Part shown: piece after piece, positions 1 to 39,037 of the stretch
Numbering within the stretch: position 1 is the first letter of the stretch
Layout: each line of letters opens with the position of its first letter
Source: a virus
DNA: 39,037 nucleotides
Virus record (IMG/VR): IMGVR_UViG_3300033991_000232
Coordinates: 1 to 39,037 of that record
Direction: 5' to 3' (one strand)
Notes under the pieces: generated by a model
Databases searched by the model: none
Seen by the model: the letters and a program-made list of their open reading frames with translations, nothing else
What the model was told of the DNA's origin: nothing
Made by a program: the position numbers and the translations under genes

Positions 1-229
1 TCACCTGCTCCCCCGCTCCCCTGCTCCAACACCGGCATGCCCGTGCGCCGCCTGAGCCAGTTCGTATCCTCTGGCTGCCAGTCCAGTAGGTCCTTGACCT
101 GCTGGAGCCAGTTACCGAGCTGGCCCAGCGCCGGTTTTTCCACACGACTATGAGTCACGCGCGGATACGCCTGCAGACCAGGAAAAGAGTTGTACGCCAT
201 CAGTCGCGGCACCCCGAACCGGTTGACGA
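1..229. repeat. Terminal overlap of a circular contig, left copy
   Basis: These 229 bases recur at the right end of the window with one substitution (G at 128, A at 38936). The reading frame of the portal gene continues without interruption from this end into the other. The simplest reading is that the molecule was assembled as a circle (or circularly permuted) and the assembler left an overlap. The single mismatch suggests strain variation in the sample or a sequencing error. The cut falls next to a G+C-rich 24-bp tandem repeat, a usual place for an assembly break. Confidence 0.93.
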
Positions 230-1223
230 CCGTGGCCACCCGGTCCAGGTACCCATCCACCGCCATCAGGAACAGTTGCGACTTGTCCGATCCCAGCGCC
301 CAGGAGCCAGTCTGCCCGGTCCCGAGATCAATAAAGTCAGCCAGGACGGTCTGGAGCATCAATAGCCGGTAGTATTTGATCGTGTTCAACAGGGCCTCGG
401 CCCCAGAGTTCTGCGCGCTCTCCAGCTTGAACTTGACACCCACCGGCGTGCTCACGAACTGCTTTTCGTCCACCGTGAGCGCCTGCCCAACTTCTTCGAC
501 CTTTGCCAGATCGTCAGATTGCGGCTTCTCCTCAAACTCGAACACCGGCAATCCCACGAACGTGCGCTGCCACCCGATCCCCTGAATGATCTGGTAGTTC
601 TTGAGATAGTACCAGATCTCGTAGATGCTTTCCAGAAGTGGGAATCCTTCGGGGTTGCCCCCATCACGCTGACTCGTAAAATGTAGGCTCTTCTCAATCG
701 GGACAGAGATCTGCTCATAGCTCGGAGCCGGGGACTGGATCATTGCGTGCACCCCCCCCGCGTCGTCGAACTCCCAGTGAGAAAACGAGGATTGCCGCCG
801 CATCGCCCACTTCCGCCAGCCGATTGCCCTATCGCTATATTGGCTCGCCACTGACGCATCCGGCCCCTGGCGGCGTTTGTATACGATCTCCAGCCAACTC
901 CAGCCAAACAGGACACAAGAGAGTGCATCCTCTACCGCGTCCTCGATGGTGTGGCTCATATCCTCCATGCAGGTCTGTAGGAATTCCGCCCCACGCTTGT
1001 CCCCATCCGCCTTGCCGCCCGCCTCGGCGTACCAGGTCGCCGTCCGGGCAAACAGAACAAGCGCGTTCCACAGCGTGCGAATGGTCGGATCGCGCCGACG
1101 CATCTCGTTGTATATTTTGAAGGCTTCTGGCCAGTAGAGCTTAGTCGTATAGCTCTCAGTAACCTGGCCAGCGAATGCCAGGAGCCCGGTGCGCCCAGTC
1201 TCTTTTACATCGGCGCTTGCCAC
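1..1223 (-). CDS. Portal protein (DUF935/Mu gp29-like), N-terminal part of a portal-MuF fusion; runs off the left edge
   Basis: This is the 5' part of a gene that leaves the window at base 1 and continues at 38808 down to 37968 on the circle, 687 residues in all. The GTG at 1223 overlaps the end of the terminase gene and follows the ribosome binding site GGGGAGG. The first ~425 residues look like a DUF935 (Mu gp29) portal: an early LYWPEAFKIYNEMRRRDP segment and a C-terminal stretch ending in the pattern VNRFGVPRLMAYN. Portals form the dodecameric ring through which DNA enters the head and to which the tail attaches. The reading frame is open throughout, so the gene is intact across the contig junction. 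Confidence 0.85.
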   Translation of the reverse strand, partial: MASADVKETGRTGLLAFAGQVTESYTTKLYWPEAFKIYNEMRRRDPTIRTLWNALVLFARTATWYAEAGGKADGDKRGAEFLQTCMEDMSHTIEDAVEDALSCVLFGWSWLEIVYKRRQGPDASVASQYSDRAIGWRKWAMRRQSSFSHWEFDDAGGVHAMIQSPAPSYEQISVPIEKSLHFTSQRDGGNPEGFPLLESIYEIWYYLKNYQIIQGIGWQRTFVGLPVFEFEEKPQSDDLAKVEEVGQALTVDEKQFVSTPVGVKFKLESAQNSGAEALLNTIKYYRLLMLQTVLADFIDLGTGQTGSWALGSDKSQLFLMAVDGYLDRVATVVNRFGVPRLMAYNSFPGLQAYPRVTHSRVEKPALGQLGNWLQQVKDLLDWQPEDTNWLRRRTGMPVLEQGSGGAG

Positions 1224-2788
1224 TGCGCCCTCCCCTGCCCGAATGGATCCCACCGGCTTGGCCTGCTGGGAGCTTGCGGCACCTCGCTGAATGAGACATA
1301 GCTCGGCAGCATTTGCACCGCCCCGCTCACCCCGTCCACCTGGTCATCATACGCACCACGGGGAAACGCCAGCGCCTCGGCGATGAACGCATCGTTCCAC
1401 GGCGCACGCACCATATACACCAACCCATCCTCAATCCGGCTGGCCCATACCTGAGCCCGCACTTCCTTGTTGCCCACGTCGCGCGGATTCACTGCTCGCA
1501 GCGTCCTACCCTGGAGCTGATCATCTCGCTGCAGCTCTTGAAAATAGCCACCCTGCTGGCCGCTGACCTCGATACCTTGCTCCACGCTGGCCTCATCCCG
1601 CAGCATCACGCCGATCATCTTTGAGCGCGCATCCGCCCACGGTCCAGGGAAATGCGCCACATCCAGGATGTAGAGCCGCCCACCCTTGTCACGCCCCACC
1701 TTGCACCCGGCGATGTAGTCCGCCCGCTCTTTACCGCTCACAGCCAGGTCCCAATAGCGCGCCACGCGCAACCCGGCCGGGATCTCCTCTGTCGCAATGA
1801 CCTTGATGAGATGCGCCTTGATGATCGCCCCCTCCAACCGCCGAGGCCGCTGCTGATACAGCGCGTCCCACTCATATCCCCCGATATTCGTGCGAATGCT
1901 GGCCAGCGCATCGAGCGGGTACTTTCCCGGCCACAGCGGATCACCCGGCTGCCGACCGAGAGGATCTACCGACCGCCACCAGCCGCTCTTGCACGCCTCA
2001 ATTACATCCGCGGCTTCCACCCCCCCGGCCCACTCCTCCGCCAGCGCTGGAAGGTTAAGCACCACCCACTGATCGGCCCCATCCTCCAGCACCTGACGCT
2101 TGAGGAGCCTGCCCGCCAGGTCATCTTCGTGCCAGCGCTGGTGCATGAGCACGATGGCCGCCCCATCCTCCAGCCGCGTGTACAGCGTGCTCTTGTACCA
2201 TTCGTCAATCCGATCCCGCACGATCTGCGATTCCGCATCCTGCCGGTTGCGCAGCGGGTCGTCAATGATGGCCAGGTGAGCGCCGCGCCCAATGATGGCC
2301 GCCCCAACACCCGCCGCCACCATCCCACCCCGCCGCCCCGCGAAATCCCAGACACTGGCGGACCTGCTGTCATCCGATAGCGCCACAGGTTCCGCGGCGG
2401 AACTTTTGTCGCCGAACACCGCACGGAACGGCGCATCAACCACGATGTTCCGCACCTGGCGGCCAAAGTTCATTGCCAGGTCACCCGTGCAACTGGAGAG
2501 AATCACACGGCTGTCGGGGTTACGGCCCAAGAACCACGCGGGGAAACGAACGGAGACGAGCTCTGATTTGCCGTGGCGAGGCGGCATAAAGACCATCAGC
2601 CGCCCGATACCGTCACAGCCCCGTGTGGTGACGTAGAGCTCCACTTGCTCCAGATACTCTGCGAGAAGTTGGTTATGGCGCGCCACCTGGTACTGCGCAA
2701 AAGTGTAGGTGGTAAAGTCCATCAGCCTGCGCCGGGCCAGCTCACGGCGCGCCAGCTCACGGCGCGCCACTTCCCGCACGTCAGCCAC
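1205..2788 (-). CDS. terL: Terminase large subunit
   Basis: This 527-residue protein is the ATP-driven motor and nuclease that packages DNA. An ATPase domain shows Walker A PPRHGKSE at 69-76, Walker B IIDDP at 174-178 and a following HQRWHEDDLAG segment at 216-226. The nuclease half begins with ARYWDLAVSG near 343-352, whose Asp is the usual first metal ligand. The start is GTG at 2788 after AGGAGGGATCA, overlapping the small subunit gene. The N terminus holds a duplicated ARREL written by a 15-bp tandem repeat at about 2735-2770. One copy of the genome-wide 13-bp palindrome lies inside the gene at 2390-2402 (residues SAAE). Confidence 0.93.
   Translation of the reverse strand: MADVREVARRELARRELARRRLMDFTTYTFAQYQVARHNQLLAEYLEQVELYVTTRGCDGIGRLMVFMPPRHGKSELVSVRFPAWFLGRNPDSRVILSSCTGDLAMNFGRQVRNIVVDAPFRAVFGDKSSAAEPVALSDDSRSASVWDFAGRRGGMVAAGVGAAIIGRGAHLAIIDDPLRNRQDAESQIVRDRIDEWYKSTLYTRLEDGAAIVLMHQRWHEDDLAGRLLKRQVLEDGADQWVVLNLPALAEEWAGGVEAADVIEACKSGWWRSVDPLGRQPGDPLWPGKYPLDALASIRTNIGGYEWDALYQQRPRRLEGAIIKAHLIKVIATEEIPAGLRVARYWDLAVSGKERADYIAGCKVGRDKGGRLYILDVAHFPGPWADARSKMIGVMLRDEASVEQGIEVSGQQGGYFQELQRDDQLQGRTLRAVNPRDVGNKEVRAQVWASRIEDGLVYMVRAPWNDAFIAEALAFPRGAYDDQVDGVSGAVQMLPSYVSFSEVPQAPSRPSRWDPFGQGRAQWQAPM
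2390..2402. repeat. Dispersed 13-bp palindrome, copy 1
   Basis: TTCCGC-G-GCGGAA, a perfect copy lying inside the large terminase gene, where it encodes SAAE. Seven other exact copies and two one-mismatch copies lie elsewhere in the window. See the finding on this repeat. Confidence 0.8.
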
Positions 2789-3338
2789 TGATCCCTCCTG
2801 GTGTAGACACCAGCGCCCGCAAATCGCCCTCCTCGACCTGGCTCAAATCATCTGGCAGGATGTCGCCGACCAGCACCCGCTGCTTGGGCACGTAATCGCC
2901 CAGCATCTCCAGCGCCATCTTGCGATCTGCATGACAGCGCGGGTTGGGATTGCTAGCCGCCTCAATCAGCGCCATGAACACTTCCGACCGCGCCTTGGCC
3001 AGTTGAGAGATCGTCAGCGCCCGGATCCGCACATCAACCGCTGGATTCTCTGACCTCCATTTGCGGATCACCCGGTCCGAGGTCAAGCCAAGCTCCTGTG
3101 TCGCCAGTTCCCCCTGTGTCGCTGGGGATCGCCGGTCCCGGGGTTGACTTGCCCAGTTGATGTAGGCCGCCTGTCGCCAGGGCCAGCCCTCCCCACACAG
3201 CGTCCAGTAATCCTCCATCCACGGCGCAGACCCGTACTTGGCCTCAAAGATCTCCCGCGCCTCGTCCGAGCGTAGGCGGGCCTCGTCGAGCGGGTTGATA
3301 TATCCCTCAAATCCCGGCAGTGATTGAATCTCGATCAT
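2781..3338 (-). CDS. terS: Putative terminase small subunit
   Basis: This 185-residue protein is immediately upstream of, and overlaps, the large terminase gene, the standard place for the DNA-recognition subunit. A segment around GELATQELGLTSDRVIRKW looks like a helix-turn-helix, and the middle (ALTISQLAKARSEVFMALIEAA) is helical, as in oligomerising small terminases. The ATG at 3338 follows GAGGG five bases upstream; an upstream in-frame ATG at 3413 would add a proline-rich tail without a better ribosome site. The assignment rests on position and the HTH-like segment, since small subunits are poorly conserved. Confidence 0.7.
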   Translation of the reverse strand: MIEIQSLPGFEGYINPLDEARLRSDEAREIFEAKYGSAPWMEDYWTLCGEGWPWRQAAYINWASQPRDRRSPATQGELATQELGLTSDRVIRKWRSENPAVDVRIRALTISQLAKARSEVFMALIEAASNPNPRCHADRKMALEMLGDYVPKQRVLVGDILPDDLSQVEEGDLRALVSTPGGISG

Positions 3339-3425
3339 CGTACCCTCAGAGCTGGGGCGGAGGGCAGTGGAAATGGGCGGGGGGATCCCAGACCCGTCCG
3401 TCCCAGCCCTCAAGGTACGATCCGA

Positions 3426-4085
3426 TCATGCCTCAGCCAGAGCTACCTCCAACAGCGTGAAGAATTGCCCCCGCCACTTGGCTACATCCCACCCCGGGCA
3501 GATCGTGCCACTGTAGCGGTCACAGTGCCCCCGTACCTGCGCTAGTGGAATATTGAACTGCGCCATGAGCCAACGCACCAGCCGCACGGTAGCCTGCAAC
3601 TGCGCCATCGGCGGCTTCACCTTGTGAAGAGAACCTGCCATCCCAATCGAGACGTGGGCATTCTTGTGCCCCGTGTGATCGTGCCAGCAACCCCACGCCA
3701 GCGGCACGCACAGCCAGCATTCACCCGTCACGCTGATCCAGAAATGGTACTCCCCGCTGGGACGTCCCTTGCCGATCAAATACTTAGCCGTGGCCACCGG
3801 GTCGTGGCTCATCGTGTGATGGATCGTGATCCCGCGAATCTGCGCCAGGTCGCGCATCCACCACGCCGTGGGCTCATTCGGATGGGAATTGATCGGCATC
3901 TGATCCACAATATCCACAAACGGCTCATTGCCATACTCAGGATCCGCCGCCAGCCGTTCAGCCACCCGGCGCAGCTCCTCCTCTTGCTCATCCAGCCACA
4001 GCACAATCCCCTCCCGCTTAGCCTTCAGCGCATCCGCCACCTGGATGACGGCATTCACCGCCCACTGGAAATCACGATCCCCCAT
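3426..4085 (-). CDS. Endolysin, N-acetylmuramoyl-L-alanine amidase (Amidase_2)
   Basis: This 219-residue enzyme should cut the amide bond between the glycan strand and the stem peptide at lysis. The amidase domain fills residues ~84-200. It has GITIHHTMS with the first zinc His at 89/90, a central HVSIGMAG, and RGHCDRYSGTICPG with His 187 and Cys 196 as the other ligands. Residues 1-75 form a helical region rich in Lys/Glu, possibly a wall-targeting or regulatory part. The chosen ATG at 4085 overlaps the preceding gene's end; GGGGGG lies seven bases upstream. It sits behind a holin and a membrane/coiled-coil gene, forming a lysis cassette before the terminase genes. Confidence 0.87.
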   Translation of the reverse strand: MGDRDFQWAVNAVIQVADALKAKREGIVLWLDEQEEELRRVAERLAADPEYGNEPFVDIVDQMPINSHPNEPTAWWMRDLAQIRGITIHHTMSHDPVATAKYLIGKGRPSGEYHFWISVTGECWLCVPLAWGCWHDHTGHKNAHVSIGMAGSLHKVKPPMAQLQATVRLVRWLMAQFNIPLAQVRGHCDRYSGTICPGWDVAKWRGQFFTLLEVALAEA

Positions 4086-4344
4086 CTGGCAACCCCCCAA
4101 GCGGCCCCGTAATTTCCTCATCCGGGTTCAGATGATACTTGATGCATAATCGCGTAAAGCGCCGCTGCCAGGCTGAGACCTGAGCCTCTAGTTCCTTGAT
4201 GCGCTCACGGAGGGCCTCGATGATCTCACGCAGCGCCTGCACCTCGTCCTTCCTGGCCGAAGCGCGCGCCGTGCGCCATGAGACGATGAGACCCCCGACG
4301 CCGGTCACCAGCCCGGCAACGGCGATGATCCACGCGGTATCCAT
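4072..4344 (-). CDS. Membrane-anchored coiled-coil lysis-cassette protein
   Basis: This 90-residue protein has one N-terminal transmembrane helix (WIIAVAGLVTGVGGLIVSW) followed by a long charged helix with coiled-coil spacing (EALRERIKELEAQVSAWQRR). Its ATG overlaps the stop of the upstream holin-like gene as TGATG, so it is probably translationally coupled; a GTG directly before it (4347) is an alternative start. Such proteins between holin and endolysin are often accessory holins (XhlA-like) or spanin-like proteins. Which applies cannot be told from the sequence. Confidence 0.75.
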   Translation of the reverse strand: MDTAWIIAVAGLVTGVGGLIVSWRTARASARKDEVQALREIIEALRERIKELEAQVSAWQRRFTRLCIKYHLNPDEEITGPLGGLPDGGS

Positions 4345-4628
4345 CACTTCTTGGGCGAAATCAGATACGTGCCCTGGTTCGCCACCAGCGCGGCGATCAG
4401 GATCTTGACGAGCCCCAGCGCTCCGGCCTGGCTACACTCTACCGCGTCTATCACCCCGCCACACGACAGGCCAGAGATCGCCCCGGCCACAGCGAGCAAC
4501 AACACGGCCATGAGCACACGCTTCCAGTCAGCCTGCAGCTTTTCGTACCATCCAGCCACACCTGGCACATACGAAAAGACGAGAGACAGCACCACGCCAG
4601 CAATCGCGCTCAGTTCCTCAGCGGTCAT
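4344..4628 (-). CDS. Putative holin
   Basis: This 94-residue protein has two to three hydrophobic segments (residues ~5-27, 39-58 and 69-88) and a short Lys-rich C terminus (SPKK), features common in small holins. It starts at ATG 4628 after a strong AGGAGG and is first in the lysis cassette of holin, coiled-coil protein and amidase. Holins form the timed inner-membrane lesions that release or activate the endolysin. A strong terminator lies directly upstream, so this cassette either depends on read-through or on a promoter not recognised here. Confidence 0.7.
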   Translation of the reverse strand: MTAEELSAIAGVVLSLVFSYVPGVAGWYEKLQADWKRVLMAVLLLAVAGAISGLSCGGVIDAVECSQAGALGLVKILIAALVANQGTYLISPKK

Positions 4629-4654
4629 CGGAAAACCTCCTAAAAGATGTGATA

Positions 4655-4686
4655 AACGAAAACGCCCACCCCGAAGGGTGGGCGTT
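4655..4686 (-). terminator. Strong intrinsic terminator with UUCG loop, minus strand
   Basis: Read on the minus strand, an 11-bp perfect stem (arms 4676-4686 and 4661-4671) closes on the tetraloop TTCG and is followed by TTTTCGTTT. It separates the small 38-residue gene and its promoter from the holin gene. It should stop most transcription arriving from the right, unless antitermination operates for late genes. Confidence 0.85.
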
Positions 4687-4705
4687 GAACGGCGACCCTA
4701 TCTTG

Positions 4706-4731
4706 GGAGAGTGCTCGCGGATGCACTCTCC
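4706..4731 (-). other. Stable hairpin in the 3' part of a short transcript
   Basis: A perfect 9-bp stem (4706-4714 with 4723-4731) and an 8-base loop lie between the 38-residue gene and the terminator. The stretch 4687-4792 otherwise holds no reading frame that I can support. The hairpin may protect or regulate the short transcript starting near 4924. Confidence 0.6.
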
Positions 4732-4792
4732 GATCCACTATTACCCGAGTCGCCACCCAAAGTGCCGCGTCACAGATGGCAACTCCTCGGCC

Positions 4793-4909
4793 TCATCGCT
4801 GGGGGGGATCATCTGCTGGGAGCAAATAGCGCCGCTCAATCCAGCGCACGATCATCAACAGCGCCCGTCGCAGAACCATGAAAAACTCGCGCAGATCGTC
4901 ATCGCTCAC
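4793..4909 (-). CDS. Small basic amphipathic protein, 38 residues
   Basis: This frame starts at GTG 4909 and reads MSDDDLREFFMVLRRALLM and then IVRWIERRYLLPADDPPQR. It has an acidic start, a short hydrophobic/basic helix and a proline-rich end. It lies about 15 bases behind the predicted start of transcription from the consensus promoter at 4931-4959, with GGGGG just ahead as a possible ribosome site. The compact unit promoter-gene-hairpin-terminator suggests strong, separate expression. I recognise the type as a recurrent small phage protein of unknown role; the function is unknown. Confidence 0.6.
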   Translation of the reverse strand: MSDDDLREFFMVLRRALLMIVRWIERRYLLPADDPPQR

Positions 4910-4930
4910 AGTCAGCCCCCGTCACAATAA

Positions 4931-4959
4931 ACTATACCACCACCTCCTTTATGTGTCAA
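4931..4959 (-). promoter_or_regulatory. Near-consensus sigma-70 promoter, minus strand
   Basis: On the minus strand TTGACA (4954-4959), a 17-base spacer and TATAGT (4931-4936). Transcription should start near 4924 and run through the 38-residue gene to the terminator at 4661-4686. An AAAGGAGG lies in the spacer, but no gene starts at the right distance from it. Confidence 0.8.
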
Positions 4960-4968
4960 GTAGAAAAC

Positions 4969-5154
4969 CTACTCGACGAGAGAATACCACGGCACCGGCG
5001 GAAGCTGGACTACCCGCTCCTCAGACTCCAATTCCTTCAGTGCACGGAGGATCACCTGCGGATCCTCGTCCAGCCGCCACGCCAGGTCAATCACATCTGT
5101 TGGCCGCTCTGCCAACTCGTGCAAGATTGCCGCCTTGAGATCATCACCGCTCAT
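4969..5154 (-). CDS. Small winged-helix/HTH-like protein
   Basis: This 61-residue protein has the pattern of a minimal winged-helix DNA-binding domain: DLKAAILHELAERPTDVIDLA, a recognition-helix-like DPQVILRALKELESEERVV and a short beta end. The ATG at 5154 overlaps the stop of the upstream small gene (ATGA), which implies coupling. It is the last gene before the promoter at 4931-4959, so it may regulate the lysis/late side. That role is inference from position only. Confidence 0.65.
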   Translation of the reverse strand: MSGDDLKAAILHELAERPTDVIDLAWRLDEDPQVILRALKELESEERVVQLPPVPWYSLVE

Positions 5155-5330
5155 TGCCCTGACCTCCGTCGTCGGATCACGGCCGCCCGCTCCGCCCGAG
5201 CGCGCCCAGCATCACGAGCCGCCTGCTCACGGTGCACCGGGCACCAATACCCTGGCCTGCAACCGCAGTCCTCGGCCCTTGTAACTTCCTCGTCTGGTAC
5301 CCAGCCCGGGTGCCTGCTCTGCCTCTTCAC
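5151..5330 (-). CDS. Small Cys/His protein, possible zinc finger
   Basis: This 59-residue protein carries CGCRPGYWCPVH, a spacing of Cys and His that could bind one zinc ion, followed by an Arg-rich tail (RAERAAVIRRRRSGQ) suited to nucleic-acid contact. The GTG start at 5330 has AAAGGAGG upstream; a longer frame to 5465 lacks a ribosome site. It overlaps its downstream neighbour by four bases. The function is unknown. Confidence 0.65.
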   Translation of the reverse strand: MKRQSRHPGWVPDEEVTRAEDCGCRPGYWCPVHREQAARDAGRARAERAAVIRRRRSGQ

Positions 5331-5331
5331 C

Positions 5332-5727
5332 TTACTCACCTCCTTTCTGAGAGAATGTCCGAAAATAGCGCACCGCAACGATCTGCCCGGCATCATTCCG
5401 AATCGCACTCTCTGGACTCGTATCAGGTGCAAGCAAATCATCTCGCTCACTATAAAGCTGAGCAACGATGGAGGAAACGATATACATCACCCCAGCCCGG
5501 GGCGGCGGTAAATCATCCCCCTCCACTTTGACGAAACGGGTCCGAAATACGGAACAACCATTGACGTCCATCACATATTCGGACACCATCGTAGCACGCG
5601 CGACGAGGCCACTGGCAGGAATTGTGAGGTCCTGCGTGCTCTCTGGCCAGCAATCCCATCCCCGCCGTACCGTGATATCGTGCGGTGTCAGATTAACCAA
5701 CATGATCTGTGCCAGTTCGTCTCCCAT
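5332..5727 (-). CDS. Conserved-type hypothetical protein with LVNLTPH motif
   Basis: This 131-residue soluble protein begins with MLVNLTPHDITVRRG at residues 9-23, a motif I recall from small proteins of many phages and bacterial mobile elements, with no known activity. The rest looks like a mixed alpha/beta fold with a conserved-looking GVMYIVSSIVAQ stretch. The ATG at 5727 follows GAGAGGGGGA. An extended -10 promoter (5752-5760) lies just upstream, so it may start its own transcript. Confidence 0.7.
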   Translation of the reverse strand: MGDELAQIMLVNLTPHDITVRRGWDCWPESTQDLTIPASGLVARATMVSEYVMDVNGCSVFRTRFVKVEGDDLPPPRAGVMYIVSSIVAQLYSERDDLLAPDTSPESAIRNDAGQIVAVRYFRTFSQKGGE

Positions 5728-5751
5728 GCCATCCCCCTCTCTGTAGATTAG

Positions 5752-5760
5752 ATTATATCA
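5752..5760 (-). promoter_or_regulatory. Extended -10 promoter element, minus strand
   Basis: The minus strand reads TGATATAAT: a TG extension and a perfect TATAAT (5752-5757). No good -35 hexamer is seen at 16-18 bases, which extended -10 promoters tolerate. It lies 25-33 bases before the LVNLTPH gene. Confidence 0.5.
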
Positions 5761-5784
5761 CAACCCGGCCAGAATTCCGCAACA

Positions 5785-6054
5785 TCAATCTTCCGCAGCG
5801 GAACTCTGACCGCTCCAACACATCATACCAAGCAGGACCGGCCACGCCAGCAAACAGCCCGCCGCCATCATCGCCAGACTGACCACCCGTGGCGGCCAGA
5901 ACCGGCCCCGCTCATCCACGAAAAGCTGAAACGCCCGCCCCAGAGTGTAAGTCATGCCCAGCGACCACGTGTAGATTATAACCAACTCCGTACCGGTCGC
6001 CAACTCAATCAGGCGCTCCACCTCGTCCAGCCATACCAACCATGCTGGCATCAT
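5785..6054 (-). CDS. Small membrane protein, two transmembrane segments
   Basis: The frame encodes 89 residues with two hydrophobic helices, ELVIIYTWSLGMTYTLG (~22-38) and VVSLAMMAAGCLLAWPVLLG (~56-75), joined by a short charged loop. ATG 6054 overlaps the upstream stop as ATGA; ATG 6051 and an upstream ATG at 6066 are alternatives. The last codons (SSAAED) are written by a copy of the genome-wide 13-bp palindrome. The function is unknown. Confidence 0.65.
   Translation of the reverse strand: MMPAWLVWLDEVERLIELATGTELVIIYTWSLGMTYTLGRAFQLFVDERGRFWPPRVVSLAMMAAGCLLAWPVLLGMMCWSGQSSAAED
5791..5803. repeat. Dispersed 13-bp palindrome, copy 2
   Basis: TTCCGC-A-GCGGAA, placed over the last codons of the small membrane protein gene, close to the short intergenic gap that carries an extended -10 promoter. 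Confidence 0.8.
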
Positions 6055-6332
6055 GCCCTCCGACACCGACTAGTGGGGCCGCCACAGTACGCCCATCCAT
6101 GCGCCTCAGCCCACGGCCCCAGTTCACTCCCACAGGTGCAGAAATGCACCCCTGGCGCATCCTGATAATCAGGATGCTCACAAGACCACCCTTGCGCCGA
6201 CCTGACATGGAACCCACAGCCATCGCAATGCGCCATCGTAGCTACAGCACCGTCAATCGGGCATGCCGATGGGAACCCCGTCCGCTTCATCCGCGTCCCC
6301 CTAACGTCCGATCCGCGTTCATCCGCGTTCAT
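6051..6332 (-). CDS. Small zinc-ribbon-like protein
   Basis: This 93-residue protein is rich in Cys and His: CDGCGFH near residue 36, SCEHPDYQ, HFCTCGSE, then a final Cys pair. The pattern would bind one or two zinc ions. ATG 6332 overlaps the upstream stop (GGATGA) and suits coupled translation; ATG 6290 after AGGGGGA is a plausible alternative that removes the first 14 residues. The first codons come from short tandem repeats (GCGGATGAAC). The function is unknown. Confidence 0.6.
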   Translation of the reverse strand: MNADERGSDVRGTRMKRTGFPSACPIDGAVATMAHCDGCGFHVRSAQGWSCEHPDYQDAPGVHFCTCGSELGPWAEAHGWAYCGGPTSRCRRA

Positions 6333-6481
6333 CCGCGTCCCTCACACTCACCCTCCAGGTGCACATCCGCATCGTGCGCCGCCACCCGCCCCTTGCGCGC
6401 CCACTGGTAGATAGTGTCCCTCGGCGTGGCGGTCAACGCCGCCGCCTCGGAAACCCGCCTGTAACCGTCTGGAATCTTCAT
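6329..6481 (-). CDS. Small MerR/excisionase-type HTH protein
   Basis: This 50-residue protein reads MKIPDGYRRVSEAAALTATP followed by RDTIYQWARKGRVAAHDADV. That is the classic helix-turn-helix of MerR/Xis-like proteins: a tag helix, a 'shall I bind' turn and YQWARKGRV as recognition helix and wing. ATG 6481 overlaps the stop of the upstream gene (AGATGA). Such tiny HTH proteins serve as excisionases or as local regulators. It lies far from the integrase, so a regulator of this gene block is as likely. Confidence 0.7.
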   Translation of the reverse strand: MKIPDGYRRVSEAAALTATPRDTIYQWARKGRVAAHDADVHLEGECEGRG

Positions 6482-6768
6482 CTCTGATCGCACTCTCTGG
6501 ACTCGCACGGTGGGTCACCTTCCGGGGGTTGGTAGTTCATGGGGAGCAGGATCACGGCCCCCATCGAGACTTTACGAATCCGATGGCGGTAGAGGCGTCT
6601 GCAGTACGGACACGCTCTGACCGCTTCGAGGGTCAATCCGCCGTGGTTGTCCTCCACTCTCATGACCTCCCCCTCCTCGAAGATCTGGCCTCCCCTGGCC
6701 TCCAGCCTACATAGGAGGCGGACGTAGCGTCCTATCCAGTCACGCTTTAACCTTGGTTTCTGTGCCAT
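6478..6768 (-). CDS. Hypothetical protein with CxxC pair
   Basis: This 96-residue basic protein starts with MAQKPRLKRDWIGRYVRLL. It has a CPYCRRLYRHR motif near residue 53 and a late CESRECD, a possible four-Cys zinc site. The middle (GQIFEEGEVMRVEDNHGGLTLE) looks like a small beta barrel, as in KOW/SH3-like domains. ATG 6768 follows GGAG at eight bases. It overlaps both neighbours. The function is unknown. Confidence 0.6.
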   Translation of the reverse strand: MAQKPRLKRDWIGRYVRLLCRLEARGGQIFEEGEVMRVEDNHGGLTLEAVRACPYCRRLYRHRIRKVSMGAVILLPMNYQPPEGDPPCESRECDQR

Positions 6769-6967
6769 GTTCTGCTCCTTTATCCTCCTCCTCTACCTCC
6801 CACTCCAGCAGCTCGATCACCTCCATCGTGCGCTCCCAGTACGTGCCTGCTGCCGGTGCATCTGGCCCAAACAGGAGATGGACCGCCCGTGACTTTGCCC
6901 CCCACTCTCCCCGATGCTGGAGCCAGAACTCCCGCACCCGTTCGACCCGTTCATCTACAGTAGACAT
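6740..6967 (-). CDS. Small acidic helical protein
   Basis: This 75-residue protein is helical and acidic toward its end (VIELLEWEVEEEDKGAEHG). It starts at ATG 6967 after GGTGAGGAT. It is the first gene of a run of short overlapping genes (6967 down to 5785), which suggests one operon. Not recognised. Confidence 0.55.
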   Translation of the reverse strand: MSTVDERVERVREFWLQHRGEWGAKSRAVHLLFGPDAPAAGTYWERTMEVIELLEWEVEEEDKGAEHGTETKVKA

Positions 6968-6984
6968 ATCCTCACCGGCTCACG

Positions 6985-7012
6985 CCTGCCTCTCACAGGT
7001 GTAAGAGGCAGG
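6985..7012 (-). other. Intergenic hairpin
   Basis: A perfect 9-bp inverted repeat (6985-6993 with 7004-7012) with a 10-base loop lies in the gap between the 210-residue gene and the small-gene operon. No T-run follows on the minus strand (TTTT is absent), so it is either an RNA stability/processing element or a protein site rather than a clear terminator. Confidence 0.5.
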
Positions 7013-7026
7013 ATCAACCGGCCAGT

Positions 7027-7659
7027 TCACGCTACACTGGCATGAGTCCCCACCACCTCCTCTACCGCGTGATCCGATACTGGAACCAGCGCGCTCATGA
7101 CCCGGGCACGCTGAAATTCAGCCTGGAGAAACAAGTACTCCGCGTCGGAGAAATGAGGCACGTCATCGTCCCGCAACTGCTCCAACCTGCGGCACGCCTG
7201 ACCGATCATACCGTTGGCCTCATCGAAATGCTGATGCCCCTTGTGCAATTCACGCACTTTGAGCGCAATACCTCCCTTGTATATCTCCCAGGCATTGGCC
7301 AGCCGTTGCGAGACCGGCGCCACCGGATGGACGATCTCTACCATCTGGCCCCAGGCCAATATCATGAAGCGGGTGTTCACGAACCGGCCTTGCTGTTGCA
7401 CCCACTCCACCGTAACCGGCCCCAGGTCTGTTTCCGCCAATGCCGCCGTCATCTGAACCAGATACTGCGCGATCAGATCCTTACTGATGCCCGGCAGTGT
7501 GCGACCCTGGGGGTCGAGCAATACGGGCGGACGGAAAATGGCAACTTCACGGCCCTTCACCGCCGCTGCCTCTGCACGGTCAGCCTGGGGCACATCGTAT
7601 ACGATCACTTTCGTCCCCTGCTTGTGCTTCGGCTCTCTCAATAACCCCGTGAACTTCAT
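7027..7659 (-). CDS. Hypothetical protein, 210 residues
   Basis: Starting at ATG 7659 after TTGGAGGTGTAGG, the protein begins MKFTGLLREPKHKQGTKVIV. It continues with mixed alpha/beta sequence (GPVTVEWVQQQGRFVNTRFM) and ends in a long helical C terminus from about residue 120 with charged heptad-like spacing. No catalytic motif is evident. A longer frame to 7767 would read through GCGT repeats and is unlikely. The function is unknown; the isolated position with its own leader suggests independent control. Confidence 0.65.
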   Translation of the reverse strand: MKFTGLLREPKHKQGTKVIVYDVPQADRAEAAAVKGREVAIFRPPVLLDPQGRTLPGISKDLIAQYLVQMTAALAETDLGPVTVEWVQQQGRFVNTRFMILAWGQMVEIVHPVAPVSQRLANAWEIYKGGIALKVRELHKGHQHFDEANGMIGQACRRLEQLRDDDVPHFSDAEYLFLQAEFQRARVMSALVPVSDHAVEEVVGTHASVA

Positions 7660-7683
7660 CCTACACCTCCAATCTATATGAAT

Positions 7684-7742
7684 CGCGTGCGTGCGTCGTG
7701 CGTGCGTGCGTCTACGCACCCCCACGCACGCCTCACGCACGC
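7684..7742. repeat. GCGT-rich short tandem and inverted repeats
   Basis: The stretch contains runs of GCGTGCGTGCGT and, facing them, CGCACCCCCACGCACG, so several hairpins can form. It fills the 73-base gap between the four-helix membrane protein gene and the 210-residue gene and enters the former's last codons. It could be a regulator binding cluster; a simple replication-slippage repeat is also possible. Confidence 0.5.
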
Positions 7743-8650
7743 TCCTCGTGGGGTGGGGCAGTCCCATTCCCCCCCCCCGCCAACGACGCCAACACCTTCC
7801 GCCCGACCACCGTCAGCTCAATCCCCTGCCGGTGGGCGGATGGATCCTTCCACACCGCCAGCCCCCGCCCCATCATCTCCTCCACGAACGCCTGATACTC
7901 TTCTCTCCCTGTCAGCGGTCGCCCTTTGCCCGCCAGGCTCCGCTCCGAAATGCTGGCCCCGCCCAGAATCCACTTTGCAAGCTGTTTAGACCGCCTGATT
8001 GCATCTGGCCCTTCCAGCAACGTTCCAATTGCCTTCGCCCGCACATTCCCGTCCTCAGTGCGCCAAGTGAGCTCCACCTGCGACCGCTCTGTCCGAGCGG
8101 GCGGCTCAGCCCCCTGCGGATTCAACGACTTGAAGATTTTCCCCACCTGCCACGGCCAGATCACCCCCGGCCAGGCAATCGCCGTCCGCGGCGACGTCGG
8201 GCCGCCGGGGTCCACGATCTCCCCGGTGTACCGATACGTGCCAACAAAGAGAGGATAAATGACGACCACCAACAGGAACCCAATTGACCACATTTCCAGC
8301 AGGACCAGCCAATGCTCAGCGATCAGCCAGTGCCAGAGTTGCCGCGATAGAGGCACCCCGGCCACCAGGCCGATGGTGCCAAACGTCACTGCTAGAAACG
8401 CCGCAATCACCCAGTTCTCCGTCTGCCGCCACAACCGCCAACAGATGAAGCCACCACCCGCCAGCGCTGCCAGCGGCATAACCGCTTCCCGCGCCAGAAT
8501 CACGCACGCAGACAGCGCCAGGTAGATCCCCCCCGTGCACCAGGCCAATCTGCGTACCTGCTGCCACGGGATCTTGACCTCGGTCGCCGTATCTTCCTTC
8601 TTGACGACAACCTGGCCCGGGCCAGGCCCGATGATCGTCGGCTCCCCCAC
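7733..8650 (-). CDS. Membrane protein with cytoplasmic winged-helix-like C terminus
   Basis: This 305-residue protein has four hydrophobic segments in its first half (around residues 39-53, 58-71, 82-99 and 116-137). A soluble tail follows, with a helical region (GTLLEGPDAIRRSKQLAKWI) and an end resembling a winged helix (REEYQAFVEEMMGRGLAVWK and ELTVVGRKVLASL). Similar ends in plasmid and phage proteins bind DNA, so this could be a membrane-tethered DNA-binding protein. ATG 8650 lies three bases after the upstream stop. Homology and function are not known to me. Confidence 0.65.
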   Translation of the reverse strand: MGEPTIIGPGPGQVVVKKEDTATEVKIPWQQVRRLAWCTGGIYLALSACVILAREAVMPLAALAGGGFICWRLWRQTENWVIAAFLAVTFGTIGLVAGVPLSRQLWHWLIAEHWLVLLEMWSIGFLLVVVIYPLFVGTYRYTGEIVDPGGPTSPRTAIAWPGVIWPWQVGKIFKSLNPQGAEPPARTERSQVELTWRTEDGNVRAKAIGTLLEGPDAIRRSKQLAKWILGGASISERSLAGKGRPLTGREEYQAFVEEMMGRGLAVWKDPSAHRQGIELTVVGRKVLASLAGGGNGTAPPHEERA

Positions 8651-8653
8651 GTC

Positions 8654-8881
8654 TTACCCCCTCATCCGCCCTGTCAGATATGATCCGACCCGATGGCCTC
8701 CCAACACCACACGCTGAACCACCGGCCTCGCCACCTCTGGCGCGCGAGACTGCTCACCCAGCCTGGCCACCCCGGCCAGCAACTCAGCACGAGTCACCGG
8801 CGGCTCATCCACCAGAGCCTCAATCTGTGCCAGAGTCTCTGCTGTGAGCCAGGCTGCCAACCGCTTGTACGATGCGCTCAT
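8654..8881 (-). CDS. Hypothetical protein, 75 residues
   Basis: The frame begins MSASYKRLAAWLTAETLAQI and has a helical N-terminal half with an EPPVTRAELLAGVARLG segment that could be a short helix-turn-helix. ATG 8881 follows a strong GGAGG at six bases, which supports it although it overlaps the end of the upstream frame by 62 bases. It is directly followed by the membrane protein gene. The function is unknown. Confidence 0.6.
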   Translation of the reverse strand: MSASYKRLAAWLTAETLAQIEALVDEPPVTRAELLAGVARLGEQSRAPEVARPVVQRVVLGGHRVGSYLTGRMRG

Positions 8882-9086
8882 CGTCTACCTCCGTCATGCC
8901 ATGTCGCTCTCCCCACCCTGGCCAGCGCCGCTCCGCCATTCCATCCGCCAGCCGACCCAACGACCCACCCGGTTGTAGCCGTCGCAGCAACGCCCGGCCT
9001 CCCACGATCACCACCGGCACCACTACCAGCCACACGCTACATACCGCTACAACCGCCTGGAGCGTTGAAAATCCACCATTGGACAT
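8820..9086 (-). CDS. Small single-pass membrane protein
   Basis: This 88-residue protein has one clear transmembrane helix (AVVAVCSVWLVVVPVVIVGG) near the N terminus and a charged cytoplasmic-type tail. ATG 9086 follows GGAGAG at eight to ten bases. The last third overlaps the next gene in another frame. It is the first gene to the left of the iteron array. The function is unknown. Confidence 0.55.
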   Translation of the reverse strand: MSNGGFSTLQAVVAVCSVWLVVVPVVIVGGRALLRRLQPGGSLGRLADGMAERRWPGWGERHGMTEVDDERIVQAVGSLAHSRDSGTD

Positions 9087-9137
9087 TTATACGCCTCTCT
9101 CCAAAAAATCGCCCAAATCGCCTCTAAAACCCTCTTA

Positions 9138-9219
9138 CCCCACCGTCCAACCCCACCGTCCAACCCCACCGTCCAACCCCACCGTAGAAAAGACAACCCC
9201 ACCGTAACAACCCCACCGT
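9138..9219. repeat. Iteron array, six copies of CCCCACCGT, candidate centromere of the ParA system
   Basis: Six exact copies of CCCCACCGT begin at 9138, 9151, 9164, 9177, 9197 and 9211, four of them in strict 13-bp register and mostly preceded by CAA. They lie directly downstream of the ParA and ribbon-helix-helix genes. Small ribbon-helix-helix partition proteins bind such direct repeats, so this is the likely partition site (parS/parC). The 158-base gap holding it has no gene. A seventh copy (12366-12374) overlaps the -35 region of another promoter. Confidence 0.75.
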
Positions 9220-9244
9220 ATGACATACAAAACAGGCCCAGTTT

Positions 9245-9643
9245 TCACTTTTTTCCCACATTCAGGAACTGGCGTAATGCCTTCGTCAGCCCATCAAGAT
9301 CTTCATCTTCAAGCACTACCACCCAACCCCACCGAGGTGCTCGGCTTGCCCGCCGCCGTCCATCCAGTATGATCTCACCCTGGATATACTGTTCAACCCC
9401 TTCCATTACAAATAGGTTGACAATCCCCGCCGGTGAGCACTCCTCAAACTCTGCAATGAGCCTGATCATCTCCACAATTTCCGGTTTCAGTTCCAGAGTT
9501 GTCCGCTGCCGCTGTGCATTCTGTACAGCCCTCTTTCGCTGCTCAGGCGTCATTTCACGCCGCCGCTGTCGTTGATACCCATCTTCTAATACCGCGACCA
9601 CAGCCGGATCAATAATCCTCTTGCGACGTTCCCTATCCACCAT
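9245..9643 (-). CDS. Ribbon-helix-helix DNA-binding protein, likely ParB-type partner of ParA
   Basis: The 132-residue protein is basic at its N terminus and carries a ribbon-helix-helix domain at about residues 47-88: the strand RTTLELKPE, helix VEMIRLIAEFEE and second helix PAGIVNLFVMEGVEQYI. The C terminus is acidic and separate. ATG 9643 follows GGAGGTGCG and overlaps the parA stop, so the two are coupled. In type Ib partition systems a small protein of this fold binds a centromere of direct repeats and its own promoter and stimulates the ParA ATPase. The iterons next to it fit this well. Confidence 0.75.
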   Translation of the reverse strand: MVDRERRKRIIDPAVVAVLEDGYQRQRRREMTPEQRKRAVQNAQRQRTTLELKPEIVEMIRLIAEFEECSPAGIVNLFVMEGVEQYIQGEIILDGRRRASRAPRWGWVVVLEDEDLDGLTKALRQFLNVGKK

Positions 9644-10421
9644 TCCGCACCTCCTGGGCCAGCCGCTGCAGCACCTGGCGATACCCGCCCCGCAGCACGC
9701 CGCAGATCTCCACCCCCATAATCGCTCGGCATCTGGGCGCATATTCCCACAGGGTCTTGCCGAAGGCAGGAGCCTCACGCGCCTTGACGTCGAGCGGGAT
9801 CGGTGGCCAGCCCCGCTTCCCGAACTGCTCCACTAGGCTCTCCAACTGCTCGTGGCTTTCATTGGTAGTTCTCTCCCACATCGTGGGCAGGATGCCCAGG
9901 AAGCGCCCACACGCACTGCTGCCGCCCAGCTCCGTCAATGTCGCGGCGCTGGCCAGCGCATCGCCCGCGCCGATGACGGCCAGGTGGTCGAGAGCCACAG
10001 GAATCAGGAAGTAGTCGCACGCCACCAGCGCGCCGACCTGAAGTACATCCACCCCTGGCGCACTGTCCAAAACACACACGTCGCAATGTCCGTTCAACTT
10101 CCGCAACGCTCGGCGCAAGGCTTGCTCCCGAAACGCCTCCCCCGCCAGCCGGTTCTTTGCCTCCACCGCCTGCTTGTCGCTGAGCACGATACTCAGCCGT
10201 TCACGGCCCGTAGCGGTGACCGCCCGCAGCGGATCGCCGAACAGCAGCCGATACAGCCCATCCCCCTTCTCGAGCCCCAGCGCGTCGGCACAATTGCCCT
10301 GCGCGTCGAGATCCACCAGAACCGTCTGAGCCCCGGCCATCGCCAGCCCATGGGCCAGCGTTACGGCGGTCGTGGTTTTGCCCACCCCGCCCTTCTGATT
10401 GATGATCGCAATCGTGATCAC
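9633..10421 (-). CDS. parA: ParA-family partition ATPase
   Basis: This 262-residue protein has the deviant Walker A motif KGGVGKTT at residues 10-17, a DLDAQGN switch segment at 37-43 and the later Walker B-like VCVLDSAPG. These define the ParA/MinD ATPases that segregate low-copy plasmids over the nucleoid. The start is GTG 10421 after GAGGAGGAGCA; the ATG at 10508 would add a Ser/Gln-rich repeat without support. With the ribbon-helix-helix gene and the iterons it forms a partition cassette, which implies a plasmid-like prophage stage beside the integrase. Confidence 0.88.
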   Translation of the reverse strand: MITIAIINQKGGVGKTTTAVTLAHGLAMAGAQTVLVDLDAQGNCADALGLEKGDGLYRLLFGDPLRAVTATGRERLSIVLSDKQAVEAKNRLAGEAFREQALRRALRKLNGHCDVCVLDSAPGVDVLQVGALVACDYFLIPVALDHLAVIGAGDALASAATLTELGGSSACGRFLGILPTMWERTTNESHEQLESLVEQFGKRGWPPIPLDVKAREAPAFGKTLWEYAPRCRAIMGVEICGVLRGGYRQVLQRLAQEVRNGG

Positions 10422-10514
10422 TGCTCCTCCTCTTCCGCTGCGGAATCTGGCGGGCACCGGCTGGCTCTGGCTCTGAGGCTCTGGCTCGGTGCCGATGCCG
10501 GTGCCCACCTAATT
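10422..10514. promoter_or_regulatory. parA leader with inverted repeat and dispersed palindrome
   Basis: This 93-base gap before parA contains one exact copy of the 13-bp palindrome (10433-10445), ending 12 bases upstream of the start codon. It also has a perfect 10-bp inverted repeat GGGCACCGGC/GCCGGTGCCC (10452-10461 with 10497-10506) whose 35-base loop repeats GGCTCTGGCTC. Partition operons are normally autoregulated at such a place. No -10/-35 pair is convincing. Confidence 0.55.
10433..10445. repeat. Dispersed 13-bp palindrome, copy 3 (parA leader)
   Basis: TTCCGC-T-GCGGAA in non-coding DNA just upstream of the parA start and its ribosome binding site, so a bound protein here could block parA expression. 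Confidence 0.8.
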
Positions 10515-11477
10515 CTACAGCCGCTCAGCGCCTTCCGGCACCAGCCGGACAGGCCCGAACTCTGTCCGATGACCCCTGCACCAGTTGGGCATCTGGTCTG
10601 GCTCTCGGACCTCGATCCGCTCAACCTTGAACACGTAAGCCAGACGCACCGGCGGTTCGTATGCCCCCACCGATCGCCACCAGCCGTCATCATCGCACGT
10701 ATCCGTCAGCGAATCGAGCGTCTGCCAATCCACGCACCGCTCGCCATCCTCCTCGGCCCGCGCATAGTAGACCCTATAGTAAGCGAACGGCTCAAACACG
10801 TTCGCCTGCAGGATGACCCGCTGGGCCTCGCGCTCTGCCTCTGCGGCAGCCGCCCGCTCACGCGCCTGGGCATAGGCTTCTTTAATCTCCGGCACACTGG
10901 AGATCGAGTACGGCACGTGGTCATAGAGATGCTCAGGCAGCGGAAACTCGGTCACCGTCTCCAGTTCCGCTATGACCTCGCGGATTCTCGCCTCTTGCTC
11001 AGCCTTTGCCTGACGCTCACGATCCGCCTTTGCCTTGGCGATGCGTTCCTCCGCCGCCACAAACGCCGCCGCGACCTCAGCATCTTCCCCCAGGTCCCAG
11101 TCCCGGATCCGAGAACTGATCCAATCGGAGATAACAGTGCAATCGGCCAGTGCCTCCAGCACGCGCACCTTCCATTCCCCCCGGTCCACGTACCAGGCAT
11201 CTACCGAGTCAATCCAGTCCAGAACAACCTCCCCCTTGGCGTAGTATTGCCAACGTCTCGATCCATCATCGAACTGCCAGGTCTTACCACGGTAAGTAAG
11301 CTTGACGCACTCTACCGTGAACTCAGCCTGCAATTCGTCCAACAATGCCGCACCGACCTCGTTCTCCCAATGCTGGCGCAGCGCGGCGACCTTCTCCTGG
11401 ACAACACGCTCCTCGACTTGCCGCCGCTGCTCCTGGAGAAACTCGACCTCGGACCTCAACTGATCAATCGCGCTCAT
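10515..11477 (-). CDS. Coiled-coil protein of unknown function, 320 residues
   Basis: The N terminus is a coiled coil (LRSEVEFLQEQRRQVEERVV). A compact region rich in Trp and Tyr follows (LTYRGKTWQFDDGSRRWQYY). Further on come a highly charged Ala/Glu/Lys/Arg helix (AEERIAKAKADRERQAKAEQ) and a last domain with Cys pairs. ATG 11477 overlaps the upstream stop as TGATG. The large size in a block of short genes suggests a structural or DNA-processing role, but I do not recognise a family. Confidence 0.65.
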   Translation of the reverse strand: MSAIDQLRSEVEFLQEQRRQVEERVVQEKVAALRQHWENEVGAALLDELQAEFTVECVKLTYRGKTWQFDDGSRRWQYYAKGEVVLDWIDSVDAWYVDRGEWKVRVLEALADCTVISDWISSRIRDWDLGEDAEVAAAFVAAEERIAKAKADRERQAKAEQEARIREVIAELETVTEFPLPEHLYDHVPYSISSVPEIKEAYAQARERAAAAEAEREAQRVILQANVFEPFAYYRVYYARAEEDGERCVDWQTLDSLTDTCDDDGWWRSVGAYEPPVRLAYVFKVERIEVREPDQMPNWCRGHRTEFGPVRLVPEGAERL

Positions 11478-11743
11478 CACTTCACCCCCTGAATGATTCT
11501 CCCTAATGGCTGGGGCTCAGGCTCCTCGGGCATCTCTACGACCGCCAGAAACGCCACCACTACCTGCAACAACGCCCGCAGCAGCACCACCAACTCCGTC
11601 AGGCTGGGCTCTGTCCCCTTGCCGCCGTTGATGAGCGGCAGCCCAACCCGCAGTTGTGCTTCCAACGACCGCTTCCATGCTCGCAGTGCTTGATCATTCC
11701 GCTGCAACCGCCGAAGCTCGCTCGGAGAGATCTTCACGCCCAT
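11477..11743 (-). CDS. Hypothetical protein, 88 residues
   Basis: The frame begins MGVKISPSELRRLQRNDQAL, a basic helical start resembling DNA-binding leader helices. It continues with a hydrophobic helix (TELVVLLRALLQVVVAFLAV) that could be membrane-inserted or a helical dimer core. ATG 11743 follows GGAGGTGGGAG. It overlaps the preceding gene by 50 bases in another frame and is coupled to the next. The function is unknown. Confidence 0.55.
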   Translation of the reverse strand: MGVKISPSELRRLQRNDQALRAWKRSLEAQLRVGLPLINGGKGTEPSLTELVVLLRALLQVVVAFLAVVEMPEEPEPQPLGRIIQGVK

Positions 11744-11897
11744 CTCCCACCTCCACGATCCCAATCACGCGCAACCCCGGCCCCGGCCCCAGCCCCACCC
11801 CGACCTCCGCCAGACTGCGCACCACCACCGAGACGATGGCCTCCCGCCGCCCCTCCACCACAACCTCATCGTGTATGGATCCGCAGAATTCATCCAT
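11694..11897 (-). CDS. Hypothetical protein, 67 residues
   Basis: The frame MDEFCGSIHDEVVVEGRREA continues with Val/Gly-rich beta-like sequence. ATG 11897 has GAGGTGGG upstream. The overlap with the next gene is long, so one of the two could be wrong, but both have good ribosome sites. Not recognised. Confidence 0.5.
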   Translation of the reverse strand: MDEFCGSIHDEVVVEGRREAIVSVVVRSLAEVGVGLGPGPGLRVIGIVEVGDGREDLSERASAVAAE

Positions 11898-11906
11898 CGT
11901 CCCACC

Positions 11907-12155
11907 TCAGTACCGCCGCGTCAGCGCGACCGCGACGTCATACAGCACGGCCAGCCCCTCACGATCCCGCTCGGCCAGCATCAGGCCGACCTCCTCCACC
12001 AGATCCACGTAGAGCTGGCCGCACGTGCACTCGGCCTCCTGGCCCTGCTCCAGCGCCGCGTGTCCGGCCTCCGTGAGCCACAGCCCACAGCTCGGCCCAT
12101 CATCGGCACCGGCCACCGTCACGACCTCAATTGCTTGACCTACTACCTTTGGCAT
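11907..12155 (-). CDS. Small protein behind a structured leader
   Basis: The 82-residue protein begins MPKVVGQAIEVVTVAGADDG, has ECTCGQLYVDLVEEVGLML in the middle and ends in LTRRY. A CTC pair and an upstream Cys could coordinate metal. ATG 12155 has AAAGGAG at the right distance; this ribosome site is part of the repeat GGAGACGCGAA that also occurs in the leader. An in-frame ATG at 12203 exists but has no ribosome site. Expression is probably controlled by the leader described at 12156-12325. The function is unknown. Confidence 0.65.
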   Translation of the reverse strand: MPKVVGQAIEVVTVAGADDGPSCGLWLTEAGHAALEQGQEAECTCGQLYVDLVEEVGLMLAERDREGLAVLYDVAVALTRRY

Positions 12156-12325
12156 TTCGCGTCTCCTTTCAGTCTGGTAAACGACAAAGGCCCACAGCGG
12201 CATCGCCACCCGGAGACGCGAATCTCAGACAGGCGCTTTTGCCACTGTGGGCCTTTATCCACAACCGATATAGGGTTGTCAAAAGTGGCGATAAAAAATC
12301 GCCTGTGTGTGAGATTCGCGTCTCC
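12156..12325 (-). promoter_or_regulatory. 5' leader with competing inverted repeats (candidate RNA switch)
   Basis: On the minus-strand transcript the order is: arm A (12310-12325), small hairpin (12287-12303), small hairpin (12261-12279), arm C (12241-12256), arm A' (12212-12227), arm C' (12186-12201), then A'' (12156-12166), which contains the ribosome binding site. A pairs perfectly with A' over 16 bp; C pairs with C' over 16 bp with one G-U. A'' repeats the first 11 bases of A, so it can replace A in pairing with A'. The A:A' and C:C' stems cross and A' can hold only one partner, so the structures exclude each other. This is the layout of a translational switch. Confidence 0.7.
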
Positions 12326-12336
12326 CTACGCTTTCT

Positions 12337-12365
12337 ATGATACCACACTTTATCCCCCTTGTCAA
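12337..12365 (-). promoter_or_regulatory. Sigma-70 promoter overlapping an iteron copy, minus strand
   Basis: On the minus strand TTGACA (12360-12365), a 17-base spacer and TATCAT (12337-12342). Transcription should begin near 12330, so arm A of the switch would form the very 5' end. The -35 box is followed on the upstream side by an iteron copy (CCCCACCGT, 12366-12374), so the partition DNA-binding protein may control this promoter. Confidence 0.75.
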
Positions 12366-12389
12366 CCCCACCGTTAGCTTTCTAAGAAT

Positions 12390-12402
12390 TTCCGCCGCCG
12401 AA
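12390..12402. repeat. Dispersed palindrome, imperfect copy
   Basis: TTCCGC-C-GCCGAA differs from the 13-bp palindrome by one base. It lies in non-coding DNA between the promoter and the stop of the preceding gene. Confidence 0.45.
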
Positions 12403-12405
12403 ATC

Positions 12406-12660
12406 CTATCTACCCTGGCGCTTCGCCCGCCGCGCCTGCCGGTTGTTTCGTCTCCGTCGTGCCTTGCGCTTCTTGACGGCCGCCCGCTGATCCCTCGCCC
12501 ACTGACTCAATGGCCCGTGCCCATCGAAATCAACCTGGTCATGCGCCGTTTCCAACAGCTCCTCAGCCTCAACCTGCAAATGCTTCGGTATCCAGATATA
12601 CCCAACCGGGAGCACCTCTCCTAGATCTACTTCGATAATGCGCCCTGTCTTCGGATCCAT
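12406..12660 (-). CDS. Small protein with strongly basic C terminus
   Basis: This 84-residue protein has an acidic first half (MDPKTGRIIEVDLGEVLPVG) and a tail of almost only Lys, Arg, Ala and Gln (KKRKARRRRNNRQARRAKRQ), which must bind nucleic acid or an acidic partner. ATG 12660 follows TTAGGAGGTGAGGG. It sits ten bases after the orphan transposase-domain gene and is probably co-transcribed. The function is unknown. Confidence 0.65.
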   Translation of the reverse strand: MDPKTGRIIEVDLGEVLPVGYIWIPKHLQVEAEELLETAHDQVDFDGHGPLSQWARDQRAAVKKRKARRRRNNRQARRAKRQGR

Positions 12661-12670
12661 CCCTCACCTC

Positions 12671-13375
12671 CTAAAGTGGCGGCCACCCAAACTCCTCTGG
12701 CCCATACAGATGCTCGTGATTCAGCCGGTCGTGGGCATACGGCTCCCGCACCGGCAGCCCCTCCAACGTCCGCCAGCGCTCCCACAGATGTGCCAGAAAT
12801 ACCTTCGCCATCTTGCGCATCGCCGCCCGATGGCGCCGAACCACCGGCCAGTCAGGCCGATTCGCATCGTAGTACTCACGGGCACTATCGTACACGCGCC
12901 GGTACGGACTGCCCACCTTCATGAAACTCCCGGCGATGAGCAACACCACGACCTTCAGACGCTTGTTATAGTGCAAGCGCTCCCCGGCCGTCGGCCGTTC
13001 GCGCTCGCCGTCCACCACCCCCATCCCGCAATAGCGCCACAGCGCCGAAACCGTCGAGGCGCGCTCGATCTCGATCGGCGCGACCAACTTGGCGGCCAGC
13101 ACCTCGCCGATCCCCTTGAGCGCCATCAAGTGCCCCATGATCGGCTCAGATTCGGCCAGGGCGCGCACCAGCGACCGGATATCGCCGTCCAGCTCGTGCT
13201 CCAGGTCGAGGAATCGCTCATACCACCGCGCCAGAAGCTCTTCCTGCTTACTGCCCCCGGCGTCATCCGACCCACGCACCACCGCATCGAGGCGATTCCC
13301 GAATTGGATACGCGCCTTCTGGACCTGGCGGTCCCGCGTATCCACCAACGCCCTCAGTAACTCCTGTCCTTTCAT
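12671..13375 (-). CDS. Orphan IS110-type C-terminal (Transposase_20/HhH-like) domain protein
   Basis: From ATG 13375 (ribosome site GGGGGAAGG) the protein has 234 residues. A coiled N-terminal part precedes a helix-hairpin-helix segment MALKGIGEVLAAKLVAPIEI and then SALWRYCGMGVVDGERERP, followed by a helical region. This matches the C-terminal domain of IS110/IS116/IS902 recombinases as I recall it. The N-terminal RuvC-like DEDD domain is missing and the expected SG near the active Ser reads PTAG. It is therefore unlikely to transpose by itself. A longer frame to 13537 would translate the 18-bp repeat array as hexapeptides and lacks a ribosome site. Confidence 0.65.
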   Translation of the reverse strand: MKGQELLRALVDTRDRQVQKARIQFGNRLDAVVRGSDDAGGSKQEELLARWYERFLDLEHELDGDIRSLVRALAESEPIMGHLMALKGIGEVLAAKLVAPIEIERASTVSALWRYCGMGVVDGERERPTAGERLHYNKRLKVVVLLIAGSFMKVGSPYRRVYDSAREYYDANRPDWPVVRRHRAAMRKMAKVFLAHLWERWRTLEGLPVREPYAHDRLNHEHLYGPEEFGWPPL

Positions 13376-13404
13376 TTTGCCTTCCCCCTTTCTGGGTATC
13401 TCAG

Positions 13405-13557
13405 ATTTTCGCTCTCGTAGTCTGGGCCTCTCAAATACCGTGGCTCGCTTCTTGCTCTTGGTCTTCTCCACAGCTTGGGCTCGCTCTGCGACTTTGGTTC
13501 TCTCGTTCATTCTGGCTCGCTCTTCCACTTTGGGCAACTTACCATCGCTGGCTCGCT
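13405..13557. repeat. Array 1: 9-mer units at exactly 18-bp spacing
   Basis: Nine units begin at 13405, 13423, 13441, 13459, 13477, 13495, 13513, 13531 and 13549, always 18 bp apart. TGGCTCGCT recurs at 13441, 13513 and 13549 (GGGCTCGCT at 13477). The units between vary (TGGTTCTCT, TGGTCTTCT, TGGGCCTCT, TGGGCAACT), and 13405 is weak. The nine spacer bases are unrelated. The array ends 30 bases before the start of the orphan transposase-domain gene. The rest of 13376-13588 holds no gene. Confidence 0.8.
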
Positions 13558-13588
13558 TACTCTCCTGATTCCATCGGGGACTTCGGCC

Positions 13589-13747
13589 CTAGCGCCAGCG
13601 ACGGCGCGCCCGTCGGCGATCATCATTCCAAACCGCCACGATCCCCGTCACTGCAATCCCAATCAGCGCCAGCCCCAGCGCTATGCTGTTCAACCCGCTG
13701 GCCAGCCCAATGATCGCCAGAAACGCCAAGATCAACGCAAGCGTCAT
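13589..13747 (-). CDS. Small membrane protein, 52 residues
   Basis: ATG 13747 follows GGGGGAGTGAAA. The protein reads MTLALILAFLAIIGLASGLN and then a second hydrophobic stretch ending in VAVW, with a basic tail (DDRRRARRWR). Two short transmembrane helices with an inside-positive tail are expected. It starts two bases after the upstream gene's stop. The function is unknown. Confidence 0.65.
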   Translation of the reverse strand: MTLALILAFLAIIGLASGLNSIALGLALIGIAVTGIVAVWNDDRRRARRRWR

Positions 13748-13749
13748 TT

Positions 13750-13929
13750 TCACTCCCCCTCCTCTTCACTCCAATATCCATGCTCCCTGGCATGTACCGC
13801 GCAGTAATAGACCACGACCTCCTCATCGTCCGGCTCTACCGGAGGCAACAAGTACGGCATGGTCTCCGTGCTATCACACCCAGGATGATCACACGGCATC
13901 ACGTTCACGGGATAAGGACCATCGCACAT
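13750..13929 (-). CDS. Small Cys/His protein
   Basis: This 59-residue protein has MPCDHPGCDSTETMPYLLPP, an acidic middle and YYCAVHAREHGYW, so Cys/His pairs at both ends could bind zinc. ATG 13929 follows GGGAGGTG and overlaps the methyltransferase stop (TGATG). The function is unknown. Confidence 0.65.
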   Translation of the reverse strand: MCDGPYPVNVMPCDHPGCDSTETMPYLLPPVEPDDEEVVVYYCAVHAREHGYWSEEEGE

Positions 13930-14606
13930 CAATTCACCTCCCGTCGCACAGCAAACACCAGGCTGCATTTCACGCGCACTCCTACAGCCCACAGCAGCCA
14001 CCGACAGCTGTGCATAAGCGATCCGCGCCAGTTCAGCCCGTCCGCCGCGAAAACCCGCGTCGCGATCAGCTCCACCTCAAACTCAACGCTGGCCAGCGCC
14101 GCCCGCAATGTGGCTCGGTCAAACACCTGGCAGTGTCCCCAGCGATGGAATCTGTGCCCGCACTGCGGGCATACCACCACACTCACCTGGAGATCCTCTC
14201 GATACGGCACGTAGCCGATCAGGTATCCACCAGGTCGGAGCACCCGCTGCACCTCAGCCAATGCCTGCTCCATCTCATCGGCGGCGAGGTGCTCGAGGAC
14301 GGCTGCTACAACCACCGCATCGAACTGTCCATCGCCCGCCGGGATCGCCTGGGCATAGCCCCAGCGCGCCGGGATCCCGAGATTGGCCAATCGTTCCACC
14401 GTCTGCGGATCCGGATCTACGCTCGTGACATCCAACCCCCGTGTCAGCGCCAGGTGCTCAAAGTACCCATCCCCCGCCCCGATATTGAGCACCCGCTGGC
14501 AGCCCCGTACCAGCACCAGCCGGAGTAAGTATCTCAGCGCCCCGTGGCCAGCCCGGAACACGCCCGGCTGCTGATTCTGGAAGTACGTCCACATTGTGTC
14601 CTTCAT
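13929..14606 (-). CDS. SAM-dependent methyltransferase (class I, with Cys/His insert)
   Basis: The 225-residue protein has the SAM motif VLNIGAGDGYFEHLAL near residues 40-55, VTSVDPDP as motif II, DAVVVAAVLEHL and LRPGGYLIGYVPYRE further on. After the core comes VCPQCGHRFHRWGH, a zinc-type Cys/His insert seen in some type-11 methyltransferases. ATG 14606 overlaps the upstream stop (TAATG). Members of this fold methylate small molecules, sugars or proteins; the substrate cannot be read here. It lies two genes below the DNA adenine methyltransferase. Confidence 0.82.
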   Translation of the reverse strand: MKDTMWTYFQNQQPGVFRAGHGALRYLLRLVLVRGCQRVLNIGAGDGYFEHLALTRGLDVTSVDPDPQTVERLANLGIPARWGYAQAIPAGDGQFDAVVVAAVLEHLAADEMEQALAEVQRVLRPGGYLIGYVPYREDLQVSVVVCPQCGHRFHRWGHCQVFDRATLRAALASVEFEVELIATRVFAADGLNWRGSLMHSCRWLLWAVGVRVKCSLVFAVRREVN

Positions 14607-14836
14607 TACGCCACCAGCACCACGTGACCATCGCGCACCGACCGGCGATCCAGCCATACCAAGAGTTTGAGTCCCAGCAGATCCCGCAGACGACACAGGG
14701 AGATGTAGACCTCTGGCTGCCCCACCTGGATCCCCGTCACCCGCTGCCCCCGCTCAGCCTCAAAGCGACGCAACTCAGCCTGGAGGGTGGCCACGCCCAT
14801 CGGCACCCTGATCAACTTCGCCTCTGTCTCTTCCAT
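14606..14836 (-). CDS. Hypothetical protein, 76 residues
   Basis: The frame reads MEETEAKLIRVPMGVATLQA and continues with helical and short beta segments (YISLCRLRDLLGLKLLVWLD). It starts inside the end of the adenine methyltransferase gene (62-base overlap), as often found for coupled phage genes. No motif is recognised. Confidence 0.55.
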   Translation of the reverse strand: MEETEAKLIRVPMGVATLQAELRRFEAERGQRVTGIQVGQPEVYISLCRLRDLLGLKLLVWLDRRSVRDGHVVLVA

Positions 14837-15752
14837 CGCTCACCTCCACAACTGGCCAGGGAGACGCCAGGTCCAATATCTTCCCGGCGGCCCCAACCGG
14901 TATATCCGCCCCGAACAACGGTAGACTGGCTCGCTCCAATTCATCCTGCACCCGAGGCGACAACCACAGCGCCTCTATCCTCGCTGCCGAACTAATAGCC
15001 CCTCCCCCATTCGTCCGCGCCTGAGTTTCGACCCGGCACCATCCGTGCGCCTCATAACATTCCGCATACAACTCAGATGGATAACCACTGACCAGCACCA
15101 TCCCCTCCAGCGACCGCGCCAATGTTGCCAACTCTACGTGATCGTCATCGCTCATCTCTACTGCATAGATGTCCGTCCACTTTGAGCGGCTAGAGTGCAC
15201 ATAAGGCGGATCGAGATAGAACAGAGTCGTGAGCGCGTCATATGAGCGAAGCACGTCAAATGCATCTCGACATTCAATCTGGACCCCGCGCAACCGCTCC
15301 ACGATTTGGTAGAGATGATCTAATTCCGTGAAGCTCTTCGCACTGGCCTTCCATCCGCTCCGGACCTGATACCGCCAGCCTTGCCGCCACCGGGCGCGGC
15401 CACCACCGAATCCCATCCACGCCGACACATAGAACCGCCGTGCCCGCTCCACGTCGCTAAGAGCCGGATCCACGTCTAGACTCAGTTCATACTCGGCCCG
15501 GGACCAGGGCGTGAGATAGAGCAACCGAACCAACTCATCGGCCTGTTCTCGCAGAACCCGAAAGAAATTCACCACCTCGCCGTTGAGATCGTTGTAAACC
15601 TCCAGCGGCGAGCGAGATTTACGCAGGAGCACCGACGCTGCTCCCGCGAATGGCTCCACATAACACTCATGGGGCGGAAAGTGCGAGATCACCCACGGCG
15701 CAATCCGCCACTTCCCACCATAGTATCGTACTGCAGGCCGTCTCGGTGTCAT
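14775..15752 (-). CDS. dam: DNA adenine methyltransferase, D12 class
   Basis: This 325-residue enzyme should methylate N6 of adenine in a short target. It has RYYGGKWRIAPWV at 9-21 (D12 N-terminal motif), VEPFAGAASVLL from 32 (SAM motif I), EVYNDLN and the catalytic DPPY at 181-184. The last ~30 residues (SDGRDRGEVDQG) overlap the next gene and may be variable. ATG 15752 is the only reasonable start. Beside a candidate origin and the primase it may mark phage DNA against host restriction or time replication. The symbol denotes the family, not proven GATC specificity. Confidence 0.88.
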   Translation of the reverse strand: MTPRRPAVRYYGGKWRIAPWVISHFPPHECYVEPFAGAASVLLRKSRSPLEVYNDLNGEVVNFFRVLREQADELVRLLYLTPWSRAEYELSLDVDPALSDVERARRFYVSAWMGFGGGRARWRQGWRYQVRSGWKASAKSFTELDHLYQIVERLRGVQIECRDAFDVLRSYDALTTLFYLDPPYVHSSRSKWTDIYAVEMSDDDHVELATLARSLEGMVLVSGYPSELYAECYEAHGWCRVETQARTNGGGAISSAARIEALWLSPRVQDELERASLPLFGADIPVGAAGKILDLASPWPVVEVSDGRDRGEVDQGADGRGHPPG

Positions 15753-16157
15753 TTTCTCACCGCCATATGGAACTTATGGAACGTTGATATACCACTCGAC
15801 ATAACTGAAGTTCCATAAAACCAGACACTCATCTTGTTTATTAGTGCCCAAGACAAATGAAACCCATCTAACTCATATATACAAGTTACCAACGTTCCAA
15901 AGTTCCATACAACCTTGCTGCTTTCGCAGCGTACTCTAGCAGTGCAGGCAACTGGCGACACAGTAATCGTACTCATTCGGCAATAAACAAGATGATCATC
16001 TGGTTTTATGGAACTTATGGAACTTCGGGAACTTTGTACAGGGGTATAGAGGGGAAATATTTGTTTTTCCTCGAAAAACAAATTTTCGGCCCCGTATCCC
16101 CCGGATAAAGTTCCATAAGTTCCACAAGTTCCATAAAACAAGATGGTCATCTTAACC
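15753..16157. other. Repeat-dense non-coding region, candidate replication origin/operator
   Basis: This A+T-richer 405-base gap between the primase and the adenine methyltransferase holds about ten copies of TATGGAAC or its complement GTTCCATA. They start at 15766, 15775, 15810, 15894 (one mismatch), 15902, 16007, 16016, 16110, 16119 (one mismatch) and 16128; tandem copies are 9 bp apart. A ~33-bp imperfect inverted repeat joins 15810-15842 with 15981-16014, and a partial third copy lies at 16128-16152. A 10-bp hairpin lies near 16060-16083. An open frame (15749-16150) made of these repeats looks spurious. Iterons beside the primase gene suggest an origin. Confidence 0.6.
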
Positions 16158-18806
16158 TCACAACAGTTCGTCCTGTTGACCTTGAGCCTGCTGGCGGGCC
16201 TCGATCTCGAACAGAGTATGAATCACGCCGACCAGTGCCTCATCATCCAGCCCAAACCGTTTGCGCAACGCATCCACCCGACCATCGTCCCAGATCACCT
16301 GGTAACCACGGCGCGGACTATCGCCGCGCTCTGTGCGCAGGTGGAGTTGGTTCCGCAACGTGGAACCGATTTTTTTCGGTGTGACCTGCTTGTCGCGCGG
16401 CCTACCATCTTCACTATCGCCCCAGTTCTCGTAGTCAATCAGCCAGTTCACCCGCTGGCTCAGCGTCGTCAGTGACAGATCGGGATCGTGGCCATTCTCA
16501 CTGGCAACCTGGTGCTCAGCTACGAGCACTTCCAGTACCTTGCTCGCCAGCGTCATCCCACGTTCCACAACCATCTGCCGGTTGTACTCGCGAATGAAGG
16601 AACGGAGGTCTTCGCGCAGGTCCTCGTCATCAATCAGCGTCACCAATGCCACGGTCACCTGGTTCAACCTTGGTTCGATCGCTGGGTCCATCCCAGCGTA
16701 GTCGAGTTCGATCTGTGGCTGCCAGTGCTGCAGGCGATACCGCAGTAGCAGGTTGCGGATTGCTGGCGCTTCCTCGGTCCAGAACGTCATCGGCAAGTCG
16801 ATCGGGATGTCCTCGCGGGTTGTGGGTCCTCCCATCTCTTTGGTCAGGCACCGTGATTCCAGTGCCCAGTCCTGAAACTTCTTGCGTGTCGCAATGACCT
16901 TGGGACCGTAGACCACGAACACCTCTGGCTCAAACCCCGCGTTGCGATCGCCGGACCTGAGCACCGTTCCTTGTGTACGCTGATACCCGGTGTTGAGGAT
17001 CTTCACAATGTCGGCGGCCTCATCGCTCTTGCCGAAATCCGCCTCATCGAGCACCAGCGTCCCCCGATACCGGTCGAGGATACGGAAAATCGGGCTAACC
17101 GTCGCGGCGCCCGAGACGTAGATCGGTCGGTAGCACATCGCCCCCACCACCTGGATCAGCCGCGATTTGCCGGTCCCCGCGTCACCGAGTGCACGCAGAT
17201 ACGGCACGGTGTTGAAGCAGTCGTACAGCCAGGAGAACAACACATAGTACGCGCCCAGGGTCTCATAGAATACATCCACATCCACATATGTGTGGATTGT
17301 GTGCTGGATCAGGCGCACTAGATCGCGCACCGAGGCGCTCTCACCGAGGGCCGTGGGGAAGTGGACAACCCGCTCACTCAATACACGGTTGTGTGGGGGG
17401 ATGGGCACATACCGGACGTGCTCCACATCCACGCAAGGTGCCGTGGTGATCGTTCCATCCTCCTGCCGTATCGCGAATATAGTCTTGCCCCCGCCTGTGC
17501 TGTTGCCGATCCCGATTGCCCCATCCGGCGGCTGGTAAATTAACTCGCAGAGCTGGCCGCCGATCAGCCCCCCCACGAGCTCGATGGTGATCAGCGGCTC
17601 TCCGCCATCCTCAGCAGCAGTAGCCTTGGCAAGTGCCGGATCTTCCCGCGTGGCCTTGAGCATCGCGTTGAATTGGCGCAGGCCCATCCCGAGCGCATCC
17701 GCCAGCCGCTCGCGGTAGGCCGCCAGCGCAAACTCATTCAGCCTGGCGACGAGCATAAAAAGTCGGCGCAGCGCCCGCTCGCGGTCTGCCTCTTCCGCTG
17801 CGGAAGTTTCTTGAGCGAGCACCTCCACCCACGTGGGAGCAGTAGCGAGTAGCTCCGCGCAAGTTTCCGACGTTCCACCTTCCTGGAGCCACTGGTTTGC
17901 ATCCTTGACCGGCCAGGAGGCCAGCCGCGTCAGCGGGCCGAGGGCATCGGCAATGTTGCGCGTCGCCGTGATCCCTGCCTGGTCCTGATTCAGCCCCAGG
18001 TAGACCTGTTCATGACGGGCCAGTAACTTGAGCAAGTCCTGTCCCACTGAAACCCCCGCCAGGGCGATGGCCGGAATCCCCCACTGGCCGAGGGTCACCG
18101 CATCGGCCTGCCCCTCGACTAGAACCACCATTTCCTCACGCGGGCTGTAGAGCCAGTTCAGGTACACCCGCCGCTCGCCGATCAGTTCAACGGGCGGGTT
18201 GTAGTGCCGCTTCTCGGCGATGGCCCGGGCTGACAGATACATCACCCGCCCGGCCTCCACATGGGGATAGACCAACATCCCTTCGCCGATCTTCATCGCG
18301 GCCTGGGCCGCTGGCGCGTTCACGTCCACGTCGTGCATGCTGAACTCACCGCGCAGCGCCTGGAGATCGCCATCCGCGAACCCCAGCCCCGCCGCCTGGA
18401 TCGTCTCATCTGTCCAGCCGCGCCCGTGACAGTAGTCGAGCGCAGCCCGGTTTTGTCGCAGCATTCGTACAAAGTGGCGGGCCGCAATGGTCAGGGCCTC
18501 GTACCGCGCCCGCCGTTCTTGGGCCGCCTGCCTGTCGTCCGTGTTCCACTGTGGCGCTGGCAGCCCAGCCCGCTGGCAAAGCCACTCAACCGCTGCCTTG
18601 AAATCACATCGTCGCCGCCGCATCACCCAGGTGATGACATCCCCCTGTTCGCCCTGGCTATTCCAGAAGTATGCCTGGCCATGCGTATCCACAATCAGAC
18701 TGTCGTGAGCTTCCGCCCGCAGATACCGTCCCCCCCCCCGCAAAGGAAACTCTGCGTTGATGACGTCTTCAATCGGATTTGCTTCCTTGACCTTTTCCAA
18801 GTCCAT
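16158..18806 (-). CDS. Primase-helicase (Toprim + AAA/D5-like ATPase)
   Basis: This 882-residue protein combines a primase half and a helicase half. Residues ~1-90 look like a CHC2-type template-binding domain but lack the zinc Cys set. Toprim residues are VLVEGQADAVTL (EGQADA at 231-236) and YLGLNQDQAG at 269-278, where the first Asp of the usual DxD is Asn. The ATPase has Walker A GDAGTGKS at 541-548 and Walker B TLVLDEAD at 583-590. The end looks helical and charged. The ATG at 18806 is six codons from the motif EANPIEDVI. It is the main replication gene of the phage. Confidence 0.85.
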   Translation of the reverse strand: MDLEKVKEANPIEDVINAEFPLRGGGRYLRAEAHDSLIVDTHGQAYFWNSQGEQGDVITWVMRRRRCDFKAAVEWLCQRAGLPAPQWNTDDRQAAQERRARYEALTIAARHFVRMLRQNRAALDYCHGRGWTDETIQAAGLGFADGDLQALRGEFSMHDVDVNAPAAQAAMKIGEGMLVYPHVEAGRVMYLSARAIAEKRHYNPPVELIGERRVYLNWLYSPREEMVVLVEGQADAVTLGQWGIPAIALAGVSVGQDLLKLLARHEQVYLGLNQDQAGITATRNIADALGPLTRLASWPVKDANQWLQEGGTSETCAELLATAPTWVEVLAQETSAAEEADRERALRRLFMLVARLNEFALAAYRERLADALGMGLRQFNAMLKATREDPALAKATAAEDGGEPLITIELVGGLIGGQLCELIYQPPDGAIGIGNSTGGGKTIFAIRQEDGTITTAPCVDVEHVRYVPIPPHNRVLSERVVHFPTALGESASVRDLVRLIQHTIHTYVDVDVFYETLGAYYVLFSWLYDCFNTVPYLRALGDAGTGKSRLIQVVGAMCYRPIYVSGAATVSPIFRILDRYRGTLVLDEADFGKSDEAADIVKILNTGYQRTQGTVLRSGDRNAGFEPEVFVVYGPKVIATRKKFQDWALESRCLTKEMGGPTTREDIPIDLPMTFWTEEAPAIRNLLLRYRLQHWQPQIELDYAGMDPAIEPRLNQVTVALVTLIDDEDLREDLRSFIREYNRQMVVERGMTLASKVLEVLVAEHQVASENGHDPDLSLTTLSQRVNWLIDYENWGDSEDGRPRDKQVTPKKIGSTLRNQLHLRTERGDSPRRGYQVIWDDGRVDALRKRFGLDDEALVGVIHTLFEIEARQQAQGQQDELL
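17793..17805. repeat. Dispersed 13-bp palindrome, copy 4
   Basis: TTCCGC-T-GCGGAA inside the primase-helicase gene, encoding SAAE at residues 335-338 between the Toprim and ATPase parts. Confidence 0.8.
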
Positions 18807-19127
18807 CAGCCACTCCTATGCGAGATTCTTATGTCCCCCTGGTTCTACAGTTGATGCGATTTCCTGTCCCCTAGATAGGCCCGCCCGTGCAACTGAGCGT
18901 TTTGGATGGGGGGGGGTATCGCAATTGCACTTTACAATAATGCCCATGTGCTTAACATAACAACTTCCGACTACATGCATTATGGTAAACTAGCCCCATC
19001 CCCCCTGCAATTTCGCCCCAGTTCGCCCGGTGGTTTCGCGCCCGCCACCCGCGCCCCGGCCGCCCTGAACTTTTCGGAACTTCCGGGGCTACACTCCTAC
19101 TGAAAAGTTGATGGGGCGAGTAACCCA
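18807..19127. promoter_or_regulatory. Non-coding leader of the primase gene
   Basis: No gene is seen in these 321 bases. On the minus strand TTGCAG, 17 bases and TACCAT (ending near 18981) form a modest promoter candidate. AACTTTTC (19068-19075) faces GAAAAGTT (19102-19109); these resemble the arms of the operator at 21139-21164 (GGACTTTTC/GAAAAGTCC), so the repressor might also bind here, though the 26-base gap differs. A hairpin GATGGG/CCCATC followed by AACTTTT near 19110-19130 may be a weak terminator for the genes upstream. Confidence 0.45.
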
Positions 19128-19388
19128 TCATCCGCGCACACTCCGTTGCATTTGCTCTGCATCCAGGACTGCAACTAGCCGGTCACGAGCCTGGTCACAG
19201 TCATCCACAATCCGCGCCATCTCTCCATCGGCAAGCTGGACAATATGTCCCAGCTCGGGCACACGCCGATAGATGCGCCGGAGATGGGCAGCCAAGACAC
19301 CGGCTGCCTCTATTGCATCCTCCAGATGCACTGACGCTGTCTCCAGATTGTCAAGGCGCTGACTATCGGCTGCTGATGGTCTGCTCAT
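19128..19388 (-). CDS. Small helical protein, 86 residues
   Basis: From ATG 19388 the protein reads MSRPSAADSQRLDNLETASV and is a long amphipathic helix pair (LEDAIEAAGVLAAHLRRIYR and later DDCDQARDRLVAVLDAEQMQ). It overlaps the end of the upstream membrane protein gene. An upstream extension to 19511 would translate that gene's sequence in another frame and is rejected. The function is unknown. Confidence 0.6.
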   Translation of the reverse strand: MSRPSAADSQRLDNLETASVHLEDAIEAAGVLAAHLRRIYRRVPELGHIVQLADGEMARIVDDCDQARDRLVAVLDAEQMQRSVRG

Positions 19389-19728
19389 AGTCGGCCACGT
19401 CCTGCTGATCGTGACGCCGTTCGCGCAGCCACTCCACCAGCCGTGGCAACACTGTCCCAATGCCCGCCGAAACGGTGAGAAGCACGACCACTGACCACGC
19501 TTCCCACACATTCACGACTGGCGGTTTTGTCATCTCAGCATAGGCCGCCGCCCAGACTGCGTAGCCCGCCAGGATGCTGCCACACCCGTGAATGTAGGCA
19601 TACACACGCTTCAACCGCCCCGTCTTAGGGTCTGCTATCCCTGGCCAAATGGCCCAGGGAAACCAGTGTCCCACCATGTTCCCCAAGCCCACTAGCCCGC
19701 AGACTACTCCCTTCATAATCTCGTTCAT
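19363..19728 (-). CDS. Membrane protein behind array 2
   Basis: This 121-residue protein has hydrophobic segments near residues 6-28, 48-65 and 76-95 (WSVVVLLTVSAGIGTVL) and a charged soluble tail (WLRERRHDQQDVADYEQ). ATG 19728 follows GGGGGG; the GTG at 19731 is an alternative. It resembles small holin- or immunity-type membrane proteins, but its place between integrase and primase argues against lysis; a superinfection or membrane-linked role is possible. The periodic array at 19753-19833 ends 25 bases before its start codon. Confidence 0.6.
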   Translation of the reverse strand: MNEIMKGVVCGLVGLGNMVGHWFPWAIWPGIADPKTGRLKRVYAYIHGCGSILAGYAVWAAAYAEMTKPPVVNVWEAWSVVVLLTVSAGIGTVLPRLVEWLRERRHDQQDVADYEQTISSR

Positions 19729-19752
19729 CACATCCCCCCGCTTCTCAGAATG

Positions 19753-19833
19753 AGAGCCGCTCTATACTGCTGGTTCACTTCTACTACTTGGCTCGCTCGA
19801 GCTGTCTGGTTCTCTCCCCGATTTTGGCTGATA
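19753..19833. repeat. Array 2: 9-mer units at exactly 18-bp spacing
   Basis: Five units begin at 19753 (AGAGCCGCT, weak), 19771 (TGGTTCACT), 19789 (TGGCTCGCT), 19807 (TGGTTCTCT) and 19825 (TGGCTGATA, partial), each 18 bp from the next. Two of them are identical to units in array 1 six kilobases away. The array lies in the 220-base gap between the integrase stop and the membrane protein gene, which otherwise holds only a palindrome copy at 19936-19948. Confidence 0.75.
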
Positions 19834-19935
19834 ATCCCACACTTTGCCCGATTCGTGGTATACTATCCCACAAGGAGGCCAGGGATTGTGACTACTGCGG
19901 TTGCCCCCGTCGTGTCCGCCCTGGTCTCCCCCCAT

Positions 19936-19948
19936 TTCCGCCGCGGAA
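19936..19948. repeat. Dispersed 13-bp palindrome, copy 5
   Basis: TTCCGC-C-GCGGAA in non-coding DNA, abutting the integrase stop codon. Confidence 0.8.
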
Positions 19949-20929
19949 CTACAACGCCCACCGATCCACCGGGCTCGCCCGGCGATGCGCCTCCTCCATG
20001 TCCACCTGGGCCAGCGCCAGATACCGCTTCACCATCTTCAACGACTTGTGGCCCAGCGCCAGTTGCAACGTGAAGATGTCCCCACCGTTCCGCAAGTAAT
20101 TGATGGCAAACGTATGCCTGAAACGATGGGGATGACAATCCTTCACGCCCGCCCGCTCACCCAGCCGGTGCACCATCTGCCGCAGCGTGTCACGGCTAAA
20201 CCGCCGACCAGCCTGCGTAACGAAAACCGGCGCGCCCGCGATCTCGCTGTCTGGCCGCTCTGCCAGGTACAGCCACAACGCCCGGCGCGCCGATTTCCCG
20301 ATCACCACGTACCGCTCAGCCCCACCCTTTGGCCCAGGTGCACCGTGCCGCTCGACGACCCGCACCTGGCCCGTCTCCAGAGCCACGTCCTGGATGTTCA
20401 AACCGCACAACTCACTTGCTCTCATTCCCGTATCCAACAGCAACAGCAGAACCGCCCGGTCCCGAGTGCCCGTGCTACGCGCGCTCTGAATGTCCTCACC
20501 GCTGCGCGCCCGCCAGGCCGCCGTCCTTGCGCAGGCTTCGATAAGTGATACAATATCCTCACGGGAGAAGGGCACGATGGCGGGATCCGTGAATCGAGGG
20601 GCACGAATACGCCTGACGATGTGGGGGAGCTCAAGTTCAATCTCAAGCCACGTCCAAAAACCGCTGAGGCTGATGTAGACATTATGCCGCGATTTCTCAG
20701 ATAGCGGCTCGTCACTCTCCTGAAACGCGCGTGTTGGCTTGTAGTCATTGCGCAACCAGTCCAAAAAACGGACTATATCGCCGGTCGTGAGGCTCGCTAC
20801 GTCGCATTCATCGCCGAAAAAGCCGATGGCCAGTTCTAAGTGGTACCGATACGAATCGAGCGTGCGCTGTCTTACGCCCTCAGCCGACTTGCAGAGCAGG
20901 TACCCCTGCACAGCTTTCCGTAGGTTCAC
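19949..20929 (-). CDS. int: Tyrosine recombinase (phage integrase)
   Basis: The 326-residue protein has an N-terminal SAM-like DNA-binding domain (TLDSYRYHLELAIGFFGDE) and a catalytic domain with all expected residues: Arg 170 in DTGMRASELCGL, His 268 and Arg 271 in HPHRFRHTF, His 294 in LGHKSLKMV and nucleophile Tyr 303. The GTG at 20929 after GGGGGGG is preferred; ATG 20953 has no ribosome site. The gene starts inside the ribbon-helix-helix gene upstream. It would recombine attP with a host site; the tRNA-like sequence at 21678 is one candidate for the attP region. Confidence 0.9.
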   Translation of the reverse strand: MNLRKAVQGYLLCKSAEGVRQRTLDSYRYHLELAIGFFGDECDVASLTTGDIVRFLDWLRNDYKPTRAFQESDEPLSEKSRHNVYISLSGFWTWLEIELELPHIVRRIRAPRFTDPAIVPFSREDIVSLIEACARTAAWRARSGEDIQSARSTGTRDRAVLLLLLDTGMRASELCGLNIQDVALETGQVRVVERHGAPGPKGGAERYVVIGKSARRALWLYLAERPDSEIAGAPVFVTQAGRRFSRDTLRQMVHRLGERAGVKDCHPHRFRHTFAINYLRNGGDIFTLQLALGHKSLKMVKRYLALAQVDMEEAHRRASPVDRWAL

Positions 20930-21092
20930 GATGCCCCCCCAATTCGACCTCATCGCGGTATCGCTCAGCAAGCTCCTCGCGGACAATCTCTGCCATCGTG
21001 CGACCAGTCCCCTTGGCCTCCCGACGCAATAGCCGATAGAGCGGCATCGGCACCTTAACCTTAATTTGTGCCCCATCGGATACTTGTGTCAT
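20880..21092 (-). CDS. Ribbon-helix-helix (Arc/CopG-type) regulator
   Basis: This 70-residue protein has the strand QIKVKVPMPLYRLLRRE followed by the helix MAEIVREELAERYRDE, an Arc/CopG-like pattern. ATG 21092 follows GAGGAGGG. It is the first gene behind the consensus promoter at 21127-21155 and overlaps the integrase start by 50 bases, so both are coupled. It may repress its own promoter or act as a recombination directionality factor. The tail after residue 50 belongs to the overlap and looks unstructured. Confidence 0.75.
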   Translation of the reverse strand: MTQVSDGAQIKVKVPMPLYRLLRREAKGTGRTMAEIVREELAERYRDEVELGGHREPTESCAGVPALQVG

Positions 21093-21126
21093 CAGACCCT
21101 CCTCATCTAGCACCAGAAATGTCTAC

Positions 21127-21155
21127 ATTATACACCATGAAAAGTCCCCTGTCAA
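21127..21155 (-). promoter_or_regulatory. Perfect sigma-70 consensus promoter for the integrase side
   Basis: On the minus strand TTGACA (21150-21155), a 17-base spacer and TATAAT (21127-21132). It faces away from the repressor gene and starts the leftward programme. An operator palindrome covers its -35 box and part of the spacer. Confidence 0.9.
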
Positions 21156-21164
21156 GGACTTTTC
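21139..21164. promoter_or_regulatory. Operator palindrome at the lysogeny switch
   Basis: GAAAAGTCC (21139-21147) and GGACTTTTC (21156-21164) form a perfect 9-bp inverted repeat with an 8-base gap. It overlaps the -35 box of the leftward promoter and lies 45 bases before the repressor start. It is the likely site of the XRE repressor, which would shut the leftward promoter and possibly control itself. No convincing promoter is visible for the repressor. Confidence 0.75.
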
Positions 21165-21208
21165 GGGTACTCTATGAGACTAATCTGAGAATTGAGTAAA
21201 GGAGATCT

Positions 21209-21562
21209 ATGGACTTGCCCGATTGGCTATCTGCAGAACTGAAGCTGCGCGGATGGACAGTTCAAGAGCTTGCTCGACGCTCAGGACTGGCCGCCACCAC
21301 CATCGGCGATGTGCTGAACGACAAGACCAACCCTGGAGCTACCTTCTGCCTGAGAGTAGCCGAGGCTCTCAACTTTCCGGCCGATGTAGTTTTCCGCCAC
21401 GCTGGTCTATTGCCAGAGGTCACACCGACCCAAGAGCAAGAGGCAGAGCTATTGGAGTACTTCCAATACCTGACAGGAGATGACCGCGATACCGTGATCC
21501 GGCTGGCACGCGCCCTGTACGAGCGCCGGGCCGACTACACATTGAGGGAAAAGGTGGACTGA
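21209..21562 (+). CDS. XRE-family HTH repressor
   Basis: This 117-residue protein is the only clear plus-strand protein gene. The helix-turn-helix spans residues ~7-60: LKLRGWTVQELARRSGLAAT, then TIGDVLNDKTNPGATFCLRV. A C-terminal helical part (EAELLEYFQYLTGDDRDTVI) should dimerise. ATG 21209 follows AAAGGAGATCT. Placed divergently from integrase across a consensus promoter with an operator, it fits a prophage repressor. It has no LexA-type protease domain, so induction would need another signal. Confidence 0.85.
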   Translation: MDLPDWLSAELKLRGWTVQELARRSGLAATTIGDVLNDKTNPGATFCLRVAEALNFPADVVFRHAGLLPEVTPTQEQEAELLEYFQYLTGDDRDTVIRLARALYERRADYTLREKVD

Positions 21563-21574
21563 CCGCAGTCCACC
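21553..21574 (+). terminator. Hairpin at the end of the repressor gene
   Basis: A perfect 9-bp stem GGTGGACTG/CAGTCCACC (21553-21561 with 21566-21574) overlaps the stop codon. Only GGGGTTTC follows, so it is a poor intrinsic terminator; it may protect the 3' end. Confidence 0.45.
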
Positions 21575-21638
21575 GGGGTTTCACTTACCATCGTATCGCC
21601 AGGTTGCCTGAACGGCAGCCCGACAGGGGTTTGCAGCC

Positions 21639-21673
21639 TTGACAACCCCCAGGTTTGGGGGTATAATACCCCC
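21639..21673 (+). promoter_or_regulatory. Perfect consensus promoter with overlapping palindromes, plus strand
   Basis: TTGACA (21639-21644), 17 bases, TATAAT (21662-21667). The spacer is an inverted repeat ACCCCCA-GGTT-TGGGGGT (21645-21662). The -10 box sits in a second perfect palindrome, GGGGGTAT-A-ATACCCCC (21657-21673). ACCCCCA thus occurs twice and TGGGGGT once. Such overlap means the promoter is either tightly regulated by a protein or folds in DNA form. Transcription would start near 21674. Confidence 0.85.
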
Positions 21674-21677
21674 ACAT

Positions 21678-21729
21678 TGCGGGGTAGAGCAGAGGCAGCT
21701 CGTCGGGCTCATAACCCGGCCCCCAACCA
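21678..21729 (+). ncRNA. Initiator-tRNA-like RNA without T arm (mini-tRNA or tRNA remnant)
   Basis: The 5' half matches a bacterial tRNA-fMet: acceptor strand GCGGGG, a D arm with GAGC/GCTC stem, and an anticodon arm CGGG-CTCATAA-CCCG with anticodon CAT at 21710-21712. Three G:C pairs in the anticodon stem are the initiator hallmark. After CCCG it jumps directly to GCCCCCAACCA, so variable loop and T arm are missing, but an acceptor-like 3' strand and CCA remain. It has its own consensus promoter and terminator. It may be an expressed decoy or small RNA, or the remains of an attachment site in the tRNA gene. Confidence 0.7.
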
Positions 21730-21754
21730 CCCACCACCAGGTGGGCATTTTTTT
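21730..21754 (+). terminator. Intrinsic terminator of the tRNA-like unit
   Basis: CCCACC-ACCA-GGTGGG (21730-21745) is a perfect 6-bp stem, followed by CA and seven T. It ends a transcript of about 75-80 bases begun near 21674. Confidence 0.85.
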
Positions 21755-21777
21755 GTCCCCCGGCGAGCACTTTCCAA

Positions 21778-22125
21778 CTATGCCTCGCCAGGTTCCCTCT
21801 TCTGTGCCTTCTGCAACTCCGCCCGCAACCTCGCCGCCTCACTCTGTGCCTGCGCCGCCACCTGCTCGATCTGCCGCTCCACGACAGATTGCCCCGCCCG
21901 CAGCGCCGCATTCACGTGAGTGAGTGCGATATTCTGCTGACCACTAAGCAAGCTGACACCCGCCGATTCAGGCGGCGCGCCGACCTCCCACCGCACCGCC
22001 ACCACGATCACATCAGGCGCTACCGCCTGCTGCAACTGCCTGACCTTCTCGACCACCGCGGCATTGCTCTCTGCCCCCAGTAATTCCTTCAACTGCTTTG
22101 CCAGCGCACTAGTTGACACACTCAC
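21778..22125 (-). CDS. Small coiled-coil protein at the end of the tail operon
   Basis: This 115-residue protein is helical, with ALAKQLKELLGAESNAAVVE at the start and a coiled-coil end (QIEQVAAQAQSEAARLRAEL). GTG 22125 follows GGAGGCGGGCC and overlaps the stop of the tail tip gene. It is the last gene of the late operon and could be a tail fibre accessory or chaperone. That is inference from position. Confidence 0.6.
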   Translation of the reverse strand: MSVSTSALAKQLKELLGAESNAAVVEKVRQLQQAVAPDVIVVAVRWEVGAPPESAGVSLLSGQQNIALTHVNAALRAGQSVVERQIEQVAAQAQSEAARLRAELQKAQKREPGEA

Positions 22126-25100
22126 GGCCCGCCTCCAATTTCTCCACACGTGGAATCAATTCGCGTAGGGCTCCGATCATCACGCTGATCAGCGCCGTCA
22201 GTTCGGCGCGATCCTTGATCAGCGTGCCGTCGTCATCGTAGACTGGCCGATAGACGGCCTTTGGCAGCGTGCTGTAATTCAGCTTTGGCACGCCGCAAAG
22301 CGCCAGTGTCCCATCCTCAAGTGCTCGAATGCGCATCACTGCCTCACAGTCGGACACAACCTGGCCATCTACGAGCTCCACGCCTCCGTCAAAACAGCCG
22401 AGGCAACCAATATCCACGAACTGCTTGCTATTAACCTCATACCACCCAATCGCGCCACTGCCCAGGTAGCCAGTCTCATCCGTCTCTGGCCTGATTCCGT
22501 CGGAGCTACTGGTAGTGGTCTCCACAATCACCCAATCCTTAACGTGAATCTCTAGATCCCCATCCTTGTTCCACCGCGTGCGCACCGTGCCATCTATCCC
22601 GATCTCAACACCACCAAGAGTGTTGGACTTGAAAATCCTGATGTCGTTATAGTCGAGGTCCTGGCTCCAACACTGAATATTGACCTCAACCGTACTCGCC
22701 GCCCCCGCTGGCGGACCAACGCGCCACAGCCCCTGTGGCGTACTCGCGTTCGCCACGTAGAAATAGCCCCGGATGTTGGCGCCATCCAAAAAGCGCATGA
22801 CGCCATAACTGGCCCCGATATCGAAATCTATCCCACTCGCCCCGAACGTGACACTCCCTGCCTGACAGGCTGCCACCCCATCACTCGCCCGCAGGTAGAA
22901 CTGCTTTGTGCCTGCTGAATTATAACCCGCCACCTCGTCCGCCGTGATCTCAATCCGGTTACCCGTGCTTGAACTGGCCATGCGAAATCGCCCATCCAGG
23001 ATGTAGATACCAGGAGCTTGCATTGATCCTGAATCCACAAGTGGTTGCTGTAGCTCAAACAATTGGGACACTTCAGCACTGGACAGCACCTTGCCAAACA
23101 CAGCAAACTCACAGAATGCAGCACCTGTTTGGTACAGTGGTGTAACGGTGGATCCAAGATTCCACTGGTCCAATGTTGGAGCAGCTAAAGCAGTTGTACT
23201 GGTATCCTCTAGGACACCATTGACATACAAATTGTAAGAATCGTTGGTGTAGTCCAAAGTGATCACGATGTCAAGCCAATCACCCTGGACGAAGGTTTGG
23301 GCGGATGATTCCAGAGTTGTATTGGTGAGCTCATCCGCCAGGTATGACTTGATAGTATCATCTGCTGGATCGAAATAGATAAGCACACGACTGGCAAACG
23401 TGTTCAGGTGTGCATCCATAAAGGTGCTGACTGCCACAGGCCAGGTCTCAGTTGCTCCATAGGGTGCCTGACAGACCAGGCGATAAGACACCAGATTACG
23501 ACCACTTATAAACCCAATGTGCGCGTCCAGGTTGCACTCATTGGCTGTTCTGGTGGACGTGCTGTTGTGTGCTGTACCTGTCCACGCATACCCATACCCA
23601 AGTGAGCCATCGCAATAACTGGTAGCATAGGCTTTCTGCTCCAATTGGATTCCATCAAACCACGCGATGTCCCCTGAAACACATACTGTGCCCTGATACA
23701 ACTCCAAGGTTGCAAATGCGGCCAATGCAGGTGATGTTACAACGGCCGATGCTTTAGTCCAACCCCTCCCAGGCGCAACCAAATCAATTGCATACGTTAC
23801 TGAAATGAATGTTCCTGCGGCATTGTACCAAAGAACACGGAACCCGGCACTTTGGGCAGAACCTGGTTCTACCTTTATTGTGCCGCTTATGGCGTATTGA
23901 GTTTCAGCAGTTACAGGAATCCCACTGGCTCCCGTAACCGAACGAACGTATGATTCACCATTTGTGTTACACACAATCTCTATACAAGCAGTCCCATACA
24001 CCTGGTCGGTAGTCACTCTAGTCTTGGTGCATCTCATAGCAGTGCTCCAAAAGTCGGTGACATTAACCTCAAACGATGGGTTGGGACACAAGTTTGTCGT
24101 CGCCTCCTCGAGCACGAATCCCCGCGTCCCCAGCCACATCCCCTGTACCTGGTGAAATGCCCCGCTCAGCGTCGCCACCTGATTCCGCAGCGACCGCCAC
24201 TCCGTCGGAGAGATATAGCAATGTGGCCCCAGCAGCAACAACCCATCCGCCGTATTGAAAAGACTCTCCCCGATCTGCAACTGATTCGCCCGAATCCGTT
24301 GGAATTCCCCCGCCGCATTCCACGTCAGCGGCGGAGTCGTCCCCCCGCTGGCCCCAATCTGCCCGCTACCATCCACGTCAATCTGTGCACACAGCGTGTC
24401 GCTCGAATTGTAGCACTGCAGACCATTCGTCGAATCCAGCACCACCCGCGCCCCGCTGGCCGACGTGCGGATCGTTGCCCCCGTCACCGTTCCCGCCGTG
24501 ATCGTCCCGAGGTCCGCCGCAATCGCCGACAACTGCGAGACGGTGATTTTTTCCGCAGTCACCGCGCCTGCAGCCAGCTTCGCCGTCGTGATGGACAGTG
24601 CCGCCAGGTGATCCGACGCAATCTGCGACAACGCCGCACTCGTCTCCACGGCCCAATCCCCCTCATTGTCCGAGGTGTCCACCGCCCGCACCCGGTACCA
24701 AAACGTATCCTCTCCCGCGATCTCCTCATCTGTAAAATCCTGATCCACGTAAAAGTTCAGCCGCGCGAGTGCAATCGTCGCGTACTCTCCTGCCGCCCCG
24801 CTATCGTCTGGCGCGCGCTGAATCTCGTAATGCTTCAAATCCGCCTCAGTGTTCGCCGTCCAATTGATCCCGATCAGCGTGCGACTCGCCGCTGCCACCA
24901 GATCCGCCACCTGCGCTGGCGCAGTCTCATCCTTCGCCGTCGTCGTACTGCGCGTCGTGCTCCAGTCGCTATCGTTCCCCACCCAGTCCACCGCCCGCAC
25001 CCGCACGTAGTACGTCGTATTTCCCACGAGCCCCACGAACCGCTCCACCCGATCGCCACCGGCCGGATGTGTCCGGCTCAACGTGTACCCACTGAACTCT

Positions 25101-26332
25101 TCCGCCGCGGAAACCTGGACCAGGTAGTGATCCAGGTCAGAATCCCCCACCGCCCCCCACGTCACCTGCAGGTACACGACTTGGTGACCATCTGCATCCA
25201 GGTCTACATCCGTCGTCAAGTTCCCGGCTTCCAGCGTGGGAGCTGCTGGAGCATCCGTATCGAACACCGTATCCAGCACGCTGTTGATTTCCGTCTCAAT
25301 CGTAGCGATAGTCAACGATGCCTGCCGCGCCGATTTTGCAGGCTCTATCTGCTCATCGTCGAGGGATAGGTGATACCGCCGCCGCTCCCCATCCCACCCC
25401 AGAAACTCGGTCCGGATCCGCCGAATGTAGAACGTCGAATTGATCCCCCACGTCGCATTAACGAGCGTCACACTCATCCCCGCCCGCAATCCATCCTTCT
25501 CCGTCCATAGCTCGTAAGATGACCGTGGCAAATCGTACCGATCCAGAATCGCGGTGGCCCGATCCGTGATCCCCTGCGCCGTGGTGATGCGCTGGTCCCG
25601 CGATACCGCGTGCCGTTCACCGTAGAGCGCAATACTGTCGTTATCCGCGATCCAGTTCGAGACCTCCTGCCCAAGCACAAATACCTTGTTCGCCAATCTG
25701 GCTGCCGATCTCACCCGCTTGAACCCGCCGAAACCAAACGACGTCGTGCCATTCGGCGAAGTGCTGAGTGAGAACCCCGCCGGGTTGTTCTCCGTCGCAA
25801 AGTAGTGGAGATTCTTGTCGTAGTCCACATAGTAACGGCCGCCCGTCCTCCGGCACAAATCGTCGAGGCATTCCCGCAGCGTCATCCCCACGAACTCCAC
25901 CGCTTCCATGCTCGCGTCAATCGTGCTCACGTAGGTGGAAGCATCGATGTCGGAGCGGTACTGCGGAAACAGCCCATACGTCGCATCGCCGAGAATAAAC
26001 GCATCCGAGACTGTAGCCTCGTAGGATTCCGACTCCACCACCGTCTCATCCAGCAGGATGTTATTATCCTGACACACGACGTGCCAGGTCTTACTGATCC
26101 CCTCTTGGCCATCTGTGCACTCCACCACCTCACCCGCGAAGATGGTCGTGCCATCGTCGTCAATCTCCACGGTATCCTTCTCATCAATAGTGACCGTGCC
26201 AGAGTGATCCCGCACGCTGAACCGACACGTGGCCACCAGCCCGCCCGTAGCCACCTCCTCAATCGAGAGCGATCTCACGTCCACGTATGCTGTAATGTCA
26301 CTTCCACCAACCGTGATCGTCAATCCAGCCAT
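22109..26332 (-). CDS. Large tail tip/receptor-binding protein with FN3 and lectin-like parts
   Basis: This 1407-residue protein follows the tape measure gene. Residues 1-340 resemble a tail tip/baseplate hub (GLTITVGGSDITAYVDVRSL and later LRECLDDLCRRTGGRYYVDY). Two fibronectin type III repeats follow at about 365-570 (HYLVQVSAAEEFSGY, TYYVRVRAVDWVGNDS; HYEIQRAPDD, TFWYRVRAVDTSDNEG). A helical joint and repetitive beta segments come next. A concanavalin/LamG-like part lies around 930-1090 (DWLDIVITLDYTNDSYNLYV). The end around 1290-1400 looks like a fibre tip. The middle from ~23000 to 24060 uses more A+T than its flanks, which hints at an exchanged receptor module. Confidence 0.8.
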   Translation of the reverse strand: MAGLTITVGGSDITAYVDVRSLSIEEVATGGLVATCRFSVRDHSGTVTIDEKDTVEIDDDGTTIFAGEVVECTDGQEGISKTWHVVCQDNNILLDETVVESESYEATVSDAFILGDATYGLFPQYRSDIDASTYVSTIDASMEAVEFVGMTLRECLDDLCRRTGGRYYVDYDKNLHYFATENNPAGFSLSTSPNGTTSFGFGGFKRVRSAARLANKVFVLGQEVSNWIADNDSIALYGERHAVSRDQRITTAQGITDRATAILDRYDLPRSSYELWTEKDGLRAGMSVTLVNATWGINSTFYIRRIRTEFLGWDGERRRYHLSLDDEQIEPAKSARQASLTIATIETEINSVLDTVFDTDAPAAPTLEAGNLTTDVDLDADGHQVVYLQVTWGAVGDSDLDHYLVQVSAAEEFSGYTLSRTHPAGGDRVERFVGLVGNTTYYVRVRAVDWVGNDSDWSTTRSTTTAKDETAPAQVADLVAAASRTLIGINWTANTEADLKHYEIQRAPDDSGAAGEYATIALARLNFYVDQDFTDEEIAGEDTFWYRVRAVDTSDNEGDWAVETSAALSQIASDHLAALSITTAKLAAGAVTAEKITVSQLSAIAADLGTITAGTVTGATIRTSASGARVVLDSTNGLQCYNSSDTLCAQIDVDGSGQIGASGGTTPPLTWNAAGEFQRIRANQLQIGESLFNTADGLLLLGPHCYISPTEWRSLRNQVATLSGAFHQVQGMWLGTRGFVLEEATTNLCPNPSFEVNVTDFWSTAMRCTKTRVTTDQVYGTACIEIVCNTNGESYVRSVTGASGIPVTAETQYAISGTIKVEPGSAQSAGFRVLWYNAAGTFISVTYAIDLVAPGRGWTKASAVVTSPALAAFATLELYQGTVCVSGDIAWFDGIQLEQKAYATSYCDGSLGYGYAWTGTAHNSTSTRTANECNLDAHIGFISGRNLVSYRLVCQAPYGATETWPVAVSTFMDAHLNTFASRVLIYFDPADDTIKSYLADELTNTTLESSAQTFVQGDWLDIVITLDYTNDSYNLYVNGVLEDTSTTALAAPTLDQWNLGSTVTPLYQTGAAFCEFAVFGKVLSSAEVSQLFELQQPLVDSGSMQAPGIYILDGRFRMASSSTGNRIEITADEVAGYNSAGTKQFYLRASDGVAACQAGSVTFGASGIDFDIGASYGVMRFLDGANIRGYFYVANASTPQGLWRVGPPAGAASTVEVNIQCWSQDLDYNDIRIFKSNTLGGVEIGIDGTVRTRWNKDGDLEIHVKDWVIVETTTSSSDGIRPETDETGYLGSGAIGWYEVNSKQFVDIGCLGCFDGGVELVDGQVVSDCEAVMRIRALEDGTLALCGVPKLNYSTLPKAVYRPVYDDDGTLIKDRAELTALISVMIGALRELIPRVEKLEAGRECVN
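25100..25112. repeat. Dispersed 13-bp palindrome, copy 6
   Basis: TTCCGC-C-GCGGAA inside the tail tip gene, in the first FN3 repeat (VSAAEEF). Confidence 0.8.
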
Positions 26333-27955
26333 CTATACCTCAAATGTCCTCACGCCTCGGTGTACGAGAATCTGCTCCTGCCGTCGCGCGATCTCCTCAA
26401 TATCGTCGTCCGACCGCACCGACCCCGGCCCGAACTGATTCGTGATGTAGTACGTCGGCCCGGCTCCGGCCATCGCCGGTGCTAGGGCAGTCATCCCACC
26501 TACGCCCATCCCCACCGGCAGCCCCAGCCGCCCGCCCAGGTCAGGCATGCCCTCAATCGCATCAGCAATGCCCCTCAAACCCAACTCAAACGGTGTCGGG
26601 CTCCCTGGCGTCAGCCAATCCGGTAGCTTGATGTCCCGGATTGAGTCCCAACGCTGCTTGAACCAATCAATCGTATTTGACACCGCATCAATCGCACCGG
26701 TCACCCCCTCTGCCGCCACTGTAAAGAGTTCGAGCGCGAACTTGACCATCTCGATCGCGCCCTTGATTTGAGCCCAAATCAACGACCCCGCCAAATTGCC
26801 GATAATCTCTCCAAATTCCGACGACTCACCACTGCCGATACCCAGCGCATCCGCCAGATCGGCGAGCGCCGGCTGCAGATCGCGCGTCCATATTCGCGTG
26901 ATCTCCTCCCAGCCCCGCTGGAGATTGGCCCACGCCTCCTGAAGCCAGGGGAGGATCGTGTTGGTAAAGTCGCCGAACTCTTGCCGCAGCCACGTCCATA
27001 GCGGCTCCATATCGCGGAGCAACTGCTGACTCGCATTCCACAGATCTGGCCACAGCTCATCCCACTTCGCCTTGAGCCATTCGACGGCAATCGGAACCTT
27101 TTCCCCCAGCCACTGTCCCGCAATCTGCGCCCACTCGACTACCTGCGGGCCGACCGTATCGGCCAGCTCCGTCAGCGGTCCAAGCAACTCACTCAATGCC
27201 GGTACGAATGCGAGCCCGATGGAATCCTTCGCATCCTGGAATGACGTTTTGAGCGCTGCGATCTGCTGACTCGCCGTGCCCGTTACCTCGGGCAATGCCG
27301 CCGTGTTCGTCTCAAGCTGCTTGAGCACCTCGGCCATCAGCGCCGCTTGCTGCTCTTGCTTCGTCATCTCCTTCGTGGAGATCCCGAGCTGCGCAGCATA
27401 CGCCTCATTGGCCGCCGTCATGTCTACCTGGATGTTCAGGTTGTCAAGAATCATCGGCGACAGGCGCCCGACGCCCGTCACCAGGCTGTCGAGCATAAAG
27501 CCCATATCCTGCCCCGTGGCCGCCGCCACTTTGGACAGGTAGCCCATCGCATCCGGCAATTGGGCTGCAAACGTCCCGCTGACCATCTGAGCGGCCTTGT
27601 TGTAGGTCGTCATCAGGTCAGCGCCGGTGACCATCCCCGCGCTGGCATCCTGGAGGGCCTGCAGCATCACGTCGCCAGAGCTACCGGCCTCCTCGGCCAT
27701 GCCAGCAAATGTGGACGCTACACCCTGTAATGGCGCGGCATCCATCGCCAGTTTGAAGATCGCTACGCCAGCGTCAGCCACCCCCTTACCGAGCCCGACG
27801 ATGGCCCCCGCCGCCAGCGCCAGCCCGCCCGTGGCAATGTCCGCCGCGACGCCCCCGAGCGTACTTAGCGCGTTGCCAGCTTTCCCAACGATTTCGCTGG
27901 CCTCGTCTTTTGCGCGTAGGATGATCTCAAGCGCAGCTTGTGTGGTAAGCGCCAA
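26333..27955 (-). CDS. Tail tape measure protein
   Basis: The 540-residue protein has the usual layout: a helical N-terminal part, small-residue hydrophobic segments (GGLALAAGAIVGLGKGVADA), a long helical middle with regular Trp (WLKAKWDELWPDLWNASQQL) and a glycine-rich end. It precedes the tail tip gene. At the usual ~0.15 nm per residue a tail of roughly 80 nm would result. The start appears to be TTG 27955, one base before the chaperone stop, with no strong ribosome site; coupling is likely. Confidence 0.85.
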   Translation of the reverse strand: MALTTQAALEIILRAKDEASEIVGKAGNALSTLGGVAADIATGGLALAAGAIVGLGKGVADAGVAIFKLAMDAAPLQGVASTFAGMAEEAGSSGDVMLQALQDASAGMVTGADLMTTYNKAAQMVSGTFAAQLPDAMGYLSKVAAATGQDMGFMLDSLVTGVGRLSPMILDNLNIQVDMTAANEAYAAQLGISTKEMTKQEQQAALMAEVLKQLETNTAALPEVTGTASQQIAALKTSFQDAKDSIGLAFVPALSELLGPLTELADTVGPQVVEWAQIAGQWLGEKVPIAVEWLKAKWDELWPDLWNASQQLLRDMEPLWTWLRQEFGDFTNTILPWLQEAWANLQRGWEEITRIWTRDLQPALADLADALGIGSGESSEFGEIIGNLAGSLIWAQIKGAIEMVKFALELFTVAAEGVTGAIDAVSNTIDWFKQRWDSIRDIKLPDWLTPGSPTPFELGLRGIADAIEGMPDLGGRLGLPVGMGVGGMTALAPAMAGAGPTYYITNQFGPGSVRSDDDIEEIARRQEQILVHRGVRTFEV

Positions 27956-28198
27956 TTATCTCTTGTCCATCATCTCCCCCCGTTCCCTTGCGATCAACGC
28001 CCGCTTCTGCAGATACGCCCGCACATCATCTACCACCTCTGGAGGTGTGGCCATCAACTCGTGCCAAGCCCACCCCATCTCCTGGCACATGATGATGTCC
28101 GTGATCTCAGGCGGCAAGCTCGTCTGATTCCTCAAAGCTGTTTCCAGCAGAATCTCGAAATGTGGCCTGCGCTTCGGCGGACCTCCTCCGGCTCGGAT
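27956..28198 (-). CDS. Tail assembly chaperone, second frame (T-type), probably made by frameshift
   Basis: This open frame of 80 codons has no good start of its own. It reads PKRRPHFEILLETALRNQTS and then LPPEITDIIMCQEMGWAWHE, which has clear protein character and overlaps the 3' end of the first chaperone gene in the +1 frame. Two-frame chaperones (lambda G/GT) precede tape measure genes in many phages. The likely slip site is CGG-AGG-AGG-TCC at 28179-28190. A TTG at about 28136 could be a weak independent start. Confidence 0.65.
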   Translation of the reverse strand: MRAGGGPPKRRPHFEILLETALRNQTSLPPEITDIIMCQEMGWAWHELMATPPEVVDDVRAYLQKRALIARERGEMMDKR

Positions 28199-28535
28199 TC
28201 AATGCGTTGATCTCGCCCAAGATAAAGTTCCCATCCTCGTCCCTGAGCTTTTCGATCAGTGACCGCCGCAGTGGAACTGGCTTGCCATTCGCGCCCTTCA
28301 GCGTCCATGCCTTGATTCCAATCTCCAGAATCGCGATGTTCATTTCGCCCAGCGCCACGTCGGCGCTGTACTGCGCGTTGCCATCGCCACTCACCAGGCC
28401 CACTTTGTAGGCCACGCCCGCGAGGCGCTGCCGGTCGCCGTATGTGAACCGCTTGATGGTGACCGTCTCATGCTCGTCCCACCAATCCGCGTGGATGAGC
28501 TTGATCTCATCCTCTTGCACAAACCGTCCTGGCAT
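28107..28535 (-). CDS. Tail assembly chaperone, first frame (G-type)
   Basis: This 142-residue protein begins MPGRFVQEDEIKLIHADWWD and has EHETVTIKRFTYGDRQRLAG, as in phage tail chaperones that coat the tape measure during assembly. ATG 28535 has GGGGG upstream. Its last ~30 codons are overlapped by the second frame. Frame changes between the two would give a longer minor form, as in lambda GT, here by +1 (or -2). Confidence 0.72.
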   Translation of the reverse strand: MPGRFVQEDEIKLIHADWWDEHETVTIKRFTYGDRQRLAGVAYKVGLVSGDGNAQYSADVALGEMNIAILEIGIKAWTLKGANGKPVPLRRSLIEKLRDEDGNFILGEINALNPSRRRSAEAQATFRDSAGNSFEESDELAA

Positions 28536-28554
28536 TTCAGACCCCCTTTTAGAG

Positions 28555-28567
28555 TTTCGCGGCGGAA
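28555..28567. repeat. Dispersed palindrome, imperfect copy
   Basis: TTTCGC-G-GCGGAA, one base from the 13-bp palindrome, in the non-coding gap before the chaperone gene. Confidence 0.45.
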
Positions 28568-28626
28568 CCCCGTGCGCCTAGAGCCATTCTGAGCGCAAAT
28601 CCGCCGCTGTTGAGCCATTTTCCACC

Positions 28627-28667
28627 AAAACGCGGCGCAAAACGCCCCTGAGAGCGTCTGCGCCGCG
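28627..28667 (-). terminator. Long hairpin, possible attenuator in the tail operon
   Basis: On the minus strand CGCGGCGCA (28659-28667) pairs with TGCGCCGCG (28631-28639), extended inside by GACGC/GCGTT, and is followed by TTTT. It lies in the 150-base gap (28536-28685) before the chaperone genes. It may reduce expression of chaperone, tape measure and tip relative to the tail tube gene upstream. The T-run is short. Confidence 0.55.
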
Positions 28668-28685
28668 CCAGAGCCCGCGAGAGAC

Positions 28686-28886
28686 TCACCCCGTCAGTGC
28701 CCAGGCCACCTCCCGCAGAATCCACAGCACATCGCGCGGACTGCGCTCCACCAGGTCGTGCAATTCCGCCCGCGCATTGCGCTCCCAGGTCTTGTACCTG
28801 GCCCCCTCGATGTCGCCCTCTGGACACAGCCCCAGTGCCTCCAGCGCAGCCCATACCTCTTGCCGATCCACTGCCCGTTTGCCCAT
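28686..28886 (-). CDS. Small helical protein in the tail operon, 66 residues
   Basis: ATG 28886 follows AAGGAGGGGTA. The protein reads MGKRAVDRQEVWAALEALGL and then an acidic/helical end (ELHDLVERSPRDVLWILREV). The place between tail tube and chaperone genes suggests a small tail factor. Not recognised. Confidence 0.6.
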   Translation of the reverse strand: MGKRAVDRQEVWAALEALGLCPEGDIEGARYKTWERNARAELHDLVERSPRDVLWILREVAWALTG

Positions 28887-28927
28887 TACCCCTCCTTATA
28901 GTAATGCTGCCGTTGCGGCTGCTCAGC

Positions 28928-28933
28928 ATTATA
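28928..28933 (-). promoter_or_regulatory. Isolated TATAAT box, minus strand
   Basis: The 62-base gap after the tail tube gene has a perfect TATAAT on the minus strand and a bulged hairpin behind it, but no matching -35. It could be a weak internal promoter for the 66-residue gene. Confidence 0.35.
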
Positions 28934-28948
28934 CCCCCCCCACACCAT

Positions 28949-29983
28949 CTACGTCGGGAGCGCGCTCAAATCCGTGAAGAGCAGTACCTGGAAACTCTTC
29001 GCCCATGTCGCGTCGTATACCGCATCGGCAACCACCTGAACCGTCGCCAGACCGTTATCATCCCCGAACGTCGGCCAGGTGCGGTAACGCACGGCCGTAT
29101 CGAGCGCCAGGTAGGGTGGATTGCTCTGGCTGCTATCCAGCTCTGTGCCGCCAAAGAGCTGAATGCGCAAGAATGACGTGGTGCGGTTCTCATACTTCGT
29201 GCGCTCGGAGTCGGCATCCGAGCCACGCACATAAGTCAGAGACAGCTCGGGCGCCTTCCGGTCCTCCGTCAGGCTCGCGAAGTACAAGTTGCCATCCGCT
29301 GTGTACACAGGCGCAAACTTGGTATCCAGCGTCCAGGTAAACGCCTTCAATAGCCCCGTTTTCTGCGTGTTTCCAATCGAGGAGCCAGCGGTATCAATAT
29401 AGAACTTAGCCAGGTTGAACGGCGCTCGCTGAACAGACTGTGCCGTGAGCGAGCCCGTGAACGTCACGTCGCTCCGCTGCCGCCCGGTGATGTCCAGGCT
29501 GAACTTGCACGTCTCGTTCGGCGCACCGCTGATCGCGAGCTTAGTCGCGAAGCAATATTCGACCTCGTAAGCCTGCAGATTGTCGCCATACTCAATCGTG
29601 TACGTATCAATCCCGTTCGTCTGGTCGGGCGTGTTGGACGTCGTCAGCGCCGGGTTGTACGTCCACAGGTATGCGTTCGGTTCATTCGACGAATCTGGCT
29701 GTGACGGTGTGATATTGCCCCGCAGCGCCATCCCCAGCACCCAGGCCAGATGCCGAAAGTTCACGTCCCCGGCCCACACGATCTTGGCTTCCTCACCGAC
29801 GAAGAGGTCATCGGCCATGTACCGCGCCAGCGAGTTACGATCCTCCTCCGGCTGGTGCAACACGTCGCCGCTCTCGAACGTAGAGAGCACGCCATACAGA
29901 ATCTCGGTCGCCGCCACTGCGGTACCTGGTGTGCCCTCGAGCCCGGCCTGGATACGCCGGAACGCCTTATATGCTGTAGTCAT
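28949..29983 (-). CDS. Major tail tube protein
   Basis: This 344-residue protein starts MTTAYKAFRRIQAGLEGTPG, a typical opening of phage tail tube proteins, followed by the TAVAATEILYGVLSTF and PEEDRNSLARYM type segments and beta-rich sequence. ATG 29983 has AAGGAGTTG upstream. Its size suggests an added immunoglobulin-like or insertion domain compared with ~200-residue tubes. It lies between connector genes and chaperone genes as expected. Confidence 0.8.
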   Translation of the reverse strand: MTTAYKAFRRIQAGLEGTPGTAVAATEILYGVLSTFESGDVLHQPEEDRNSLARYMADDLFVGEEAKIVWAGDVNFRHLAWVLGMALRGNITPSQPDSSNEPNAYLWTYNPALTTSNTPDQTNGIDTYTIEYGDNLQAYEVEYCFATKLAISGAPNETCKFSLDITGRQRSDVTFTGSLTAQSVQRAPFNLAKFYIDTAGSSIGNTQKTGLLKAFTWTLDTKFAPVYTADGNLYFASLTEDRKAPELSLTYVRGSDADSERTKYENRTTSFLRIQLFGGTELDSSQSNPPYLALDTAVRYRTWPTFGDDNGLATVQVVADAVYDATWAKSFQVLLFTDLSALPT

Positions 29984-30282
29984 AGTATTTCAACTCCTTG
30001 ATGCTGGTAGCACCTCTCTCCCCATCGTTCCACCCGCCGCTTGCAGCGCCCGCCTTCGCCGGTCGGCGCGCCGCAAAACGGCGGAACTTCCGCTGCGGAA
30101 ATCGGCTCATAGATTCCCGATGCCTCGATCACGGCCCGGGTCACCCCCTCCCGCTCTCTCACCTCCAACAGATCCGAGGCTGTGAGATCGCGCGCTGGGA
30201 CCCCCATCAGGTACCCCGGCCCCACGTACCTATATACCGTGTGAGCGGCGATAAGGTCGCTCAGCAGGCTTTTGCCAGGCAT
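29980..30282 (-). CDS. Small Cys-rich protein in the tail operon, 100 residues
   Basis: The protein begins MPGKSLLSDLIAAHTVYRYV and has a HeH/rho-N-like GVPARDLTASDLLEVREREG segment. A Cys set follows (FCGAPTGEGGRCKRRVERWG and CYQHQG) that could bind zinc. ATG 30282 follows GAGGAG. It overlaps both neighbours, the methyltransferase-glycosyltransferase and the tail tube gene. A copy of the 13-bp palindrome writes its SAAE. The function is unknown. Confidence 0.6.
   Translation of the reverse strand: MPGKSLLSDLIAAHTVYRYVGPGYLMGVPARDLTASDLLEVREREGVTRAVIEASGIYEPISAAEVPPFCGAPTGEGGRCKRRVERWGERCYQHQGVEIL
30088..30100. repeat. Dispersed 13-bp palindrome, copy 7
   Basis: TTCCGC-T-GCGGAA in the 100-residue Cys-rich gene. 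A further GCGGAAC lies seven bases before it. Confidence 0.8.
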
Positions 30283-31378
30283 AGTAACTCCTCTTTGCGA
30301 TCTGCCTCTCCTCATCCCGCAAATGGGAGAGGTGGACAAACCGGCATTGCTCCGGCTCCACGTACGTTGCCCCGGCCAGGTGCACCAGCCGGTCATCGCT
30401 CCACACCGCATTGTGGCTTCCCTCGTAGCGCATCCGGCCCCGGTGCTGGAAAAGCCTGGGCACCCACGATACCCGGCCATCCCGCGTGTTGATCTGGAGC
30501 GCGTAATGCTGGCCATCCTCTGGCACCGGCAGGCAGCCCACCAGCCGCTCGTCGGCATCAATCCACAGATACCAGTCCCCTTCAGACCCCACAAAGTAGG
30601 CTGACCGTTTCACGACCTGGTCCGGCCACGCCATCGGATAACCTTCCCCATCCTCCGGCGGATCCACCCACTGCGCGCCGTATGCGAGCGCGATAGCCCG
30701 CGTCGCATCCGTAGACACCGGCTCAATGTGGGGAAACTGAGCGTATGCCCCGTCCACCACCACGATGCGGCTGACCTGGCCCTGGAGCGATTCCAAGCAC
30801 CCTGGCAGCATCTCCTCCTCGTTAAACGCGATCACACACGCGATCACCTCTGGCAGCCGTTGCTCTGCTTCCCGCCAGGCAATCACCCAGCCCTGGCCCC
30901 GCTTGTCCCGTTCCCCGAACGAGACCACCCGGTAGCCCCAGCGCCGAAAGTCCTCTGCGTATAGTGCACACCGGTGCACCTGATGCGGATTCCCATCCAC
31001 CTCTGCCTGCGGATATTCCCCCCACGGGCAGCCCACCACCACCAGGTCAGCCAGCGCCTCCAGCCTGTGGAGCGCCGGTTGCACCTCTGCCCGCTCTACA
31101 TGCTCCGGCCCGTGCCACCAGAATGCCACATCGTAATAATCGCCTAGCGGCGGCTCCCGCACATCGCCGACGATCACCTGCGCCACGTCGGGATGGTCCT
31201 CGTAAGCCGCCGCGTACTCGGGCCAGATTTCCAACAGCGTGATACGATGACCGGCCCGGGCCAACTCTGGCCCACACTGAAAGCGCCCCGGCGCAGACCC
31301 CACGTACAGCATATCTCCAGGCCGCTCCCACAGCCTGGGAATGTAGCGCCTCAGCAGCTCCACCCGCTCCTCAATCAT
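30230..31378 (-). CDS. Methyltransferase-glycosyltransferase fusion
   Basis: This 382-residue protein joins two enzymes. Residues ~1-170 look like a SAM-binding class I methyltransferase (DMLYVGSAPGRFQCGPELAR at 22-41, acidic ITLLEIWPEY after strand 2). Residues ~176-375 look like a GT-A glycosyltransferase of family-2 type: VIACVIAFNEEEMLPGCLES, IVVVDGA and the metal-binding LWIDADERLVG with DADE at 274-277. ATG 31378 overlaps the upstream stop (ATGA). It sits between connector and tail tube genes, so it probably modifies a virion protein or surface glycan. Neither donor nor acceptor can be read. Confidence 0.75.
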   Translation of the reverse strand: MIEERVELLRRYIPRLWERPGDMLYVGSAPGRFQCGPELARAGHRITLLEIWPEYAAAYEDHPDVAQVIVGDVREPPLGDYYDVAFWWHGPEHVERAEVQPALHRLEALADLVVVGCPWGEYPQAEVDGNPHQVHRCALYAEDFRRWGYRVVSFGERDKRGQGWVIAWREAEQRLPEVIACVIAFNEEEMLPGCLESLQGQVSRIVVVDGAYAQFPHIEPVSTDATRAIALAYGAQWVDPPEDGEGYPMAWPDQVVKRSAYFVGSEGDWYLWIDADERLVGCLPVPEDGQHYALQINTRDGRVSWVPRLFQHRGRMRYEGSHNAVWSDDRLVHLAGATYVEPEQCRFVHLSHLRDEERQIAKRSYYAWQKPAERPYRRSHGI

Positions 31379-31842
31379 GATGTCGTGAACTCCCCGCTGC
31401 CGCTGTACAAGACGTGCTCGATACACGTCACCGTCAACCTGAATCCCACGAACGTCGGCTGAGCGTCTGGCGATGTACCCTTCTGCCACAGGTAGATGGG
31501 CATATCGCTGGCCTCTACCAGCGCGTGTGCAACACCGCTCAGGCCGTTCAACGTAGGATACTTGGCGATGCAATCCACCACGGCCTGGCGCGCCGCCACG
31601 ATGCTGGTGTAACTATCGCCAGTGAAACGATCCCACACCTCTACTAGGAATGACCAGACGAAAACGACCTGGCTCCAGTCCCCCGCTCGCTCCGAGCGAA
31701 AGGGACCAGGAAAGATGATCGCATACGGCGACGACCCCCGCCCCAGCACCCGCAGATCGCCCAGCACCACGTCCGCATCGGCAAAGTTGTCCAGCGCCTG
31801 AAGTAGCGTCTGTAACCGTGCCTGGATCGTTGCGTCACTCAT
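31375..31842 (-). CDS. Head-tail joining or tail terminator-like protein
   Basis: This 155-residue protein begins MSDATIQARLQTLLQALDNF and has a mixed alpha/beta pattern with SFLVEVWDRFTGD and GFRLTVTCIEHV, similar to tail terminator/minor tail U-like proteins. It lies just before the tail tube gene block, the usual place. ATG 31842 overlaps its neighbour. Assignment is by position and general pattern. Confidence 0.6.
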   Translation of the reverse strand: MSDATIQARLQTLLQALDNFADADVVLGDLRVLGRGSSPYAIIFPGPFRSERAGDWSQVVFVWSFLVEVWDRFTGDSYTSIVAARQAVVDCIAKYPTLNGLSGVAHALVEASDMPIYLWQKGTSPDAQPTFVGFRLTVTCIEHVLYSGSGEFTTS

Positions 31843-32353
31843 CCGTATCCCAGTCCTCGATCACATTCTCCATCATCTTGCGCTGGAAGATGGGCACGAT
31901 CTCATCGCCCGCATCGTCCTCCGTGCGAATTTGCAGCCCGTATGTCAGGTGCCGCGTCCGCGTCGAGAACAGCGCCTCGATCCCCGCCGCGTGCGCCGCA
32001 ATGAACAGTTCCGCATCGCGCATGATCACCCGCGTCGGCGACTCATACCGCATCTCTGTGCCGCCCGAGACGAACGGCCCGGCGCCGTTCGCAAACTCCG
32101 CCAGATGCACCACCTGCATGACTACGAAATCGTCCAACAGCAGTTTGGCGGTCGCCTGACTCACGGGGATAGCGAACCCGGCCTCGGCCAACAGCACATT
32201 CACGATCCCGCTCACGCGGTCAATGAACTTTTCGACCTGTGTCAGCGTTGGCCGGGTATTCGCATCGTAGGTCTGACCCGTGGCTGTAGCGTAGAGCGGC
32301 GTCAGCGCCGCCACCTCGGCCACGGAGCCATACGAGTTCGCGCCGATTGCCAA
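31835..32353 (-). CDS. Head-tail connector-like protein (gp6-like)
   Basis: This 172-residue helical protein starts at TTG 32353 one base behind the upstream stop, after GAGGGAATA. PTLTQVEKFIDRVSGIVNVL and LLLDDFVVMQVVHLAEF form helical pairs typical of connector proteins that close the head below the portal. It is followed by the terminator-like gene. Assignment by position and pattern. Confidence 0.62.
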   Translation of the reverse strand: MAIGANSYGSVAEVAALTPLYATATGQTYDANTRPTLTQVEKFIDRVSGIVNVLLAEAGFAIPVSQATAKLLLDDFVVMQVVHLAEFANGAGPFVSGGTEMRYESPTRVIMRDAELFIAAHAAGIEALFSTRTRHLTYGLQIRTEDDAGDEIVPIFQRKMMENVIEDWDTDE

Positions 32354-32354
32354 G

Positions 32355-32735
32355 CTATTCCCTCACCCAGGCGTAAACCGTGACCGCCGGTGCTAGCGCA
32401 TTGCAGCCAGTCACGACCACCTTGATCCGTCCTGACACTGGTAGCCGCTGGTACTGCGACGCTACCGCTGAACCTGCCGTGTCAGTGTTCTGGACAATCG
32501 GGTAGACCCACACATCGTTCACCGCATTTTCCTTGCTGTAAAGGGTGACCGCTGGATGATCGTCGTCGGCCTCCACCGTCACGACAATATCCGAGGTCCC
32601 TGCTGGTGCTGTCGAACCCCAATCCACATACAGCGCATAGAGCTCCCCACACAGCGGCCGGGCGCTGTAAGCGGTGCCCGTCGCGCTGCCATCTGCGCCC
32701 GTCGTGGTGACCGCGATTTTAGCCGTCTGCATCAT
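32355..32735 (-). CDS. Structural hypothetical protein, 126 residues
   Basis: The protein is beta-rich, MMQTAKIAVTTTGADGSATG with SDIVVTVEADDDHPAVTLYS. It ends in PAVTVYAWVRE, a pattern like small head decoration or neck proteins. It overlaps the upstream gene at its start; ATG 32735 or 32732. The family is not recognised. Confidence 0.6.
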   Translation of the reverse strand: MMQTAKIAVTTTGADGSATGTAYSARPLCGELYALYVDWGSTAPAGTSDIVVTVEADDDHPAVTLYSKENAVNDVWVYPIVQNTDTAGSAVASQYQRLPVSGRIKVVVTGCNALAPAVTVYAWVRE

Positions 32736-33072
32736 CGCTGGCTACCTTCCACGCGAGAGTAGTGGCTGCGGTTGCCGCCTTTTTGCGCCGCTTGGGTTTC
32801 TCCATCGCCGGCAACCCCTGTTGCGCCACGCCATCCTGATCAGCCGCTGCGACGTGAAGATCGTCATAGTTTTCGCTGCTTTTTACAATGGAATCTTGCG
32901 GCGATTCGATTGAGACAGTCTCCACGACCTCCAACAGCGGCGAGTTGCGCATTTCCTCAGTCAGATTGCCTTCTTGGACACCTACCGGCTGTTTCGTGAA
33001 ACAGCGCCCCCCGACGTATGCCTCAGCCCAGCGGAAATCTGGTTTCACCCGCACCAGAAACATCTTTAGCAT
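32719..33072 (-). CDS. Structural hypothetical protein, 117 residues
   Basis: From ATG 33072 (AGGGGGTG upstream) the protein has a compact start MLKMFLVRVKPDFRWAEAYV followed by GGRCFTKQP. A low-complexity acidic middle and a Lys/Ala tail come after (KPKRRKKAATAATT). The first 50 residues resemble small proteins found behind capsid genes, related to head completion. The function is unknown. Confidence 0.6.
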   Translation of the reverse strand: MLKMFLVRVKPDFRWAEAYVGGRCFTKQPVGVQEGNLTEEMRNSPLLEVVETVSIESPQDSIVKSSENYDDLHVAAADQDGVAQQGLPAMEKPKRRKKAATAATTLAWKVASDDADG

Positions 33073-33082
33073 CGCCCACCCC

Positions 33083-33988
33083 CTAGTCCTGCCCGATGAT
33101 AAACCAGTGCACGGTCGTCTCCGTCGTACCCGCCGTGCTACCATCCGCCGCCCAGACCTTCAGCGTCGCGCTTGTACCCGAGACTGTGATAGTACAGATA
33201 GCATCGCTGGCAGTGCTATCCTCACCCAGCGTGCACAGGCCAATGGTGGGAGTTGTCACATTTGTCAACACGATGTTGTGTGTCTCGGTGAAGGACTCCG
33301 TACCCCAGTCAAATGCAAAGTCGGCCACATTGTAGCCCACCGGGTAAAAGTTTGATGCTCCATACTGCAATGTACTTCCCACGTCCAGCGTAGTCGTGAT
33401 GACTACTGCGTTTGCCGTGAGGGTTGCACTCACCCCCGCATCGCTGAATGAACTGGTCCCGCTAGAGGTCACGTCGCCTGTCAGGTCACCCGTCACGTTG
33501 CCCGTCAGATCGCCGATAAACCCGGTCGTAGCGGTGATCGTCCCGCTGGCGTCCACGTCGGCGAACGAACTGGTCCCGCTGGAGGTCACGTCGCCTGTCA
33601 GGTCACCCGTCACGTTGCCCGTCAGATCGCCGATAAACCCGGTCGTAGCGGTGATCGTCCCGCTGGCGCTTATATCCCCTGTCACATCCACATCCCCGGT
33701 GACCGTCACATCACCCGTAAAGTCCTGCCCACCACTGGATGTGATCGCGCCATCGTATGCCAGCCGCCAGCGCACCGTCCCGTTGTTGCGGAACTCGACG
33801 ATGTCACCCGTGCTGGTCTGATCCACCACCAGTTGATCCGTGTTGCTACCCGAGATCTCCATGCCAGTCCCTGCCAGGCTCATCACCTGGTAATCAGTGT
33901 GAGACTCCACAAAGGACAACCCCGCGATCAACAATGCCAGCCCGGCGATGATCGCCAGGCCGCACAGTGCCCACTTTTGCTTAGTCAT
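33083..33988 (-). CDS. Membrane-anchored or secreted repeat fibre-like protein
   Basis: This 301-residue protein starts MTKQKWALCGLAIIAGLALL, a hydrophobic signal/anchor, and continues with Thr/Gly/Asp repeats such as DVTVTGDVDVTGDISASGT. Two perfect 39-residue repeats (TITATTGFIGDLTGNVTGDL and the part after it) come from a 117-bp tandem duplication (~33451-33684). Such repeats form beta-helices in fibres. The C-terminal ~100 residues look like a compact beta domain. A signal anchor in a structural operon is odd; it may be a head fibre or a host-surface protein. ATG 33988 follows AAGGAGG. Confidence 0.65.
   Translation of the reverse strand: MTKQKWALCGLAIIAGLALLIAGLSFVESHTDYQVMSLAGTGMEISGSNTDQLVVDQTSTGDIVEFRNNGTVRWRLAYDGAITSSGGQDFTGDVTVTGDVDVTGDISASGTITATTGFIGDLTGNVTGDLTGDVTSSGTSSFADVDASGTITATTGFIGDLTGNVTGDLTGDVTSSGTSSFSDAGVSATLTANAVVITTTLDVGSTLQYGASNFYPVGYNVADFAFDWGTESFTETHNIVLTNVTTPTIGLCTLGEDSTASDAICTITVSGTSATLKVWAADGSTAGTTETTVHWFIIGQD
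33451..33684. repeat. 117-bp tandem duplication
   Basis: Two nearly identical 117-bp units (the second begins 33568) encode 39-residue repeats of the fibre-like protein. The near identity at DNA level implies a recent duplication or ongoing homogenisation. Confidence 0.85.
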
Positions 33989-34536
33989 CTTGCCTCCTTC
34001 TTTTTGATGACCTTGAACTTGAATGCATCCCGATCCGCCGCGCGCCAGGCCGACAATAACAGCCTCCCGCGCGCTACCTCCAGCGCCCGCCCGGCCGACC
34101 ATCCCATCCACAAGCCCCAGATAAGCCACTGGACGAGCAGGTCAGTGCCTACTACCCGATTGCCCGCTGCCAGATTCGGCCCAGACCCGGCGATAACAGC
34201 CCTGGCCCCGGCCAGATAGAGCGATTCGACCATCGGATCGTCTGCACCGTAGCAGTTGGCAACCACGGCCACAGCACCCCCGAGGTTGGCCGCCTCAACC
34301 TGGCTCCTGGCCAGCGCCAGCGGGGTTTTGCCTTCCTTGCCTTCCCCGAACCAGCCCACGCGGCCTGGTATCCGATGCAACCGGAAGTAAAGCAGGTCGT
34401 ACCCCTCCATCCAGTCTGGCGCGAAACCTTCCGCCGTGACAGGCGGCGAGGTCAGCGGTTCTGTACCCGTGGCCTGTGCTACCGCCTGCCGGGCGAGCGC
34501 TGTACAGTACGCAAAAACCCGGATGCGATCACTCAC
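33985..34536 (-). CDS. Caspase/CHAT-like candidate in the head operon
   Basis: This 183-residue protein starts at GTG 34536, overlapping the capsid stop (TAGTG). It shows YDLLYFRLHRIPG with His 54 and AVVANCYGADDPMVESLYLA with Cys 95. GARAVIAGSG and WSAGRALEVARGRLL follow at the end. This order (strand-His-G, strand-Cys, 'GA..V', 'G.s.a.Al..Ar') is that of CHAT/caspase-type cysteine peptidases. The family call is my inference from pattern. Position after the capsid gene suggests a maturation or virion-borne protease; an unrelated structural fold is possible. Confidence 0.5.
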   Translation of the reverse strand: MSDRIRVFAYCTALARQAVAQATGTEPLTSPPVTAEGFAPDWMEGYDLLYFRLHRIPGRVGWFGEGKEGKTPLALARSQVEAANLGGAVAVVANCYGADDPMVESLYLAGARAVIAGSGPNLAAGNRVVGTDLLVQWLIWGLWMGWSAGRALEVARGRLLLSAWRAADRDAFKFKVIKKKEAR

Positions 34537-35504
34537 TACGTATTCCCCATGATGGCCAGCCGCCAGTCCCCGTAAAACACCTGGTACCGCGCGTGCCACT
34601 TGAAATACCGAATCCCGCCGCCCTGGGTGTAATCGTCCCAGAACACCAAGGTTGGTTTCTCCCGGATTTGCAGGTTGATCGGCTTGACCGGCATATCCGC
34701 CGCGATGACCGCCCAGAAGGTTGAATCTACCCATCCTCCAGGCGCAGTGATGCCCCGCACCTTGCCCGCGTAGGGGTTCATCTCACGGTTGGTCGTATCG
34801 TACGCCTCGCGGTTCTCAATGATCTGCGCCGCCATCCGCTCTAAATTCACGGCCCCCACCAGCAGATTGTAGTTAAACCCGCATGGTTGGCCCCGGTCAT
34901 CCTTGATCCCGGCTGCCGCAACCCGCACGGTCTCAAAGTTATCCAGAGTGAGCGTCACCGCGTACTTGTTGTCCTGAACGGTCGTGTACTCAGCCCCCTT
35001 GTCGTAGTGCGAATCGTTGAAGAAGCTCAGGCCGTCGTAACACGCGCCATACGTGGTCCCATCCCCACTGTTCAGCGCCGCGAATGCCAGGTAGTCCATG
35101 TGCTGGTTGAACCGCCACCCGGCGTTGCGCGCCCACGCCTCCAAGCCACCTACGCGGTCATCATTGATCGCGTTGTGCCAGATGCCGATGGGGATTTCCC
35201 AGTCATCGTTGAACACAACCAGCCCGCGCTCATTCCCACCCAGGACCGTGATCGGCCCGCCCTCATGGAGACCACTCACCTGTGGATGCCCAGTCCGGCT
35301 GTCGGTACCGCCCGCTCCACCCTGGCCCGCGTTCTGCCGTGGCCAGGGAACTGAGCCCAGATCGCTGTACATCTCGAATGCGCCGTCCGAAGTGGTCTCC
35401 TGGCAGAACGGCCCGCGCAACACGGTATATGCCTTCATTCCACCGAGAAATCCCACCTTTGCGCCTCGTTCCAGGCGCCCCAGTACATCAGTTCTTACAA
35501 TCAT
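34536..35504 (-). CDS. Major capsid protein (Mu gpT-like)
   Basis: The 322-residue protein follows protease/scaffold and decoration genes. It has VFNDDWEIPIGIWHNAINDD and GWRFNQHMDYLAFAALNSG, with TYGACYDGLSFFNDSHYDKG further on, as in Mu-like major head subunits (gpT family). This protein would form the icosahedral shell with HK97 fold. ATG 35504 begins MIVRTDVLGRLERGAKVGFL. Confidence 0.82.
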   Translation of the reverse strand: MIVRTDVLGRLERGAKVGFLGGMKAYTVLRGPFCQETTSDGAFEMYSDLGSVPWPRQNAGQGGAGGTDSRTGHPQVSGLHEGGPITVLGGNERGLVVFNDDWEIPIGIWHNAINDDRVGGLEAWARNAGWRFNQHMDYLAFAALNSGDGTTYGACYDGLSFFNDSHYDKGAEYTTVQDNKYAVTLTLDNFETVRVAAAGIKDDRGQPCGFNYNLLVGAVNLERMAAQIIENREAYDTTNREMNPYAGKVRGITAPGGWVDSTFWAVIAADMPVKPINLQIREKPTLVFWDDYTQGGGIRYFKWHARYQVFYGDWRLAIMGNT

Positions 35505-35516
35505 CTGTCATCCTCC

Positions 35517-35996
35517 CTAGCTGAGCGGAACCATCCAGTGATTCTCGATGTCCACCCAGGCATACGTGTCGTCCACATCCACGATCCGCCCAATCAGAAT
35601 CGCGTTGGTACTGGTCGTGGTGACGGTATTGTCGTCGCTGGCGTAACACAATGCCCCGACGTCAGTGATTGCCAGCGAGCCCTTGGCAAATCCCCATACC
35701 CCATTCCGGTAGACGGTCAGCACCTTGCTGCCGTCCGCAGTATCAGCAGACGTGACCGCCACCTTCTCAGCCGCGATTCCGCCGAAGATGTCCCCGCTGG
35801 TAGCGTTGAAATCCTTCGGCCCGAAATACCCATCGGTATCGCTCTCGTCGCAAGCGACTACCGCCCCCTTGTACACAGTGAATGCAACACTGCCACCGCC
35901 CCGATTTGTGTACCCGGCCAGCTTGAGCACCGCCGTCATCAACCCACCAGGCGGGATCTTAACCGGCCGTTGCACACTCGCACTCAATGCAGTCAT
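35517..35996 (-). CDS. Head decoration protein (DUF2190-like)
   Basis: This 159-residue protein has the pattern of decoration proteins found between scaffold and capsid genes: a beta-rich start (MTALSASVQRPVKIPPGG), a SVAFTVYKGAVVACD segment, a middle with DIFGGIAAEKVAVTSADTAD, and a C-terminal ILIGRIVDVDDTYAWVDI. ATG 35996 follows GGAGGAGG. It probably binds and stabilises the capsid surface. Confidence 0.72.
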   Translation of the reverse strand: MTALSASVQRPVKIPPGGLMTAVLKLAGYTNRGGGSVAFTVYKGAVVACDESDTDGYFGPKDFNATSGDIFGGIAAEKVAVTSADTADGSKVLTVYRNGVWGFAKGSLAITDVGALCYASDDNTVTTTSTNAILIGRIVDVDDTYAWVDIENHWMVPLS

Positions 35997-35998
35997 CG

Positions 35999-37498
35999 CT
36001 ATTTACCTCCTCCCTGCCACTTGGACAGATCATACTCCTTGAGATCACCCAGATCGCCAAACATTGGATCGGCCAACTCAGCCAACGTCAGCGACTTGGC
36101 GTCCAGTGCGTCAGCGTACTCCTTCGGGAGTTGCTTCTTCGCACCCTTACCATCGCGGCTCGAGCCGTGCTCAGAAAAGTCCGCCACCTTGGCCTTGAGC
36201 ACCGCCATCAGAGCCTGCCGCTCCTGGTCACCCGGCAGCGCCTCCAGCAGCGCCACGATCTCCTCCGGCTTGCTACTCAGGCCAGCCTCTCCGCTGGTGA
36301 CCTGCTGCGCGAATTCCACCAGCGCCTGTCGCCGCTTGTAGCGCTCCTCAAGCTCAACCTCCAGTTCCTTGCGGACCTGTTCCTTGAGTTGAGCGACGTC
36401 CTTCTCCTTCTCGGCCATCTCGGCCTCGATCTCCTTGCGGATCTGCGCCCGCATCTGCTTCAACTCTTGCTCGTTCATCGTGTCCTCCTGACTAGAGAAT
36501 TCGACTCCTATCGGTAGCTCTCCCGCCTCTGCTGGCCACTTGCCCGTGCACAGTTTGTGGAGCCAGGCGCAAAAGCCCTTCTTGTCACCTGGCGAAAAAT
36601 CGCCAAAACTGCGCCCCATACAGCGCGTGAATACTCCTGGATCTGGCCCAATCCAGTCGCATAGACCCCGCGCCAGCGCTGGCGGCATCGCCAGTTCGTA
36701 CACATTGACTCTGGAGATACCCAGATCCCGCATCCGCTCCGCGCAATCTGGGCAGACCTCCTCCATCAGCTTGATGTCAACCCATAGACTCTGTTCCTCA
36801 CTCCCTTCTGCCCCCCGGTGCTTGAAATACTGTATCTCTCGTTCCCGTCTGGCAGCCGCTTCCCGCGCCGCTTCCTCTGACTTGTACTCCTCATCGGCCC
36901 CAAACGGAAACCGGCCCAGCACCTTGCTGCCATCCGCCGAATACAGGATGATCTCGTTGCCTTCCTTGCGAATGATCAATTCAGCTTGCTCGGTAGCGGC
37001 CGTCGGCGCAGCCCCACCGCCGAACGCCTCCACCACAGCCGTCACCACCCGCGCCAACAGCCCAGGAGCCGCCTGAAAACTGTAGACCCCCTCGCTCAAC
37101 TCCACAGGTTGCAGGCCCTTGACTGCCGGGAAATTGACCAGCGAGATGGACTTGATCATCCGCCTGGCCAGATCAATCGTGGCGCTCAAATACCGGTAGA
37201 TGCGATCCCCCACCAGTTTCTTGCCCAGCTCGTTCCAATCCACGCTGGCCAGCAGCCGATCCTCATCCCGCCACAGCTTGCGCACCCAGCCCGCCGCCTC
37301 GGCCCGCTCATGCAGGACGTCCACCGGCACATCCTGCCCTGCCGTGCCCGCGTGGAAGTTCGCCACAAATGCGTCCAGGTCACCGGCTTCGACGTGTACA
37401 TCTTTCCCATTGCGATCCACAAAGTCACCTATGCGCAATACCTCCACCGGCTTCCCGCCCTCTGCCAACTCTGCAAAGAGAAAATCCCGAATCTCCAT
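35999..37498 (-). CDS. Mu I-like head protease with fused scaffold and internal start
   Basis: The 499-residue protein joins three parts. Residues 1-165 resemble the Mu I-type prohead protease (EVLRIGDFVDRNGKDVHVEA, VDVLHERAEAAGWV, SATIDLARRMIKSISLVNFP). Residues ~185-335 are an unusual Cys-containing insert (VCPDCAERMRD, GFCAWLHKLCTGKWP). The last 159 residues are a charged scaffold with coiled coil. An in-frame ATG at 36478 has AGGAGGACACG directly upstream, so the scaffold is probably also made alone, as in Mu and lambda. ATG 37498 is chosen for its GGGAGGGG. Confidence 0.8.
   Translation of the reverse strand: MEIRDFLFAELAEGGKPVEVLRIGDFVDRNGKDVHVEAGDLDAFVANFHAGTAGQDVPVDVLHERAEAAGWVRKLWRDEDRLLASVDWNELGKKLVGDRIYRYLSATIDLARRMIKSISLVNFPAVKGLQPVELSEGVYSFQAAPGLLARVVTAVVEAFGGGAAPTAATEQAELIIRKEGNEIILYSADGSKVLGRFPFGADEEYKSEEAAREAAARREREIQYFKHRGAEGSEEQSLWVDIKLMEEVCPDCAERMRDLGISRVNVYELAMPPALARGLCDWIGPDPGVFTRCMGRSFGDFSPGDKKGFCAWLHKLCTGKWPAEAGELPIGVEFSSQEDTMNEQELKQMRAQIRKEIEAEMAEKEKDVAQLKEQVRKELEVELEERYKRRQALVEFAQQVTSGEAGLSSKPEEIVALLEALPGDQERQALMAVLKAKVADFSEHGSSRDGKGAKKQLPKEYADALDAKSLTLAELADPMFGDLGDLKEYDLSKWQGGGK
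36478..36494 (-). promoter_or_regulatory. Internal ribosome binding site and start for the scaffold
   Basis: Inside the protease gene AGGAGGACACG precedes the in-frame ATG (36476-36478) of a 159-residue scaffold product that shares the stop at 35999. The spacing is ideal, so separate synthesis of scaffold in excess of protease is expected. Confidence 0.75.
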
Positions 37499-37511
37499 CA
37501 CCCCTCCCGAT

Positions 37512-37524
37512 TTCCGCAGCGGAA
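37512..37524. repeat. Dispersed 13-bp palindrome, copy 8
   Basis: TTCCGC-A-GCGGAA in the 26-base non-coding gap between the gp10-like gene's stop and the protease start. Confidence 0.8.
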
Positions 37525-37971
37525 TTAGCCCGCCCCTTTCGCCAACTCCTCGACGATGTGGCCACCGGCCCGCTCCAACAGGCCCATGATCGCCTCCTGA
37601 TTGTCCCGCACGATGTCCTTCGTGGTTCTCCAGCCGTGCGCCTTGTGCACCGCCAATTGATCATTCGGCCCCTGAACCAGCCCCGCATAGGCCGTGATAT
37701 TCCCCACACGCCCCACCAGCCCGGCCCCACTGCCCTCAGCCTGGATCACCCGCGCCGCCCCCACCCACCGCCGTCCCAATGTGCCGGTACGCCGGTAGGT
37801 CGTATCCTGTGGCGCAGCCGGGTAATCCGCCGCCTCTCCCTGCAGCACCATGAGAGCCTGTTCCATCGCTTGCTCAAGCTGCCCCGCCGCGATCTCTGGA
37901 AACTCCTCCAGCGTGGCCAGGAACTCAGCCAGCGTCACCTGGAACTCCTCAAACCCCTCACCTTCAATCAT
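37525..37971 (-). CDS. Virion morphogenesis protein (HK97 gp10/Mu G-like)
   Basis: This 148-residue protein starts at ATG 37971, overlapping the MuF stop (ATGA). Its C-terminal half TLGRRWVGAARVIQAEG and VGNITAYAGLVQGPNDQLAV is typical of gp10-like / phage virion morphogenesis proteins; the N-terminal half is helical. It lies where Mu has gene G. It probably works at the head-tail joint. Confidence 0.75.
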   Translation of the reverse strand: MIEGEGFEEFQVTLAEFLATLEEFPEIAAGQLEQAMEQALMVLQGEAADYPAAPQDTTYRRTGTLGRRWVGAARVIQAEGSGAGLVGRVGNITAYAGLVQGPNDQLAVHKAHGWRTTKDIVRDNQEAIMGLLERAGGHIVEELAKGAG

Positions 37972-39037
37972 CGCCCGCGCACCTCGCTTAGCGCCTTGCC
38001 CAGGTAATCGCCCTCGCTGACGACGATCCCGTGAAGGTCGCGGCAACCATTGACCCGGCCCCAAGGTACCTCGAGGGGCCGCTGACACACCAGACTATCC
38101 CGCACCGTAGACCACACCACCACCCACTCACCAGACGCCAACAGCACAGGCCGCGTGTAGCACCGGCAGCCGGGATGCGCCGGTGCCTTGAACGCCGTCT
38201 TCGGCAACCCCACCGCCTGGCGCACCAGATCGTTGGCCTCGTCATACGCCCGCGTGACCTCGGTCGCGGCGATGAGACTTGCCCGCCCCTTGCCGTATGT
38301 CGGCGCAAGCGCCTTCACCAGGTCAGGCAGCGCCCCCCCCGTCTCCACCCACGTGGCCACCGTCTCCCGCGTGGCCACCCGCGTGGTCTCGGTGATTCCC
38401 TTGATGAGCTTCCCGACATATTCCCGCGCCCAGCGCGCCGCATCCGCGTTTACGAGCGCCCAGTCCGCCCCCCCCGCGAATGCGGCCATCGCTTCCTCAA
38501 TCACCGTCACCGACAGGCCTGTCACATGCTTGAGCACCTGCGCCAAAAGCACCTGCTTGAGTGCCTCCTGCTCAGCCGCCCAGAACGCCGCATCCGTCCA
38601 ATCACCCTGCGCCCGTATCAAAGCCAAGATGCGCTCCTGTTGCTCTTTCAGAAATGCCCGCATCTTGCCCGCGATCTCGGCCTCAATCGCCGCCCGCTCT
38701 GCGTCGTGCCCACCCTCGGCCAATTCCGCCAGCTCGGGCTCTGCTCCCCCGCTCCCCTCCTCCCCCGCTCCCCCGCTCGCCTGCTCACCTGCTCCCCCGC
38801 TCGCCTGCTCACCTGCTCCCCCGCTCCCCTGCTCCAACACCGGCATGCCCGTGCGCCGCCTGAGCCAGTTCGTATCCTCTGGCTGCCAGTCCAGTAGGTC
38901 CTTGACCTGCTGGAGCCAGTTACCGAGCTGGCCCAACGCCGGTTTTTCCACACGACTATGAGTCACGCGCGGATACGCCTGCAGACCAGGAAAAGAGTTG
39001 TACGCCATCAGTCGCGGCACCCCGAACCGGTTGACGA
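37968..39037 (-). CDS. MuF-like head morphogenesis part of the portal-MuF fusion; runs off the right edge
   Basis: This is the 3' part of the portal gene beginning at 1223. After the portal end (LMAYNSFPGLQAYPRV) comes a GGAGEQAS octapeptide repeat linker, a charged helical region and the MuF domain (TRETVATWVETGGALPDLVK, SLIAATEVTRAYDEANDL). The zinc-type HPGCRC is at residues 619-624 of 687. In Mu the two proteins (gp29 and gp30) are separate. A MuF-type protein is carried in the head in few copies; fusion fixes it to the portal ring. Confidence 0.82.
   Translation of the reverse strand, partial: VNRFGVPRLMAYNSFPGLQAYPRVTHSRVEKPALGQLGNWLQQVKDLLDWQPEDTNWLRRRTGMPVLEQGSGGAGEQASGGAGEQASGGAGEEGSGGAEPELAELAEGGHDAERAAIEAEIAGKMRAFLKEQQERILALIRAQGDWTDAAFWAAEQEALKQVLLAQVLKHVTGLSVTVIEEAMAAFAGGADWALVNADAARWAREYVGKLIKGITETTRVATRETVATWVETGGALPDLVKALAPTYGKGRASLIAATEVTRAYDEANDLVRQAVGLPKTAFKAPAHPGCRCYTRPVLLASGEWVVVWSTVRDSLVCQRPLEVPWGRVNGCRDLHGIVVSEGDYLGKALSEVRGR
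38761..38832. repeat. 24-bp tandem repeat in the portal-MuF linker
   Basis: Units of 24 bp (GCTCCCCCGCTCGCC and the bases after it) occur about two and a half times, encoding GGAGEQAS. The contig end falls directly beside it, so the copy number may be collapsed or variable. Confidence 0.75.
38809..39037. repeat. Terminal overlap of a circular contig, right copy
   Basis: This is the second copy of bases 1-229, with A at 38936 for G at 128. See the left copy. Confidence 0.93.

What the first reader, a model, noticed from the sequence alone, without database searches (positions are those of the whole stretch)
19753..19833. Array 2: the same 18-bp-spaced 9-mers upstream of a membrane protein gene
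Five units, including TGGCTCGCT and TGGTTCTCT identical to array 1, again exactly 18 bp apart and ending 25 bases before a start codon. Two independent placements in the same position relative to unrelated genes imply a trans-acting factor, protein or RNA, that recognises the register. This copy is in non-coding DNA, which argues that array 1 is also non-coding.
Basis: seen in the sequence. Interest (0 to 1): 0.8.

Follow-up and report, generated by a model that had tools for sequence, protein, structure and literature searches.

The report
Second guide-RNA array in a TIGR-TasA phage
The regular 18-base repeats are a tiny two-guide TIGR array, part of a recently described RNA-guided DNA-binding system; its effector protein is encoded 6 kb away in the same phage, and the array sits beside the phage's integrase gene, which raises a testable question about what nuclease-free TIGR systems do.

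Summary
The repeats are real and are not an operator. On the minus strand, 19829-19758 is a complete 72-nt TIGR dual-repeat array: truncated edge AGCCA, spacer, loop AGAGAACCA, spacer, edge AGCGAGCCA, spacer, loop AGTGAACCA, spacer, truncated edge AGCG. That is exactly two 36-nt tigRNAs. All 32 fixed positions of the array layout match; the best of 20 shuffled windows has 10-12 mismatches. Array 1 (13553-13410) is a four-guide array just upstream of tasA (12671-13375), a nuclease-free Tas (Nop-domain) protein confirmed by sequence and by fold. The same edge repeat occurs in the experimentally studied TIGR array of Salicola phage CGphi29 and in more than 100 viral contigs, always on the tas strand. 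New here: array 2 lies 6 kb from tasA, directly downstream of the integrase and within the leader of a small membrane-protein gene. A sister phage keeps the surrounding genes but lacks array 2. At least nine other contigs have arrays more than 2 kb from tas, and one (L016) shows the same order: integrase, attachment site, array. No target was found above chance. Most likely function: extra guides used in trans by TasA to bind, not cut, target DNA. New member of a known kind, in an unusual placement.

The parts
19758..19829 (-). array 2: 72-nt TIGR dual-repeat array = two 36-nt tigRNA units
   Evidence: 0 mismatches to a 32-position array layout; truncated ends AGCCA / AGCG at the family boundary
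19794..19829 (-). predicted tigRNA 2.1: AGCCA-AAATCGGGG-AGAGAACCA-GACAGCTCG-AGCG (8-nt guides AAATCGGG / GACAGCTC in the SpTIGR-like 10+8 register)
   Evidence: 36-nt processing rule from PMC12045711
19758..19793 (-). predicted tigRNA 2.2: AGCCA-AGTAGTAGA-AGTGAACCA-GCAGTATAG-AGCG (8-nt guides AGTAGTAG / GCAGTATA)
19807..19815 (-). loop repeat 1 AGAGAACCA
   Evidence: AGAGAACC is the commonest loop in 1148 units of related arrays (388 of 1148)
19789..19797 (-). central edge repeat AGCGAGCCA, predicted processing site AGCG|AGCC
   Evidence: identical to edges of array 1 and of the published SpTIGR array
19771..19779 (-). loop repeat 2 AGTGAACCA
13410..13553 (-). array 1: TIGR array of four 36-nt units (edge repeat from 13557), in the leader of tasA
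12671..13375 (-). tasA, 234 aa, solo Nop-domain Tas protein without a nuclease domain
   Evidence: PDB sequence hits TasH 3.4e-20 and TasR 1.8e-16, fold match TasH 9w04 TM 0.86, Pfam Transposase_20 in all 11 aligned relatives
19363..19731 (-). 122-aa hydrophobic, probably membrane protein directly downstream of array 2; no family match
   Evidence: conserved in L130, L131, L132
19949..21076 (-). tyrosine integrase, ends 119 nt before array 2
   Evidence: PF00589 2.4e-35, phrog_1 5.6e-46
19903..19931 (-). 29-bp stretch next to the integrase stop, 1 mismatch to L130; candidate attachment-site core (inference)
   Evidence: attB search in 249 genomes of the class of Ornatilinea apprima was at chance level

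Best explanation
Array 2 is a second, tas-distal TIGR array of a phage TIGR-TasA system. Shown: repeat identity, 36-nt unit structure, truncated ends at the family boundary, same strand as tasA, a Tas protein encoded in the same genome, non-coding position between integrase and membrane gene. Inferred: the array is transcribed (probably as the leader of the membrane-protein mRNA), a host RNase cuts within the edge repeat in a TasA-dependent way, and two 36-nt tigRNAs load onto TasA dimers together with the four from array 1. Each RNP would bind a DNA site whose top strand reads spacer A followed by the reverse complement of spacer B. Having no nuclease, TasA would bend and occupy the site, blocking transcription or replication of a target, most likely another mobile element, or regulating a chromosomal site.
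For: 72 nt with 0 of 32 mismatches versus 10-12 in shuffles. Alternating edge/loop repeats identical to array 1, with the edge repeat identical to the published, experimentally processed SpTIGR array (PMC12045711). In 84 and 91 array ends of relatives the 5' end keeps only AGCCR and the 3' end only AGCG; array 2 has exactly these ends. TasA: profile hits to TasR 5.8e-31, TasH 4.6e-30, IS621 8e-6; AF2 pLDDT 85.5 and Foldseek hits TasH E 3.8e-12, TasR 4e-9. Same repeats next to tas in L002, L123, L130. Array and tas on the same strand 302:0. Other phages carry distal arrays.
Against: No transcription or processing data; no promoter or terminator found by a simple scan around array 2. No target above chance in self, sister or related contigs or in viral contigs (2 and 0 exact hits against 1 in a control orientation). 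Two units is at the small end for TIGR arrays (most often 5 to 15 in the paper).
Confidence: 0.87

Rival explanations
1. The repeats are TIGR in origin but array 2 is a relic copied or translocated from a tas-linked array, not used by TasA.
For: Only two units; absent in the sister phage L130; no target found.
Against: No decay: both ends, both loops, the edge and every 18-nt spacing are intact. Its guides are not copies of guides in array 1 or in L130.
Confidence: 0.07
2. A cis-acting DNA or leader operator: tandem sites for a phage repressor or RNA-binding regulator controlling the membrane-protein gene.
For: Lies just before a start codon; array 1 also lies just before a gene.
Against: In relatives arrays with the same repeats lie downstream of tas, sometimes ending in a terminator; the 9-nt intervals are hypervariable while the units alternate with a 36-nt period; units are absent in L130 while the gene stays.
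Confidence: 0.03
3. Arm-type binding sites of the integrase in attP.
For: Array starts about 119 nt past the integrase stop; in L016 a distal array also follows integrase and a tRNA-derived attachment site.
Against: The same repeats sit beside tasA 6 kb away; L130 has a 70%-identical integrase without the repeats; most arrays in relatives are beside tas rather than an integrase.
Confidence: 0.02
4. TIGR array whose guides serve integration or excision: TasA-tigRNA bends a site near attP or attB and helps the integrase, an idea raised for TasA by its discoverers. (A functional variant of the best explanation, so not exclusive of it.)
For: Order integrase, attachment site, array in the window and in L016; PMC12045711 discussion.
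Against: No match of the array-2 guides to the att region or elsewhere in the window above chance; array absent in sister L130; only 8 integrase hits were available for comparison. Regions beside att are common sites for phage cargo in general.
Confidence: 0.1

Closest known systems
TIGR-TasH of Salicola phage CGphi29 (SpTIGR; Faure et al. 2025, PMC12045711)
   Same: Edge repeat AGCGAGCCA identical, loop AGACAACCA close to AGAGAACCA, 36-nt period with 10-nt repeats and 8-nt spacers; related Tas protein (29% over 97%)
   Different: SpTas carries an HNH nuclease and its array lies next to the gene; here the Tas has no nuclease and there is an additional array 6 kb away
TIGR-TasA (solo Nop; Flavonifractor plautii FpTIGR, PMC12045711)
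   Same: Nuclease-free Tas with a dual-repeat array
   Different: Repeat sequences not compared here; a distal array next to an integrase is not described in the paper's main text
IS110/IS621 bridge-RNA transposases
   Same: Shared Transposase_20/Nop fold
   Different: No DEDD domain here, arrays instead of a single bridge RNA; transposon ends were not looked for
Plasmid or phage iterons and repressor stoperators
   Same: Short direct repeats in fixed register
   Different: Two alternating repeat types, hypervariable spacers, truncated ends at a unit boundary, linked Tas gene
CRISPR arrays
   Same: Repeat-spacer guide RNA array
   Different: 8-12-nt dual repeats, split guides, no Cas proteins among the genes examined

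Membership tests
TIGR dual-repeat array | Two distinct alternating 8-12-nt repeats separated by about 9-nt spacers | tested here: met
TIGR dual-repeat array | Unit of 36 nt | tested here: met
   72 nt = 2 x 36
[quoted passage not shown]
   TATC|AGCCA and AGCG|GCTCT, same boundary as 84 and 91 related array ends
TIGR dual-repeat array | Box C/D-like motifs shared by edge and loop repeats | tested here: met
   AG....CCA in both repeat types
TIGR dual-repeat array | Followed by a rho-independent terminator (typical, not universal) | tested here: not met
   None found at array 2; arrays 1 and 2 run into a gene instead; the paper gives it as typical (PMC12045711)
TIGR dual-repeat array | Upstream or downstream of a tas gene | tested here: inconclusive
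   tasA is on the same strand in the same genome but about 6 kb away; array 1 is adjacent
TIGR dual-repeat array | Processed into 36-nt tigRNAs bound by Tas | not testable with these tools
   needs RNA sequencing or pull-down
Tas protein (TasA) | Nop domain related to TasR/TasH/IS110 | tested here: met
Tas protein (TasA) | No HNH or RuvC nuclease domain | tested here: met
   234 aa aligning to the Nop part only; no other Pfam hit
Tas protein (TasA) | tigRNA-guided DNA binding | not testable with these tools
   biochemistry needed
Iteron or operator array | Conserved position relative to the regulated gene or origin in relatives | tested here: not met
   absent before the same gene in L130
Integrase arm-type sites | Present in relatives with the same integrase | tested here: not met
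   L130/L171 integrase 70% identical, no repeats

The most novel reading that the evidence does not exclude
Att-proximal TIGR arrays form a distinct guide module tied to lysogeny. Placed between attP and the first lysogenic gene, the array would end up at one end of the prophage after integration, so its expression would be set by integration state and its tigRNAs would steer TasA either to the attachment region or against competing elements only in the lysogen.
Probability: 0.12. Interest if true: 0.8.

Novelty: new member of a known kind. Interest (0 to 1): 0.58.

Why it matters
TIGR systems were described in 2025, and what the nuclease-free TasA systems do and target is open. This phage offers a minimal case: one small TasA, four guides next to it and a separate two-guide array beside the integrase that a sister phage lacks. 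Distal arrays recur in at least ten of about 88 tas-bearing contigs, so the guide repertoire of these phages is not confined to the tas locus and searches limited to the tas neighbourhood will miss guides. The contrast between the window phage and L130 makes the role of an att-proximal array directly testable.

Tried and rejected
Self-targeting: best matches of 1697 guide pairs to their own held contig DNA are no better than shifted pairs or wrong orientations. All-against-all exact or one-mismatch 8+8-nt matches in 2.4 Mb (both strands) of related loci: no excess at any gap. Targets among sister phages: no excess. Exact array-2 target sites in viral contigs: 2 and 0 hits, control orientation 1; one hit (L161) lies at an integrase 3' end but this is chance level. 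attB search for the conserved stretch in 249 genomes of the class of Ornatilinea apprima: 2-mismatch hits only (8, against 4 for the reversed control). Rfam has no matching family; the hits were artefacts of hairpin DNA at 16004-16136. Coding reading of array 1: the upstream extension of the tasA ORF (TTG at 13537) is just an open frame through the array, because 36 is a multiple of 3.

Full report
Observation. The units at 19771, 19789 and 19807 are exactly 18 bp apart, with partial units on both sides. The unit pattern occurs nine times in the window against 2.3 expected, and no shuffle of 100 reaches nine. Array 1 (13423-13557) has the same register. All surrounding genes of interest are on the minus strand; read on that strand, the units alternate between an edge type AGCGAGCCA and a loop type, mostly AGNGANCCA, so the true period is 36 nt.

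Identification. The gene directly downstream of array 1 matches the IS110 C-terminal domain (Pfam Transposase_20, just below its cut-off; PHROG 'transposase'). Alternating short repeats, 9-nt variable intervals, a 36-nt period and an IS110-like RNA-binding protein are the hallmarks of TIGR-Tas systems (Faure et al. 2025, PMC12045711). [quoted passage not shown] RNAs of 36 nt start and end in the middle of edge repeats; arrays begin and end with truncated edge repeats; TasA is the Nop-only form without nuclease.

Tas protein. The 234-aa product (12671-13375) hits TasH (3.4e-20) and TasR (1.8e-16) in the PDB by sequence. A profile of 11 relatives hits TasR 5.8e-31, TasH 4.6e-30 and IS621 8.3e-6. 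The AlphaFold2 model (pLDDT 85.5) matches TasH 9w04 with TM 0.86 and E 3.8e-12, TasR 9mty with E about 4e-9, and IS621 more weakly. No nuclease domain is present, so it is a TasA.

Array 2 as a TIGR array. 91 ORFs in these loci and the window match a Tas HMM, and the array strand equals the tas strand 302 times to 0. In array ends of relatives the first edge slot keeps only its last five bases (AGCCR, 86-98%; 84 ends) and the last slot only its first four (AGCG, 86-90%; 91 ends). This puts the unit boundary at AGCG|AGCC. Array 2 reads TATC|AGCCA ... AGCG|GCTCT, so it is exactly 72 nt, two full 36-nt units, 19829-19758. A 32-position description of this layout fits with no mismatch; the best site in each of 20 shuffled windows has 10-12 mismatches. 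The layout used edges and ends from relatives; the loop consensus was chosen after seeing the window, so the zero is slightly flattered. The published SpTIGR array of Salicola phage CGphi29, processed into 36-nt RNAs in the paper, has the same edge repeat and a 10-nt repeat plus 8-nt spacer register. The G that ends most 'spacers' here (82-85%) suggests that this family also uses 10+8.

Comparison with relatives. L002 (64% TasA identity) and Ornatilinea apprima L123 (52%, a Chloroflexota bacterium by my own knowledge) have arrays with the same repeats just downstream of tasA; that of L123 ends in a terminator. In the genome that holds L123 only one array is found. Sister phage L130 (81% identical primase) keeps integrase, membrane gene, primase and tasA in order. 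It has a longer array of about 11 units before tasA, but no repeats between integrase and membrane gene. Alignment shows array 2 as extra sequence between a shared TAGTATACCAC element and the start of the membrane gene. Array 2 was therefore gained in this lineage or lost in L130, and it is not needed for that gene to be kept.

Distal arrays are recurrent. Among 88 contigs with a detected tas, ten (the window included) have an array more than 2 kb from it, up to 21 kb, within the limited flanks held. Genes beside distal arrays include integrase, helicase and terminase. In L016 a three-unit distal array follows an integrase and a tRNA-Leu(CAA) 3' half at about 2690-2765, which I read from the sequence as the attachment core (ARAGORN does not call it, as expected for a partial gene). 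The window has the order integrase, conserved 29 bp (candidate core), array 2. Two cases are suggestive, not proof; only eight integrase hits were available.

Function. As TasA lacks a nuclease, the likeliest action is guided DNA binding and bending that blocks transcription or replication of a target, or regulates a site, as its discoverers suggest. Attempts to find targets failed: no excess of self, sister or cross-contig matches over controls, and only chance-level exact sites in viral contigs. The lack of self-targets argues, weakly, for foreign targets. The target layout (spacer A, then reverse complement of spacer B) was derived here from the cleavage geometry reported in the paper and was not read from a figure. 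An integration role is possible but unproven.

Conclusion. The finding is real. It is a new member of the TIGR-TasA kind with an uncommon, tas-distal, integrase-proximal second array.

Noticed in passing
L173 (Mycobacterium phage Rufus) 3547-4594; 74 Mycobacterium phage records: A protein annotated 'transposase' (gp73) matches TasR (1.1e-14) and TasH; the 340 nt before it hold several strong hairpins in tandem (z = -4.0), resembling the stem-loop form of TIGR arrays. This may be a tractable TasA model in M. smegmatis.
   Followed up: partly
L172 (Microcystis phage Mvi-JY20) 20675-21030: About ten-unit dual-repeat TIGR array (edge ATGCGAGCCA, loop ACGAAACCC) with a terminator just downstream of a 'hypothetical protein' 38% identical to the window TasA.
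   Followed up: partly
L016:1531-3047: Integrase, tRNA-Leu(CAA) 3'-half fragment (attachment site by sequence) and then a three-unit TIGR array, about 8 kb from tas.
   Followed up: partly
window 15760-16146: Dense direct and inverted AAGTTCCAT / TATGGAACTT repeats in a lower-GC gap beside the primase gene: candidate replication origin; L130 has hairpin-rich DNA at the same place (10658-10837).
   Followed up: no
window 19903-19931: 29-bp stretch after the integrase stop with one mismatch to L130, part of an inverted repeat: candidate attP core; attB not found in 249 genomes.
   Followed up: partly
window 13376-13537; L002:10688-10774: TIGR arrays can stay open in frame because 36 is a multiple of 3, so gene callers may extend tas ORFs into them and create false repeat peptides.
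   Followed up: yes
window 33446-33668 and 38741-38835: 117-bp tandem duplication (98% identical) and a 24-bp repeat array, probably inside structural genes.
   Followed up: no
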